A program made the position numbers and the translations under genes. DNA of 64,000 nt from NCBI GenBank assembly GCA_905233135.1, contig CAJOCQ010000006.1:36672-100671 (forward strand). Reading direction: 5' to 3'. This DNA is from an uncultured Selenomonadaceae bacterium. Its GTDB lineage: Bacteria > Bacillota > Negativicutes > Selenomonadales > Selenomonadaceae. Below the pieces are notes generated by a model that saw only the letters and a list, made by a program, of their open reading frames with translations, ran no database searches and was not told the origin of the DNA. Positions 1 to 64,000 of this stretch are shown here, piece by piece (within the stretch, counting starts at the first letter, position 1; each line of letters opens with the position of its first letter).

Positions 1-753
1 TGTGAAATTTTTGTCGGCGATAACGGCAGAATCGAAAAATGCGAAATTCGCAAAAATGACGGCTCCGTTACTGAAGTTTTGGCAGATAACATTTCGATTT
101 TCGGCAAACAGGTTACAGTTATTGACCCCGACGGCGTAAAAAAAACTCCGCCCGCTGTTCAACCAATCCCCGAAGTTAAGCCCGCCGAAATTCCCGTTGA
201 AAAACCTGTCGAAGTTGTAAAACCTGTTGAAGAAATTAAACCAGTCGAAACAACGCCGCCGCCTGTTGAAGAAATTAAACCTGTCGAAGAAATTCCGCCC
301 GTTGAAACGCCCGCGCCTGCAGTTGAAGAAGTGAAACCCGCTGAAGAAAATCCTGTAGCTTCAGAAGTTGCACCTGTCGAAGAAGAACCTGAAGAAGAAC
401 CTGAAGAAGAAGAATTTGAAGAACCCGATTTAAAAGATTTTGAACCTGAACCCGCGCCGCCTGTCCCCGAACCTAAGCAAGACCAAATGAGCGGCACCAA
501 TCAAGCAGAGGCTTTAAAGGCGGCTCTTAAACGCGCTATGGCTAATCAGCAAAAAGCCGCCCCCGCCGAAAAGCCCGCGCCAAAAAAATCTGCAGGCAAA
601 ATGCCATTGCTCGGCAAAAAAGCTGTCAAAACTATCATTGCCGATAACGGCAACGTCATTATCGAAGAAGGCGAACAAATTACTGAAGAAGTTCTTCAAA
701 AAGCCAAAATTGCCAACAAACTCATTGAACTTTCTATGAATTGTGTTGCTTAA
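1..753 (+). CDS. Pro/Glu/Val-rich repeat protein, 5' truncated by window edge; possible PRC-barrel-like N-terminus
   Basis: Frame is open from base 1 (CEIFVGDNGRIEKCEIRKNDGSVTEVLADN...), long (K/E)PVEE(I/V)KP repeats, then a conserved-looking C-terminus (TIIADNGNVIIEEGEQITEEVLQKAKIANKLIELSMNCVA). Confidence 0.55.
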   Translation, partial: CEIFVGDNGRIEKCEIRKNDGSVTEVLADNISIFGKQVTVIDPDGVKKTPPAVQPIPEVKPAEIPVEKPVEVVKPVEEIKPVETTPPPVEEIKPVEEIPPVETPAPAVEEVKPAEENPVASEVAPVEEEPEEEPEEEEFEEPDLKDFEPEPAPPVPEPKQDQMSGTNQAEALKAALKRAMANQQKAAPAEKPAPKKSAGKMPLLGKKAVKTIIADNGNVIIEEGEQITEEVLQKAKIANKLIELSMNCVA

Positions 754-760
754 AAAAATT

Positions 761-802
761 AACCTCAAACTTATCTTTGGCAGATAGTTTTGAGGTTTTT
801 TT
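761..802 (+). terminator. Rho-independent terminator
   Basis: aacctcaaac...gttttgaggtt stem followed by a T-run, just after the stop at 753. Confidence 0.8.
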
Positions 803-812
803 GTTGCAATTT

Positions 813-1468
813 TTAAATAAACCGAATTTGCAAGTTTAAATTTATAAATTTTCTGTCGCCTGCGCTATAAATTTTTCCGAAATTATGTCTGCCGCTGGAG
901 GGCGTTTCAAGCCGCGTATTGTTAAGCAGATACGTTTCAAAACTGTCGCGGTTGTGCAAATGATACGCCAAAACTTCGCCGCTTTCTTTGACGATAATAT
1001 AGCCGCCGTTCGCCTCGTCCAAGCCGTCCCAAATTTTGGAAGGACGCAAGCGCAAAGAAATTTTTACATTCTCAAAAAAATATATTTGTCAGGATAATTT
1101 TTTAAAAAATTTTTCAAGTCATCATTTTCGTAAAGTATAAAAATTGCATCGCCCGCCAATTCCAAAAAATCTGTCAAAATGTTTTTGGCGGCAATTTCGC
1201 TATTTTCGTATTCGATAAAATATATTTTGCCGCAATAATTTTCCCTGCCCGCTTGCTCGGCGTCAAGAAATTTTAGCGCAGGATTCAATTCAGCGTGCAA
1301 CATTTCAATTCGCAAATTTTCGGCGTCTTCAATATCTGCGCGAAGAAAAATTTTTTCTCCTTCAACTATTATCAAATAAAGTTTTTCGTAATTGCAAATA
1401 TTTTCAATGTACTGTTGGCGCGTCAATTCTTTCAAAATGTTACCTCCAATTTTCAAAAACAACGTCAT
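813..1468 (-). pseudogene. Frameshifted gene resembling an HpaII-family restriction endonuclease C-terminus
   Basis: ORF 1064..1468 ends ...LKNYPDKYIFLRM*; one extra T in the T7 run (A7 on + at 1074-1080) gives ...NYPDKYIFFENVKISLRLRPSKIWDGLDEANGGYIIVKESGEVLAYHLHNR...FINLNLQIRFI, joining ORF 813..1055. Confidence 0.5.
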
Positions 1469-2201
1469 TATGATAAATCAAAAATTCTTTTGCAGGCGCA
1501 AATTTTTCAGGTGCAGTAATAAATTTTTTATCATAAACTTTGAAAAAATTTTCAACCGCCGCGCCGTTATAAATATCCGTAATATCTGCAGAAATTTCTA
1601 TCTGATAATTCGGCTTGACGGTAATAAAACCTTTGTCAAAAGCTTTATCGTGCAGAGCGTTTAAACAAAGCCCGTTGCAGGGATTAGTTTTTTCAACTTC
1701 ATTGCTTGCCGCCCAAGCTTTTATGTGACTCGCAATTAAAAGTTCAGGATTATTCAAGCCCGTTATGCAACAAGCATTTTTGTAAGAGGCAAGCACTGCG
1801 CGACGAAAAAAATTTTGATTGACACGTTGACGCACTGCAACGATTTTTTCTTTGCCCGCAGGAATATTTTCAATTTCGGCGGTGTTATTTTTATTTTGAA
1901 ATTGTTGAATCAAGCGTTCACTTTCAAAAGCCAATTCGTCCCAACGGTTATTAAATTCTTGCCAAATCTGCGCGTCAAGCTTGCTTGCGTTAGTCAAGCC
2001 GACAATTCCTTTTGCCTTCAAAGTTTCGTCAAAACTTCCGAAGTTGCCGATTTTCATATTGACGGCACTTGGCGAACGCCCGATAATTTCCGCAATTCGT
2101 ATAACTTCAGGATGATTCTTTGAAGAACTTTGAAACGGAATTTTGCAATACAAGTTGAAAACAATAATTTCTTCCTCGCGCGTCCATAATTTTTTATCCA
2201 T
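1440..2201 (-). CDS. HNH endonuclease family protein (putative restriction endonuclease)
   Basis: RRAVLASYKNACCITGLNNPELLIASHIKAWA...NPCNGLCLNALHDKAFDKGFITV matches the HNH_2-type motif; RBS ttaggaggcg before ATG. Confidence 0.8.
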   Translation of the reverse strand: MDKKLWTREEEIIVFNLYCKIPFQSSSKNHPEVIRIAEIIGRSPSAVNMKIGNFGSFDETLKAKGIVGLTNASKLDAQIWQEFNNRWDELAFESERLIQQFQNKNNTAEIENIPAGKEKIVAVRQRVNQNFFRRAVLASYKNACCITGLNNPELLIASHIKAWAASNEVEKTNPCNGLCLNALHDKAFDKGFITVKPNYQIEISADITDIYNGAAVENFFKVYDKKFITAPEKFAPAKEFLIYHNDVVFENWR

Positions 2202-2863
2202 AATTTACGCCTCCTAATTTTTACATAAGTTTCACTCAAATAATATTTTGCGAGAATAGGAGCCTCTTCCAAAATTTCTGCAAGCGTAACTTTTTTATTT
2301 GTTGGTTCTGGAAATTTAAAATTTGAGTCGTCAATGTCATTTCTGAAGCAAACAATATAAATTCTTTCACGATTTTGCGCGAGCCCGAAATTTTTGCTGT
2401 TCAAAATTTTGTAGTGAAGTTTGTATCCTCGTTTTTCAAAAGCATCACAAATAGTTTTGAAAGTGCGCCCCTTATCGTGAATGACAAGCCCTTTGACATT
2501 TTCGCAAAAAATAATTTTCGGCTTGTGAAAATCACAAACGCGCACAACTTCCCTAAAGAGCGTGCCGCGATATTCGCCGTAATAATCATCGTTAAATCCT
2601 TGTTTCTTGCCGGCAATGGAAAAAGCTTGGCAGGGAAAACCCGCCAAACATATATCAAAGGCGGGAATATTTTTTTCGTCAATGTCTCTAATATCGCCGA
2701 AAATTTTAGCGGGCGTATCAAAATTTTTTCTGTAAGTTTGCACGGCGTATTTGTCAATTTCGCTTACAAAAACAGTTTCCACTTCATTACCGAAGGCGCG
2801 CTCAAATCCTAAACGAATGCCGCCGATTCCCGCAAAAAGTTCAATCATTTTGTACGGCGGCAT
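2054..2863 (-). pseudogene. DNA (cytosine-5) methyltransferase, truncated after motif VIII (no TRD, motifs IX/X)
   Basis: MIELFAGIGGIRLGFERAFG, GFPCQAFSIAGKKQGF, FCENVKGLV, NSKNFGLAQNRERIYIVCFR, then KYYLSETYVK is followed by out-of-frame reading into the HNH gene. ATG at 2863 with RBS ggaggcgc. Confidence 0.85.
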
Positions 2864-3291
2864 TTTTGCGCCTCCAATTTTTTCAACGCTACCGTTGCAG
2901 AAATTTTTTCGACGCAACTTTCAAGATTCTTTTTAATTTCGTTGCCGAAAAATCTTAAAACTGTCCAGCCGTCCGCCGTTAATTTTTCGGTAACTTCTTT
3001 GTCGCGCAGGATATTTCTTTCAATTTTCGGTATCCAAAATTCTTGGCGGCTTTTAAAATCGTGCTTGCGGTTTTTCCAATCGTAGCCGTGCCAAAATTCA
3101 CTGTCGCAGAAAATTGCAATTTTCAAACGCTTAAAAACAATATCGGGGCAGCCGAAAATTTCACGAACATTTTTTCTGTAGCGAAAACCCGCCCGCCAAA
3201 GTGCGCGGCGCAATTTCAATTCAATCTTTGAATCTTTGCTTTTTACGTGTTGTATATTTTTTCGCCTTTGTTCGGGAGTTAATCTGTCCAC
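2845..3291 (-). CDS. vsr: Very short patch repair endonuclease
   Basis: MDRLTPEQRRKNIQHVKSKDSKIELKLRRALWRAGFRYRKN...GCPDIVFKRLKIAIFCDSEFWHG is typical Vsr. Confidence 0.93.
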   Translation of the reverse strand: MDRLTPEQRRKNIQHVKSKDSKIELKLRRALWRAGFRYRKNVREIFGCPDIVFKRLKIAIFCDSEFWHGYDWKNRKHDFKSRQEFWIPKIERNILRDKEVTEKLTADGWTVLRFFGNEIKKNLESCVEKISATVALKKLEAQKCRRTK

Positions 3292-3340
3292 TTCGATACG
3301 CCGCCTTTAAAAACTTTCATATTTTATTCATTTTAGGCGA

Positions 3341-3420
3341 ATTGTACCGGCTTTAAAATTGTTCGTCAATAAAAATTTGGCATTGTACCGGCTTTAATTT
3401 TGTTTGTAAATAAAAAAAAT
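3341..3420. repeat. Imperfect ~41-bp tandem duplication
   Basis: attgtaccggctttaa at 3341-3356 and 3382-3397, each followed by a similar AT-rich tail. Confidence 0.7.
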
Positions 3421-3468
3421 CCGCCGAGCTTTTCAGCTCTGCGGAAAATTTTTGTAAAAGCGTCAAGT

Positions 3469-3497
3469 TTGACAAAGTTTTTTCGCTGAAATAAAAT
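3469..3497 (+). promoter_or_regulatory. Sigma70-type promoter
   Basis: TTGACA (3469-3474), 17-nt spacer, TAAAAT (3492-3497), upstream of the small ORF at 3545. Confidence 0.7.
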
Positions 3498-3544
3498 AAC
3501 ACCGTTACCGCTTCCAATCTGGTGACAGAGAGGAGGTGTTAACA

Positions 3545-3646
3545 GTGTGGGATTTCCTTCAGACCGTCCTTGAATTGACAGGAGCTAAAATCCTTTCCGA
3601 ATTCGCAGTAGGTTGGATTAAAAAGCTCTTTAAAAATTGGCGGTAA
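3545..3646 (+). CDS. 33-aa amphipathic small protein (VWDFLQTVLELTGAKILSEFAVGWIKKLFKNWR)
   Basis: GTG start behind gagaggaggtg RBS, own promoter upstream and terminator downstream; absent from ORF track because of its size. Confidence 0.6.
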   Translation: MWDFLQTVLELTGAKILSEFAVGWIKKLFKNWR

Positions 3647-3673
3647 CAATATTTAGCGTCTCCAAGTAGACGC

Positions 3674-3714
3674 AATCCCCAAGACCTCTGCCAAAGGTTA
3701 CTTGGGGATTTTTT
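3674..3714 (+). terminator. Rho-independent terminator
   Basis: aatccccaag...cttggggatttttt. Confidence 0.8.
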
Positions 3715-3803
3715 ACGCCTGTGACATTTTCGGATTTCCTGCAAACCGTTTATTTTTTATTTCACGCCAAAATATTATCACGCGGAAAAATTTTTTTCAA
3801 GTT

Positions 3804-5186
3804 TTATTTTCCCTTTGCAATAATTTCTTTCTGATAGTGGAAACATTCTTCAGCAATTTTGCCGTTGAGAATCAGCAAACATAAAAGATTCGGAATAGCC
3901 ATTAAGCCGTTCATAGTGTCCGAAAAATTCCAAACAACGTCGAGCGTTTGAGTCGCTCCAATGAAAGTTATGCAGCTGAAAATAAATCTGTACGCATAAA
4001 TAACGGCGCGGTTGCTTACAAGATATTCTAAAGATTTTTCGCCGTAATATTCCCAACCTAAAATAGTCGAATATGCAAAAAGTGCAAGTGCAATCGACAC
4101 AATATATTTTGCGCCTTCGCCGTAAACAGTGGTAAAGGCGGCAATAGTCAACTGCGCACCTGAAACCACTTTGCCCGTTTCAGGATCTGTAATTCCCAAA
4201 ACGCCCGAACTTGCAATAACCAAGCCCGTAAGCATACAAATTATCATTGTGTCAAAAAATGTTCCCGTCATATTAACGTAGCCTTGCCTTGAGGCGTGGT
4301 CGGTACGCGCCGCCGCCGCCGCTATAGGCGCAGAACCTAAGCCCGCTTCATTTGAAAAAACGCCGCGCGCTACGCCCCAACGCATTGCAGTAAGCATTGA
4401 GGCAACTATGGAGCCGCCGACGCCGCCCGCTACCGCGTCAGTTGAAAAAGCCATTTGAAACATTATTGCAAGCCCGCTAGGTATATTTTCAAAATTCACA
4501 ATTATTATTATCGTTGTGAAAATCAGGTAGAAAAAAGCCATACTCGGTACGATAAAACTTGAAACCGCGCCGATTGAATGAACGCCGCGCATTAAAACCG
4601 CCAATGACGCTACAACTAAAATAATTCCCGTTATCCAACTTTCCCAACCGAAAGTCGATTCAAACGCCGCGCTGATTGAATTGGCTTGCGTCATATTGCC
4701 AATTCCGAATGACGCGCAAACGGCGAAAAATGCAAACGCCGCCGCCATAACTTTGCCGAATGTGCCGCCTATACCGTTTTTCATTGCGTACATTGGCCCG
4801 CCCGCCATTTCGCCGACGGAATTTGTTTCACGATATTTAACAGCCAAAACTGATTCGCCGTACTTTGTAGAAAGTCCGAACGCCGCGCTTATCCACATCC
4901 ATACAATAGCACCGGGTCCGCCGAGTACCATTGCGGTTGCAACGCCTACAATATTTCCCGTGCCTACTGTTGCAGAAAGTGCCGTCATTAAAGATTGAAA
5001 GGGCGATAAGTCGCCTTCGTGTTCGGTTTTTTTCTGCGTTATCATTTTTATCGCGTAAATTAAATTTCGCCACGGCAAAAATTTTAAGCGGATTGTTAAA
5101 AAAATGCCTGTACCGACCAACAACGCAAGCATTATTGGTCCCCAAACAAAATCGTTAATATCTGTCAGCAGTTGCGATAAATCCAT
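3804..5186 (-). CDS. Alanine/glycine:cation symporter (AGCS) family protein
   Basis: PFQSLMTALSATVGTGNIVGVATAMVLGGPGAIVWMW, GVFSNEAGLGSAPIAAAAA, LGWEYYGEKSLEYL. Confidence 0.93.
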   Translation of the reverse strand: MDLSQLLTDINDFVWGPIMLALLVGTGIFLTIRLKFLPWRNLIYAIKMITQKKTEHEGDLSPFQSLMTALSATVGTGNIVGVATAMVLGGPGAIVWMWISAAFGLSTKYGESVLAVKYRETNSVGEMAGGPMYAMKNGIGGTFGKVMAAAFAFFAVCASFGIGNMTQANSISAAFESTFGWESWITGIILVVASLAVLMRGVHSIGAVSSFIVPSMAFFYLIFTTIIIIVNFENIPSGLAIMFQMAFSTDAVAGGVGGSIVASMLTAMRWGVARGVFSNEAGLGSAPIAAAAARTDHASRQGYVNMTGTFFDTMIICMLTGLVIASSGVLGITDPETGKVVSGAQLTIAAFTTVYGEGAKYIVSIALALFAYSTILGWEYYGEKSLEYLVSNRAVIYAYRFIFSCITFIGATQTLDVVWNFSDTMNGLMAIPNLLCLLILNGKIAEECFHYQKEIIAKGK

Positions 5187-5302
5187 TTTTTGTCATACCT
5201 CCCAAAATTTTGTACAGCATTTATTATATTGAAAATCAAAAACCGCGTCAATTTTTGGGATTATGAATACATTTTTGCAAACTAAAAAAGCTCGGATGTC
5301 AA

Positions 5303-5422
5303 CGCAAAAACCTGACCCCTGACTCCGAAGCCTACCGCGCTACAATGGACTCTCGTTGCTGCGTATGCCCTGGCGAGATTGTCAGTACGGGTGTAAATGT
5401 TCGGAAGAATCAAGTTCTTGCG
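5303..5422 (-). ncRNA. Candidate rod-shaped structured RNA, identity unresolved
   Basis: On -: CGCAAGAAC...GTTTTTGCG closing stem (a G-U pair only on -), then CCGAA/TTCGG, ACAAT/ATTGT, CTCG/CGAG; immediately downstream of tRNA-Ser. Confidence 0.4.
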
Positions 5423-5450
5423 TTCACAGCCGAAACTTTTTCAAAAAAAA

Positions 5451-5542
5451 TGGCGGAAAGTGAGGGATTCGAACCCTCGAGACGCTATCAACGCCTACAC
5501 GATTTCCAGTCGTGCTCCTTCGACCAACTCGGACAACTTTCC
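5451..5542 (-). tRNA. tRNA-Ser (GGA)
   Basis: ggaaagttgtccgagttggtcgaaggagcacgactGGAaatcgtg...long variable arm...ggttcgaatccctcactttccgcca. Confidence 0.93.
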
Positions 5543-5693
5543 GTAAGCGCAGATAATATACCACTCAAATAATTTTCTGTCAAGAAATTTTTACTTTTTA
5601 AAGGGTTTTACCTGCAAGAGTAGAATTTTTAGGGAAATGTTTTTTGGTTTAAAAAATTTTCAATTCCCTAACACCTAAACAGGAAGTGATAAA

Positions 5694-8003
5694 TTGAAAT
5701 TGTACATAGCCGAAAAGCCGTCAATGGCGCGTGAAATTGCCGCCGTTTTAAAAAATCCTAAGCGCGGCAACGGCTTTATTCAAACTGAAAACGGCGTTGT
5801 AACTTGGCTTGTAGGACACGTTTTGCGGCAAGTTGAGCCCGAAGGTTACGACGCTAAATATAAATCGTGGCGCACAGAAGATTTGCCGATTGTTCCCAAA
5901 ATTTGGAAGTTGGAAGTTGACCCGAAAACCGCCGCTCAATTCAACGTTGTAAAAAATTTGATTCAACGCGCGGACGAAATTATTCACGCGGGCGACCCAG
6001 ACAGAGAAGGGCAACTTTTGGTTGACGAAGTTTTAGATTTTGTCGGCAACAAAAAGCCCGTCAAAAGAATCTTGCTGAACGCTCTCGACGAAACAAGCAT
6101 TAAACGCGCCAATGAAAACCTGCGCGATAACGCCGAATTTTTTAACTTGAAACAATCCGCGCTTGCACGCGCCCGCGCTGATTGGCTGATTGGTATGAAT
6201 CTTTCACGCGCTTACACGCTAGCCGCGCGTCGCGCAGGGCGTGATGAAGTTTTCCCGATTGGCAGAGTTAAGACTCCGACGCTTGCACTTGTTGTGCGCC
6301 GCGAAAGGGAAATTGTAAATTTCAAGCCTAAAGATTTTTTTAATATTTTTGTACAGTTTCAGCACGTCAACGGCACTTTCGTTGCTAAATGGAAACCGAA
6401 AAGCGATAATCTGAAATTTTTCGACAGCGAAGGCAGATTGATTAACAAAGATTTTGCTGAAACTTGCCTTAAAAATTTTTCAACGCCGCCGCTTGACGGT
6501 AAAATTTATTCCTGCAAAACTTCAGAAAAAAAAGAATCTCAACCTTTGCCGTTTTCGCTGTCAACTTTGCAAATTGCAGCAGGAAAACTTTTCAGCTACA
6601 CGCCCCAACAAGTTCTTGACGCCGCGCAGTCTTTGTACGAAAAAAAATTAACAACTTATCCGCGCTCGGATTGTCAATTCTTGCCTACAACTCAATTTTC
6701 TGACGCTAAAAAAATTCTCTTCAACTTGCAAAAAACTTCAGACGAAAATTTGAAAAATCTTGCAGATAACGCCGACCCGAAAATTAAAAGCCGCGCCTGG
6801 AACAATTCAAAAATTTCCGCGCACCACGCAATTATCCCGACAACAAAACCCGTTACAGGCGGCTTGAATATCGTTGAAATGAATATTTATAAACTCATTG
6901 CCAAAAATTACGCCGTGCAATTTTATCCCGTGCACGTGTACGACGAAACAGTTATTGAAGTTTCCTACAAGAAAGAAAAATTTTCTGCGCGTGGCAAAAT
7001 CATTAAAGAAATTGGTTGGCGCAAATTTTACGTCGCCGCAAAAACTAAATCCGATGACGAAGTTGCTCAAACTTTGCCCAAAGTTGCAAAGGGCGATTCT
7101 GTTACTTATAAAAATTCCGAATTAAAAAAAAGTACTACCGAGCCGCCGCCGCGCTTTACCGCCTCAAGCCTTGTTCAAGGTATGAAAGATATTCATAAAT
7201 ACGTCAAAAATCCCGAAGTTCAACAACAGCTCAAGGACGTTTACGGGATTGGTACGGAGGCAACGCGCGCGCAGATTATCGACGATTTAATTACACGCGG
7301 CTTTTTGTCATTCAAAACTAAAAAAACTTTGCAACCTACCGAAAAAGCTTTTATGTTGATTGACTTGTTGCCTGACGAAATAACTTTTCCCGACGCAACC
7401 GCAATTTGGGAAGATAAACTTCATTCAATGAGCGAAGGCGAAGGCACGCTCGAAGATTTTTTGGCTGGGCAAGTGCAATTTACAAAAACACTTTGCAAAA
7501 AAGCTGTTACTGCGAAGATTAAACCGCCTGAAGGCGTTACAATTTGCCCGCGCTGTAAAAGCGGCGTTATGGTTAAACGTAACGGCAAGAACGGCGAATT
7601 TTGGGGTTGCAGTAATTACCCAACTTGCAAAATGACTTGCGAAGATAAAAACGGCAAGCCCGATTTTGAATCACGAAAATTAATTCAACCTGCAAAGAAC
7701 GCTGTACATTGCCCGCGCTGTAAAAGCGGCGTTATGGTCAAACGCAACGGCAAAAATGGCGAATTTTGGAGTTGCAGCAATTATCCTGATTGCAAAATGA
7801 CTTGCGAAGATAAAAACGGCGATCCCGATTTTGAATCACGAAAATTAATTCAACCTGCAAAGGACGCTGTACATTGCCCGCGCTGTAAAAGCGGCGTTAT
7901 GGTTAAACGTAACGGCAAAAACGGCGAATTTTGGGGTTGCAGTAATTATCCTAATTGCAGAATGACTTGTGATGATTTAAAGGAATTAGGGAATAGGGGT
8001 TAG
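5694..8003 (+). CDS. topB: DNA topoisomerase III-type (type IA) with three C-terminal zinc-finger modules
   Basis: MKLYIAEKPSMAREIAAVL, HAGDPDREGQLLVDE, IGRVKTPTLALVVRRE; C-terminal CPRCKSGVMVKRNGKNGEFWGCSNYPTC x3. Confidence 0.93.
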   Translation: MKLYIAEKPSMAREIAAVLKNPKRGNGFIQTENGVVTWLVGHVLRQVEPEGYDAKYKSWRTEDLPIVPKIWKLEVDPKTAAQFNVVKNLIQRADEIIHAGDPDREGQLLVDEVLDFVGNKKPVKRILLNALDETSIKRANENLRDNAEFFNLKQSALARARADWLIGMNLSRAYTLAARRAGRDEVFPIGRVKTPTLALVVRREREIVNFKPKDFFNIFVQFQHVNGTFVAKWKPKSDNLKFFDSEGRLINKDFAETCLKNFSTPPLDGKIYSCKTSEKKESQPLPFSLSTLQIAAGKLFSYTPQQVLDAAQSLYEKKLTTYPRSDCQFLPTTQFSDAKKILFNLQKTSDENLKNLADNADPKIKSRAWNNSKISAHHAIIPTTKPVTGGLNIVEMNIYKLIAKNYAVQFYPVHVYDETVIEVSYKKEKFSARGKIIKEIGWRKFYVAAKTKSDDEVAQTLPKVAKGDSVTYKNSELKKSTTEPPPRFTASSLVQGMKDIHKYVKNPEVQQQLKDVYGIGTEATRAQIIDDLITRGFLSFKTKKTLQPTEKAFMLIDLLPDEITFPDATAIWEDKLHSMSEGEGTLEDFLAGQVQFTKTLCKKAVTAKIKPPEGVTICPRCKSGVMVKRNGKNGEFWGCSNYPTCKMTCEDKNGKPDFESRKLIQPAKNAVHCPRCKSGVMVKRNGKNGEFWSCSNYPDCKMTCEDKNGDPDFESRKLIQPAKDAVHCPRCKSGVMVKRNGKNGEFWGCSNYPNCRMTCDDLKELGNRG
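7545..7971 (+). repeat. Three tandem ~165-bp zinc-finger-encoding repeats
   Basis: tgcccgcgctgtaaaagcggcgttatgg at 7545, 7710 and 7875; near-identical at nucleotide level. Confidence 0.9.
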
Positions 8004-8086
8004 GGGTTAGGGATTAGAGATTAGGGAAAAATTCCTAAAACCTGATACCTGACACCTAAAAAACTGACTGAAAGGAAGTTTTTTCA

Positions 8087-9436
8087 ATGTCAAGATTATT
8101 TGGAACGGACGGCGTTCGCGGCGAAGCAAATACCGCCCTGCAACCTGAATTGGCTTACAGATTGGGGCGCGCCGCAACTTTATATTTCGGCAAGCGTTCG
8201 GAAGATAAGCCAAAAATTTTAATTGGGCGCGATACAAGAATTTCGGGCGAAATGTTCGAGGCGGCTTTAACTGCGGGAATTTGTTCTGCAGGCGGGCGCG
8301 CAGTTTTGGCGGGAATTATTCCAACGCCCGCCGTTGCCTACCTTGTTAAAAAAATTGACGCGGCGGCGGGAATTGTTATTTCTGCGTCTCATAATCCTTT
8401 TTACGATAACGGGATAAAATTTTTCGGCGGCGACGGCTACAAACTTCCTGACTCTGTTGAAGACGAAATTGAAACTATCGTCCGCCAAATTGAATCTGAT
8501 GATAAATTTGAAAAGCCTACCGGTGCAAAAATCGGCGACGTTGAACAACGCCACGATCTTTTGAAAGATTATATTGATTTTGTGGTTAGTACAACTTCAG
8601 AACGTTTCGACGGTATGAAAATTGCGCTGGATTGTGCAAACGGCGCGGCTTATGAAGCTATGCCCGCAGTGTTGAAAAAATTGGGCGCGGAAGTTATTTT
8701 AATGGGCGATAAACCCAACGGGATTAATATCAATGACGATTGCGGCTCCACTCATATTGAAAATTTACGGCTTGAAGTTTTGCGCAAAAAAGCTGATATA
8801 GGAATAGCGCATGACGGCGACGCCGACCGCTGCCTCTGTATCGACGAAGAGGGAAATTTGATTGACGGCGACCATATTTTGATAATGTGCGCAAAATTAA
8901 TGATGGACGTTGGCGCGTTGCCGAATAACACCGTTGTTACAACAGTTATGGCGAATATTGGTTTTCGGCAGGCTATTGAAAGTTTAGGCGGGCGTTATGA
9001 AATTACCGCAGTTGGAGACAGGTATGTTTTGGAAAATATGCGCGCCAACGGCTACAAACTCGGCGGCGAACAATCAGGGCACATTATTTTTACAGATTAT
9101 TCGACAACCGGCGATGGCTTGATTACCGCCCTGCAAGTTCTTACCGCTATGAAAAAATCTAAAAAATCTGCCGCTGAACTTAACAAAATGATGACAACTT
9201 TTCCGCAAGTGCTGATTAATATCCGCGTCAAAAATAAAGACGCTTACAAAAATGCTGACGCCGTCAAACGCGCAATTACCGAAGGTGAAACTGAACTTGC
9301 GGCAAGCGGGCGAATTTTAGTACGTGCAAGCGGCACTGAACCTTTGGTGCGCGTTATGGCTGAAGGTCCCAACAAATTGCAACTTGAAAAAATCTGTAAC
9401 AAAATTGCCGCCGAAATTGAAAAAGTCAGCTGCTAA
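8087..9436 (+). CDS. glmM: Phosphoglucosamine mutase
   Basis: MSRLFGTDGVRGEAN, GIVISASHNPFYDNGIKFF, DGDADRC, RASGTEPLVRVM. Confidence 0.97.
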   Translation: MSRLFGTDGVRGEANTALQPELAYRLGRAATLYFGKRSEDKPKILIGRDTRISGEMFEAALTAGICSAGGRAVLAGIIPTPAVAYLVKKIDAAAGIVISASHNPFYDNGIKFFGGDGYKLPDSVEDEIETIVRQIESDDKFEKPTGAKIGDVEQRHDLLKDYIDFVVSTTSERFDGMKIALDCANGAAYEAMPAVLKKLGAEVILMGDKPNGININDDCGSTHIENLRLEVLRKKADIGIAHDGDADRCLCIDEEGNLIDGDHILIMCAKLMMDVGALPNNTVVTTVMANIGFRQAIESLGGRYEITAVGDRYVLENMRANGYKLGGEQSGHIIFTDYSTTGDGLITALQVLTAMKKSKKSAAELNKMMTTFPQVLINIRVKNKDAYKNADAVKRAITEGETELAASGRILVRASGTEPLVRVMAEGPNKLQLEKICNKIAAEIEKVSC

Positions 9437-9664
9437 ATTAGGTTGCAGGTGTCAGGTTTTAGGTGTCAGGTGTTAGGAAAAAGAAAGAAAGTACATTTAA
9501 ATATTTAAATAGAAAAATTTAAACTTAAAAAATTTTAAAATTTTTTAAAGAACCCCCGCCAATCCCTTAAACTTGACGATATATTGAATTTTTGGTATAA
9601 ATATCTGTCAATGTACAGTAAATTATTCTCAAATGTTTAAATAAAAAATTTTTTCGGAGGCATA

Positions 9665-12600
9665 ATGATGATTAAGGAAAACTCCTTGAATTTCAATTTA
9701 CAAATTTTCGCTTTGCCTGATTCTGCAACGCTCGGCGCAGATAACGGCGTTGTAAATGTCAGCGGCAGTGATGAAACTGAAACTTATTCTTTCAGCAAAA
9801 GCATTTCAAACCGCCCTTCTTACGCCGCGTCAATCACTTCAAGCGAAATTGAAAGCGCAATTACTACCATTTCAAGCGGCTCTTGGATCAGGGGCGGCGG
9901 TGAAAGTTCCGATAACCTTTCGCTCGACGGCATTGCAGATATTAAAAATTTTGAAAGCGGCGACGCTGTCCAACTTTCTGCCAACGGCAACACTTTAAAT
10001 TTAAGCGGCGTTTCAGGCTCCGTTGAACTCGAAAATATTAATGAAAATTCCCTCGCGCAGGAAATTAACGGCGCAAATATCGACGCTACTTTTGCAGATA
10101 ACGCCGCCGTTACTTTGACTGCCGAAAATCAAAATTCTGTCGAAATTGAAGCAGACGGCAACGTTACTTTAAACAGTATCGACGAAAATCAAACGTGGAA
10201 TGTTGCCGCAAATAACGCTGTAAATTTCGGCGGCGTTGCAATTTCTGCCGGCGAAATTATTTCTGCCGTAAAAAGCAAGAAAGGCGAATTTTTAAGTGTT
10301 AATTCTTCCAACGATGCAACTTTTGAAATTACCGCAGAAAACGCCGCAGTTGACAACGTGGAAATTAACGGCGCGGTTCTTGGCGGTATGGACGCACTCA
10401 ACGGCAGTAACATTTCAACTTCAGGCAAAGATATTTCTGCCGCAAATTTGACCGCAGGCAAAGTTTCTGTTGACGATTGGAATTTAAATTTAAATGACGG
10501 CGATACTTTTTCTTATAACACTTCCAAAGGCAACCTTTCAATTTCTTCAGATTACGATAACGCCGTTACAATCGACGGCGCGGCTGATAAAAATTTGACG
10601 CTCAATCAAGGCTCCAATGATATTTCCGCAAAAGTCAACGGCGCAAATATTTCTTTGCAAAATGACGCGGAAGGCGTTGAAGTTAAACTCGAAGACGGCG
10701 GCATTTCCGCAATTTCAAATGTTGACGAAGGCGCGGCTGTTACCGTAAGCGGCGACGATTCTTTCAAAATTAATTCAAAATATACCGTAACAACCAAAAA
10801 AGATTTCGTTGCAACTGTCGAAAGTAACGGCTTGAATGTTACGGCGGGCAACGGCGATAATATCAACGTCGGCGGCGGTGTAACTTCATTTGAACTTGCA
10901 AGCGGCAAAGCTACTTTGAACGGCGAAGCTATTACTTTAAGTACAACCGATAACGCAAATTTCAAAATGAAAAATTCTGACCTTACAGCAGTTAATTTGA
11001 CTGTCGGCGATACGCTTACAACTGCTACCGATAAAATTTTCAAAGTTACTTATGACGCCTCCAACGTTGACGCAAATACCGATTATGTTTTGACTGTCAA
11101 CGATACAAGCATTTCTGTTAAGGGCAGCGATTTTACGGGCGATACTGCAACGCTCGAATTTAATTCAAACGGCACAATTAAAATTGACGGCATTACTACA
11201 GATACAACCATTACTGCAACAAAAGGCACTTACAGAGTTAATGGTAAATCTGCCGTGACTGTCAACGAAGATACAGGCTACATTACAATTAACGAATACG
11301 GCGACGTTTCAGCAGAAAACGCAAGCGTTGTTGATCAAAGAGCCGCGCGTACAGGTATAGTTGACGCCGCCGCCGCTAAAGAAAATTCTATTCCCGCAGT
11401 TGACGTTTATTCAAATATTGGTACAGGTGTTCCTTCAGTTATTGCAAATTCGCAAGTTGCACATTACGATAACGCAAGCGATACAACGCCTACTGCAACT
11501 TCTGTTGAAGGCGGAATTAATATTTCTGTCAACACCGAAAAACAATTAGATTCAACTACAACGCTCGGCGATACGGACGATTTGCGCCACGTTAAATTGG
11601 AATCTTCGCTTGCTGAAGATATTATTATTGCAGAACCCGAAGGCGACAGCATTTATTCTTCAATTATCGACGTCAGCGGCAGTACAAAAAATACTATGGT
11701 TGCAGTCGGTACGGGCAATGGAACTTCTTTTGTTCGTCATTCGATTGTCGGCAGCGGCAATGACAAGACAAGTTATATTATTCTTGGCGAAAATCTGCGC
11801 GCGGCAAGTTCAGTTCAAGCGGGCGACGGCAATAATTATATTTACAATGCAGGCGCAAAATCTACACTCAACGGCGGCGCGGGCAATGATTCAATTCTTG
11901 CCGGCAAAAACGATATTGTAACGGGCGGCGCGGGCAAAGATTATTTCTTTGATTCAAACGACGCGGCGAACAGCGGCGGCTACACCGTTACAGATTACAG
12001 CATTTCTGACGGCGATGTTATTGTTGCCACCAATCTTTCCAAAGACCAAACAATTTCTTCAAATATGTTTGACTTTAAAGAAGGCGCAGTTGCAATTTCG
12101 GGCGGCAACCAAATTACTTTGAGCGGCGGCGAAAATCAAGCTCTCTTCACTGACGCTTCAATGGAACATAAATATAAATTAATGTGGGCTGACAAATACG
12201 GCGGCGATTTAAATGCTGACGGCGTTTTTGCAACTGACAGCGGCGTTGTTATGGTTGCAGATTATAATAACCGCGCAGACACTATTACAGGCACTGCAAG
12301 AGTTGACAGAATTTTTGCGGGCGGTAATGACGTTGTAGAAGGCGGCGGCGGCAAAGACAGAATCTTTTTGACTGCCGCAAAAGGCAACGAACGCGGCGCG
12401 GCTGTTAATATGTCCGATAATACAAAAGACTCAAAAGAAATTTATAATTGGAGCTACGGCTTCGATAAAGCCAACAATAAAATTTTTACAGATATTAATT
12501 CGCTGACTTTCACTGTTACCGAAAAAGGCAACCTTTACGTTGCAAATTCTGAATCCGCGCTTGTCCTTATGAATGAAGACGGCGCAAGTACCGATAAATT

Positions 12601-13831
12601 TAATTTGCTTGCCGGTACAGATAAAAATAATTTGTACAAGGTTACCGTTGTAAACAATAAAGCAAACGGCGTTATAGAAAATAACGATGATTGCGCAGAT
12701 GGTTATTATGCAACAGGTGACCGCGCAACGCTTACTTTCGGCGAAGGCGTAACAAAAATTATAGCTTTTGTTCAGGACAGCAAAAATACAGCCGGAAATT
12801 TCCGCTATTTAGCTTTTAACAATAACAGTAAATCTACATTAATTGGCAACGATGGCGAAGAGTACGTAACTTTGGGCGGCGCGGCGTCAAAATATGCAAC
12901 CAAGACTGTTTCACTCGGCGGCGGCAACGATTTTATTTATTCTGGCGGCGCAGATACTTCAACTGCAGGGCATAAAATTTTATTCGGCGCGGGCGACGGC
13001 AACGATTCTATTTCCAATTTCGGCTACTATCAAGGCAAAAAAGCTGATTTCCTCAAAAATTCTTCGGACGTTATTTCAATCAGCGGTTGGAATTTTAAAA
13101 GCAACAGCACGGGCACAAGTTCAATTAATGTTACCGCAAATAAAATTTCTGCCGCTATTGATTCTGAAACAAGTATAACCCTTATTGACGAAGTAAGCAC
13201 TGATAATATGTTGAGAATACAACTTGACGGCACGGAACATATTGCAAAATTCGGCTTGTCGGATAACAAACAAGGCAACGAATTTATCTACAACAGCGAA
13301 GTTGATTTTTATTACGGCGATGTTACGCACAAAAACGATAAATTGATTGTCGACAGTTCCACTTCGACGGCTGAAATTTATATTGACGGCTCGCAGGGCA
13401 AAAGATATTACGGCATTAAAGATGTTGACGCTACAGGCGCAAAAGGGCGCGTCATTGTTTACGGAAATTATTTGGATAACGTTTTGACTTCGGGCGGACA
13501 AAATGCAAGCCTTTGGGGCGGCGAAGACGCAAGCAACGATACGCTTATTGGCAGTGACGCCCGCGATACTTTCATTTTCTCGCAAAACGGCGGCGAAGAT
13601 ACTGTTCAAAACTTCGATAAAAATATTGATAAAATCTTAATGAAGGATATTACTTTTGACGATTTGGCGGCGGCTAATTTCAGCGGCGACAATTCAATTT
13701 CAATCGAACTTACCGACGGCAGCAATTTAACTGTTGAAAGTTCAAGCAATTTGGAAGGTGCGCGTTTCCAATTTGCAGATAAAAGTTATTACGCAAGAAA
13801 AGCTGATGACGGCTCCATTTCTTGGAAATAA
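9665..13831 (+). CDS. Large RTX/hemolysin-type calcium-binding repeat protein
   Basis: N-terminal NSLNFNLQIFALPD; NGGAGNDSILAGKNDIVTGGAGKDYFFD, AGGNDVVEGGGGKDRIF and LTSGGQNASLWGGEDASNDTLIGSDARDTFIFSQNGGEDTVQNFD repeats; RBS ttcggaggcat. Confidence 0.8.
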   Translation: MMIKENSLNFNLQIFALPDSATLGADNGVVNVSGSDETETYSFSKSISNRPSYAASITSSEIESAITTISSGSWIRGGGESSDNLSLDGIADIKNFESGDAVQLSANGNTLNLSGVSGSVELENINENSLAQEINGANIDATFADNAAVTLTAENQNSVEIEADGNVTLNSIDENQTWNVAANNAVNFGGVAISAGEIISAVKSKKGEFLSVNSSNDATFEITAENAAVDNVEINGAVLGGMDALNGSNISTSGKDISAANLTAGKVSVDDWNLNLNDGDTFSYNTSKGNLSISSDYDNAVTIDGAADKNLTLNQGSNDISAKVNGANISLQNDAEGVEVKLEDGGISAISNVDEGAAVTVSGDDSFKINSKYTVTTKKDFVATVESNGLNVTAGNGDNINVGGGVTSFELASGKATLNGEAITLSTTDNANFKMKNSDLTAVNLTVGDTLTTATDKIFKVTYDASNVDANTDYVLTVNDTSISVKGSDFTGDTATLEFNSNGTIKIDGITTDTTITATKGTYRVNGKSAVTVNEDTGYITINEYGDVSAENASVVDQRAARTGIVDAAAAKENSIPAVDVYSNIGTGVPSVIANSQVAHYDNASDTTPTATSVEGGINISVNTEKQLDSTTTLGDTDDLRHVKLESSLAEDIIIAEPEGDSIYSSIIDVSGSTKNTMVAVGTGNGTSFVRHSIVGSGNDKTSYIILGENLRAASSVQAGDGNNYIYNAGAKSTLNGGAGNDSILAGKNDIVTGGAGKDYFFDSNDAANSGGYTVTDYSISDGDVIVATNLSKDQTISSNMFDFKEGAVAISGGNQITLSGGENQALFTDASMEHKYKLMWADKYGGDLNADGVFATDSGVVMVADYNNRADTITGTARVDRIFAGGNDVVEGGGGKDRIFLTAAKGNERGAAVNMSDNTKDSKEIYNWSYGFDKANNKIFTDINSLTFTVTEKGNLYVANSESALVLMNEDGASTDKFNLLAGTDKNNLYKVTVVNNKANGVIENNDDCADGYYATGDRATLTFGEGVTKIIAFVQDSKNTAGNFRYLAFNNNSKSTLIGNDGEEYVTLGGAASKYATKTVSLGGGNDFIYSGGADTSTAGHKILFGAGDGNDSISNFGYYQGKKADFLKNSSDVISISGWNFKSNSTGTSSINVTANKISAAIDSETSITLIDEVSTDNMLRIQLDGTEHIAKFGLSDNKQGNEFIYNSEVDFYYGDVTHKNDKLIVDSSTSTAEIYIDGSQGKRYYGIKDVDATGAKGRVIVYGNYLDNVLTSGGQNASLWGGEDASNDTLIGSDARDTFIFSQNGGEDTVQNFDKNIDKILMKDITFDDLAAANFSGDNSISIELTDGSNLTVESSSNLEGARFQFADKSYYARKADDGSISWK

Positions 13832-13908
13832 AATTTTAGTGCAAAAAAATTTATCGGGGATTCTCAAATTTTGGGAGTCCTCGATTTTTTTTATTTTCCA
13901 AATAATTT

Positions 13909-14185
13909 TTTTATGTTCTTTCTTTTTCCAAAGCAAAAAAGAAAGAACCAAAGAAAAGTGCTTTCTTTCGCCCGTCAGGGCCGCTCGGTTCAAGTACGCT
14001 CTTAGTCAGTGAGCCCCTTTTGGGGGCGCAAACTTTTTCCTACGCTCGTAAAAAAGGTCAAGCTGCGGCTTTAGTGACGGGCGTATTACCACCCTTAACG
14101 GGTTGCAGTTTTAATTCAGCAAACTAGAAATTGCCGCGCGTCCTGCGCGAGTGGCGGCTCACATCACGTTCGCCGCCTTTTTATT
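13909..14185 (+). repeat. Dispersed structured repeat, copy A
   Basis: ttctttctttttccaaagcaaaaaagaaagaaccaaagaaaagtgcttt...cgcccgtcagggccgctcgg...tgacgggcg...gccgcgcgtcctgcgcga; shared with copies at 37562, 49266, 52777, 63720. Confidence 0.9.
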
Positions 14186-14198
14186 CTGTAACGCAAAA

Positions 14199-14224
14199 AA
14201 GCCTTCCTTTTGGGAAGGCTTCAA
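14199..14224 (-). terminator. Terminator downstream of tRNA-Ser(GCT)
   Basis: - strand gccttcccaaaaggaaggc followed by tttttt. Confidence 0.7.
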
Positions 14225-14258
14225 TATTTTAACGTTCACTGCAGAATATTCAAAATTA

Positions 14259-14347
14259 TGGCGGAGTGGAGAGGACTCGAACCTCCGCGACCTTTCGACC
14301 CTAACGGTTTAGCAAACCGTCCTCTTCACCGACTTGAGTACCACTCC
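14259..14347 (-). tRNA. tRNA-Ser (GCT)
   Basis: ggagtggtactcaagtcggtgaagaggacggtttGCTaaaccgt...ggttcgagtcctctccactccgcca. Confidence 0.93.
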
Positions 14348-14606
14348 AAGTTTGCCTTATTCAAGGCTAGGGAATAATAACACAAAAATTTTTCTTTGTC
14401 AAATTTTTTTTAAAGTATAATGTATTTTTTATTAACGTGTTTATAAATTTTTTTTGCAGTTTAAATAATTTTCTTTCTTTCTGCGTGAGAAAGAATTTAG
14501 GAAACAGATTCTAGGGAACAGTGTATTGAATCTTTAACCACTGTCCCCTAATCCCTGTATCCTGTTTCCTTTAATGCCGCTTTTTGGCAACAAAATTTTT
14601 TATTTT

Positions 14607-15011
14607 TCAATACATTTTAATTTTTGAATTTGCTTTAGCTTGAAATTTTTCACGGTTGACAATAAAACGTTCGTGCCGCCCGCGCCCAATTTCGCCGCGC
14701 TCGTCAAAGGTTGCAACTTCAAAAATTATTTTGCGCCCGTCAATTTCCGAAATTTCAACTTCTGCCCAATATTTTAAATTTACGGGCGTTGGCGCGGTAT
14801 GTTCAAAATTTATTAATGTTCCTACGCTTGTAAATTCAGGCGGCAAAACTTTTTCTGCCAAATCTGCCGCCGCCTTTTCGACGAGCGCAATTAATTTCGG
14901 CGTTGCCAAAACTTGTAAACTTCCCGAACCTACCGCAACCGCTGTATCTTTTTCTGTTACAACCTGCGCGACGGAATTTTTTAAGCCCGCTTTCAAATTT
15001 TCAAATTGCAT
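14607..15011 (-). CDS. FlK-like thioesterase family protein
   Basis: VTEKDTAVAVGSGSLQVLATPKLIALVEKAA...VGTLINFEHTAPTP...GRGRHERFIVN. Confidence 0.8.
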   Translation of the reverse strand: MQFENLKAGLKNSVAQVVTEKDTAVAVGSGSLQVLATPKLIALVEKAAADLAEKVLPPEFTSVGTLINFEHTAPTPVNLKYWAEVEISEIDGRKIIFEVATFDERGEIGRGRHERFIVNREKFQAKANSKIKMY

Positions 15012-15012
15012 T

Positions 15013-15909
15013 TCATTTGCCCTTCAAATACATTTTTTTAAACATATCAATAAAATTCGTGCAGGAAGTCGAGAGCGTTTGATTTTTCAGCCAAGAAATA
15101 ACGGTATGAGTTTTCATTTCGGGTTCAACAATTTTTTTGTAAATCAAATCGCCGTCCGTCAAAAGTTCGCGGCTTGAAATTGGAATGAGTGCCACGCCCA
15201 GATTTTTCTTGACCATCATTAAATCTTGAACTACGCTGTCAGAAACGCAAATAATATTGGGCTCAAATCCGATTTTTTTGCAATTCGCCTCAAAAATAGA
15301 TTTCCAGCGCAAAGGAATTATCATTGTTTGATTTTGCAACTCGGCGAATTTAATAAAATCTTCGTTGACGCCGCAAGGGTTATTTTTATTCATAACAACA
15401 ACAAGCGGCTCATTCGGCAACACCAAAAGTTCATACGCCAAATTGTCAACTTGCGTGCGCGTAATTGCAATTTCAATTAAATGACTGTCCAAAAGTTCCA
15501 GAATCCGCGCACCTTCCGCCTCCCAAATTTCAAAAGTTATGTTGGGGTAAACTTTATGAAATTCCGAAATTAAATCGGGCAGAATCATTGCGCCCGAAGT
15601 TGTAATTGTGCCAATGCGAATGGAGCCCTTCGCGCCCGTGCCAATCTCGGTAATTTCACGAACCGTACCGTCAACCATACCGAGAATATTTTCAACACGC
15701 CCGTAAAGCACGCGCCCCGCGTCAGTAAGGCGAATCCTGCGCGAGCCGCGCTCAAAAAGTTTCACGTTCAATTTTTCTTCAAGGCGTTTCATTTGACGAC
15801 TCAAGGCGGGCTGTGCAACGTCCAAACGCTGCGCGGCGTGGCTGATATTTCCTTCTTCGACTATTGCAAAAAATGCGCGCATATCTTTAATTCCAATGTC
15901 TTGTCCCAT
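15013..15909 (-). CDS. LysR family transcriptional regulator
   Basis: MGQDIGIKDMRAFFAIVEEGNISHAAQRLDVAQPALSRQMKRLEEKLNVKLFERGSRRIRLTDAG; start trimmed from the ORF-track start at 16047. Confidence 0.93.
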   Translation of the reverse strand: MGQDIGIKDMRAFFAIVEEGNISHAAQRLDVAQPALSRQMKRLEEKLNVKLFERGSRRIRLTDAGRVLYGRVENILGMVDGTVREITEIGTGAKGSIRIGTITTSGAMILPDLISEFHKVYPNITFEIWEAEGARILELLDSHLIEIAITRTQVDNLAYELLVLPNEPLVVVMNKNNPCGVNEDFIKFAELQNQTMIIPLRWKSIFEANCKKIGFEPNIICVSDSVVQDLMMVKKNLGVALIPISSRELLTDGDLIYKKIVEPEMKTHTVISWLKNQTLSTSCTNFIDMFKKMYLKGK

Positions 15910-16006
15910 CTGAAAACACATCTCCAAACTAATTTTCTCAAAGTTATTATAGCACAGTTTTAAAATATGTGTTATCATTACAAATAATTTTAAAATTTTT
16001 AAGGAA

Positions 16007-16645
16007 GTGAACGAAATGATAAAAGACGCGGCAGGCGCGGTTATCAAGGCACTTTTGCAGGATAAAGAATATTTATCGCAGTTGGACGCGAAAATTGGCG
16101 ACGGGGATCACGGCTTGAATATGGCGCGCGGCGCAAAGGCGGCTGAAGAAGCTCTTGACGAACTCGACGATTCGGCGAATATTCAAGAAGTTTTGCAGGC
16201 AATAGGCGACGCGGTTTTAATGAATGTCGGCGGCACTGCGGGACCACTTTACGGCACGGGATTTTTGGAAGCCGCAAAAGTTGTTGACGAAAATTCAAAA
16301 CTCGACGCGCCAACTTTGGAAAAAGTTTTTGGCGCAATGGTTGCAGGAATTAAGCGGCGCGGGCGTTCAGACAAAGGCGACAAAACTATGCTTGATGTTC
16401 TGATTCCGATTCACGATTCTTTCAAGGCTGAAAATACTGTCGGCAAGACTTTTGAAGAAATTTTGACTGAAGCAAGAGACGCGGCGCGCGACGGCGTTGA
16501 ATATACAAAAACAATTCCTGCGCGAAAGGGCAGAGCAAGTTATTTCGGCGAAAAAAGCATTGGCTTTGAAGACCCGGGCGCAATGTCTTCGCTGATAATG
16601 TTCCGCGCCCTTTGCGGTTTTTTGAAAGATTCATTGAAGAATTAA
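16007..16645 (+). CDS. dhaL: Dihydroxyacetone kinase subunit DhaL-like
   Basis: LDAKIGDGDHGLNMARGAKAA, GGTAGPLYGTGFLEAA, GDKTMLDVLIP, ASYFGEKSIGFEDPGAMSS. Confidence 0.9.
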   Translation: MNEMIKDAAGAVIKALLQDKEYLSQLDAKIGDGDHGLNMARGAKAAEEALDELDDSANIQEVLQAIGDAVLMNVGGTAGPLYGTGFLEAAKVVDENSKLDAPTLEKVFGAMVAGIKRRGRSDKGDKTMLDVLIPIHDSFKAENTVGKTFEEILTEARDAARDGVEYTKTIPARKGRASYFGEKSIGFEDPGAMSSLIMFRALCGFLKDSLKN

Positions 16646-16669
16646 ACATTGTTGGTAAATTACACAAAT

Positions 16670-16910
16670 AAAAAAAGCGGCGAACGTGATGTGAGCCGCC
16701 ACCACTCGCGCAGGATGCGCGGCAATTTCTATTTTCTACGCTTGAAAGTGCAACCTAAAAAAGCACGCGCTTTCTAGGGCACGGCACACAGGACGTGCGC
16801 CGCCCGCAATAAGTCGCAGGATGCGACTTCTGCGGGGCGAGAGTTTTTCTTTCTTTGCCAGGCGTTTCTTTCTTTTTACAAAAAGAAAGAAATGCCGACT
16901 TGTTAAAAAA
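16670..16910 (-). repeat. Variant of the dispersed structured repeat (opposite orientation)
   Basis: gcggcgaacgtgatgtgagccgcc matches the 3' module of copy A in reverse; three AGGAY-loop hairpins; ends with the ttctttc/gaaagaa hairpin. Confidence 0.8.
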
Positions 16911-16962
16911 AAAATTTAAATTTGTAAATACAATCCAGAAAACAGAAAGGCAGTTGTAAAAT

Positions 16963-18429
16963 TTGAAAAAAATTCGTACACGTTTTGCACCAAGTCCGAC
17001 AGGTTATATGCATATTGGAAATTTGCGCACAGCTTTATACGCTTACCTTTTCGCAAAATCTCAACACGGGGATTTTATTTTGAGAATTGAAGACACTGAC
17101 CGCGCGCGCTATGTTCCCGACGCAGTGGAATTTATTGAAAGAACTTTGGCGGCGGCGAAAATTATCCCCGATGAGGGACCACATCACGGCGGCAATTTCG
17201 CCCCCTACGTTCAAAGCGAAAGAATGGAACTTTATAAAAAGTACGCCGAAGAACTCGTTGAAAAAGGCTATGCTTACCGTTGCTTTTGCGTCAATCACGA
17301 AGAAGAAAATAATTCTGACGATAAAAAATTTGGCGGTTATAATCGTCATTGCCGCAATTTATCTGACGCCGAAATTAAAGAAAACCTCGCGCAGGGCAAG
17401 CCGTATGTTATCCGCCAAAAAATGCCGCTTACGGGCGAAACAACTTTCTTTGACGTGTTGCACGGCAATATTACAATCGCAAATTCCGAACTCGAAGACC
17501 AAGTTTTATTAAAGAGCGACGGTATGCCGACTTACAATTTTGCAAATGTCATTGACGACCATTTAATGGAAATTTCGCACATTATACGCGGCACGGAATT
17601 TATAACTTCGACGCCGAAACACGTTTTGTTATATCAATTTTTCGGTTGGGAACTGCCAACATTCATACACCTTGCACCGGTTATGGGCAAAGCTGAAGAC
17701 GGCACAATTTCTAAACTCAGCAAGCGGCACGGCGCAACAAGTTTTAATGATTTGGTTGAAATGGGCTACTTGCCCGAAGTCATTACAAATTACGTTGCGC
17801 TTTTGGGCTGGAATCCGAAAACTAATCAAGAAATTTTTTCTATGGAAGAGCTGATTGAAAAATTTAGTCTCGACGGCTTGAGTAAATCGCCCGCTGTTTT
17901 CGACTACAACAAACTTGATTGGATGAGCGGCGAATATTTTAAAGCTATGACGGACGAAGAATTTGCCCGCGCCGCAGATAAATTTTTTGGCGAACTTAAC
18001 GAAAATCTTTCTGCAAAAAAAGTTTACCTTTCAAGCTTATTAAAAACGCGCGTCACAAAATTTAGCGAAATTCCCGCAATGATTAAATTTTTAATGGAAA
18101 TGCCGCCCTTCGACGCCGAATTATTTATTAACAAGCGCAATAAAGTTAATCTTGAAAAATCCGCAGAAATTATTGAACCCGCAATAAAAATTTTGGAAGG
18201 CGTCGAAAATTGGACGCTTGAAACTTTGAACGAAAAAATTTCCGCCTATATCGAAAACTCCGGATTGAAAACCGGGACGATTATGTGGCCTTTGAGAATT
18301 GCACTTTCAGGGCAAAAAGTAACGCCCGGCGGCACGGTTGAAATTTTATATTTGTTGGGGCGTGAAACTTCTTTAAAACGCCTTTCAACCGCTTTAAAAG
18401 ATATACAAGCTGCCGTTAAGGCTTCATAA
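16963..18429 (+). CDS. gltX: Glutamate--tRNA ligase
   Basis: KKIRTRFAPSPTGYMHIGNLRTALYAYLFAK and SKLSKRHGATSFNDL signatures. Confidence 0.97.
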   Translation: MKKIRTRFAPSPTGYMHIGNLRTALYAYLFAKSQHGDFILRIEDTDRARYVPDAVEFIERTLAAAKIIPDEGPHHGGNFAPYVQSERMELYKKYAEELVEKGYAYRCFCVNHEEENNSDDKKFGGYNRHCRNLSDAEIKENLAQGKPYVIRQKMPLTGETTFFDVLHGNITIANSELEDQVLLKSDGMPTYNFANVIDDHLMEISHIIRGTEFITSTPKHVLLYQFFGWELPTFIHLAPVMGKAEDGTISKLSKRHGATSFNDLVEMGYLPEVITNYVALLGWNPKTNQEIFSMEELIEKFSLDGLSKSPAVFDYNKLDWMSGEYFKAMTDEEFARAADKFFGELNENLSAKKVYLSSLLKTRVTKFSEIPAMIKFLMEMPPFDAELFINKRNKVNLEKSAEIIEPAIKILEGVENWTLETLNEKISAYIENSGLKTGTIMWPLRIALSGQKVTPGGTVEILYLLGRETSLKRLSTALKDIQAAVKAS

Positions 18430-18588
18430 AATTTATAACAGGCGAATTTAAAATTTTCAAACGACGGAGTTTTAATTAAGGGCAGAAATTTTATAAAACT
18501 GATTTTATTCATTGCGCCAAAATTTTCGCTTTTAACCAAAACTCCGTTTTTTGTTACAAAAAATTTTTTACGAAAGAAGGGATATACT

Positions 18589-19959
18589 ATGGACGCTTTA
18601 ATTTTATCAAGGTTGCAATTCGCAATAACGACGGTTTACCACTTTTTGTTTGTACCGATAACTTTGGGCTTGTCAATTTTCGTGGCGTTGCTTGAAACGT
18701 GGTACGTAAACAGCGGCAGCTACGAAGAACGAATTAAACTTAAAAAGCTTGTAAAATTTTTCGGTACAATATTTTTAATCAACTTCGCAATGGGCGTAGT
18801 AACAGGCATTGTGCAAGAATTTCATTTCGGAATGAATTGGTCGGAATACTCAAGATTTATGGGCGATATATTCGGCGCGCCGCTTGCGTTGGAGGCGTTG
18901 ACGGCGTTTTTTCTTGAGTCAACATTTATTGGAATTTGGATATTCGGTTGGGAAAAATTGAGCGAAAAAATGCATTGCGCGTGCATTTGGCTTGTAGCGT
19001 TCGGCAGTAACCTTTCGGCGTTTTGGATTTTGGTCGCCAATGCATTTATGCAGCATCCCGTTGGTTACGAAATTGAAGGCGGGCGCGCGGTTATGACGAG
19101 CATTTTTGAATTGATAACCAATCCGTACGTTTTCGGCGAATACTTCCACAGCTTTTTTGCAGGAATTTCAACGGCGGGATTTTTAGTTATAGTTGTAAGC
19201 GCGTGGAAAATTGCAACGGACGAAATTTCGCGTGAAATGTTTGTACGGACGTTGCGTCGCGCAGTACTTTTTACATTTTTCGGATTATTGGGCGTAATGG
19301 GCAGCGGGCATTTTCATACTCAATATTTGGCGCAGGGCAACCCTATGAAACTTTCTGCGATTGAGGCACTTTGGGAAACTGAAGACCCCGCGCCCTTCGC
19401 AGTTGTAGCTGATATTAATCAAGCGGCGCGGCGCAATGATTCTGAAATTGTAATACCGAAACTTTTTAGTTTTATGCTGTACAATTCTTTCAGCGGCGAA
19501 GTCAAGGGGATTAACCAACTGCAAAAAGAATTGCAGGAAGAATACGGCGCGGGGAATTATATTCCCGATGTTAAAGGAATGTTTTGGAGTTTCAGAATAA
19601 TGGTCGGCGCGGGCGGCTTTATGCTTTTTGTAGTTTTTGTAATGGGCGTAATTTCGTTTTTCTTCCGCGAAAGAATCAGAGAATTTGCGTGTTGCTTTAA
19701 ATTTTTGCCGTTACTTTTGCCGGTGCCGTTCATAGCAAATTCTGTCGGCTGGTACATAATGGAGGCGGGGCGGCAACCTTGGATAGTTGTCGGCTTGCAA
19801 CGCACAGCAGCCGCTGTAAGCCCGAATTTGACGCCGTGGGACGTTTGGGCAACTTTGATAGGCTTCACGCTTATATACCTGTTCTTGGCAATTCTAGCGG
19901 TGTTTACAGCGGTAAAATTTATCAACCGCACAAAAATAACAGAGGAGATTGAAAATTAA
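18589..19959 (+). CDS. cydA: Cytochrome bd ubiquinol oxidase subunit I
   Basis: LSRLQFAITTVYHFLFVPITLGLSIFVALLETW, NAFMQHPVGYEI, GRQPWIVVGLQRT. Confidence 0.96.
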   Translation: MDALILSRLQFAITTVYHFLFVPITLGLSIFVALLETWYVNSGSYEERIKLKKLVKFFGTIFLINFAMGVVTGIVQEFHFGMNWSEYSRFMGDIFGAPLALEALTAFFLESTFIGIWIFGWEKLSEKMHCACIWLVAFGSNLSAFWILVANAFMQHPVGYEIEGGRAVMTSIFELITNPYVFGEYFHSFFAGISTAGFLVIVVSAWKIATDEISREMFVRTLRRAVLFTFFGLLGVMGSGHFHTQYLAQGNPMKLSAIEALWETEDPAPFAVVADINQAARRNDSEIVIPKLFSFMLYNSFSGEVKGINQLQKELQEEYGAGNYIPDVKGMFWSFRIMVGAGGFMLFVVFVMGVISFFFRERIREFACCFKFLPLLLPVPFIANSVGWYIMEAGRQPWIVVGLQRTAAAVSPNLTPWDVWATLIGFTLIYLFLAILAVFTAVKFINRTKITEEIEN

Positions 19960-20339
19960 TGAATGAAGGTACTTTACAAGCAAAATATTTTTCCTATCAA
20001 GGCAGATTAAATCGCAAGCGTTACATTTTTCGTTCGTTGAAACTTGTGCTGGCAAATTTTTTGTTTGCTTTTGTCACAGGTGCAATTTTAGTTTTTTTTG
20101 AAATGGTAGAGAACGATTCAGAAGGACTTGAAAATTTACTTGCTATACTTAGTTGGCCGTTCGCTATTTCGGGGATAATGCTGACAATTCGGCGTTGGCA
20201 CGATATGAATCACTCGGGCTGGTGGTATTTGCTTAGTTTTATACCGATAATCAATTTGGTTGCAGTTTTTATGTTGTTATGCAAGAAAGGCACTGACGGA
20301 CCGAATGATTTCGGCGAAGATCCTTTAATGTACGAGTAA
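19959..20339 (+). CDS. DUF805 family small membrane protein
   Basis: YFSYQGRLNRKRYIFRSLKL...IRRWHDMNHSGWWYLLSFIPIINLVAVFMLLCKKGTDGPNDFGEDP. Confidence 0.9.
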   Translation: MNEGTLQAKYFSYQGRLNRKRYIFRSLKLVLANFLFAFVTGAILVFFEMVENDSEGLENLLAILSWPFAISGIMLTIRRWHDMNHSGWWYLLSFIPIINLVAVFMLLCKKGTDGPNDFGEDPLMYE

Positions 20340-20377
20340 AAATTTAAAAAAATTTTTTGCAAAGGGGGCGACTCGGA

Positions 20378-21370
20378 ATGGATTTAAATTTGATTTGGTT
20401 TATATTGATAGCGGTACTTTTCACGGGATTTTTTATTTTGGAAGGCTTCGATTACGGCGTTGGAATGTTAATGACAGGGCGAACGCGCGAAGAGCGCACG
20501 CAATTTATAAAAGCAATAGGACCTGTTTGGGACGCCAATGAAGTTTGGATGATAACGGCGGGCGGCGCGAGTTTTGCGGCGTTCCCGCACTTTTATGCGT
20601 CAATGTTTAGCACATTTTACCTTGCGTTATTTTTAATGTTGTTGGCGTTGATAATGCGCGGCGTGGCGTTTGAATTGCGCGGCAAGTTTCAAAATGCAAG
20701 TTGGATAAATTTTTGGGACGGCGCAATAATTTTCGGAAGTTTTGTCCCGGCGTTTTTATGGGGCGTGGCAATGGCTGATTTGTTGCAAGGCTTGCCGCTA
20801 AATTCGCAAATGCATTACACGGGAAATTTTTTTGACTTGTTGAGCCCGTACTCAATCGTTGCAGGATTATTTTTCGTATCGCTTTTTATGTTTCACGGCG
20901 CAAATTTTTTAAGCATAAAACTTGCTGACGAAAGAATTTTATTTGCGCTGAAAAAAGACGCGCGAGCGTTGTGTGTAGCGGCGTGGACTTCGTATTTGTG
21001 TTTTGTAATTTTATCAGTATTTGATACTGACGTGATGACGAAGGCAAGCGGCGTAATAATTTTTGCGGCGGCAATGGGAATGTTGTCGGCGGGCTGGTCA
21101 TTCGTCAAGGAGGACAAAAAAATGGCGGCGTTCGTTACAACTTCAGTAACAATCGCCGTAACGGTAATTGGGCTGTTCGTGGCGTTATTCCCGCGCCTTA
21201 TGGTGTCGAGTTTAAATCCCGAATGGAGCTTGACGATTTATAACGCGGCGTCAACGCCTTACACTTTGTCAATAATGACGGTTGCCGCCGTTGTACTTGT
21301 GCCGATAGTTTTAATTTATCAAGGCTGGACGTACAAAATTTTCAAAGAACGAATTGCTCCCGCAAAATAA
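20378..21370 (+). CDS. cydB: Cytochrome bd ubiquinol oxidase subunit II
   Basis: MDLNLIWFILIAVLFTGFFILEGFDYGVGMLM, GPVWDANEVWMITAGGASFAAFPHFYA. Confidence 0.96.
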   Translation: MDLNLIWFILIAVLFTGFFILEGFDYGVGMLMTGRTREERTQFIKAIGPVWDANEVWMITAGGASFAAFPHFYASMFSTFYLALFLMLLALIMRGVAFELRGKFQNASWINFWDGAIIFGSFVPAFLWGVAMADLLQGLPLNSQMHYTGNFFDLLSPYSIVAGLFFVSLFMFHGANFLSIKLADERILFALKKDARALCVAAWTSYLCFVILSVFDTDVMTKASGVIIFAAAMGMLSAGWSFVKEDKKMAAFVTTSVTIAVTVIGLFVALFPRLMVSSLNPEWSLTIYNAASTPYTLSIMTVAAVVLVPIVLIYQGWTYKIFKERIAPAK

Positions 21371-21409
21371 AAAATTTCTACGCAATTTTAGGCACAAGGC
21401 AAGAGGCAC

Positions 21410-21575
21410 TAGAGATTTGAAAAAGCCGCCCGCTTATGCACTCTTCTAACACTTTTGCGCCCTTCTTACTTTGTTGAACTGCTTGGGCGTTTGCAATTTC
21501 TATAACAAATGGTGCGCTAGCGGGCGGCGAGCTTTTCTTTGGTACTTTCTTTTGGCGGCTCAAAAGAAAGTACAT
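21410..21575 (-). repeat. Variant of the dispersed structured repeat
   Basis: On -: gtactttcttttgagccgccaaaagaaagtaccaaagaaaa leader, then gccgcccgct...agcgggcggc inverted repeat. Confidence 0.65.
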
Positions 21576-21614
21576 TTTAAATATTAAAATCATAAAAAAT
21601 TTTTAGCACTAAAA

Positions 21615-21642
21615 AAGCCCGCCAAAAAAGCGGGCAAATTTT
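21615..21642 (-). terminator. Terminator of the 649-aa gene
   Basis: On -: gcccgcttttttggcgggcttttttag. Confidence 0.75.
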
Positions 21643-21646
21643 TTTG

Positions 21647-23596
21647 TCATTTTGCAAACAGATTCAGCAAAATATCTTTGGTAACTTCGGCGGGATTTAA
21701 ATTTATATCGCAGTTTTCGGCGTCAACATTTTCAAAAATTGCGCCGGATCTTGCCAAAATTTCCTTCAAACTCAAGCAAGATTTTAAAGTTGTAGTCATT
21801 GCGGAAATTGCGCGCGCCGTCAATTCGCCACTTCTTGCAACGCGGCTGTCGCCCATTTTCCCCGAATGGAAATAAAAAATTTTTTCTCCGTTTTCATTGG
21901 CGGCAAGGTAACCAATAAGCATTTGCCCTACGGCAATTTCACTCGGCACGCAAAAAGCAATTTCCCGCGCGTCAAGCAAATATTTTCTGTCAATTTTTTC
22001 TTGATTGACGTCAGCCAAAATCAGTTTGAACGGCACGGAAGTATTTTCTTGGCGGTTGAAATAATTCAGATTGACAGTTATTAAATCGTCAGTCAAAGTT
22101 TCGCCGACAAAATACGCCTCCGTTGCACCGCCGCTTGAAATTGGCGCGTCAGTCATATCGCCGCTAAAAATTATTTTTTCTTCCTGCGTGTTAATAAAAT
22201 TTTCGGCGTTAAAATCATTTTGCCAGCCAATATCAATTTTTTGAGAATTTAAATGAAGGTCCAAATCAACGCGCCATTCTTCCGCGTTTACCAAAATGTT
22301 AAACCAATGCACGCCGACGACAACAGATTTTTCAGAAAAAGTATATGACGAGCCGCAGGGAATATTTCCAACAAAATTTTTTTCGCTGACGGGCGCGGCA
22401 TAATTAAAATTTTCGGGAATAAAAATTTTTTTGCCTGCAACATTCGGCGCAATATCTTCAACAACAGAATCAAGAATAATTTTTAAAATTTTTTGCGCGT
22501 CGAAATTAATCCCGCCCGAATATTCGTCAACAAAATTTTTGCCGTTGCGAATGTGATACATAATATTTTGCGGCGCGGCAAGGCGATAAAGAATACTGTT
22601 TGCAAGCGAAATTTTTTTGTACGTTGTAATTTTTGAAAGTTCAACTTTAAGCGCGGCAACGTCAACATTTCGCGCAGAAGTCAAAGTCTCCAAAAGTTTT
22701 GGCGGCGCGGGCTTGTGATACTTATCGGCAAGCTTGCGAATTTTATTTATCGTAGTTTTTAAATATTTTGAATGACTTTTGAAAGACAACCAGAGCGGCT
22801 TAAACCTGTGAAAAATGCTTGCAAGTTTTTCTGCGCCGTTAGTTTTAATATACTGCGAAAAAATTTCGTCGAAGTTGACGGAAGAATTTTTCAGCGCGTC
22901 AACAGTTTCAGCGTCCTTAATCAGCAAAGTTGAACCGCTTGCAATGTAAATCAAGTAGCGCAGAAATTGTACGGGATTTTTCGGCACAATGTTTAAACTT
23001 TTGCAAAGTTGCATAGCAAATTCTTTGTTTTTAATTTCGTCAACGTCCAACTCAATTTTTAAGAACGTTACAATTTCAAGGAGACTTTCCAAAGTTTCGG
23101 CGGAAAGAGCCGCACCGCTTTGAATCAAAATTTTTGTACGAGTTGTAATTTCAGCGTTATCCATTACGTCAATAACTGTAATTTTCAGCGGCTTAAAATC
23201 TGTTGGAAGTTCAAGCGCGTCATTAGGAATATAAACAAGTTGCCGCTCAAAAATTCCGAGTTCTTCCATACCGTAAGTTGAAAAATAATGCAGGAGCTTA
23301 TTAACCAAAATTTGCTGGGGCGAAAGTTCCGTAACAGTTTTAAAAGATTTATAAAAGCCCTGATTCAGTTCAAAAATATCATATCCGAATTTATTTTTAA
23401 TGTAGCTGAAAAGATTTTTGCCGGCGACGCACGGGCAAACTTGAAACGCCCTTTCAGTGATAAAAAAACCGTTGGCAAGATTGCGGGCGTTGTTCAAAGT
23501 GTAGTTTGAAAATTTTTCGTTTTCGAGATTGGGGACGGCTTTAAACAAATTCAACGTGGCTTGCACGAAGCTAAAAATTTCTTTGTCAGTTTTCAT
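21647..23596 (-). CDS. Uncharacterised 649-aa protein with a TerD-like C-terminal region
   Basis: WRVDLDLHLNSQKIDIGW...KIIFSGDMTDAPISSGGATEAYFVGETLTDDLITVNLNYFNR...PFKLILADV resembles TerD-type domains; helical N-terminal half unassigned. Confidence 0.5.
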   Translation of the reverse strand: MKTDKEIFSFVQATLNLFKAVPNLENEKFSNYTLNNARNLANGFFITERAFQVCPCVAGKNLFSYIKNKFGYDIFELNQGFYKSFKTVTELSPQQILVNKLLHYFSTYGMEELGIFERQLVYIPNDALELPTDFKPLKITVIDVMDNAEITTRTKILIQSGAALSAETLESLLEIVTFLKIELDVDEIKNKEFAMQLCKSLNIVPKNPVQFLRYLIYIASGSTLLIKDAETVDALKNSSVNFDEIFSQYIKTNGAEKLASIFHRFKPLWLSFKSHSKYLKTTINKIRKLADKYHKPAPPKLLETLTSARNVDVAALKVELSKITTYKKISLANSILYRLAAPQNIMYHIRNGKNFVDEYSGGINFDAQKILKIILDSVVEDIAPNVAGKKIFIPENFNYAAPVSEKNFVGNIPCGSSYTFSEKSVVVGVHWFNILVNAEEWRVDLDLHLNSQKIDIGWQNDFNAENFINTQEEKIIFSGDMTDAPISSGGATEAYFVGETLTDDLITVNLNYFNRQENTSVPFKLILADVNQEKIDRKYLLDAREIAFCVPSEIAVGQMLIGYLAANENGEKIFYFHSGKMGDSRVARSGELTARAISAMTTTLKSCLSLKEILARSGAIFENVDAENCDINLNPAEVTKDILLNLFAK

Positions 23597-23651
23597 AAAA
23601 AAGTCTCATTTTAAAAGAAACAAGGAGCGGTAAAAACCACCCCTGTTTCTC

Positions 23652-23820
23652 GGCGGGAAGTAAAAATTGAGCGTTATTCAAACAGCAGGAACTTCCTTTG
23701 CCTAAAATATTTTCGTATTAATTTTTTTAAGAAATAACTTGAAATTGTCTTTATTTTTCGGCGGGAAGTAAAGGCTACACCGCTTATTAGGCGGTTAAAA
23801 AATCAGGAACTTCCTTTGCC
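23652..23820 (-). ncRNA. Tandem pair of structured elements in the leader of the 649-aa gene
   Basis: On -: ggcaaaggaagttcctg...(variable loop)...tttacttcccgcc, twice (23652-23702 and 23760-23820). Confidence 0.5.
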
Positions 23821-23903
23821 GGAAAATTTTTCTGTAATAATTTTGCGCAGTGTATCACGGAAAATTTTTTCTGTCAAATTTTTTCTAAAATAAAATAAAA
23901 AAA

Positions 23904-24752
23904 TTAATAAAAACCTTCCACCAAAACAATTTCTTCAACGCGCGCTTTTTCGGCTTCAGTTTTCGTCAAAAAGTGTGCGCGAACCATTGCGTCAATAACT
24001 ACAAGCTGCCGCTTTTTCGCAAGCTGAAAATTTACGTACGGCGAATAAACCGAAGGCGCGTTTGGAACGCCCGCAAGCATCGCACATTCTGCAACGCTTA
24101 AATCTTTTGGCTCCTTGCCGAAATAACCTTTTGCCGCGTCATACACGCCGTAAAAATTCGAGCCGAAATAAATCGTATTCAAATACATTTCCAAAATTTT
24201 ATTTTTGTCAAAATGACGCTCCATATTTATTGCCAAAAACAATTCCTCAACTTTGCGCGTGAAAGAACGTTCCTGCGACAGAAAAAGATTTTTTGCAAGT
24301 TGTTGGGTAATAGTCGAGCCGCCCTCTGCAATTTCGCCCGCCTCAACATTTACCATCGTTGCACGCGCTATACTTTCAATGTCAAAGCCGCTGTGGTCAT
24401 AAAATCTTTTATCTTCGACGGCTATAACCGCTTGCCGCAATGGTTTAGGAATATCAATCAGCAAAACGTAGCGATTCATTTTTCTGCGTTTGGCGGCGAC
24501 GGCACTTTCAATGTTATTGAGCCTGTCGATTTTTTCGCCTAAACTTGTTTCTTTGTAATTTTGCACGGCTGGATTTTTTACTCTTGAAAATTTTTCTTCA
24601 ATTTCCACCGTATCGTCTGACGCCCGAATTGCCAATGTTACGAAAAACGAAATTATAAAAACTAAAATAAGTCCTGTTACTATTTTAAAAAATTTTATAA
24701 TATTTTTGAATGAACGTTTTCTTTTGCGGCGCGGTTGTTGTTGTTCTTCCAT
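23904..24752 (-). CDS. Transglycosylase domain protein (GT51, monofunctional / class A PBP-like)
   Basis: AVIAVEDKRFYDHSGFDIESIARA, GGSTITQQLAKNLFLSQERSFTRKVEELFLAINMERHFDKNKILEMYLNTIYFGSNFYG. Confidence 0.93.
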   Translation of the reverse strand: MEEQQQPRRKRKRSFKNIIKFFKIVTGLILVFIISFFVTLAIRASDDTVEIEEKFSRVKNPAVQNYKETSLGEKIDRLNNIESAVAAKRRKMNRYVLLIDIPKPLRQAVIAVEDKRFYDHSGFDIESIARATMVNVEAGEIAEGGSTITQQLAKNLFLSQERSFTRKVEELFLAINMERHFDKNKILEMYLNTIYFGSNFYGVYDAAKGYFGKEPKDLSVAECAMLAGVPNAPSVYSPYVNFQLAKKRQLVVIDAMVRAHFLTKTEAEKARVEEIVLVEGFY

Positions 24753-24768
24753 TTTTACCTCCAAAAAT

Positions 24769-25710
24769 TTATATTGCAACGCTTAAACACAAAAAAATAA
24801 TTGTGGCAGTGTACATCATACGAATTGCCGCCAAAATGTGCGCGGCTTGCAAAGATTCATTCGGGTCGCCCATATACGCGCGGAAATGTTGCACGCCGAA
24901 ATATGAATTAAAGCCGCCGAGCCTGACATTCAACGCGCCTGCAACCGTCGCTTCAGCGTAGCCGCCGTTGAGGCTCGGGTGTTTATCCGCGTCGCGCACC
25001 AAAATTTTCCACGCATTTTTAAAATCTAAATCTAAAATCAGCGCGGACATTAAAAATAAAATTGCGGTAATTCGCGCAGGAATAAAATTCGCCACGTCAT
25101 CAAGCCGCGCCGCAATTCTGCCAAAGTACAAATATCTTTCGTTTTTGTAGCCGAGCATTGAATCCATTGTATTAACCGCGCGGTACGCAACGGCAAGCGG
25201 CAACCCGCCTATTGCAAAATAAAACAGCGGCGAAATTATTCCGTCAACAGTATTTTCTGAAATTGTTTCAACAGTTGCGCGCGTAATTTCTGCTTCGTTT
25301 AAATTTTGCGTATCGCGCCCGACAATCCAGCCGACTTTGTAACGCGCCTGCTGTAAATTTTCCGCACTTAACAAAGAATAAATTTCCCTGCCCGCTTCAG
25401 CCAATGAGCGCGGCGTTATCATAAAACTTAATACCAACGCCTCAATAAAAATTTTCGCAGTCAAACTGCCCGCCATTCCCGCCATTATCGAAATTAACGC
25501 GCCAACTCCGTAACTTGTCAAAACTACAATAGAAACCAACAAGCCGCCTTTCAAAATTTTTTTCGTGGAAGTGTCGAATTCCCGCCGCAAAAAATATTCA
25601 AGCACTACTATTAATTTTCCCATTAAAACGACGGGATGAAATTTACTGCGCGGGTCGCCAATCAGCGCGTCAATCAGAAATGCCGCTACTGCGGTTATCA
25701 TTACATTCAA
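24769..25710 (-). CDS. cobD: Adenosylcobinamide-phosphate synthase CobD/CbiB
   Basis: LIDALIGDPRSKFHPVVLMGKLI, AVNTMDSMLGYKNERYLYFGRIAARLDDVANFIPARIT, GGYAEATVAGALNVRLGG. Confidence 0.95.
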   Translation of the reverse strand: MNVMITAVAAFLIDALIGDPRSKFHPVVLMGKLIVVLEYFLRREFDTSTKKILKGGLLVSIVVLTSYGVGALISIMAGMAGSLTAKIFIEALVLSFMITPRSLAEAGREIYSLLSAENLQQARYKVGWIVGRDTQNLNEAEITRATVETISENTVDGIISPLFYFAIGGLPLAVAYRAVNTMDSMLGYKNERYLYFGRIAARLDDVANFIPARITAILFLMSALILDLDFKNAWKILVRDADKHPSLNGGYAEATVAGALNVRLGGFNSYFGVQHFRAYMGDPNESLQAAHILAAIRMMYTATIIFLCLSVAI

Positions 25711-25834
25711 TAAAATTCCTCCGCAATTTTTTCTGAAATTATATAACAGGTTTTAATTTGATTCAACGCGCTTTTTGCAGTAAAATTTTTTTAAACTGTT
25801 TTTCATTTATTTAGAAATTGTTTTATTCTTAAAT

Positions 25835-25990
25835 GTATTTTCTTTTTCCAAAGCAAAAAAGAAAGTACCAAAGAAAATTGCTTTTAACAGTAAGCTTAGC
25901 AGGAGACCCGCTGAAATCGCGTCACGTGGAGCAATGCTCTTTCTCATTGCATTGCATACGCGGGAAAGCCGCCCACACTTGGGCGGCAAG
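25835..25990 (+). repeat. Variant of the dispersed structured repeat
   Basis: ttctttttccaaagcaaaaaagaaagtaccaaagaaaa leader with a different 3' body. Confidence 0.6.
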
Positions 25991-26033
25991 GTTTTTACTT
26001 TTCAAATAATTTATAATAAAAAATTTTTTCGAG

Positions 26034-27251
26034 GTGGAAATATTGGAAAATTTTAGGGAAAAACTTCATAAGCTGATACATCAGGCAGGACACAATTTCG
26101 GCGGCAATTCGCAGTCAATTATTCAACTTGTCGATTTAATATTAAATTTTGCGGTAGAAATGCGGGCAACAGATTTACACATTGAACCGCTTGAAGATTT
26201 TTTGAGAATACGTTACAGGATTGACGGACGCCTCCAAGAATTTCACGAGCCTTTACCGATAAAATTTGCAGCAGCAATCAGTTCAAGGATAAAAATTTTG
26301 GCAAAAATGGATACAACGGCGGCGTTTTCGCCGCTTGACGGCGCAATAAAATTCGGCGAAATTGAAATGCGCGTGGCGTCAATGCCTTCATTCGGCGCAG
26401 AAAGTTTAACGATTCGGCTTTTAGATTCTGCGCGAAATTTGCACAATTTGTCAGATTTGGGATTTACCGCAGAAAACGAAAAAATTTTTCGACGAATGAT
26501 AGCGGCAACTTCGGGAATGATAATTCTAACGGGACCAATGAACTCAGGCAAATCAACGACACTTTACGCGGCACTGCGCGAATTAAACACTTCAGCACGC
26601 GCAATAATGACGCTTGAAGATCCAATCGAGCAACATATTTCGGGCGTAAGTCAAGTACAAGTCAACGAAAAGGCGGGCTTGACATTTGCGGCGGGCTTGC
26701 GTGCAATGCTGCGAATGGATTGCAACTGTATGATGGTAGGCGAAGCACGCGACGCCGAAACTTCACAAATTGCAGTACGCGCGGCGTTGACGGGGCATTT
26801 AATTTTTACAACGTTGCACGCCAAAGACTCTTGCAGCGCGGTTTTCAGAATGATTGAAATGGGCGTCGAGCCGTATTTATTGGCGTCAACATTGCGCGGC
26901 GTAGTTGCTCAAAGATTAGTCAGGCGACTTTGTCCGCACTGCAAAAAATTGGTTACTGCAACAGATTTTGAAAATAAAAAAATCGGTGCAGAAAAAATAT
27001 ATAAGCCTGCAGGTTGCGAAAAATGCGGCGGCACGGGATTTTTTGGGCGAATTGCTCTGCACGAAATTTTAACCGTCGATAAAAATATCAGCGAATTAAT
27101 TTTATACAGCAAAGATTTAGAAAAAATTCACAATGCGGCACTTGCAAACGGCTTAAAAATTTTGGCGGTTGACGGCTTGGAAAAAGTTCGCGCAGGTTTA
27201 ACCACGCTTGAGGAACTTCAAATTATTTTGGGCGAAGAGGTTACTTTATGA
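26034..27251 (+). CDS. GspE/PilB family ATPase
   Basis: RATDLHIEPLEDFLRIRYRIDGRLQE, LTGPMNSGKSTTLYAALREL, TLEDPIEQHISGVSQVQVNEKAGLTFAAGLRAMLRMD, Cys4 motif CPHCKK...CEKCGGTGF. Confidence 0.93.
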   Translation: MEILENFREKLHKLIHQAGHNFGGNSQSIIQLVDLILNFAVEMRATDLHIEPLEDFLRIRYRIDGRLQEFHEPLPIKFAAAISSRIKILAKMDTTAAFSPLDGAIKFGEIEMRVASMPSFGAESLTIRLLDSARNLHNLSDLGFTAENEKIFRRMIAATSGMIILTGPMNSGKSTTLYAALRELNTSARAIMTLEDPIEQHISGVSQVQVNEKAGLTFAAGLRAMLRMDCNCMMVGEARDAETSQIAVRAALTGHLIFTTLHAKDSCSAVFRMIEMGVEPYLLASTLRGVVAQRLVRRLCPHCKKLVTATDFENKKIGAEKIYKPAGCEKCGGTGFFGRIALHEILTVDKNISELILYSKDLEKIHNAALANGLKILAVDGLEKVRAGLTTLEELQIILGEEVTL

Positions 27252-27607
27252 AATTTTTATTGGTGTTTATAGGCGGCGGATTGGGCGCAATGGCAAGATA
27301 TTTTGTAACGGTAAATTTAGCGGGCAAGTTGGGAAATTTTCCGCTCGGCACATTTGCGGCAAATATTTTGGGAAGTTTTTTAATGGGCTTGGTTGTAGGA
27401 ATAATTGCGGGGCGAGCAAGTTTGGAAAATGTAAGACTTTTTGCGGCGGTAGGATTTTTGGGCGGATTTACGACTTTTTCAACATTTTCCGCAGAAACTT
27501 TAAATTTGTTGCAAGGCGGGCAAATAATTTTGGCGGCGGCGAATATTTTATTGAGCGTAGCGGCGGGCTTGGCGACTTGTTTTGCAGGTTTAACTTTGTT
27601 TAAATAA
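27248..27607 (+). CDS. crcB: Fluoride exporter CrcB/Fluc
   Basis: FIGGGLGAMARYFVT, GTFAANILGSFLMGL, GFLGGFTTFSTFSAE. Confidence 0.95.
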   Translation: MKFLLVFIGGGLGAMARYFVTVNLAGKLGNFPLGTFAANILGSFLMGLVVGIIAGRASLENVRLFAAVGFLGGFTTFSTFSAETLNLLQGGQIILAAANILLSVAAGLATCFAGLTLFK

Positions 27608-27620
27608 AAATTTTTTTACT

Positions 27621-28400
27621 TTAAATATACAATCCTGCGAACAAAAAAATTATCAGCGTCAAAACTTCAGCCAAAAATTCAACCGCACCGTAAATATCGC
27701 CTGTCAAGCCGCCGAGTTTTAATTTTACAAATTTGCCGAAGTACAGCGCAAAAATTATCGCTGCAATTAAAGAAATTATCGCCGCCAAAAAAATTTCAAT
27801 TTTTAATAAAAACAGCGGCAACAATAAAAAAATTGTTTCAAGCAACGCAACAAAAAAAGTTTTCGGCGTGGCGTACTTTGAAAAAGCTTTGCCCAGTCCT
27901 TCGGGGCGCGCGTACGGAAAAATTGAAATTGCCAAAACCATTGCAAGCCGCCCTATTGTCGGCGCGGCGTACACTGCAATAAAAAGCAACATTGAAAAAT
28001 TTTTCGCAAGCTCCGCCAACGCCGAAATTTGCAACGCGGCAACAGTTACCAAAGTTACAACGCCGAATGCTCCTGCGCGAGAATCTTTCATAATTTCCAG
28101 CGTTTTATCTTTTTCGCGCCCTGAAAATAAGCCGTCTGCCGAATCCATTAACCCGTCGCAGTGAATCCCGCCCGTTAAAATTACATTCAAAAAAAATCCC
28201 AACGCGCCCGTAAAAATCGAAAATTCGCCGTTCGTTACGTAAACAAAAATAAAAAGCGGTACTGCGTAGCAAATGCCCAGTACCGCGCCGACAAGCGGGA
28301 AATATTTTACTGATTTGCCGAAACTTTCTTCAGTCCAAACTGTTTGCTTGACAATGTTTATTCGCGTCAAAAATTGCAAGCCTATCAAAAATTCGTTCAT
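27621..28400 (-). CDS. cobS: Adenosylcobinamide-GDP ribazoletransferase
   Basis: GGIHCDGLMDSADGLFSGREKDKTLEIMKDSRAGAFGV. Confidence 0.95.
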   Translation of the reverse strand: MNEFLIGLQFLTRINIVKQTVWTEESFGKSVKYFPLVGAVLGICYAVPLFIFVYVTNGEFSIFTGALGFFLNVILTGGIHCDGLMDSADGLFSGREKDKTLEIMKDSRAGAFGVVTLVTVAALQISALAELAKNFSMLLFIAVYAAPTIGRLAMVLAISIFPYARPEGLGKAFSKYATPKTFFVALLETIFLLLPLFLLKIEIFLAAIISLIAAIIFALYFGKFVKLKLGGLTGDIYGAVEFLAEVLTLIIFLFAGLYI

Positions 28401-29602
28401 TTTTTTTCTTTATCTTCCTTAGCCCATCTTTCGCGATTTTCTTGAATCCAATTTTTCATTCCGAGCGATTGTTGGTTTTCTTTAACCCAATTTTTCATCC
28501 ATTCTTCCATTAAAAGCCGCGCCATTTTAATAATTTCTTCGGGGTGGTTGTACAAATATTTTGTCATAACAATAAATTTTTGCCCTAAAATTCTGCCCAA
28601 AACTTCGCTGCCGGTACTTATTGCCATTCGCACGACGACAACCAAAATTATTGAAATTTTAAAGCCTAAAACAGTTATTGCAATTCCGCCGAAAAGCGGC
28701 AGTAAAAAAACCATTGCCATTTTTATAACGAAGAAAGAAAAAGCAACGCCGAGTGCGCCTTTGCCGAGCCGCAAAAGTAGCGGTCCTCTTTGATGAAAAA
28801 ACGCCCAAATTTCTTTAGCCGCCCATTTCGGATGACGTACAGCCTTACAAATAAAAAGTCCTGCGCGACGCCCGTAATATTGGAAAAATTCGCCGACTTT
28901 CTGTAGCAATTTATTAATGTCAGTTGGGATTGAGGCAACCATTGCCATAATTGCCTGCGGGCTGAATTCGACAACCGCGCCGCGCATTGTTGTTAAGGCA
29001 GTACCTACCGCAGCCGGGGCTCTACCGACAACGCCCGTTACCGATTCGGGCAAAGGCAAGGCAGGAATAAACGCCGCTATGACGTAAAGAGTAATTGCCA
29101 AAACGCGCCCGAGTGCCATTGCAAGAAAATATTTTATGACGGCGCGCGGATTGCGGCGGAATGCTTGTGGAAAGCGTTGGATTCTTTTGGGAAGTTTTTG
29201 TATAAGCGAATGAAAAAATTTATCGCCCGCGCTTGGAAAATGATTAATATCGACGTCAGGGGGAAATTCAAATTGGTTTTTATTTTCTTCTTCGAGGCGG
29301 TGCGTCATATGAATCATTTTGGCGAAGGCGTCAGAAATTGCATTTTCGCCTGCTTTTTGCAAGCGTTCCCTTTCCGAATCAAAGGAGCGCGTTTGCTGCA
29401 TCATTTGGGCGAATTGCGCAGCAATTTCTTTTTGCTTGGCGTCGTTTTCGATTTTGCGCGTAACTTCCAGCATTTGCATAAATTGCCCTGCTAATTTGCG
29501 TTGATTATCGTCCTGTTCATTTTTTTTTGTAAGCTGCGTCATTTGTTGAAGGCGGCGCGCCATTTCCAGTTGTTTATCTTCCTGTTCACTCATTGCCGGC
29601 AC
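28397..29602 (-). CDS. Uncharacterised membrane protein with N-terminal coiled-coil-like repeats
   Basis: Repeating A..(L/F)..M...T(R/K)..E units followed by hydrophobic segments; overlaps cobS start. Confidence 0.6.
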   Translation of the reverse strand: MPAMSEQEDKQLEMARRLQQMTQLTKKNEQDDNQRKLAGQFMQMLEVTRKIENDAKQKEIAAQFAQMMQQTRSFDSERERLQKAGENAISDAFAKMIHMTHRLEEENKNQFEFPPDVDINHFPSAGDKFFHSLIQKLPKRIQRFPQAFRRNPRAVIKYFLAMALGRVLAITLYVIAAFIPALPLPESVTGVVGRAPAAVGTALTTMRGAVVEFSPQAIMAMVASIPTDINKLLQKVGEFFQYYGRRAGLFICKAVRHPKWAAKEIWAFFHQRGPLLLRLGKGALGVAFSFFVIKMAMVFLLPLFGGIAITVLGFKISIILVVVVRMAISTGSEVLGRILGQKFIVMTKYLYNHPEEIIKMARLLMEEWMKNWVKENQQSLGMKNWIQENRERWAKEDKEKK

Positions 29603-29673
29603 CTCCCGCGCTGATAACTTTCAATTAGTTTAATAAAGTTGCCGCGCCCTGTCAATTTTATTTTGGAGGTTTT

Positions 29674-30456
29674 ATGGAAAATTTTATTGTAACAACCGCG
29701 CGAAAACCTAAAGGCGATTCAGAAATTTTGGCTGAAAAGTTCGCCGAAAAATTGAATTTAAAATTTGTACCGCGCACCGACTTTTCTTTGGAAACTTTAA
29801 AAGAAATTTACCGCGTCGAAAATATTTTATTGATTAGAAAAAATTTTCCCGTTATCGTAACCAATGACGGTGAATTATTTTTTCACCCGAATACCGCACA
29901 TTTGCGGATAAAAAATTTGCGGCAAGGCGAAGGCGACAGGTTAATTGACGCGGCGAAAATTAAAAGCGGCGATAAAATTTTAGATTGTACGTTGGGGCTC
30001 GGCAGTGATTCAATCGTTGAAAGTTTTGCAGTCGGAATTGAAGGCAAAGTTACGGCGTTGGAAATTAATCCCGTGCTTGCAGAAATTGTTCGCTACGGTA
30101 TGAAAAATTTTGTTGACGATACGCCGCCCGTGATTGACGCAATGCGCCGCGTTGAAGTTGTTACTGCAAATTATGTTGACTACTTGAAAAATTGCGCAGA
30201 AAATTCTTTTGACGTGGTTTATTTTGACCCGATGTTCAGGCACGCAATTAACAAAAGTTCGGGAATAAATCCAATTCGCCCGCTTGCAGATAACCGCCCG
30301 CTTGAAATTGATTCTGTCAAGGAAGCGGCAAGGATAGCGCGGCGTTGCGTCGTTATGAAGGAAAATTCGCGCAGCGGCGAATTTGCGCGGCTCGGTTTTA
30401 AAATTGCGGCGGGCGGAAAATATAGCTCAATTTCTTTCGGTGTTATTGACAGTTAA
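29674..30456 (+). CDS. Class I SAM-dependent methyltransferase, RsmJ-like
   Basis: GDKILDCTLGLGSDSIVESFAVG, VVYFDPMFRHAINKSSGINPIRPLADNRPL. Confidence 0.8.
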   Translation: MENFIVTTARKPKGDSEILAEKFAEKLNLKFVPRTDFSLETLKEIYRVENILLIRKNFPVIVTNDGELFFHPNTAHLRIKNLRQGEGDRLIDAAKIKSGDKILDCTLGLGSDSIVESFAVGIEGKVTALEINPVLAEIVRYGMKNFVDDTPPVIDAMRRVEVVTANYVDYLKNCAENSFDVVYFDPMFRHAINKSSGINPIRPLADNRPLEIDSVKEAARIARRCVVMKENSRSGEFARLGFKIAAGGKYSSISFGVIDS

Positions 30457-30482
30457 ATTTTTACGAATTATAATTTCAGTAA

Positions 30483-30512
30483 CTAAAAAAGCCCCGTATC
30501 TTTACGGGGACA
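30483..30512 (-). terminator. Terminator of the small-ORF transcript
   Basis: On -: ccccgtaaagatacggggctttttt. Confidence 0.85.
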
Positions 30513-30601
30513 ATTTTAGGACATCTTGGGCAAACGGTTGCTCGGAAAATTTAAACTGTTAATACGAATAGGTGTTTAAGCCGCTGGAGTTCCCCCGAAC
30601 T

Positions 30602-30685
30602 TTAGGCGGCTGTTTTGCTAAGTACCAAGAGAATGACGCCCGCGATAACGATAACGCGAACGATAATCTTGACGATACGACGCAT
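30602..30685 (-). CDS. 27-aa hydrophobic small peptide (MRRIVKIIVRVIVIAGVILLVLSKTAA)
   Basis: ATG behind agggggtgag RBS, near-consensus promoter, hairpin agttcgggggaact after stop, strong terminator; too short for the ORF track. Confidence 0.65.
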   Translation of the reverse strand: MRRIVKIIVRVIVIAGVILLVLSKTAA

Positions 30686-30742
30686 AGCCTCACCCCCTTT
30701 ACGGAAGTGATGCAACCGCCTGCCGTTCCCGACATCGCCGCT

Positions 30743-30771
30743 ATTATATTATCTTGTTGCAAATTTGTAAA
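30743..30771 (-). promoter_or_regulatory. Sigma70-type promoter for the 27-aa ORF
   Basis: On -: TTTACA, 17-nt spacer, TATAAT. Confidence 0.8.
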
Positions 30772-30777
30772 GCCGCT

Positions 30778-31860
30778 TTATTTTTGCCGCAAAGGCATTA
30801 AAACATAGCCCGCGCCTAGCGAAATTAAAACCGTCAACACGTACAAAATTATTGCATTCGCCGCCGTCATTACAAGCCCTAATTTTTTCAATCCCAAATC
30901 TAAATACGCTATTGCCAACGGGTGGAATAAATATACAAAGTAGGAATTTTTCCCCAACAAGCTTAAACCTGCGCGAGCTGTTTCATTGAACGAAAAATTT
31001 TCAAAGAGCATAAACAAAAATATTGACGCGGCTATGGTATACAAAAATCCCGTCGGTGAAAGTTGGTGCGCCGTGTTTACCGCCGACATTAAATCAAATT
31101 TTTCCGCGTACACCAAAAAATAAAAATATCCCAAATGCAAAGTCAACGCCGCTAAAAATACCGCGCTGACGATTTTTTTATTTTTAGCCAACCATTCAAA
31201 AAATTTCTGCGAATGTACCGCCAATATTCCGCCCAACAAAAATATAAATACGTAATGCAAAATTAAATAATTCAGCCGCCATTGCAGGAACATTTTTAAA
31301 ATTGAACCTTCCGGCAAAGATTGTGTAAATTGGAAAAGTTCAACGCTGTAACTTGAAAAATAATTAAATCCTATCTGCAATAAAAATATTACGGCGAATT
31401 TTAGCGGCGTCAAGCTTTTTATGATTTTTATCCAGAGCGGCATTAACAAATAAAACCAAATTAATATTACCAAAAAATATAATTGGTACTTCGCAAGCCC
31501 GAAAAATAAAATTTCTGCCGCGTACGACGGCGCAGGTATTCCGCTCCCGTAAAAAAAATTATCGTGCAAAATGTAAAACACTGACCACATTAAATACGGC
31601 AACAGCACCGCTTTAAATCGCCGCCGCAAAAATTTTCCGTAGTCAAATTTTTCGCTTAAATCGATTTTGTAAAAAAGTCCGAACGCCGAAATAAAAAAGA
31701 AAATCGGCACGCTGAACCGCGAGACGATTTCAAAAATTGCTATCAGATTTATATTCGGCGTAGGATTCATTAAATATTGTGCGCCAATGTGAATTGCTAC
31801 AACGCCGAGCATTGAGACGCCGCGTATATATTCGATTGAATTTAAGTACGGTTTTTTCAT
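30778..31860 (-). CDS. Acyltransferase 3 family membrane protein
   Basis: YLNSIEYIRGVSMLGVVAIHIGAQY, SVPIFFFISAFGLFY, multiple TM segments. Confidence 0.88.
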   Translation of the reverse strand: MKKPYLNSIEYIRGVSMLGVVAIHIGAQYLMNPTPNINLIAIFEIVSRFSVPIFFFISAFGLFYKIDLSEKFDYGKFLRRRFKAVLLPYLMWSVFYILHDNFFYGSGIPAPSYAAEILFFGLAKYQLYFLVILIWFYLLMPLWIKIIKSLTPLKFAVIFLLQIGFNYFSSYSVELFQFTQSLPEGSILKMFLQWRLNYLILHYVFIFLLGGILAVHSQKFFEWLAKNKKIVSAVFLAALTLHLGYFYFLVYAEKFDLMSAVNTAHQLSPTGFLYTIAASIFLFMLFENFSFNETARAGLSLLGKNSYFVYLFHPLAIAYLDLGLKKLGLVMTAANAIILYVLTVLISLGAGYVLMPLRQK

Positions 31861-32558
31861 TTGCTCATTTCAAATTCAACGTTGACGCTAGCCGAACAAC
31901 TCAAAGTTCCTGATTCAATCGGCGTTTCAACAGCCATATCCATTTCGGCGGCAGCCATAAACATTTTGTTTGCACGCGGCGCGGAAATTGTGCCGTAATT
32001 CACAGAAACATTTTTAACGCCAATAATAGTTTTGCCCAATTCTGCGGCGACAACTTCAGCCTTCGCCCGCGCGTCACGAACTGCAAGCCTTATAGCCTCG
32101 TTTTGCAAATTGCCCTTGTTTTTAATTCCGAATTGCAACGAATCAATATTATTTGCGCCGTGCGCCAATGAATTATCAATAACTTTGCCGACCAAATTTA
32201 AATCGTCAACAATAATTGTAACGGTGTTGTTCGCTTCGTAGCCGTCAGCAACACGCTTGTTGTTTTCCTGCCTGTAATATTGGTGGAAAGAATAATTGCC
32301 CGTGCGAATATTTTTTTTGTCGATGCCGAGCGCGGCAACTGATTTAATAATTTCGCTTGCAATGCGGGCGTTATCGTTTTGAACTTTCGCCGCGTTTTTA
32401 TCGCGCGTAACAACGCCAACTGAAATTGTTGCTCTGTCAGGCGCAACTTCAACGACGCCTTCGCCGCTTACTGAAATTGTTGAAATTCTTTCTTCAGCCG
32501 CCGCAGTCGAATTTATTCCCAAAATCAAAATTATCATTAAAAATAAAATTGCCTTCAT
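31857..32558 (-). CDS. SIMPL domain (DUF541) protein, exported
   Basis: ISTISVSGEGVVEVAPDRATISVGVVTRDKNA...; signal-peptide-like N-terminus. Confidence 0.9.
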   Translation of the reverse strand: MKAILFLMIILILGINSTAAAEERISTISVSGEGVVEVAPDRATISVGVVTRDKNAAKVQNDNARIASEIIKSVAALGIDKKNIRTGNYSFHQYYRQENNKRVADGYEANNTVTIIVDDLNLVGKVIDNSLAHGANNIDSLQFGIKNKGNLQNEAIRLAVRDARAKAEVVAAELGKTIIGVKNVSVNYGTISAPRANKMFMAAAEMDMAVETPIESGTLSCSASVNVEFEMSK

Positions 32559-32663
32559 AAAATTGCCTCCAATATTTTTTAAAATTATAGCACAAGTTTT
32601 TATTGCAGTCGAAGAAATTTTTTGGTATTATATTTGCCGTAATTTTAAGGAGGTTAAAATTTT

Positions 32664-33059
32664 ATGGACAGTATTTCAATTAAAGTTCCCGTAACCATTA
32701 AGGCGAAACTTACCGAAAAACTTAAAGAACGTTTGATTGGCGATTTCACTAAAACCGCTGAACAAATGGAACTCGAAATTAAACAGATTGAAATTGACCG
32801 CAAGCGCGAACTCGATAACAACCCCGACAACGCGGCAAGGATTCAACAATTTTTCGGCAACGAAATTAATCAACGCCGCCAAAGAATTGCTGAAGCAAAT
32901 ATGCGCCGTGAAACTATCGAAAAACTTCAAATCGGCGCGGAAATTACGCAGGGTACGCTTGAACGCCAAGTTGAATTGAAAGTCGGCGACAATATGCGCG
33001 AAATTATGAACGTCGAAGTTTTGATTGAGGATGACAAAATTATTGCAATCAGAGGATAA
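32664..33059 (+). CDS. ylqD: YlqD family protein
   Basis: MDSISIKVPVTIKAKLTEKLKERL...QVELKVGDNMREIMNVEVLIEDDKIIAIRG; directly upstream of rimM as in other Firmicutes. Confidence 0.8.
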   Translation: MDSISIKVPVTIKAKLTEKLKERLIGDFTKTAEQMELEIKQIEIDRKRELDNNPDNAARIQQFFGNEINQRRQRIAEANMRRETIEKLQIGAEITQGTLERQVELKVGDNMREIMNVEVLIEDDKIIAIRG

Positions 33060-33534
33060 AATTATTATCGGCAAAATCGGCAAGGCGCGCGGGCTTGACG
33101 GCACTTTGAAAATTATCCCGCTTACAGATTTTGAAGGGCGTTTTGATAACCTTGAAAAAATCGAAGTCGGCGGCAAAATGTTTCAAGTCGAAAAAGTTCA
33201 ACATATCGGCGGCGAAATTTTTATTAAGTTTGAAAATATCGACAGCCGCGAAGTTGCAAAAACTTTGACGAATAAATTTTTAAAAGTTCCACGCGCAGAA
33301 GCCGCGCCGCTTGAGGACGGCGAATTTTATACCTTCGATATTATCGGCTGCGAAGTTTTCGACGGCGAAAAAATTATCGGCAAGGTTGAAAATGTTCTCA
33401 AGACCGGCAGTAACGATGTCTTTCAAGTTTTGGGCGAAACTGAAATTTTAATTCCCGCGCTGAAAAGCGTTATAAAAAAAATCGACATTGCAAATAAAAA
33501 AATCTACCTTGCGGCAGATTTTTTTAGGGAATAG
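33025..33534 (+). CDS. rimM: Ribosome maturation factor RimM
   Basis: IIIGKIGKARGLDGTLKIIPLTDF...FYTFDIIGCEVFDGEKIIGKVENVLKTGSNDVFQVLGETEILIPALKSVIKKID; true start may be slightly downstream. Confidence 0.93.
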   Translation: MRMTKLLQSEDKIIIGKIGKARGLDGTLKIIPLTDFEGRFDNLEKIEVGGKMFQVEKVQHIGGEIFIKFENIDSREVAKTLTNKFLKVPRAEAAPLEDGEFYTFDIIGCEVFDGEKIIGKVENVLKTGSNDVFQVLGETEILIPALKSVIKKIDIANKKIYLAADFFRE

Positions 33535-33572
33535 GGGCTAGGGATTAGTGAAAATTTCCCTAGTCTTTATTT

Positions 33573-34769
33573 TTATTTTGGCAAAATTGCTAAGGCGTTG
33601 CCGACCGCTCTTTCTTTGCCGTCGCTCGGCTTATTAACCAAAAAATCTTTTACAACAAGCGCACTTGAGCCGCCGCCGTCCAAATTTATTGCATTGACTG
33701 CGCCAAATTCATTCAGCAAAATTTCCGCCCATTCCTGCAAAGTGCAACCCTTGCTGTGCGCCTGCCTGCCGTCAACTACCGCCAAAATATAATCGCCGTA
33801 TTCAGTCACGCCGACGGCTGAACGCGGCGCACGTCCAACGCGAATATCTGCAGGAAATTTTTCCTCTGCCGCAGTTACAAAAATTTTCCCGTCCATTACA
33901 AGGCGCGGACCCGCTCCGACAATATTCGGAATTTCATTAAAATTGCCGTATTCGCTCAAAATTTTTTGGTTAATTTTAATTTCGTCATCAATCTGCGCGG
34001 ATTTAAAAAATTCAGCCGCCGCGCCGTTGGCACTAATTATATAACCGCCCGCCGGTATCTTGTTATTGCCGCTGTGAAAAATATTCGTAATGACGCCGTC
34101 CTCAACCGCAATTTCAACGCCAAAATTATTTGTGCTCGTAGTCTTGCCGAAATATTCATTGAAAAGTACCAGAGAATCTGCGCCGCGTTCGCAATTCACG
34201 CCGTTAATAGGAATTTTATCGCCGTAAAAATCAATTTCGCCGCTGTAACGTACGCGCCCGAAAATCGCCGCGCCGTCTTCATAAATCCCAATCGCCGAGC
34301 GGTAAAAATCGTCAACGCCGACAATTTCGCCGTCAATTTTTGTAACGCCTATCAAACTTCCGTTCGTCATAAAATAGCTTGCGTTGATAATTGCAATATC
34401 GTCAAGATTTTTTGTCATTTGAGAAACGGTGGCTCGCCCGTGAATCTGATTTTTGGCAATAATCGGGCGCAATGTGTATTTTTCGTGCGCGGCAATTATT
34501 GCGAACGCCATAACGCCGTTTTTGTGATAAACCAAAAATTCTAAGCCTTCGTCTGCAGTTTCAACCGTTGGCGGCTCAAATGGTTCATTAACTTCAACAG
34601 TTTCAGGTTTTTCAACAATTTTGGGCGGTGTTTCTTCAACTTTTTCTTCTTCGAGTTCAAAAGGTTGTACGCTTGCCGCCGCCGCCGAATTAATTAAAAA
34701 CGTCGCTGCAAAAATTACGGCGGCTAATTTTTTTATTGTCATTATAAAATAAATCCTTCTTCCAATCAA
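33573..34769 (-). CDS. Phosphodiester glycosidase (NAGPA) family exported protein
   Basis: INASYFMTNGSLIGVTKIDG, GVTEYGDYILAVVDGRQAHSKGCTLQEWAEILLNEFGAVNAINLDGGGSSALVV. Confidence 0.9.
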   Translation of the reverse strand: MIGRRIYFIMTIKKLAAVIFAATFLINSAAAASVQPFELEEEKVEETPPKIVEKPETVEVNEPFEPPTVETADEGLEFLVYHKNGVMAFAIIAAHEKYTLRPIIAKNQIHGRATVSQMTKNLDDIAIINASYFMTNGSLIGVTKIDGEIVGVDDFYRSAIGIYEDGAAIFGRVRYSGEIDFYGDKIPINGVNCERGADSLVLFNEYFGKTTSTNNFGVEIAVEDGVITNIFHSGNNKIPAGGYIISANGAAAEFFKSAQIDDEIKINQKILSEYGNFNEIPNIVGAGPRLVMDGKIFVTAAEEKFPADIRVGRAPRSAVGVTEYGDYILAVVDGRQAHSKGCTLQEWAEILLNEFGAVNAINLDGGGSSALVVKDFLVNKPSDGKERAVGNALAILPK

Positions 34770-34834
34770 AAAAATCGAGGCTTTTTAGCAAATGTAATTA
34801 TCTATAAATTAAAATTTTTATAACGTTGAACGAA

Positions 34835-34965
34835 GGTGCAACACGGTGCGCACGGACGCGCACCGCCGCGAATTTACCGCCGTGATGGCGGTACTCGCGG
34901 TTCAAAGTTTTTCTTTCTTTGCTTAAGCGTTTCTTTCTTTTTTTCAAAAAGAAAGAAATGCTGTA
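34835..34965 (-). repeat. Variant of the dispersed structured repeat
   Basis: cggtgcgcacggacgcgcaccg and taccgccgtgatggcggta hairpins, then tttctttctttttttcaaaaagaaagaaa leader hairpin. Confidence 0.65.
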
Positions 34966-35007
34966 TCTTCACAAATTAAAAATTTTTAACAAGCTATAAT
35001 AAAATTA

Positions 35008-35040
35008 AAAAAGCCGCCATAAATTTTCGGCGGCTAATTT
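35008..35040. terminator. Bidirectional terminator-like hairpin
   Basis: aaaaaagccgccataaattttcggcggctaatttttt. Confidence 0.75.
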
Positions 35041-35042
35041 TT

Positions 35043-35900
35043 TCAGTAAATTAATTCCTTCGCACCAAAACGCTTGTAATAAAAAATGTACTGTTGCAAA
35101 ACTCCCGCCAAACTTCCAAACTCAACAAAAACATTTTCGCCCTTGAAATCTTCTTGAATGGCGCGCTTAATCCAAACGTCAATCGGAACTGCGGCAAAAC
35201 GATGATAAGCATACAGCGCAACGCACGCCGCAACTTTATCGCCAACGCCTTTAATAGTTTTCAAAGTGTCAATTAAATCGTCGTCGTTGTTTGAATATAA
35301 ATCGTCAAGCGCAATCGTCAAGCCCTTAACTTTTTGCAAGGCGTCATGCACATAAGCACTACGATAACCTAAAGAAAATCTTGAAAGTTCAAACGCCGAA
35401 ACTTTGCAAAGGTCATCAACTTTCGGAAAAGCTTTAACCGTCGAGCCGTCAGTTAAAACAAGGTCATCGCCGAAAGTGTCGCAGAGCAATTCTACAATCG
35501 TACGAATCGCCGGAATATTTTTACGTTGACTGATTATAAAACTAATCAAAGTTTCAAAAGGGTCTTGCCGCAAAATTCTAATACCCTTGCTGTATTCAAT
35601 AGCTTTATTCAAATATTCGCCGCAAGGTTTACCGTTTCCAAAATCTAAAATTTGTTGGCGAATTTCGGCGTAATTTGTTTCAATGTCAAAATACTTGCTC
35701 CAAATAATATCCCATTCGGCGTTACTGCAACTTATTTTAAATGTACCTTCTTCAACTTTTTCAATGTCAATAACGTGGTCAAGCGTAATGAATCTGAAAA
35801 CGCCGGGCGAAACTTCTTTTGGGCGGAAACATTGCCCGCTTTCTGTAATTTTTTCCAAATCAAAATCATCTTTTATATTTATGAGCGGCAAAATCTTCAA
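35043..35900 (-). CDS. 8-oxoguanine DNA glycosylase (OGG1-type HhH-GPD)
   Basis: SGQCFRPKEVSPGVFRF, QDPFETLISFIISQRKNIPAIRTIVELLC, LIDTLKTIKGVGDKVAACVALYAYHRFAAVPIDVWIKRAI. Confidence 0.9.
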   Translation of the reverse strand: MKILPLINIKDDFDLEKITESGQCFRPKEVSPGVFRFITLDHVIDIEKVEEGTFKISCSNAEWDIIWSKYFDIETNYAEIRQQILDFGNGKPCGEYLNKAIEYSKGIRILRQDPFETLISFIISQRKNIPAIRTIVELLCDTFGDDLVLTDGSTVKAFPKVDDLCKVSAFELSRFSLGYRSAYVHDALQKVKGLTIALDDLYSNNDDDLIDTLKTIKGVGDKVAACVALYAYHRFAAVPIDVWIKRAIQEDFKGENVFVEFGSLAGVLQQYIFYYKRFGAKELIY

Positions 35901-35906
35901 CCTCCT

Positions 35907-36995
35907 TTAGCAAATAATTTTTGTTAATGCCTCTTTAATAATTTTTTCCGGAACATTATCATAAATTTCAACCTTGCCGAAATCCTTCATCAGTACCCAA
36001 TTCAATTTGCCGCCTATAACTTTTTTATCACGGAAAAGGGCGTTGTAAACTCCTTCGACGTTGCAATATTTGCAATGCGTGTACATTCCGAAATTTTCAA
36101 TAAGATTTTTAAGGCGGTCAACTTTTTCAGCGTCAACATAACCCAACGCTTGACTGATTGACGCCGCGCCAATCATACCTATTGCAACCGCCTCGCCGTG
36201 CGAATATCTGGTATAGCCTGTTTCCTCTTCGATAGCGTGCGCTATTGTATGCCCGAAATTTAAAATTTTGCGCAAGCCCGATTCTTTTTCGTCGCGGCTG
36301 ACAACTGCGGCTTTAATTTCGCACGAGCGTTTTATAATGTGCTTTAAAACTTCAACGTTGCCGCCTAAAATTCCTTCGATATTTTTTTCAAGATAATTAA
36401 AAAAATTTGTATCGCAAATGACGCCGTATTTGACGACTTCGCCGAGCCCCGCTTTAATTTCGCGTTCAGGCAAAGTTTTAAGCGTTGTAACGTCAATAAA
36501 AACCGCCTTTGGCTGATAAAACGCGCCGATTAAATTTTTTCCGAGCCTGTGATTAATAGCGGTTTTCCCGCCAACTGAAGAATCAACCTGCGCGAGCAAA
36601 GTTGTCGGCACTTGAATAAAATTGACGCCGCGCAGAAAAGTTGCGGCAACGAATCCAGCCAAATCCCCGACAACTCCGCCGCCCAAAGCAATTACAACAG
36701 ATTTTCTGTCAAGGTTGGATTCAATAGCGCAGGTGTACAAATTTTCAACTTCGTAAAAAATTTTGGAAGTTTCGCCGGGCGGAATTACTTCAATTTCAAA
36801 ATTAATATCTTCGTAGCGGCTGAAAATTTCGCGCAGATTGTTTCCGTGAATCTTAAAAATATTTTCGTCAGTAACAACAAGAATTTTTTTCGAGAAATCA
36901 GAATCCATTACAAATTTAGCGACGTCATCGAAAAGATTTTCGCCGATAAAAATATTGTAGCTGTTTTCGCCGAGTTCGACTTTTAATTTTTCCAT
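35907..36995 (-). CDS. aroB: 3-dehydroquinate synthase
   Basis: IALGGGVVGDLAGFVAATFLRGVNFIQVPTTLLAQVDSSVGGKTAINHRLGKNLIGAFYQP. Confidence 0.97.
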   Translation of the reverse strand: MEKLKVELGENSYNIFIGENLFDDVAKFVMDSDFSKKILVVTDENIFKIHGNNLREIFSRYEDINFEIEVIPPGETSKIFYEVENLYTCAIESNLDRKSVVIALGGGVVGDLAGFVAATFLRGVNFIQVPTTLLAQVDSSVGGKTAINHRLGKNLIGAFYQPKAVFIDVTTLKTLPEREIKAGLGEVVKYGVICDTNFFNYLEKNIEGILGGNVEVLKHIIKRSCEIKAAVVSRDEKESGLRKILNFGHTIAHAIEEETGYTRYSHGEAVAIGMIGAASISQALGYVDAEKVDRLKNLIENFGMYTHCKYCNVEGVYNALFRDKKVIGGKLNWVLMKDFGKVEIYDNVPEKIIKEALTKIIC

Positions 36996-37000
36996 AGAAA

Positions 37001-37525
37001 TTACCTCTGCATTTTTACTTTTTCGCAAATTTTGTTGACGATTTGGAGCGGCGACCAATCTGTTGTATCAATTTTACAATCTGCTTGAGAATAAAATTCT
37101 TCCCGCTCTGCCAAAAGTTTTTTGATAGTTTCGAGGCGTTCATTGCCGCCGTCGTCAAGTACGGGGCGTTCTCCGCGTTTTTCGGTGCGCCTGAAAATTT
37201 CTTCAGGGTCGGTAGTCAAGCAAATTATTATTCCAGAATCTTTCAGAAGCTGTAAATTTTCTGCGTCTTTGACAGTGCCGCCGCCCGTTGCAATGACAAT
37301 ATTTCGGCGTGCGCTTACTTCTTTAACGGCGGCTTTTTCAAGTTCCCTGAAATGTTTTTCGCCGTAAATTTCAAAAATTTTGGGGATTGACATTTTGGCG
37401 TCGTGTTCAATTTTTTCGTCCAAATCAACGAACGCACGCCCCAATTTCGACGCAAGCAATTTTCCCAAACTTGTTTTGCCCACGCCCATAAAGCCTATCA
37501 GAATTATATTTTCTCTCATATTCAA
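37001..37525 (-). CDS. aroK: Shikimate kinase
   Basis: IILIGFMGVGKTSLGKLLASKLGRAFVDLDEKIE, ATGGGTV, RPVL. Confidence 0.96.
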   Translation of the reverse strand: MNMRENIILIGFMGVGKTSLGKLLASKLGRAFVDLDEKIEHDAKMSIPKIFEIYGEKHFRELEKAAVKEVSARRNIVIATGGGTVKDAENLQLLKDSGIIICLTTDPEEIFRRTEKRGERPVLDDGGNERLETIKKLLAEREEFYSQADCKIDTTDWSPLQIVNKICEKVKMQR

Positions 37526-37561
37526 GCCTTTTAAGTTTTTTTAGCAAATTTTTTTATCTTA

Positions 37562-37800
37562 AATGTTCTTTCTTTTTCCAAAGCAAAAAAGAAAGAACCA
37601 AAGAAAAGTGCTTTTACCGCCCGTCAGGGCCGCTCGGGTTCTGTACGCACTTAGTAACAGATGGCCCCCCTTTGGGGCCTCAACTTTTTCCTACGCATCA
37701 GCATTACCGCAAGCTGCGGCTTTAGTGACGGGCGGAGATTACATTAGCTGGTTGCAATTTTCAGCGTAAAAAATAGCAAGTGCCGCGCGTCCTGCGCGAA
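37562..37800 (+). repeat. Dispersed structured repeat, copy B
   Basis: Same leader hairpin, ccgcccgtca...tgacgggcgg, ggccccccttt-ggggcc, cgcgcgtcctgcgcg. Confidence 0.9.
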
Positions 37801-37899
37801 GTTTTTTGTTCAGCAACTGCAAATTTCGATTTTAAAGCATCAAATTTTGCCGTTACGCAGGGGTTAATATGTTTTTAGTATAAATATTCGTAAATAAAA

Positions 37900-38967
37900 T
37901 TAAAGCCCGTAATTTTTCAAAATTCGTTCGCGGTAATTTTTCAAATTGTTCAAAGTATCCTGTAAAAAATCTCCGCCGAATTTTTCAACAACAGAATCAG
38001 CCGTAACAATAGCCGCCATTGCCTCGCCTACAACCGCCGCCGCAAAAATTGCACAAGTGTCACTGCGCTCCTTGCTGGCAGTTGTTGGAGTTTTTGTGGC
38101 AATGTCAACAGTGCGGAGCGGCTTCATTAAAGTCGGAATTGGTTTCATTGCCGCGCGAATTATAATCGGTTCGCCGTTCGTCATACCGCCTTCAATTCCG
38201 CCTGCGCGGTTTGTTTTGCGGTAAATTTTTTTATTGTCGTCAATGAAAATTTCGTCGTGGACTTCGCTGCCGAATTTTTGAGCGTTCGCCCACCCGTCGC
38301 CAATTTCAACCGCTTTAATCGCTTGAATCGACATTACAGCCGCCGCAAATTTCGCGTCAATTTTTTTATCCCATTGAATGTAACTGCCGAGCCCTGCAGG
38401 TGCGCCCGTTATTTTAATTTCAAAAACGCCGCCTACAGTATCGCCGTTGCTTTTCGCCGCGTCGATTTTTTTTATAATTTCGGCTTCATTTAAAACCTTG
38501 CTTGAAATATTTATACCGCATTCGCGCAGGAAAATTTTACAAACTGCACCCGCCGCAACGCGCATTGTAGTTTCACGTGCGCTGGAGCGTTCCAAAATAT
38601 CTCGCACATCGTTTTTGCCGTACTTTGCCGCGCCCGTCAAATCGGCGTGTCCCGGTCTTGCGTTTGTAACTTTTTCGCCGCAGGGTAAACCTTCCGCGCT
38701 CATTTTTTCTTGCCAATTTGCAAAATCTTTATTTTCGACAATCAAAGTTATCGGACTGCCCAAAGTTTCGCCGAATCTTACGCCCGAACTTAAAATAATT
38801 TTATCGGTTTCAATTTTCATACGTGCGCCGCGCCCGTAGCCGCTCTGTCGCCTTGCAAGTTCGCTGTTTATAAATTCGCTGTCAATTTTTAAACCTGCGG
38901 GTATTCCTTCCAAAATTCCTGCAAGCCGCGCCCCGTGACTTTCGCCCGCGTCTATAAATCTAATCAT
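37900..38967 (-). CDS. aroC: Chorismate synthase
   Basis: GESHGARLAGILEGIPAGLKI, RQSGYGRGARMKIETDK, GRPGHADLTGAAKYG-type segment, RAGGIEGGMTNGEPI. Confidence 0.97.
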   Translation of the reverse strand: MIRFIDAGESHGARLAGILEGIPAGLKIDSEFINSELARRQSGYGRGARMKIETDKIILSSGVRFGETLGSPITLIVENKDFANWQEKMSAEGLPCGEKVTNARPGHADLTGAAKYGKNDVRDILERSSARETTMRVAAGAVCKIFLRECGINISSKVLNEAEIIKKIDAAKSNGDTVGGVFEIKITGAPAGLGSYIQWDKKIDAKFAAAVMSIQAIKAVEIGDGWANAQKFGSEVHDEIFIDDNKKIYRKTNRAGGIEGGMTNGEPIIIRAAMKPIPTLMKPLRTVDIATKTPTTASKERSDTCAIFAAAVVGEAMAAIVTADSVVEKFGGDFLQDTLNNLKNYRERILKNYGL

Positions 38968-39076
38968 AAAAATTTCTCCTTCGTCGAAATTTTTTAAAGA
39001 CTAATGGATAAAGCCTAAAGACTAGGGATTTTTCCTCTAATTCCTTCACTAAGTCTTAGTCTTTATTCACCAGTCT

Positions 39077-40435
39077 TTAATCTTCCGGCGGGTCGTCAAA
39101 TCCCAAAATCCAAGTTGCAATAAATCCTGCAACGTACGCTACAACAACGCCAATCAAATAAACCGCAATGTTGTTTGTGGTTGCAGCGAGTGGCAAGCCC
39201 GAAATTCCCAAAGTCGCCGCTCCAACTTCAAAATTTGCTTGAACCGCGCCGCCGACTGCGCCGCCAATACACGCGCCTATAAACGGTTTGCCGAGCGGAA
39301 ATGTTACGCCGTAAATCAGCGGCTCGCCGACGCCCATCATTCCTACAGGCAACGCTGATGCTATAGTTTTTTTGAGAAATTTATTTTTTGTTTTGAAGTA
39401 GACAGCCGCCGCCGCGCCGACTTGTCCCGCGCCTGCCATTGCCAAAATTGGTAACAAAATTGTATAGCCGTATTGCGAAATTAATTCAACGTGAATCGGC
39501 GTCATTGCTTGGTGTACACCGAACATTACCAAAGGCAGCCATAAGCCCGCCAAAATAAATCCTACAGCCGCGCCGCCCGAATGTATCGCTGTTGTTGCCG
39601 CCGCGCCAATGTTTTCCGAAATTGCGCCGCCTATCGGTTGCAAAACAAATATTGCCGCCATTCCTGCAACTAAAACTGTTACAAGCGGCGTTAAAAATAA
39701 GTCGAACATTTCGGGTATAAATTTATGCAATTTCTTTTCAAGCCACGCCGCGAACGCCGCAACTAAAACTACTGAAATTATTCCGCCGCGTCCGGGCAAT
39801 AAATTTTCTCCGCCAATTTCAACATTTGCAAGCGCGGGGTGCGTCATAATTGCCGCAAGCACGCCTCCTAAAATCGGCGTACCGCCAAAAACTTTTCCCG
39901 CGTTGTACCCTACAAATAAATTCATTCCCCAAAAAACCGCGTTGCCGAAAACTGACAGCAATTTTATCATCGGCGCGTCAACGAGTTCAGGCGAAATTTT
40001 TAAAGTTACGCCAATTACGCCCGTTATCAAGCCGCAAGCTATAAAGCCGGGTATTAATGGAAAAAATATTCCTGCAATTTTTTTCAGGAAAAGTTTAGCG
40101 GGTGTAGCATTTTTCGCTCTAAATTCTTCGTGCAACGCTTTACCGTCGCCAATTTGCGGCTTTTTGTTTTTGCTCAAAATTTCGTTTAAGGCGTTTGTAA
40201 CATTCGTAGCTTTGCCGGGTCCCAAAATAATTTGAAATTCTGCGCCCGCGTCATACACGCCGCTTACGTCCTCCAAATTTTTTATTGCGTCAACCGCAAT
40301 TTTAGTTTTGTCCAAAACCTGCGCCCGAAGCCGCGTCATACAATTTGCTGCGCTTTGAATATTTTCTGCGCCGCCCAAATTTTTTAATATTTCGGCGGCT
40401 AAATTTTCATTCGTCAAATAAAATTCTCCTTTCAT
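39077..40435 (-). CDS. PTS transporter subunit EIIBC (MurP/GlcNAc-like)
   Basis: ILKNLGGAENIQSAANCMTRLRAQV (EIIB) and GVGEPLIYGVTFPLGKPFIGACIGGAVGGAV (EIIC). Confidence 0.9.
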   Translation of the reverse strand: MKGEFYLTNENLAAEILKNLGGAENIQSAANCMTRLRAQVLDKTKIAVDAIKNLEDVSGVYDAGAEFQIILGPGKATNVTNALNEILSKNKKPQIGDGKALHEEFRAKNATPAKLFLKKIAGIFFPLIPGFIACGLITGVIGVTLKISPELVDAPMIKLLSVFGNAVFWGMNLFVGYNAGKVFGGTPILGGVLAAIMTHPALANVEIGGENLLPGRGGIISVVLVAAFAAWLEKKLHKFIPEMFDLFLTPLVTVLVAGMAAIFVLQPIGGAISENIGAAATTAIHSGGAAVGFILAGLWLPLVMFGVHQAMTPIHVELISQYGYTILLPILAMAGAGQVGAAAAVYFKTKNKFLKKTIASALPVGMMGVGEPLIYGVTFPLGKPFIGACIGGAVGGAVQANFEVGAATLGISGLPLAATTNNIAVYLIGVVVAYVAGFIATWILGFDDPPED

Positions 40436-40544
40436 AAACTAAAATATTATAATTCGTATGCAAAAAGCTTGCAAGCTTGACGCGGCAGGATTTTAATTTT
40501 TGACATTGAATTTTTAATTGAGAATTTTTTGGGAGGCAAAATAA

Positions 40545-40781
40545 ATGTGTTTAGCATTTCCTGCAAAGGTTATAGAAATTAAAGAAAATTTGGCGACAGT
40601 CGAACGCGCGGGCGTGAAACGCTCGGCAAGTTTAATGTTGTTGCCTGAAGCGAAAGTTGGTGATTATGTTTTGGTGCACGCGGGCTTCGCAATGCAGATT
40701 GTTGACGAGGAAGAAATTAAAATCCGCGACGCTTTAATAGCGGAAATGAACGGCGCACCGCGTACGGTGTTTTCATTATGA
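40545..40781 (+). CDS. hypC: Hydrogenase maturation chaperone HypC
   Basis: MCLAFPAKVIEIKENLATVERAGVKRSASLMLLPEAKVGDYVLVHAGFAMQIVDEEE. Confidence 0.96.
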   Translation: MCLAFPAKVIEIKENLATVERAGVKRSASLMLLPEAKVGDYVLVHAGFAMQIVDEEEIKIRDALIAEMNGAPRTVFSL

Positions 40782-41824
40782 GTTTGATTGAAAAAATTAA
40801 TAAGCTTGCCGAAGGCAAAAAAAATTTGCGCTTTATGGAAGTTTGCGGCACTCATACAGTTGCAATTTTTCGCGCAGGTATCAGAAATATTTTGCCGCCG
40901 AATGTCGAATTGGTTTCAGGTCCGGGTTGCCCTGTTTGTGTTACCAACGATGATTTTATTGATAAAGCGGTTGCTTATTCAAAAATTAAAAATGTTACCG
41001 TTGCAACTTTCGGCGATATGTTGAAAGTGCCCGGCTCAAATTCGACTTTGGCTGAAGAAGCGGCGGCGGGCGCAGATGTCAAAATAATTTATTCGCCGCT
41101 GGACTGTTTAAAAATTGCGGCTGAAAATCCTGCGCGACGTGTAATATTTTTGGCGGTAGGATTTGAAACAACCGCGCCTACTGCGGCGGCAACAATTTTA
41201 TCTGCGCGAAAGGCGGGCTTAAAAAATTTATTTTTTTTATCTGCGCAAAAATTGGTACCGCCCGCTCTGAAAATGTTATTGGCAGATTCCGAAGTTAAAG
41301 TTGACGGCTTTTTATTGCCGGGTCATGTGGCAGTTGTAACGGGCACAAAAATTTTTGAGTTTTTAAAAATTCCTGCAGTTGTTGCAGGATTTGAGGCGGA
41401 AGAAATTTTGTTGGCGATAATAAATTTGTTGAAACAGATTGACGAAGGGCGCACCGAAATTTCCAATGAATATAAAAGCGTCGTCAAAGCTGAAGGAAAT
41501 ATTTCCGCCCAAAATATCCTCGCGCAGGTTTACGAAACTGTTGATGCAGATTGGCGCGGCTTGGGTACAATTCCAAAAAGCGGCTTGAGAGTGCGTGACG
41601 AATTTTCAGATTTTGACATTGAAAAAATTATGCCGCTTGAAATTAAATCTGTCAAAAAAAATACCGCCTGCAGGTGCGGTGAAGTTTTGCGCGGCGTTTG
41701 CAAGCCGACAGAATGTAAACTTTTCGGTAAAGCTTGCCAACCGTTGCACGCGATCGGTCCCTGTATGATTTCGGTTGAGGGCGTTTGCGCGGCGTGGTAC
41801 AAATACGGCACATTAAAATTTTAA
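40778..41824 (+). CDS. hypD: Hydrogenase maturation protein HypD
   Basis: LRFMEVCGTHTVAIFRAGIRNILPPNVELVSGPGCPVCVT...FETTAPTAAATI. Confidence 0.97.
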   Translation: MSLIEKINKLAEGKKNLRFMEVCGTHTVAIFRAGIRNILPPNVELVSGPGCPVCVTNDDFIDKAVAYSKIKNVTVATFGDMLKVPGSNSTLAEEAAAGADVKIIYSPLDCLKIAAENPARRVIFLAVGFETTAPTAAATILSARKAGLKNLFFLSAQKLVPPALKMLLADSEVKVDGFLLPGHVAVVTGTKIFEFLKIPAVVAGFEAEEILLAIINLLKQIDEGRTEISNEYKSVVKAEGNISAQNILAQVYETVDADWRGLGTIPKSGLRVRDEFSDFDIEKIMPLEIKSVKKNTACRCGEVLRGVCKPTECKLFGKACQPLHAIGPCMISVEGVCAAWYKYGTLKF

Positions 41825-41854
41825 CAAAAAATTTTTGACGGGAGGTTTTTTTAA

Positions 41855-42691
41855 TTGAAAGAAAAAAACTTTGTAGACGAATTGCCGCCGACAGAACGGA
41901 GAATATTGCACCAAAATGAATCAATGCCTCCGTACATAATTTTTGAAATTATTCGGCAGGAAGGCGAAGAAGAATTAGTACGCCCACTTAGAGCATTGAT
42001 CTTTTCAGGATTGGCGGCAGGAATTTTTGTTTCATTTTCGTTTTTCTTTCGCGCAGTTTTTAATATGCACATGGGCGATTCACAATTCGCGCCGATTGTT
42101 TCAAGTTTAGGTTACACGGTAGGTTTTTTAATAGTAATACTGGGAAGAATGCAACTTTTTACTGAAAACCCAATTACAACAATGATACCGCTTTTCAGTG
42201 AATTTTCTTTTCAAAGACTTTTAAAAGTAATTCGACTTTGGAGCATAGTATTCTTTTTTAATATAGTAGGTACGACAATAGCGGCGTTGTTTTTTGCTTG
42301 TGATTATGCAGTTTCGCCTGAAATTCAAGCTGCATTGCACATAATTGCAGACGATATGACAACTCTTCCTGCGATAGATAACATATTTCACGGAATACCG
42401 GCGGGAATAATAATAGCCGCGCTTGTTTGGACGGCTCCTCAAACAAAAAATTTCAGATTTATTACAATAACATTTTTCGTATATTTTATAGCGTTGGGGG
42501 ATTTTTCGCACGTGGTAGTAGGTTCTTGTGAAATGGCATTTGCAGTTATTGACGGCGACGCGAGTTTTACGGACTATTTTTTCAGATTTTTAATCCCGAC
42601 GGGAGTTGGAAATATAATTGGAGGTACGGGAATTTTTACAATGATAATTTATAACCAAGTCAGCCAAAGATTAAAACACAACAAAAATTAA
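41855..42691 (+). CDS. Formate/nitrite transporter family protein (YfdC-like)
   Basis: SLGYTVGFLIVILGRMQLFTENPITTMIPLF, LWSIVFFFNIVGTTIAALFFA, IPTGVGNIIGGTGIF. Confidence 0.85.
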   Translation: MKEKNFVDELPPTERRILHQNESMPPYIIFEIIRQEGEEELVRPLRALIFSGLAAGIFVSFSFFFRAVFNMHMGDSQFAPIVSSLGYTVGFLIVILGRMQLFTENPITTMIPLFSEFSFQRLLKVIRLWSIVFFFNIVGTTIAALFFACDYAVSPEIQAALHIIADDMTTLPAIDNIFHGIPAGIIIAALVWTAPQTKNFRFITITFFVYFIALGDFSHVVVGSCEMAFAVIDGDASFTDYFFRFLIPTGVGNIIGGTGIFTMIIYNQVSQRLKHNKN

Positions 42692-42708
42692 ATTGGAGGA
42701 AAAATTTT

Positions 42709-43704
42709 TTGAGCAAAAAAATAACAATGGCGCACGGTGCGGGCGGCAAATTTTCCGCTGATTTAATCAAAGAAATAATTTTGCCCGCCTTCGACAACGA
42801 ATATTTGAACGAATTGCACGACGGCGCAAAAATCGGCAAACTTGCAATGACAACTGACAGCTACGTTATACGCCCGTTATTTTTTCGCGGCGGCAATATC
42901 GGCAAGCTGTCAATTTGCGGCACGGTAAACGATTTGGCGGTTACGGGCGCAGTTCCGAAATATATTTCTGTCGGCGCAATTATCGAGGAAGGCTTTGACT
43001 TCGACGCCTTGAAAAAAATTGTAAATTCAATGGCGGCGGCGGCGAATGAAGCGGGCGTTAAAATTGTTACGGGCGATACAAAAGTTGTCGGCAAGGATCA
43101 AGCTGACGGGATTTTTATCAACACGGCGGGCATTGGTGAAATTATTGAAGGCGTTGATATTTCCGCAAAAAATGTTCAAGCGGGAATGAAAATTTTAATT
43201 TCGGGAACAATCGGCGACCACGCGGCAACAATTTTATCTGAAAGGCACGGCTTGGAATTGCCCGAAAATATTAAATCTGACTGCGCACCTTTGAACAAAA
43301 TGATTTTTGAAATGTTGAAAGTCGAGCCGAAAATTGCAATGCTGCGCGACGCTACACGCGGCGGAATTGCGGCAGTTTTAAACGAAATTGCGGCGGCGGC
43401 GAATGTCGGAATTATTTTGGAAGAAAATAAAATTCCCGTGCGTACAGAAGTTCAAAGCGTTTGTGACATTTTGGGATTTGACGCGCTCGAACTTGCCAAC
43501 GAAGGGAAAATTATTGCAGTTGTTCCAAAAAATTCTGCAGAAAAAATTCTTGCCGCTATGAAAAATTTTGACTGCGGAAAAAACGCCGCCGAAATTGGCG
43601 AAGTTACAGAAAAATTTTCAGGCAAAGTCGGACTTCATACAAATATTGGCGGTTTGCGAATTGTAGATTTGCCCGTTGGCGAATTGGTACCGCGCATTTG
43701 CTGA
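42709..43704 (+). CDS. hypE: Hydrogenase maturation protein HypE
   Basis: ITMAHGAGGKFSADLIKEIILPAFDN...LAMTTDSYVIRPLFFRGGNIGKLSICGTVNDLAVTGAVPKY; ends VPRIC. Confidence 0.97.
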   Translation: MSKKITMAHGAGGKFSADLIKEIILPAFDNEYLNELHDGAKIGKLAMTTDSYVIRPLFFRGGNIGKLSICGTVNDLAVTGAVPKYISVGAIIEEGFDFDALKKIVNSMAAAANEAGVKIVTGDTKVVGKDQADGIFINTAGIGEIIEGVDISAKNVQAGMKILISGTIGDHAATILSERHGLELPENIKSDCAPLNKMIFEMLKVEPKIAMLRDATRGGIAAVLNEIAAAANVGIILEENKIPVRTEVQSVCDILGFDALELANEGKIIAVVPKNSAEKILAAMKNFDCGKNAAEIGEVTEKFSGKVGLHTNIGGLRIVDLPVGELVPRIC

Positions 43705-43719
43705 AAAATTTTTAGGAGA

Positions 43720-44184
43720 GTGAAAAAATTGGAAAAAAATAAACGCCCCGATTGGGACGAATACTTTTTGAATATTGCGCAGGAAGTTGGCAAGCGTTCA
43801 ACTTGTTTAAGGCGGCGTTACGGCGCAATTATCGTCAAAGATAAAATTATTGTCAGCACAGGTTACAACGGTGCGCCGCGCGGCGAAAAAAATTGCATTG
43901 ATACGGGAATTTGCGAACGTGAACGCCTGCATATTCCGAAGGGCGAACGCTACGAACTTTGCGTTGCAGTGCACGCCGAACAAAATGCAATAATTAACGG
44001 CGACCCTCTGAAAATGAAGGACGCCGCAATTTATATCGTTGGAATTAATGTTGAAGACAACAGTTTTGCTTCAGGTGAACCTTGCCTTCTTTGCCGCCGT
44101 ATGATTAAAAACGCGCAGATTGAAAAAGTTATCTGCCGCAATAAAAATGGAGAAATTCAAGAAATAAAAGTTTCAGACCTTTAA
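43720..44184 (+). CDS. dCMP deaminase family protein (ComEB-like)
   Basis: RPDWDEYFLNIAQEVGKRSTCLRRRYGAIIVKDK, HAEQNAII, PCLLCRRMIKNAQIEKVIC. Confidence 0.93.
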   Translation: MKKLEKNKRPDWDEYFLNIAQEVGKRSTCLRRRYGAIIVKDKIIVSTGYNGAPRGEKNCIDTGICERERLHIPKGERYELCVAVHAEQNAIINGDPLKMKDAAIYIVGINVEDNSFASGEPCLLCRRMIKNAQIEKVICRNKNGEIQEIKVSDL

Positions 44185-44951
44185 TCAGAAATAATTTGGC
44201 TCAAAGTTTTTTTAACTTCGTCCATATCAACGCGGGTGTTGTAACAAGGTCCGTTCGGGCGAATGTTCAACACGCCGACCGCCGGCAACGGGTAAACATC
44301 TTGAATACCGCTCATCAAGTCGCGTTCGCAAGCAATAGCAAGCACGGCTTGAGGGCGGTTTTCTATTACCACTTGACGCGCCAAAGTGCCGCCCGTTGCA
44401 ACGAAAAATACAAAGCCCATTTCTTCAGAAAGTTTCATTAAATCGCCAATGTTGCATTTGCCGCAACGTTTACAATTATTCGGGTCGCGCGTAATTTTAT
44501 GCGGGCAAGTTGCAAGCTGCAGACAATGCGGCGAAAGTACCAAAAGTTTTTTCGCGGGAACTTTTATTCGGCTTTTCATAAAAATTAAATTGCTTACTGC
44601 AATGAAGGAGCCTTCCAACTGCCGCCGCTTTATCCCAAAAATTTTTCCGATTCTTACTGCCATTGGAAATAAAAATTTGATAATTGCAAAAGTGTATTTG
44701 TGTAAAAGTTTCAGTGTCGGCAATCCCTTTACAGCTAAAATCATATTGCAGACCGCGCCGAATGAAAATGTTGAAATGAAAATTAAAAACGCGCCGACTA
44801 TCGCAGGCAGGTATTCGGAAATATTTTCCAATCCCAAATAGGCAATTTTCCAAATTCCGTACAACGCCAAAGCTATCAAAAATTCCGTGATTAGCAAAAA
44901 TCCCAGAAACAATCTTTTTTTTGGGCGAATTGCCTCCAATGCATTTAACAT
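44181..44951 (-). CDS. DUF116 domain-containing protein
   Basis: LLVLSPHCLQLATCPHKITRDPNNCKRCGKCNIGDLMKLSEEMGFVFFVATGGTLARQVV. Confidence 0.88.
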   Translation of the reverse strand: MLNALEAIRPKKRLFLGFLLITEFLIALALYGIWKIAYLGLENISEYLPAIVGAFLIFISTFSFGAVCNMILAVKGLPTLKLLHKYTFAIIKFLFPMAVRIGKIFGIKRRQLEGSFIAVSNLIFMKSRIKVPAKKLLVLSPHCLQLATCPHKITRDPNNCKRCGKCNIGDLMKLSEEMGFVFFVATGGTLARQVVIENRPQAVLAIACERDLMSGIQDVYPLPAVGVLNIRPNGPCYNTRVDMDEVKKTLSQIISD

Positions 44952-44966
44952 TTTTTCACCCCCGTT

Positions 44967-45551
44967 TTAGAACCTGTTCAACTCTTTCAGCGCAAATTTT
45001 ATTAACTGTTCGGTTGAAGAATTTTTGGGTGCGCGTTTTAAGACGGTTGAAATTTCCGCCGAAGTGTAGCCTAACGCCGAAAGTGCCTCCGTTGCCTCGT
45101 CAAGTGCGCTTGATTTAATTTGTACAGGCGAAAAATCCTGCGCGACGTTTTCAAGTTGTAAATTTTTAAATTTGTCTTTGAGTTCGAGCAAAATTCTTTG
45201 CGCGGATTTTTTACCGACGCCCGGCAATTTTGTAAGCGCATTTAAATCTTGACTTGCAACCGCCGCCGCAAATTCTGCAACAGAAATTTTTGAAACAATG
45301 GCAAGCGCAGATTTCGCACCGATGCCGCTGACTGTCAACAGATTTTCAAAAAGTTCAAAAGCCTCACGATTTTTAAAGCCGTATAAATTAATTGCGTCTT
45401 CCCTGACAGCCGTATGAATAAAAAATTCAGCCGCCGCGCCAACTTCTAATCCCGCAGGATTAACAGAAATTCTGTAGCCTACGCCGCCAACGTCCAAAAT
45501 TATTTCTTCGCCGAAAATAAATTTAATTTTGCCGCTAAGATAACCAATCAT
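44967..45551 (-). CDS. ruvA: Holliday junction branch migration protein RuvA
   Basis: MIGYLSGKIKFIFGEEIILDVGGVGYRI, LLTVSGIGAKSALAIVS, LTKLPGVGKKSAQRILLELKDK. Confidence 0.97.
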   Translation of the reverse strand: MIGYLSGKIKFIFGEEIILDVGGVGYRISVNPAGLEVGAAAEFFIHTAVREDAINLYGFKNREAFELFENLLTVSGIGAKSALAIVSKISVAEFAAAVASQDLNALTKLPGVGKKSAQRILLELKDKFKNLQLENVAQDFSPVQIKSSALDEATEALSALGYTSAEISTVLKRAPKNSSTEQLIKFALKELNRF

Positions 45552-46042
45552 AAAAAATTTCTCCGCTGTAAAGAGTTTGCCTCGTACGCCGCGCCTATTG
45601 CTATTGCGAGCGCGTCTGCAACGTCGTCGGGCTTGGGCGGCTCGGCTAAGTTTAATATTTTCGTTACCATATAAATAACTTGTTCCTTAGTTGCGCCGCC
45701 GTATCCCGTGATTGACATTTTAACTTCGTTGGGCGTCATTTCCACAAGGTCTAAATTGTTTTGCGCCGCGCAAAGTAAAACTATTCCCCGCGCTTGTCCT
45801 ACGGGAATTGCGGTTGTTGAATTTTTGCCGAAAAATAATTTTTCCACGCCCATAACTTGCGGCTGAAATTTTTTTATGATTATATCAAGTTCCATATAAA
45901 TTTTCAAAAGGCGGTCTTGCATACGCGCTTGCGGGCTTGTTGTTATTGCGCCGTAACTTTTCGGGATTAACCGTCCTTGAAATTGTTCAACCAAGCCGTA
46001 ACCGCAAATTGCAGTTCCCGGGTCAATTCCCAACGCTAACAT
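45548..46042 (-). CDS. ruvC: Crossover junction endodeoxyribonuclease RuvC
   Basis: LALGIDPGTAICGYGLVEQ, VEKLFFGKNSTTAIPVGQARG. Confidence 0.97.
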   Translation of the reverse strand: MLALGIDPGTAICGYGLVEQFQGRLIPKSYGAITTSPQARMQDRLLKIYMELDIIIKKFQPQVMGVEKLFFGKNSTTAIPVGQARGIVLLCAAQNNLDLVEMTPNEVKMSITGYGGATKEQVIYMVTKILNLAEPPKPDDVADALAIAIGAAYEANSLQRRNFL

Positions 46043-46106
46043 TTTTACCTCAATTTATTATAGTAGTTTTACTATAACACTATCCAACTATCAAACTATT
46101 CAACTA

Positions 46107-46838
46107 CTACTCGTCTGCAAATTCGTAATTGCCGTAAACGTTTTGAACGTCGTCGTCTTCGTCCAGCGCGTCAAGGAGTTTCTGCATTTTTTCTGTATCA
46201 TTCGCAGAAAGTTTAACCGTTGTATCAGGAACTTGAGTAATTTCGGCGGAGGCAGTTTCAATTCCCTTTTCAGCCAACGCTTTTTCTATTGCGTCAAAAT
46301 CTTCAGGCGCGGCTGTTATTTCAAATGATTCGTCGTCCGCTTCCATATCTTCCGCGCCCGCTTCCATAACAATTTCCATTAAAGCGTCTTCATCGTCGAA
46401 AGTTTCTTTGTCAACAACAAAAATTGCTTTTTTCTTGAACATCCAGCCGACGCAGCCCGTTTCGCCCAAATTTCCGCCGTGTTTAGAAAAAATGTGACGA
46501 ACTGCCGCCGCCGTGCGGTTGCGATTGTCTGTCAAAATATCCAGCATAAGCGCGGAGCCGCCGGGTCCGTATCCTTCATAAGTAATTTCTTCATAGTTGG
46601 AAGTATCGGAAGAGCCGAGCCCTTTTTGAATTGCACGGTTGATGTTATCTTTGGTAATGTTGTTGGCACGCGCCTTTGAAAGAGCAAGTTTAAGGCGCAT
46701 ATTGCCCGTCGGATCTGCGCCGCCCATTTTTACGGCGATTGTAATTTCACGGCTGATTTTTGTTGTCATTGCGCCGCGTATTGCGTCATTTGCGCCTTTC
46801 TTTCTTTTAATATTTGCCCATTTTGAATGTCCTGACAT
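46107..46838 (-). CDS. YebC/PmpR family regulator
   Basis: MSGHSKWANIKRKKGANDAIRGAMTTKISREITIAVKMGG. Confidence 0.96.
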   Translation of the reverse strand: MSGHSKWANIKRKKGANDAIRGAMTTKISREITIAVKMGGADPTGNMRLKLALSKARANNITKDNINRAIQKGLGSSDTSNYEEITYEGYGPGGSALMLDILTDNRNRTAAAVRHIFSKHGGNLGETGCVGWMFKKKAIFVVDKETFDDEDALMEIVMEAGAEDMEADDESFEITAAPEDFDAIEKALAEKGIETASAEITQVPDTTVKLSANDTEKMQKLLDALDEDDDVQNVYGNYEFADE

Positions 46839-46883
46839 AAATTTATCTCCCTTCGTTAAATAACATATACGAAAATCTTAGAT

Positions 46884-47348
46884 TTACAAAATTTTTTTAA
46901 AATAAATCACGTCGTGCATAGGATTTTCATAGTACGGCGGAATTTCAAAAAAATCGAATTTTTTATAAAGCCGAATAGCACTTTGCAAAGGTTTAATCGT
47001 ATCCAAAACAATTTCCTTGCAGCCGTCATTTTTTGCGACGTCAAGAATTTTTTCAACGAGTAAAACTCCTGCGCGAAGATGCCTGAAATTTTCTTTTACA
47101 AAAAGTCTTTTCATTTCGCAACGCGCGGCGTTATGGCGGTGGTAGGCAACGCAGCCGATAATTTCGCCCGTGTCAATCTGCGCACAAAGTAAACGCCCTG
47201 CAGGCGGCGAATATTTTTCGGCAAGGTCTGCAAGTTCGGAATTTAAATTTTGAAATGATAAATCCCGAGCCAAAAATTTTGTGTACTCAATGATTAAATT
47301 TTTTACTTCAGCTAAATGTTTTGTGCCGTCAACAATTTTAATTTGCAT
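46884..47348 (-). CDS. GNAT family N-acetyltransferase
   Basis: [53 protein letters not shown]. Confidence 0.9.
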
Positions 47349-48552
47349 TTGTCAATTTGTAAAATTTCTTTTTGCCCTTGCGAATGACAGCGGGGAAATC
47401 TTTTTCTGCCAAAATATAATCCACGTCAGAAATTTTTTCGTCGTTCAAAGTCAAGCCGTTTTGAGAAATAAGGCGGCGACCTTCAGCCTTCGATTCAATA
47501 ACTTTTGCGGCGGCTAAAACATCAAGCAATTTTTTGCCAACTGCGTCAGCGACTTCAATGCTCGGAATATTTTCTGAACTTTGCCCTGCGAAAATTTCGG
47601 CGGCTGATTTTGCGGCGGCGTCAGCATTCTCCTTGCCGTGTACAAGTTTTGTAACTTCGTACGCAAGAATTTTTTTCGCCTCATTAATTTCAGAATCTTT
47701 CAACGCGCTTAAGCGGTTTACTTCGTCCATCGGCAAGAATGTTAAAAGCGAAAGGCAAGTTTTAACGTCGGCGTCGTCAACATTGCGCCAATATTGATAG
47801 AAATCATAAGGCGAAACTTTTTCTGCGTCAAGCCATAACGCGCCGCCCGCAGTTTTGCCCATTTTTGTACCGTCGCTTTTCGTCAAAAGTTTGTTCGTCA
47901 AGCCGAAAACATTTCTGCCTGTTTTGCGGCGAACAAGTTCCACGCCTGCAATTATGTTCGACCATTGGTCATCGCCGCCTAATTGCATTTCGCAGTTGTA
48001 TTCGGAATTTAATTTATAAAAATCGTACGCCTGCATAACCATATAATTAAACTCAAGAAAAGTTAAGCCTTTTTCCCAACGTTGCTTGTAACATTCGGCG
48101 GCAAGCATTCTGTTTACGGTAAAATTTGCGCCGACTTCGCGCAGGAGTTCAATATAGCCGAGCTTGCGCAGCCAATCGCCGTTATTAACCATTAACGCCT
48201 TGCCGTCGCTAAAATCAATGAAACGCGCAATTTGTTTTTTGAAACATTCGCAGTTATGCTCAATCATTTCGTCAGTTAAAACTTTGCGCAAATCCGAACG
48301 CCCCGAAGGGTCGCCAATCGTGCCCGTGCCGCCGCCAACTAATGCAATGGGGCGGTGTCCTGCGCGTTGCATATGCGCCATTACCATTAACGCTATAAAA
48401 TGTCCCGCGTGCAAACTGTCAGCCGTCGGGTCAAAGCCAATGTAAAACGTTACGGATTTTTCGCCGAGCATTTTTCTAACTTCGGCTTCGTCCGTGCATT
48501 GCGCAATGAAGCCGCGTTCTTTCAAAGTGTCAAATACATTTTCTGTCAACAA
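47338..48552 (-). CDS. tyrS: Tyrosine--tRNA ligase
   Basis: [52 protein letters not shown]. Confidence 0.97.
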
Positions 48553-48613
48553 ACTCTCTCCTTTAATTAAAAAATTTTTTGCCGCTGAATTATAACAAAC
48601 AACGCAAAAAAAA

Positions 48614-49204
48614 TCACGAATTATATTTTTTTATACCGTCGAGCAGAATTTTAACTTTCAGCCTGATATTTTCTTGAAATGGAATCGGTAACTTGCTGAA
48701 AGCCGCCGCTTGGTAGATTGAATGGAACATTTCCGAAATTAAATCAACCGAAATATCTTGGCGAATTTCGCCCAAATTTTGCCCGCGTTCGATTATTTCT
48801 TCAAAGATTCTTTTAAAATCGGGCGAAAGATTTTTCGGCAACTGTTCGGGCTTGTCTGAATGTTTAACCGCGCTCGCCAAAAGCGGCAATATAAATCTGT
48901 TTTCGTCGATAAGCCGCGCGGTACTCATTGCGCAAAATTCCAACAGTTCCAATGACGATGAATTTTTTTGCGCCATTAAATCTACGCGCTCTTCAACTTC
49001 CGTGAAAAGTTCCTTCACGATTGACATTAAAACTTCTTCTTTTGAGTTGAAATAATTGTAAAAAGTGCCGACTCCCAAATTTGAATTGTTGGTAATGTCA
49101 GCAACCGAAGTATGCGCAAAGCCGCGCATTTTGAATTGATTCATTGCCGCGTTTAATATGGTTTGACGATTTTGATTTTTGTTGACTTCTCTTTTGCCTG
49201 CCAC
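48614..49204 (-). CDS. TetR/AcrR family transcriptional regulator
   Basis: [50 protein letters not shown]. Confidence 0.93.
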
Positions 49205-49265
49205 GATTAAACACCTCTTTTTCAGGGCTCAAGGTTTTTAATTTATTTTAAATTTTAATTTTAAA

Positions 49266-49540
49266 ATGTTCTTTCTTTTTTCCAAAGCAAAAAAAGAAAG
49301 AACCAAAGAAAAAGTGCTTTTATCGCCCGTCAGGCCGCTCGGTTTCAATAACGCTCGTAGTCAGTGAGCCCCTTTTGGGGGCGCAAACTTTTTCCTACGC
49401 TTCTAAAAAATAGTAAGCTGCGGCTGGGAGACGGGCGTATTACCAGCATTAACGAGTTGCACTTTCAGGCTTGTAAAGTAGCAAGTGCCGCGCATCCTGC
49501 GCGACTTTTTACGGGGCGCACGTCCTGTGCGCCCCTCCTT
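49266..49540 (+). repeat. Dispersed structured repeat, copy C
   Basis: Same leader hairpin and body; ends with cgcgcATCCTgcgcg and ggggcgcacGTCCTgtgcgcccc hairpins. Confidence 0.9.
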
Positions 49541-49542
49541 GC

Positions 49543-50517
49543 CTACTGCCTAAAACTATTGCCCAATTTTTTAAATTTGAAACGAGTATTTTTTTCAAGG
49601 TAATTAAAGGCGTACGGTGCAAGAAATGTTATCGTAATGAACGGCAGAAAACCTTTGCAAAATTCATAGAAAAATTTAAAGCCGGTTAATTTTATCAGCA
49701 ACAATAAAACCATTGCCGCGCCGCCGACCGCGCAACCAATAATTGCCCGTCGAATTTTCACGCCAATATCAACATTGGTATTGAAATTTATAAATTTTTG
49801 CTCCAACGCCGCGCCAATCAAAAATCCTAAAGTGCCGCCGATACTGTCCATCGAATCCAACTTCGCCGCCGTCGCAGATACTATAATTTTTCCGTCAAGA
49901 TAATCTATTGGATACGATTTCGCCAAAATGTAAATTGCCGAAATGACGCAAAAAATTATTCCTGCAACAAATGCATTTTGTTCAAAAATTTTATCGCGGT
50001 CCATTCTGTCAAAAAGTTTGTCCGCCAAAAATATTACCGCCAAAGTTTCAACTATCGCAACCAAAACATCTTGCGGCGTATGTACACCCAAAAAGTTTCT
50101 CGAAAATGCAACCGCCAAAATTATCAGTGCGCAGGGGATTATTAACAGCGGATATTTTTTTCTGTAAATGTACGCAATCCCGCCGTAAATTGCCGTTGTA
50201 AATTGCGTATGTCCTGAAGGCATTGAATAACTGCTTGCTTTTTTCATTGCATCGCCTGCGGGATTTATTTCTGAATCTAAAATCCACGGGCGATACACGC
50301 AGAAAGTATCTTTAATTAAAACGTTGATAAGCCGCCCGAATGACATTACCGCAATTAAAAATAATCCTGCGCGACGGCTGATACACCAAAATAAAATTCC
50401 CGGTATTATTGCAGAAAGCGAGCTTGTAGGAATTTTTGTTATCAGCGTCAAGAAAAATTCTAAGCCGCCGTAACTTTCGCGCAGTTCCTGCAACCACAGC
50501 AAATATTGCATATCCAT
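49543..50517 (-). CDS. PAP2-family phosphatase
   Basis: SYSMPSGHTQFTTAIYGGIAYIYRKK...AVAFSRNFLGVHTPQDVLVAI. Confidence 0.9.
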   Translation of the reverse strand: MDMQYLLWLQELRESYGGLEFFLTLITKIPTSSLSAIIPGILFWCISRRAGLFLIAVMSFGRLINVLIKDTFCVYRPWILDSEINPAGDAMKKASSYSMPSGHTQFTTAIYGGIAYIYRKKYPLLIIPCALIILAVAFSRNFLGVHTPQDVLVAIVETLAVIFLADKLFDRMDRDKIFEQNAFVAGIIFCVISAIYILAKSYPIDYLDGKIIVSATAAKLDSMDSIGGTLGFLIGAALEQKFINFNTNVDIGVKIRRAIIGCAVGGAAMVLLLLIKLTGFKFFYEFCKGFLPFITITFLAPYAFNYLEKNTRFKFKKLGNSFRQ

Positions 50518-50527
50518 TGAAAATCAA

Positions 50528-50899
50528 TTATCCTTTCGCATCTTCAAGGCGCGTTTGTTCCAATTCCTTTTCCATACAATCTTGCACAATAACTATTGCC
50601 TGTTCCAAAATTTCGCCGTCAACTTTTTCAATCGGCTCCTTGCTTGCGTTTGCAATATCCACAACCGCCATTGCCAATGCTACGTGAGTTGCAATCGCGG
50701 TTGCAGGCGTACCTGTTTTTTCTTGGAAGTTAAGCAAAAAATTTCTCAACAAAAAAGTTACGTCAAAATTATCTGCGTAACTGGCCGCAAGGTTATTTTG
50801 ATAATTTTTGTCTGACGCCGCAATTACACCGCGAAAATTTTTTTCTTCGCAGTAATTCAAAAAGTCGTCAATAATTTTTTTCAAATCTTTGTTTTCCAT
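50528..50899 (-). CDS. Uncharacterised protein, paralog 1 of tandem family
   Basis: MENKDLKKIIDDFLNYCEEKNFRGVIAASDKNYQ..., shares layout with the next two ORFs. Confidence 0.75.
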   Translation of the reverse strand: MENKDLKKIIDDFLNYCEEKNFRGVIAASDKNYQNNLAASYADNFDVTFLLRNFLLNFQEKTGTPATAIATHVALAMAVVDIANASKEPIEKVDGEILEQAIVIVQDCMEKELEQTRLEDAKG

Positions 50900-50913
50900 A
50901 TTCGCACCTCATT

Positions 50914-51276
50914 TTAAAGATTAACTTTGCGCGCTTTATCCAATTCAAAGTCAATGAGTTGGCGTACGACTTTTGCCGCCTCTTCAAGCGTTTCAATGTC
51001 AACTTTTTCGGCATTTTCTTTTTTATTTTTGTCAACGTCCAACGCCGCCATTGACAACGCCAAATGTGTAACTGTAAGCGTTGAAGGAATTCCCGTTGAA
51101 TCTTGCAGCCGCTGAAAAATATTTCTGATTAATGACACTGCTTTTAAATAATCTGTAGCGAGCCCGATTTTCGGTTGACCTTCGCTCGGCGCAATTATTG
51201 CCATTCCCTGACATTTTTTCGCTTTACATTTTTTTACAAAAGTTTCAATCATTTTTTCCAATTCTTTATCGTCCAT
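50914..51276 (-). CDS. Uncharacterised protein, paralog 2 of tandem family
   Basis: MDDKELEKMIETFVKKCKAKKCQGMAIIAPSEGQP...HLALSMAALDV. Confidence 0.75.
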   Translation of the reverse strand: MDDKELEKMIETFVKKCKAKKCQGMAIIAPSEGQPKIGLATDYLKAVSLIRNIFQRLQDSTGIPSTLTVTHLALSMAALDVDKNKKENAEKVDIETLEEAAKVVRQLIDFELDKARKVNL

Positions 51277-51300
51277 TTTAAAACCTCAAATCAAAATTTT

Positions 51301-51699
51301 TTACTGTAATATTGGCGAAATTTCTTCAAAAGTTTGTTTCTTTTCAAGCAGGGCGTGTGAAATATAAATATCTACAACTTCTTTAACGAATTGCCCGACT
51401 TGAGTTAAAGTTTCGGCGTCGAGGTCTGAAATTTTTCCTTCAAATTCAGGTTTTAAAGTGCCGATAGCAGATGTTATCGCCAAAAAAATAAGCATACTGA
51501 TTGCAGGAATTTTTGTTCTATCCTGAAAATGTTTAAACCAATAGCTGATTAAAGTCACTGCCTCAAAATAATTTGCGTGCGCACCGGTTTTTATCAGTTG
51601 GCAATTTTTGTCGCCAATCATTACTACGCTTTTAAAATTTTTTTCTTTACAGGCGTCAATAAATTTATCTAATAAATCGTCAAATTCTTTATCTTTCAT
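51301..51699 (-). CDS. Uncharacterised protein, paralog 3 of tandem family
   Basis: MKDKEFDDLLDKFIDACKEKNFKSVVMIGDKNCQL...FQDRTKIPA. Confidence 0.75.
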   Translation of the reverse strand: MKDKEFDDLLDKFIDACKEKNFKSVVMIGDKNCQLIKTGAHANYFEAVTLISYWFKHFQDRTKIPAISMLIFLAITSAIGTLKPEFEGKISDLDAETLTQVGQFVKEVVDIYISHALLEKKQTFEEISPILQ

Positions 51700-51707
51700 T
51701 TTTCACC

Positions 51708-52016
51708 TCAAATTAAAAATAATTCGCTGACAAAGACAATCGCGCAACATAAAACCGCCACTTGGAACAAAGATGCGCCGAAAAAAGCCGCCGCTATTCC
51801 GAATACCAACGCCGCCGCGCCCGAAATTTCCGACTGCGTAGCGTGAATTATTGCGGGGAATGTCATTACCGCCAATGTTACGTACGGCACATAGTACAGG
51901 AAGGAGCGCACTTTGACATTTTTAATTTCTGTACGAATTAAAGTCAGCGGCAAAATTCGTATCGCCAAAGTTACCGCGCTCATTATCAAAATATAAATGT
52001 AAATTTCGTTTGTCAT
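51708..52016 (-). CDS. azlD: AzlD family branched-chain amino acid transport protein
   Basis: MSAVTLAIRILPLTLIRTEIKNVKVRSFLYYVPYVTLAVMTFPAII; next to AzlC. Confidence 0.9.
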   Translation of the reverse strand: MTNEIYIYILIMSAVTLAIRILPLTLIRTEIKNVKVRSFLYYVPYVTLAVMTFPAIIHATQSEISGAAALVFGIAAAFFGASLFQVAVLCCAIVFVSELFLI

Positions 52017-52723
52017 TTATTTTGCTCCTTGACGGGAAATAAAATTGCCGCCGCGCCCGAAATTATAAGCGTCAAAAAAATTGTCCGCGTGCCCGCCGAA
52101 ATTATTCCGCTTAAAAAAGTTTCTGCCAAAAAGCTTGCTGCAAAACTTATTGCAACGCACCCCGCAACGATTTTATCTTTTCGCGCAGGCGGAATTATTA
52201 TAGCTACGAACATTCCGTACAAGGCAACGCTCAGCGCACTGACTGCGGAAGAAGGCAAAATATTTCCTGCAACAATTCCCAACGCCGTACCGATTGACCA
52301 GCCGGGCAGCGCAGTCAACATTGCGCCATAATTATAAAATGGATTCAGCCAACCTTTACGCGCTATCGTTATTCCAAAAATTTCGTCCGTCATATCGAAG
52401 CCGACAAAAATTCTGTGATAAAACGGCGTCTTCGGCGAAATTTTTTGGCTGACAACCGCACTCATTAATAAATATCTTGCGTTTGCAATGAATGTCATTA
52501 TTGCAACTTCAACGTACGGCGCGTGCACGGCAATTAATGCAAATCCTACGTATTCGCCGGCAGAGGCGTTATTTAATAAACTTGTCAAAAATCCTTGAAA
52601 CGGCGTTAAACCGACGTGCCGCGCCATTATTCCAAGCGTAAATGAAACTACGAAGTAGCCGAGCCCTATCGGTATTCCGTCCCGAAAACCTTCGGCAAGT
52701 GCCTGTTTGTTTTCTTTTAACAT
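52013..52723 (-). CDS. azlC: AzlC family branched-chain amino acid permease
   Basis: FRDGIPIGLGYFVVSFTLGIMARHVGLTPFQGFLTSLLNNASAGEYVG. Confidence 0.93.
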   Translation of the reverse strand: MLKENKQALAEGFRDGIPIGLGYFVVSFTLGIMARHVGLTPFQGFLTSLLNNASAGEYVGFALIAVHAPYVEVAIMTFIANARYLLMSAVVSQKISPKTPFYHRIFVGFDMTDEIFGITIARKGWLNPFYNYGAMLTALPGWSIGTALGIVAGNILPSSAVSALSVALYGMFVAIIIPPARKDKIVAGCVAISFAASFLAETFLSGIISAGTRTIFLTLIISGAAAILFPVKEQNK

Positions 52724-52776
52724 TTTTTGTTTTTGCTCTTAGGATATTAAAAAATTTTTTATATTTCATTTAGTTT

Positions 52777-53055
52777 AAATGTTCTTTCTTTTTTCCAAAG
52801 CAAAAAAAGAAAGAACCAAAGAAAAAGTGCTTTTTATCGCCCGTCAGGGCCGCTCGGTTTCCAGTACGCACTTAGTAACAGACGGCCCCCTTGGGGGCCT
52901 CTACTTTTTTCTACGCTCGTAAAAAAGGTCAAGCTGCGGCTGAGAGACGGGCGAATATTACAACCGTTAACAGGTTGCAGTTTTTAGCTTATTAGTCAGA
53001 ATTTGCCGCGCGTCCTGCGCGAGGGTACGAGGCGCACGTCCTGTGCGCCTCTCTT
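52777..53055 (+). repeat. Dispersed structured repeat, copy D
   Basis: Same leader hairpin and body; cgcgcGTCCTgcgcg and gaggcgcacGTCCTgtgcgcctc hairpins. Confidence 0.9.
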
Positions 53056-53067
53056 TATTTTTTCTAA

Positions 53068-55226
<2,159 letters not shown>

Positions 55227-55231
55227 AAATT

Positions 55232-55846
55232 TTATAAGCGTCGTCTATCGCCGTCCATTAACATTTGCGTAATTTGCGCGGCTTGACTGGATTCCATTTT
55301 CGCCAAAACTTTGCCGGCGTTACTTTCGTCCATTTTCTGCAAAATCAAAACAACCGTATCAATATTCACGCTGTCAAGAGCTTTAGCGGCTTCTTCGGGC
55401 TTCATATTGTCATAAATTCTTGCAAGTTTTGAAATACGTTTTTTCTCGGCGGCTTCGCGCACCTTCGCCTGTTCTTCCAAATCTTTTTGAGAAACTTTGA
55501 CTTCTTTAGATTTTTTCGGCTCGGCGGCGGGCGGCGGCGCGGGTCTGTTAGTTGCAACTGTAGTTGACTCGGGCGGCGTTTCAGGTTCTGGTTCAGGTTC
55601 GGGCGGCGGCCAAACAACGCCTTCAGGAACTTCAAAATATTCAAATATCCCGCCGTAACCTACAAGCGGCAATTTGTACAAACCGACTTTTTCATTTGCC
55701 CATTGGAGCTTTTCGTCCACTACCGCGCGATCCAAAACTTCAAAATGTATTGCGGCGAATAAGCCGCCGCCTGCCAAAAATAATAATACGAATAATATCA
55801 AAAAAAAGTTGCGGATTTTCTGAAAGAGAGTTTTTTTCTTAGCCAT
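55232..55846 (-). CDS. MotE-like / MgtE N-terminal-domain protein
   Basis: Signal anchor, Pro-rich linker, YDNMKPEEAAKALDSVNIDTVVLILQKMDESNAGKVLAKMESSQAAQITQML. Confidence 0.8.
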   Translation of the reverse strand: MAKKKTLFQKIRNFFLILFVLLFLAGGGLFAAIHFEVLDRAVVDEKLQWANEKVGLYKLPLVGYGGIFEYFEVPEGVVWPPPEPEPEPETPPESTTVATNRPAPPPAAEPKKSKEVKVSQKDLEEQAKVREAAEKKRISKLARIYDNMKPEEAAKALDSVNIDTVVLILQKMDESNAGKVLAKMESSQAAQITQMLMDGDRRRL

Positions 55847-55860
55847 ATCGTACCGCCTTT

Positions 55861-56604
55861 CTAGTTAGCGTAAAAATCCAAAACGCGCCCGACGTAATTT
55901 TGAGTTTCACTGTAAGGCGGAACGCCGCCATATTTTTTAACTGCGCCTGGTCCTGCGTTGTACGCGGCGACGGCGTGGCTGACATTGCCGTTAAATTTAT
56001 CCAACATTTGGCGCAGATATTTTACGCCGCCTTCAATATTTTGTTTTTTGTCGTAGGGGTCAACGCCGAGACTTGCCGCAGTTTCAGGCATAAGTTGCAT
56101 TACGCCGATAGCTCCAACGCTTGAAATTGCGCCCTGATTCAAATTCGATTCAGCTGTTGCAACGGCTTTTACAAGATCACTTTCAACGCCGAATTTTCGT
56201 GCGGCGCGTTCAATCATTTCTTCAGTTGAATTGCTTGAAGAATTTTCATTGCGGCGGCTTGAGGCACTTTTAACCAATTCTGTTTGATAAACGCCTGAAT
56301 CTTCTTCGGGTAATTCAAAAGTTTCGACTGCATTTCTTTCAGTTAAAGCTGCTGAAACTTTTTTTGCATTGACGGCGGCGTTTTCATTGACGGGCGGGAG
56401 TTTATTTTCTGCCAAAAATTCTTCAATCGGCTTGATATTTTTTAAAATGTCAGGTTGTTTCGCCATTTCTTTTTCAAGGACTGTTTGAAAATCTGCGCCG
56501 TGAATTTTGCCGCCGAATTGGTTTTCAATATCTTTAATGCGTTGCTGAATTTCGGCAATTCGACTCAACGCGGAAATTCTTTCTATTCCGTCAAGACTGC
56601 TCAT
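55861..56604 (-). CDS. Lytic transglycosylase (SLT domain)
   Basis: VESDLVKAVATAESNLNQGAISSVGAIGVMQLMPETAASLGVDPYDKKQNIEGGVKYLRQML...AVAAYNAGPGAV. Confidence 0.95.
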   Translation of the reverse strand: MSSLDGIERISALSRIAEIQQRIKDIENQFGGKIHGADFQTVLEKEMAKQPDILKNIKPIEEFLAENKLPPVNENAAVNAKKVSAALTERNAVETFELPEEDSGVYQTELVKSASSRRNENSSSNSTEEMIERAARKFGVESDLVKAVATAESNLNQGAISSVGAIGVMQLMPETAASLGVDPYDKKQNIEGGVKYLRQMLDKFNGNVSHAVAAYNAGPGAVKKYGGVPPYSETQNYVGRVLDFYAN

Positions 56605-56691
56605 TAAAATTTCTCCTTTCGTACACTAAATGCTAATTCTGCCGCCGAAAAAATTTTCCTGCCAAAAATATTTCGTGCGAAGAAAATAAAA

Positions 56692-57141
56692 TTAAGCCTG
56701 CCGAAAATGTAATTGCGTGCCGAGTTCGTCAAGAAATTTTTGTTCTTCGGCGAGTGCCGCCGCATTGTATTCGCGCAGGCGTTTTTCTTTGAGTTGTTCG
56801 ATACTTTTTAAGTAGGTCATAACTTCCATAAGTTTTTTTAATTTTTGTTGACGCTCCTGCATTGTTTTCAAAATTAATTGTTGTTGCTGTTCGATTTGTT
56901 CGCGCTTCCAATTAAAAAAATTATTGTACGTAACAATAACGCCGACCGTGACGGTTTTACCTTCGCCCGTCATTTCGGCGTATTCTGTTTGAACTTCCTG
57001 CAGTTCGTGCAACAATTCCTGCAAGTGCGCGCGGTGTTCCTCGAGCCTGCGCGAAACTTCCGCAAAAGCCATTTCGGCTTCATCTTTTTTTCTGCGCGTA
57101 ACGTTTAAAAGCGTTTCGAGTTGGAATTTAAATTTTTTCAT
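56692..57141 (-). CDS. fliJ: Flagellar export protein FliJ
   Basis: MKKFKFQLETLLNVTRRKKDEAEMAFAEVSRRLEEH...; directly downstream of fliI. Confidence 0.88.
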   Translation of the reverse strand: MKKFKFQLETLLNVTRRKKDEAEMAFAEVSRRLEEHRAHLQELLHELQEVQTEYAEMTGEGKTVTVGVIVTYNNFFNWKREQIEQQQQLILKTMQERQQKLKKLMEVMTYLKSIEQLKEKRLREYNAAALAEEQKFLDELGTQLHFRQA

Positions 57142-57341
57142 AGCATTTGCCGTAAACCTGCCAAATCGCCAAATTTTAGATTTTTTGCAAGGGGTATACA
57201 TTTATACTAAAAAGAGTTTGAAGGGGGCGTAGCGGCGAAATTTGACGCCTTGCGCGGTTTCTTTGAAGGCGTGCTCTCTTAATCGATTTTAAAACTTCCA
57301 AAGAAAATTTTAACCCCTAAAACCTGACACCTAAAACCTAA

Positions 57342-58682
57342 TCAGCCTGCCGCCAAAGGTTGCCCCGAAATTGCAACAAGTTTTTTCTTTGTAACTTCGT
57401 AAGTATCAACTTCAAAAATTCCCTGACAAAGGAAACCGTTAATAGCGTCAATTTTTGCAATAGCGGCATCAATTCGTTTGCTGGAGCCTTTGACGTACGC
57501 GCCGATATGAATTAAATCTTCAGCGTCCCTGTAAGTTGCCATAAGCGCGCGCATATTCTGCGCGGCTTGCAAATGTTCGGGCGTTACAACTTCATTCATT
57601 ACGCGGCTTACACTTCCCAAAACGTCAATAGCGGGAAAATGATTTTGCGCGGCAATGTTCCTGTCTAAAACTATGTGCCCGTCAAGAATCGAGCGCACGG
57701 CGTCAGCAATAGGTTCGTTCATATCGTCGCCGTCAACCAAAACTGTATAAATTCCCGTGATAGAACCTGTATCGCTTGTGCCTGCGCGTTCAAGAAGGCG
57801 CGGTAAAAGTGCAAAGACTGAAGGCGTATAGCCGCGCGTTGCAGGCGGTTCGCCAATCGTTAAACCAACTTCACGTTGCGCCATTGCAAAGCGCGTTACA
57901 GAATCCATCATTAAAATAACTTTATGCCCGTTGTCCCGAAAATATTCCGCAATAGCCGTTGCAGTCATTGCGCCCTTGATTCTGACAAGCGCGGGCTGGT
58001 CTGAAGTTGCAACAACTACAACCGCGCGCTTTAAGCCTTCTTCGCCCAAATCACGTTCGATAAAATCTCGCACTTCGCGCCCGCGTTCGCCGACAAGCGC
58101 AATAACTGAAATATCAGCTTCAGTGTTACGCGCAATCATTGAAAGGAGCGTAGATTTTCCAACGCCCGAGCCCGCCATAATTCCAATTCTTTGCCCGCTG
58201 CCCATTGTAATTAAACCGTCAACTGCGCGAACGCCGACATATAAATTTTCGTGAATGCGCGGGCGCGTCAAAGGCGGCGGTGGCGGTGCTTGCAAGGGGT
58301 ATTCAGTTTTGGAACTGATTGGCGGCAAGCCGTCCATTGGATTCCCCAAGCCGTCAAGTACGCGCCCCAAAAGTTCTTCGCCGACTCTTACTCGCAATGT
58401 TGTTTGCGCGGCTACAACTTCGCAGCCGGGACCAACGCCTTGCATTTCGCCGACGGGCATTAACATAACTTTTCCTTCACGAAAACCGACAACTTCAGCG
58501 GGAATTGGTTTAGCATTCGGCGTTTTGGGGTAAATGTAGCAAAGTTCGCCGACGCTTACGGCGGGGCCGCTCGTTTCAATTACCAAGCCGACAACTTGCA
58601 CAACTTTTCCCGTTAGTTTTATAGTTTTAGTGTCGCCGATGACTTCGGTTAATTTTTTTAAGCTTATATCGTTTTTTATCAT
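57342..58682 (-). CDS. fliI: Flagellum-specific ATP synthase FliI
   Basis: GQRIGIMAGSGVGKSTLLSMIARNTEADISVIALVGERGREVRDFIERDLG; start MIKNDISLKKLTEVI at 58682. Confidence 0.96.
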   Translation of the reverse strand: MIKNDISLKKLTEVIGDTKTIKLTGKVVQVVGLVIETSGPAVSVGELCYIYPKTPNAKPIPAEVVGFREGKVMLMPVGEMQGVGPGCEVVAAQTTLRVRVGEELLGRVLDGLGNPMDGLPPISSKTEYPLQAPPPPPLTRPRIHENLYVGVRAVDGLITMGSGQRIGIMAGSGVGKSTLLSMIARNTEADISVIALVGERGREVRDFIERDLGEEGLKRAVVVVATSDQPALVRIKGAMTATAIAEYFRDNGHKVILMMDSVTRFAMAQREVGLTIGEPPATRGYTPSVFALLPRLLERAGTSDTGSITGIYTVLVDGDDMNEPIADAVRSILDGHIVLDRNIAAQNHFPAIDVLGSVSRVMNEVVTPEHLQAAQNMRALMATYRDAEDLIHIGAYVKGSSKRIDAAIAKIDAINGFLCQGIFEVDTYEVTKKKLVAISGQPLAAG

Positions 58683-58791
58683 ATTTGCCTCCGCGTCGAA
58701 TTTTGAATTTTTTATAGCAAATATTTTTAGCCGTGTCAATAAAAAAAGTGCGCCGAATTTTACAGCGCACTTGCAAATTTTATTTAAAAAT

Positions 58792-59913
58792 TTATACGCC
58801 AAAAGTTTTGGCAACGTTTACAAGTTCTTTTCTAATTTTGATATGTTGCGGGCAAACTTCTTCGCACGCGCCGCACTTAATGCAATTACTTGCAGATTCT
58901 TTGCCGTGCATTTTGACAAGCCAATTTTCTTGTTGTTTTGCAGTAGCAAGGTCGCGGTACAGCGTGTACATATTCATTGCTGTAAAGGAGCCGGAAATTC
59001 CGATATTTTGCGGACAAACTTTCGCGCAGTAGTTGCAGGTTGTACAGGGGATAATTGGAATTTCTGACAAAACGCGCCGCGCCTCTGCAACGGTAGCTTT
59101 TTCGGATTCGTCAAGCTTTTTAAAATTTTCCATATAGGAAGTATTATTTTCCATTTGTTCAAGGTTGCTCATACCTGAAAGGACAGTAATAACGCCGTCG
59201 AGGCTTGCCGCAAAACGAATAGCCCAACTTGCAAGGGAAGCGTTGGGATTGGCTTTTTTGAAAACTTCAGCAACTGCGTCGGGCGGATTAGCCAACATTC
59301 CGCCTTTGACGGGTTCCATAATTACAACGGGCTTGTTATGTTTTCTTGCGACTTCATAAACGCCGCGCGATTGAATAGCGGGGTTTTCCCAATCGGCATA
59401 ATTAATTTGCAACTGTACAAATTCGGCTTCGGGGTGTTTGTTCAAAATTTCGTCCAATTCTTCGGGCGTGGAATGGAAAGAAAAGCCGACGTGTTTAATT
59501 TTTCCTGCGGCTTTTTGTTCAAGTACAAAATTCCACAAATCGAAACGCTCAAAATATTCCGTGCGGTGTTCGCCCAAATTGTGCAATAAGTAAAAATCAA
59601 AATATCCTGCGCCCGTCTGTTTCAAAGAAGTTTCAAATTGCGCGATTGCGTCTTCACGAGTTTTGCAGTTAATCCACGCCGCGTTTTTTGTTGCAAGTTG
59701 AAATTTTTCACGCGGATAACGTTCAACCAACGCTTGGCGAATTGCATCTTCGCTGCCTGCATAAGCCCACGCCGTGTCAAAGTACGTAAAACCTTTCGCC
59801 AAAAACATATCTACCATTTGCTTAACTTGTTCGACGTCGATAACGTCATTTTTTTTCGGTAGGCGCATAAGCCCGAAGCCGAGTTTTTTAATTTCTTCTC
59901 CCAAATAAGCCAC
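58792..59913 (-). CDS. Aldo/keto reductase with C-terminal 4Fe-4S motifs
   Basis: KKLGFGLMRLPKKNDVIDVEQVKQMVDMFLAKGFTYFDTAWAY...CTTCNYCAKVCPQNIGI...CIKCGACEEVCPQHIKI. Confidence 0.95.
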   Translation of the reverse strand: MAYLGEEIKKLGFGLMRLPKKNDVIDVEQVKQMVDMFLAKGFTYFDTAWAYAGSEDAIRQALVERYPREKFQLATKNAAWINCKTREDAIAQFETSLKQTGAGYFDFYLLHNLGEHRTEYFERFDLWNFVLEQKAAGKIKHVGFSFHSTPEELDEILNKHPEAEFVQLQINYADWENPAIQSRGVYEVARKHNKPVVIMEPVKGGMLANPPDAVAEVFKKANPNASLASWAIRFAASLDGVITVLSGMSNLEQMENNTSYMENFKKLDESEKATVAEARRVLSEIPIIPCTTCNYCAKVCPQNIGISGSFTAMNMYTLYRDLATAKQQENWLVKMHGKESASNCIKCGACEEVCPQHIKIRKELVNVAKTFGV

Positions 59914-60027
59914 GTTAAAACCTCCTCAAAAATTTTTTATACTACACATTAAAATTTTAGCAAAGTCAAAAAAATTTGTAAATAAAAAAGCGGCTCAAAA
60001 ATTGCCGCGTCTTTTTTCACTATCAAT

Positions 60028-60507
60028 CTAATCGACCAAATCTGCAACAGTGGCGTTTGTTGCTTTAATTAAATCCTGCGCCGAAAGAATTAATTGCATA
60101 CCGCGTTGCCCTGCGCTGATTGAAATTTTTTCGTGCGTCAAAGCTTTACTGTCCAAAAAAACAGGATAATCTTTTTTTGCGCCGAGCGGCGAACAACCGC
60201 CGCGTACATAGCCCGTTAAAGGCAAAAGTTCTTTCAAGGCAATCATTTCAACAGATTTATTGCCGCTAGCCTTCGCCAAATGTTTTAAATTAATTTCGTC
60301 GTTGCCGTTGATAACCGCCATTAAAATTCCCGTTTTGTCGCCGCGCGTTACCAAAGTTTTAAAAACGGTTGAAATATCAATTCCCGCTGTTTCTGCAACG
60401 TGTACCGCCGATAAATCTTCTTCGTCAACTTCGTAAGTTTTTATTTCGTAGGGAATTTTCAGCTTGTCCAAAATTCGCGCGGCGTTAGTCTTTTTAATTT
60501 TCGTCAT
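60028..60507 (-). CDS. ybaK: Cys-tRNA(Pro) deacylase YbaK/EbsC
   Basis: TNAARILDKLKIPYEIKTYEVDEEDLSAVHVAE...VRGGCSPLGAKKDYPVFLD. Confidence 0.93.
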   Translation of the reverse strand: MTKIKKTNAARILDKLKIPYEIKTYEVDEEDLSAVHVAETAGIDISTVFKTLVTRGDKTGILMAVINGNDEINLKHLAKASGNKSVEMIALKELLPLTGYVRGGCSPLGAKKDYPVFLDSKALTHEKISISAGQRGMQLILSAQDLIKATNATVADLVD

Positions 60508-61250
60508 TTTTGAATTACCGTCTCAAGCGCAATTTTTACCATATCGTTAAAATCAGTTTCACGTTCTGCCGCTGTTGCGTGTTCGTCTCTTATGATATGG
60601 TCGCTTACAGTGAAAATTGCCAATGATTGAAGCTGCGCGCCCGCCGCCAATAAATAAAGCGCGGCAGTTTCCATTTCAATCGCCATAATTCCATACTGAA
60701 TCATTTTTTCGTTAAGCGTCAATCCGTTCGCCGAATAAACGCCGTCTTTGTCGTTATAATCGTTGTAAAATCTGTCACCGGAAATGACGTTGCCGACTTT
60801 GACGGGGATATTTAAATTTCTTGCGTTGGCAACCGCGCGGCTCAATAAATCAAAATCTGCAATCAGTGAAAAATTAATTGCGCCGCCGAATGTTTTTTCA
60901 ACAATTGAAGAATCAGTTGACGCTCCACTTGCAATAAAAACTTCGCGCAGATTTAAATTCGGGTGCATACCGCCGCAAGTGCCGACGCGGATTAATTTTT
61001 TTGCGCCGTAAACGTTTATTAATTCACTTACATAAATTGCAAAGGAAGGAATACCCATCCCCGTACCCTGAATTGAAACGGGGACGCCTTTATATTTGCC
61101 CGTGAAGCCGTACATATTACGAACTTCATTGTACTGTTTAACGTCACTTAAAAAATTTTTTGCAATAATTTTTGCGCGGACGGGGTCGCCCGGCAATAAA
61201 ACTCTTTCGGCAATATCTCCTATTTCCGCCGAATTGTGCGGTGTTGCCAT
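60504..61250 (-). CDS. deoD: Purine-nucleoside phosphorylase DeoD-type
   Basis: MATPHNSAEIGDIAERVLLPGDPVRAKIIAKNFL...GTGMGIPSFAIY...EMETAALYLLAAG. Confidence 0.96.
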   Translation of the reverse strand: MATPHNSAEIGDIAERVLLPGDPVRAKIIAKNFLSDVKQYNEVRNMYGFTGKYKGVPVSIQGTGMGIPSFAIYVSELINVYGAKKLIRVGTCGGMHPNLNLREVFIASGASTDSSIVEKTFGGAINFSLIADFDLLSRAVANARNLNIPVKVGNVISGDRFYNDYNDKDGVYSANGLTLNEKMIQYGIMAIEMETAALYLLAAGAQLQSLAIFTVSDHIIRDEHATAAERETDFNDMVKIALETVIQK

Positions 61251-61339
61251 TAAATTTCCTCCTTCAATAAATTGTGGAAAAATTAAAAAACTGCTGACGG
61301 TTAAGCCGGTTAATTTTATAAATTTTCGCCTTGAAAGAT

Positions 61340-62000
61340 TTATTTTAATTTACCTTGATAAATAATTTTTAAAAAATTTTCTTCAGATTCAAAGGCGGCA
61401 GAAAGTAAACCTGCTCGATTTAAACCTACAAAAATTGCAGCGGCTTCGGCTTGACAGTTAACAGATTTTTTTGGATTAAATTCAATATCGGTAAAAGCAT
61501 CATAATTTAAAATTTTTTCGGCAAGTTCATTTTGAAGACTTAAAGCGTGTATGTACAGCCAATTATAAAAATAAGTTTTCGGCTCAAGCGGAAATGTTCT
61601 TTTGAAAAATTGAAATTCTTTAAGCGTGCCGCTGTTTTTTAAGCGGGAATCAGTTTTCGCTTCGCGTGAAGATTTATACAGCAAATCTTTAAAAGGTCCG
61701 CCGTACTCAAAAACCTTACTGCTTTGAAAGGCACTTTCTACAGAAAAAGTTTTATCGGCTTTGTTGGTTTTAACTTGCAAATTAAACGCGCTTAATTTTA
61801 CGCCGATTAAATCTTCACTTTTTGAGGAAATTTCCAATACAGATTTTTCAGGGGATAAATTTTTAAAAGCCGCGTGCAAACTGCGAATACTCAAAATTTT
61901 TTGCTTTGCAGAAAAACCGGGATAAAATTTAAATTCCACGTCTACGCGCTGAACGTACGGGAAATTTTCAAGTGCAATGTAAACAGGTCTGTTAGCCATA
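61340..62000 (-). CDS. DarT1-associated NADAR-type antitoxin family protein
   Basis: VEFKFYPGFSAKQKILSIRSLHAAF...LEISSKSEDLIGVKLSAFNLQV...FSVESAFQSSKVFEYGGPFKDLLYKSSREAKTDSRLKNSG...EPKTYFYNWLYIHAL...AFTDIEFNPKKSVNCQAEAAAIFV; adjacent to DarT-like gene. Confidence 0.7.
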
Positions 62001-62006
62001 ATAATT

Positions 62007-62670
62007 TTACCAGTCCTCATCGTCAATATTTATAGAATAGCTCCGAAGTGTCCAAAATTCCCAATCGTGGCGCGGAGCAAAATAATCCCTGTCTACGATA
62101 CAAGAAATATTAGTTCCCGTGAAAAGGTAAGAATTTTCCTGTAAATTTTTGTAATTGTCGAAAATAATTTTGTCAAAATAATGCAAAGGAATTGAATCAA
62201 AGCAAAGAATTTCGGCTTGCGGGTCGGTAGTTTCGTTATCCGCCAATCTGCGTTCCAAACGTGAACTGCCTGTCGGTTCATAAAACATTTCGTTAAAAGC
62301 GGCAAGAGTTTTTCTTTGTTCAAGCAGAATATTTCTAACAGCATTGCTTGCCGCGTTGGTATGATGAAAAGCTAAATCCAAATTGCCCAAAATTTTTTCG
62401 GCATTGAGAAGAATCACGCAATAATTATCGGAATTTCTGCGGTACTTGTAAAACATTCTGTAATTCGGAAAAGTTACCGAAAGAGAAATTGCATTATTGA
62501 AACCGTCGAGCCGCTGTTCATCATTATAACTGTAAAAAATTCCGATTAAATCAAGAAGAGCGCGGGACTTCAGCCCCCCGTTGATTGACAATGCAAGGCA
62601 AATTTTCAATTTGCGTGAAATGAACAAGATATTCAATCCCGCGTGCCTTTGCTGCTTCTGCAATAGTCAT
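62007..62670 (-). pseudogene. darT: DarT1-like DNA ADP-ribosyltransferase, frame interrupted at a G6 tract
   Basis: Frame 1: MTIAEAAKARGIEYLVHFTQIENLPCIVNQRG...; frame 2: GGLKSRALLDLIGIFYSYNDEQRLDGFNNAISLSVTFPNYRMFYKYRR...TDPQAEILCFDSIPLHYFDKIIF. One fewer G at 62574-62579 restores ...IVNQRGLKSRALL.... Confidence 0.7.
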
Positions 62671-62685
62671 TTTAATTTTACTTCC

Positions 62686-63615
62686 CTAAAAATCTTCGTT
62701 GTTTAAAATCTTTGAATAAATGTAACCTTCCCTAACGCCCGAATCGCTGTAAATAATTTGGTTGCTGCCGAAACGTTTAGCAAGTACGTCGGCAATTACC
62801 AAGCCCGGCATAAATGTATGCATACGTTCGGAAACATTTTTCATTAATAAAATTTTGTCGGGAACAATCAGCTCGTGGTCGCGTTGAAAATGTTGCAAAA
62901 TGTCATGAATCCTGCGTACGTCCATTCGCATATTTTTTCGCGGCATCCCGTACATAGCGTTATAAAGAGCCATTGCGCCCTTGAAAGTGCCGCCGATACC
63001 GCAAATTTGCGCGTGCGAAACGTAGCGAAATTCTTCAACCGCGCTGATTGTAGCTTCTGCTTCCGCGTACATTTCTTCGCATTCAGCCGCGCTCGGCAAA
63101 ATATGAATCCCCGTGTAGCGCGTATGAAAACTCAAAGAACCTATAGGCAAGCTGACTTTAACTTTAATTTCGTGTTTTTCAAAGTAAACAATTTCGGTAC
63201 TGCCGCCGCCGATGTCAATCAATAAGCCGCTGTCGTCTGGCAAATCGTGCGTTGCACCGATAAAGTCAAAAGTTGCCTCGTCATTGCCGCTCATCAAATG
63301 AATATTCGTCCCCGTGCGGTAGGAAATTTCTTCAACTGCATTGTAGCCGTTAATGGAATTGCGAAGAGCCGCCGTTGTAAAAGCGGTAACGCGGTTTATT
63401 CCCAATTCGTCCAAAAAATATCTGTAATCCGAAATGACTTCAATAACTTTGTCAATCCCCGCGCGCGTCATATAGCCGTCTTTGACGTACGACGCAAGCC
63501 CGACGGGATTTTTGCGCTTCATAAGCATTTCCACGCGGTCGCCGTCAATTTCGTAAATAGCCATTCTGATTGTATTTGAGCCGACATCAATCATAGCATA
63601 AAGCAATTTCTTCAC
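62686..63615 (-). CDS. Ppx/GppA family phosphatase
   Basis: YAMIDVGSNTIRMAIYEIDGD...GLLIDIGGGSTEIVYFE...AQICGIGGTFKGAMALYN. Confidence 0.95.
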   Translation of the reverse strand: MKKLLYAMIDVGSNTIRMAIYEIDGDRVEMLMKRKNPVGLASYVKDGYMTRAGIDKVIEVISDYRYFLDELGINRVTAFTTAALRNSINGYNAVEEISYRTGTNIHLMSGNDEATFDFIGATHDLPDDSGLLIDIGGGSTEIVYFEKHEIKVKVSLPIGSLSFHTRYTGIHILPSAAECEEMYAEAEATISAVEEFRYVSHAQICGIGGTFKGAMALYNAMYGMPRKNMRMDVRRIHDILQHFQRDHELIVPDKILLMKNVSERMHTFMPGLVIADVLAKRFGSNQIIYSDSGVREGYIYSKILNNEDF

Positions 63616-63719
63616 CGCCTTTTGAACTTTTTTGTTTATTCGTGAAAAGTTGCAGTTATTCCTTTTTTGAATACGTGTTTTATTCTGCGGCGGTTTTTTA
63701 TTTAATTTTTAAAATTTTA

Positions 63720-63900
63720 TATGTTCTTTCTTTTTCCAAAGCAAAAAAGAAAGAACCAAAGAAAAGTGCTTTTTTCCCGCCCGTCAGGGCCGCTCGGTTC
63801 AAGTACGCACTTAGTGACAGGATGCCCCCTTTGGGGCGCAAACTTTTTCCGACGCGCCAAGATTACCGCAAGCTGCGGCTTTAGTGACGGGCGGGGTTTT
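63720..63900 (+). repeat. Dispersed structured repeat, copy E
   Basis: Same leader hairpin; cccgcccgtca...tgacgggcggg outer stem; gccccctttggggc. Confidence 0.9.
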
Positions 63901-63925
63901 CTTTTCACTAGGGGTTGTTGGTAAA

Positions 63926-64000
63926 TTAAAAGTGGATAACAGAAGCGGCAAGATACACAAAATTCAAAAAGCAATCCGCCAATTTGTCGTAACGCGTTGC
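63926..64000 (-). mobile_element. Partial IS5-type transposase C-terminus, truncated by window edge
   Basis: - strand reads ATRYDKLADCFLNFVYLAASVIHF*, a typical IS5-family transposase C-terminus. Confidence 0.7.

What the first reader, a model, noticed from the sequence alone, without database searches (positions are those of the whole stretch)
16700..16835. Array of hairpins with an invariant AGGAY (RTCCT) loop and covarying stems: possible CsrA-binding or REP-like units
On + : CGCGC[AGGAT]GCGCG (16707-16721), GGCaCAC[AGGAC]GTGcGCC (16783-16801), AAGTCGC[AGGAT]GCGACTT (16811-16829). The same unit in reverse occurs in repeats A-D as CGCGC[GTCCT or ATCCT]GCGCG, in copy C as GGGGCGCAC[GTCCT]GTGCGCCCC and in copy D as GAGGCGCAC[GTCCT]GTGCGCCTC (a compensatory G-C to A-T change). 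A related CGGTGCGC[ACGGAC]GCGCACCG lies near 34850. GGA in a hairpin loop is the established CsrA/RsmA recognition pattern, and clustered copies occur in CsrB/RsmZ-type sponge RNAs; applying that here is inference. A repetitive extragenic palindrome bound by a Y1 (RAYT-type) transposase is the main alternative.
Basis: partly seen in the sequence, partly recalled or inferred. Interest (0 to 1): 0.7.

Follow-up and report, generated by a model that had tools for sequence, protein, structure and literature searches.

The report
Dispersed CsrA-site hairpin repeats
A rumen bacterium of the Selenomonadaceae carries over a hundred scattered copies of a repeat whose hairpins all display the exact loop that the RNA-binding regulator CsrA recognises, and related paired hairpins occur in other bacterial phyla, so the genome may hold a spread-out sponge for this regulator instead of a single sponge RNA.

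Summary
The hairpins are real. They are parts of a high-copy intergenic repeat (types of about 105 and 270 bp). The 2.45 Mb genome has 89 GCGCRTCCTGCGC and 36 GCACRTCCTGTGC sites. In the noncoding part of 405 kb of own-genome DNA read (mostly fetched around these sites), 130 GGA hairpins were found. All 130 are closed by C-G, 107 of 110 pentaloops are C[AGGAY]G, and 20 of 20 hexaloops are C[ANGGAN]G. These are the published CsrA rules (CsrB repeat CAGGA(U/A/C)G; RsmE ANGGAN hexaloop). Stems covary. GGA sites come in pairs, median spacing 28 nt, inside CsrA's 10-63 nt bridging range. The genome has csrA next to fliW and no Y1/RAYT transposase. The layout GGA hairpin 1, GGA hairpin 2, CTTTGG-TTACTTTCTTT palindrome recurs with unrelated stems in genus relatives (33 of 66 genomes hit, up to 204 sites, zero control hits) and in Lysobacteraceae; Desulfosporosinus and some Treponema share the hairpin pair. 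A Desulfosporosinus copy scores as Rfam TwoAYGGAY, already proposed to bind CsrA. The window copies do not. Best reading: mobile-like repeats that put paired CsrA sites into transcripts, a dispersed CsrA sink. Binding, transcription and effect are inferred. Against: no orientation bias in foreign genomes, and T-tails on the opposite strand.

The parts
16664..16915 (+). repeat copy between a DAK2-domain gene (stop 16645) and gltX (start about 16963); GGA strand is +, same direction as both genes
   Evidence: RNA fold z -4.6
16707..16721 (+). hairpin CGCGC[AGGAT]GCGCG
16783..16801 (+). hairpin GGCaCAC[AGGAC]GTGcGCC
16811..16829 (+). hairpin AAGTCGC[AGGAT]GCGACTT inside outer stem CCCGCA/TGCGGG
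16861..16896 (+). A/T-rich palindrome module (TTTCTTTCTTTTT...AAAAAGAAAGAAA) at the far end of the repeat
13912..14190 (-). repeat copy, GGA strand minus; hairpin 14135-14149; opposite-strand terminator-like hairpin GGCGGCTCACATCACGTTCGCCGCC
34844..34865 (+). hairpin CGGTGCGC[ACGGAC]GCGCACCG, hexaloop ANGGAN; this copy is opposite to both flanking genes
37529..37800 (-). repeat copy between chorismate synthase and shikimate kinase genes, GGA strand as genes; hairpin 37784-37798
49234..49540 (-). repeat copy with two GGA hairpins 49489-49503 and 49513-49535, 7 nt after the upstream stop codon
52747..53060 (-). repeat copy with two GGA hairpins 53007-53021 and 53029-53051, 16 nt after gyrB stop
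63687..63900 (-). partial copy: palindrome and middle module, no GGA hairpin
25799..25990 (-). partial or degenerate copy: palindrome module, no intact GGA hairpin

Best explanation
The hairpins are RNA-level binding sites for CsrA, carried in pairs by a dispersed, transposon-like intergenic repeat. On the AGGAY strand each full unit reads: GGA hairpin 1, GGA hairpin 2, (a middle module in the long type), then an A/T-rich palindrome. When the strand is transcribed, usually as the 3' UTR or intercistronic part of the upstream gene's mRNA, a CsrA dimer bridges the two loops. Over a hundred such sites per genome together act as a distributed CsrA sink and tie CsrA activity to overall transcription, in a clade whose csrA lies beside fliW; they may also change stability of their host mRNAs. 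Shown: sequence, copy number, loop rule, covariation, pairing, orientation bias in this genome, recurrence in other taxa, csrA presence. Inferred: transcription, binding, titration, mobility.
For: Loop rule: 130 of 130 C-G closed, 107/110 C[AGGAY]G, 20/20 C[ANGGAN]G, equal to CsrB CAGGA(U/A/C)G and RsmE ANGGAN (PMC7652899) and CANGGANG (PMC4894983). Homologous hairpins swap AGGAC, ACGGAC, AAGGAY, CGGAT and keep GGA. Covariation 0.411 vs shuffled 0.121, 28 double-changed cells vs 9.5. Spacing 25-33 nt in 36 of 44 neighbouring sites, bridging range 10-63 nt. csrA beside fliW, conserved R44. GGA strand with both genes 52 vs against both 16, p=1.4e-5. Other taxa: second hairpin on the same strand has GGA 27 times vs TCC once; csrA in 12 of 12 such genomes checked; genus pattern GGCSRYCANGGAYGRYSGCC up to 204 per genome with zero controls.
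Against: No expression or binding data. Orientation bias is absent in foreign loci (same/same 15, opp/opp 13). 59 of 130 hairpins have a T-tail on the opposite strand, only 10 on the GGA strand. Stem mismatches do not favour the GGA strand as RNA. Some homologous hairpins have GTGAY loops without GGA. Random 20 kb samples of Lysobacteraceae show no GGA excess. Two incomplete genus genomes with no csrA found still hold such hairpins (G005, G048).
Confidence: 0.68

Rival explanations
1. REP/BIME elements spread and recognised as DNA hairpins by a Y1 (RAYT or IS200-type) transposase.
For: High copy, intergenic, palindromic, fixed ends.
Against: No PF01797 match in the genome while 5 control genomes ring; no GTAG foot at the hairpins listed; CsrA loop rule and tolerance of an inserted N not expected.
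Confidence: 0.07
2. Transcription terminators of the opposite (RTCCT) strand, with the loop conserved only by descent.
For: 59 of 130 hairpins are followed by a T-rich tail on that strand.
Against: In 52 of 94 clusters no neighbouring gene runs in that direction; T-tails are not seen in the Lysobacter copies printed; stems differ while loops keep GGA across taxa.
Confidence: 0.1
3. A selfish non-autonomous mobile repeat (MITE-like) whose CsrA-like loops are inherited or serve only the element.
For: Fixed ends and two length types; species-specific amplification, full element absent in 24 genus relatives.
Against: Does not explain retention of CANGGANG with unrelated stems in several phyla, nor orientation bias in this genome. 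It is compatible with CsrA binding.
Confidence: 0.15

Closest known systems
TwoAYGGAY RNA (Rfam RF01731)
   Same: two neighbouring hairpins with GGA hexaloops; proposed CsrA binders (PMC4333381); Desulfosporosinus L205 copy scores 43.8 bits over cut-off 43; genus copy L371 27.2 bits, best but below cut-off
   Different: window copies give no match; outer stem differs; here in up to hundreds of copies per genome, with a palindrome module
CsrB/CsrC, RsmX/Y/Z sponge RNAs
   Same: repeated CAGGAYG / ANGGAN hairpins; Rfam puts PrrB_RsmZ and TwoAYGGAY in one clan, CL00106
   Different: those are single sRNA genes with many sites; here 1-3 sites per unit, dispersed; outside the Gammaproteobacteria for the window genome
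RsmU of Xanthomonas
   Same: RsmA-binding RNA derived from an mRNA 3' UTR (PMC7694677)
   Different: single locus, not a repeat family
REP/BIME with RAYT
   Same: dispersed extragenic palindromes
   Different: no Y1 transposase, no GTAG foot seen
Bacillaceae-1 (RF01690), reverse complement
   Same: its reverse complement was proposed as a CsrA binder; sub-threshold match to the window element, 19.8 bits vs 35
   Different: below cut-off; not filed there

Membership tests
CsrA-binding hairpin (ANGGAN / CAGGAYG) | GGA in apical loop, A before, C-G closing pair | tested here: met
   rule
CsrA-binding hairpin (ANGGAN / CAGGAYG) | bound by CsrA | not testable with these tools
   csrA present with RNA-binding residue R44
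CsrA-binding hairpin (ANGGAN / CAGGAYG) | GGA strand transcribed | not testable with these tools
   orientation bias only, 52 vs 16
TwoAYGGAY RF01731 | covariance model score over 43 bits | tested here: not met
   no hit in window; met only by Desulfosporosinus L205
CsrB/RsmZ sponge RNA | one sRNA gene with many GGA hairpins | tested here: not met
   units hold 1-3 hairpins and are dispersed; Rfam finds none in the window
REP/RAYT | cognate Y1 transposase in genome | tested here: not met
   genome 86% complete
REP/RAYT | GTAG-type foot next to hairpin | tested here: not met
   by eye on the listing; definition
intrinsic terminator | T-run after the hairpin on the strand of the upstream gene | tested here: not met
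   GGA strand 10/130; opposite strand 59/130

The most novel reading that the evidence does not exclude
A cross-phylum family of mobile-like interspersed repeats carries paired CsrA sites and turns whole genomes into distributed CsrA sponges, so that global regulator activity is set by the amplification and transcription of a repeat.
Probability: 0.42. Interest if true: 0.88.

Novelty: new variant of a known kind. Interest (0 to 1): 0.74.

Why it matters
How CsrA is controlled outside the Gammaproteobacteria, where sponge RNAs are mostly unknown, is an open question. A repeat that places hundreds of CsrA sites in untranslated regions would be an unrecognised layer of control, give a function to a class of bacterial interspersed repeats, and offer a ready explanation for the TwoAYGGAY motif. 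It is directly testable by CsrA co-immunoprecipitation.

Tried and rejected
Rfam search of the window and elements: no family over cut-off. G-U versus A-C mismatch test for the functional strand: undecided. csrA-minus control census: 4 of 11 stems with GGA loops in genus csrA+ stretches vs 2 of 43 in csrA-minus stretches, Fisher p 0.012, small numbers. Literature for this palindrome sequence and for CsrA-bearing interspersed repeats: nothing found in the held library. Beggiatoaceae TAACTGA repeats considered and rejected: that paper says they lack GGA sites. An early assembly of loci with wrong strands was discarded and redone.

Full report
WHAT IS THERE. They belong to an intergenic repeat of which the window holds about ten full or partial copies. 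The window lies in contig C6 of a 2.45 Mb, 35-contig, 86% complete genome; by its genus relatives in GTDB it is a rumen Selenomonadaceae (G092 and G093, reached from named Selenomonadaceae records, have the same csrA coordinates as genus members G050 and G073). The element at 13905-14200 finds at least 40 matches in the genome; the hairpin cores GCGCRTCCTGCGC and GCACRTCCTGTGC occur 89 and 36 times. I fetched the places and worked on 405 kb of own-genome DNA.

LOOP RULE. A census that ignores loop sequence finds that 75 of 93 intergenic stems of at least 7 bp (GC at least 50%) have GGA in the loop, against 4 of 15 in coding DNA; the loci outside the window were chosen because they hold the repeat, so this is enriched, but it shows that other loops are rare at such stems. 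Of 130 GGA hairpins in noncoding DNA all are closed by C-G; pentaloops are AGGAC 78, AGGAT 29, AGGAG 2, CGGAT 1; hexaloops are ACGGAC 12, ACGGAT 2, AAGGAC 2, AAGGAT 2, AGGGAT 1, AAGGAA 1. At the same position in homologous copies the loop switches between AGGAC, ACGGAC, AAGGAA, AGGAG and CGGAT, always keeping GGA. This is the CsrA rule: CsrB carries repeated CAGGA(U/A/C)G, and RsmE contacts an ANGGAN hexaloop (PMC7652899; CANGGANG in PMC4894983).

STRUCTURE. On the GGA strand a unit reads hairpin 1, hairpin 2, then an A/T-rich palindrome (TTTCTTTGGTTCTTTCTTTT...AAAAGAAAGAAC). The short type is about 105 nt, the long type about 270 nt with a middle module; ends are fixed. Hairpin 2 with its outer stem covaries: 94.6% of cells paired, 28 double-changed cells against 9.5 in shuffles, covariation 0.411 against 0.121, and slid versions fail. 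Neighbouring GGAs lie 25-33 nt apart in 36 of 44 cases, median 28; CsrA bridges sites 10 to 63 nt apart. RNA folds of two window elements are more stable than all 200 shuffles, z -4.6 and -3.5.

CONTEXT. In 94 clusters the GGA strand runs with both flanking genes 52 times and against both 16 times (binomial p 1.4e-5), and hairpin 1 often begins 2-40 nt after a stop codon. The distance to the next start codon is mostly over 200 nt, so blocking of a Shine-Dalgarno site is not the obvious mode. Gene calls are from a simple codon-usage caller of mine. csrA is present once, beside fliW, with the R44 region conserved against solved CsrA/RsmE structures. No Y1 transposase was found.

OTHER GENOMES. 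The full element is species-specific. But the layout recurs. A pattern for C-closed ANGGAY hexaloops on semi-palindromic stems, GGCSRYCANGGAYGRYSGCC, hits 33 of 66 genus genomes, with 204, 126, 73, 65 and 61 sites in the top five and zero hits of the reversed control in all 66; the 22 copies held all have perfectly complementary arms and loops ATGGAT, ACGGAT, AAGGAT, ATGGAC or ACGGAC. Most examples are followed by a second GGA hairpin with another stem and then by the same kind of palindrome. Within 130 nt downstream of it a second hairpin carries GGA on the same strand 27 times and on the other strand once; some of the Selenomonadaceae cases (TTTTTTC[GAGGAC]GAAAAAA) are weak. All 12 genomes with repeated or paired hairpins that I checked have csrA.

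KNOWN KIND. The Desulfosporosinus copy is a TwoAYGGAY RNA by Rfam's own cut-off (43.8 vs 43 bits). Gardner and Eldai proposed in 2014 that TwoAYGGAY, and the reverse complement of Bacillaceae-1, bind CsrA (PMC4333381; author names from my own knowledge). A genus copy (L371) has TwoAYGGAY as its best sub-threshold match (27.2 bits) while the window copies have none. So the thing works like TwoAYGGAY and CsrB hairpins but is not a member of RF01731 by the curated test. An RsmA-binding RNA made from an mRNA 3' UTR is on record in Xanthomonas (RsmU, PMC7694677), which makes the 3' UTR route plausible.

MECHANISM AND DOUBTS. I think it most likely that transcripts through these repeats present paired high-affinity CsrA sites and together act as a dispersed sink, with possible effects on the host mRNA. 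Everything from transcription onward is inference. Four observations remain awkward: the opposite strand has a T-rich tail after 59 of 130 hairpins against 10 on the GGA strand, so part of the copies may terminate opposite-strand transcripts; the orientation bias is not seen in foreign loci; a minority of homologous hairpins carry GTGAY loops without GGA; and two incomplete genus genomes in which csrA was not found do carry the hairpins.

Noticed in passing
G000 loci, e.g. C7:73167, C12:29670, C14:1439; window 34844 region: Homologous hairpins with loop GTGAY in place of AGGAY (AAATCGC[GTGAC]GCGATTT, ACCGCC[GTGAT]GGCGGT); meaning unknown.
   Followed up: partly
window 13988-14190, 16664-16705: Terminator-like hairpin GGCGGCGAACGTGATGTGAGCCGCC at the hairpin-1 position of many copies, with compensatory change AC/GT to GC/GC and GA mismatches around a GTGAT loop.
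   Followed up: no
L199-L271, L369-L378: The palindrome CTTTGGTTACTTTCTTTTG...CAAAAGAAAGTAAC follows GGA hairpins in several lineages; its own role is unknown.
   Followed up: partly
window 7986-8027, 9452-9479, 33524-33551, 57313-57342: Degenerate TTAGGG/TTAGGT-like intergenic short repeats, also beside some repeat copies.
   Followed up: no
window 7544-8038: Three 165-nt tandem repeats at the 3' end of the 769-aa reading frame 5694-8003.
   Followed up: no
window 9665-13831: 1388-aa reading frame with glycine-aspartate-rich repeats of RTX look; no Pfam match at 1e-5.
   Followed up: no
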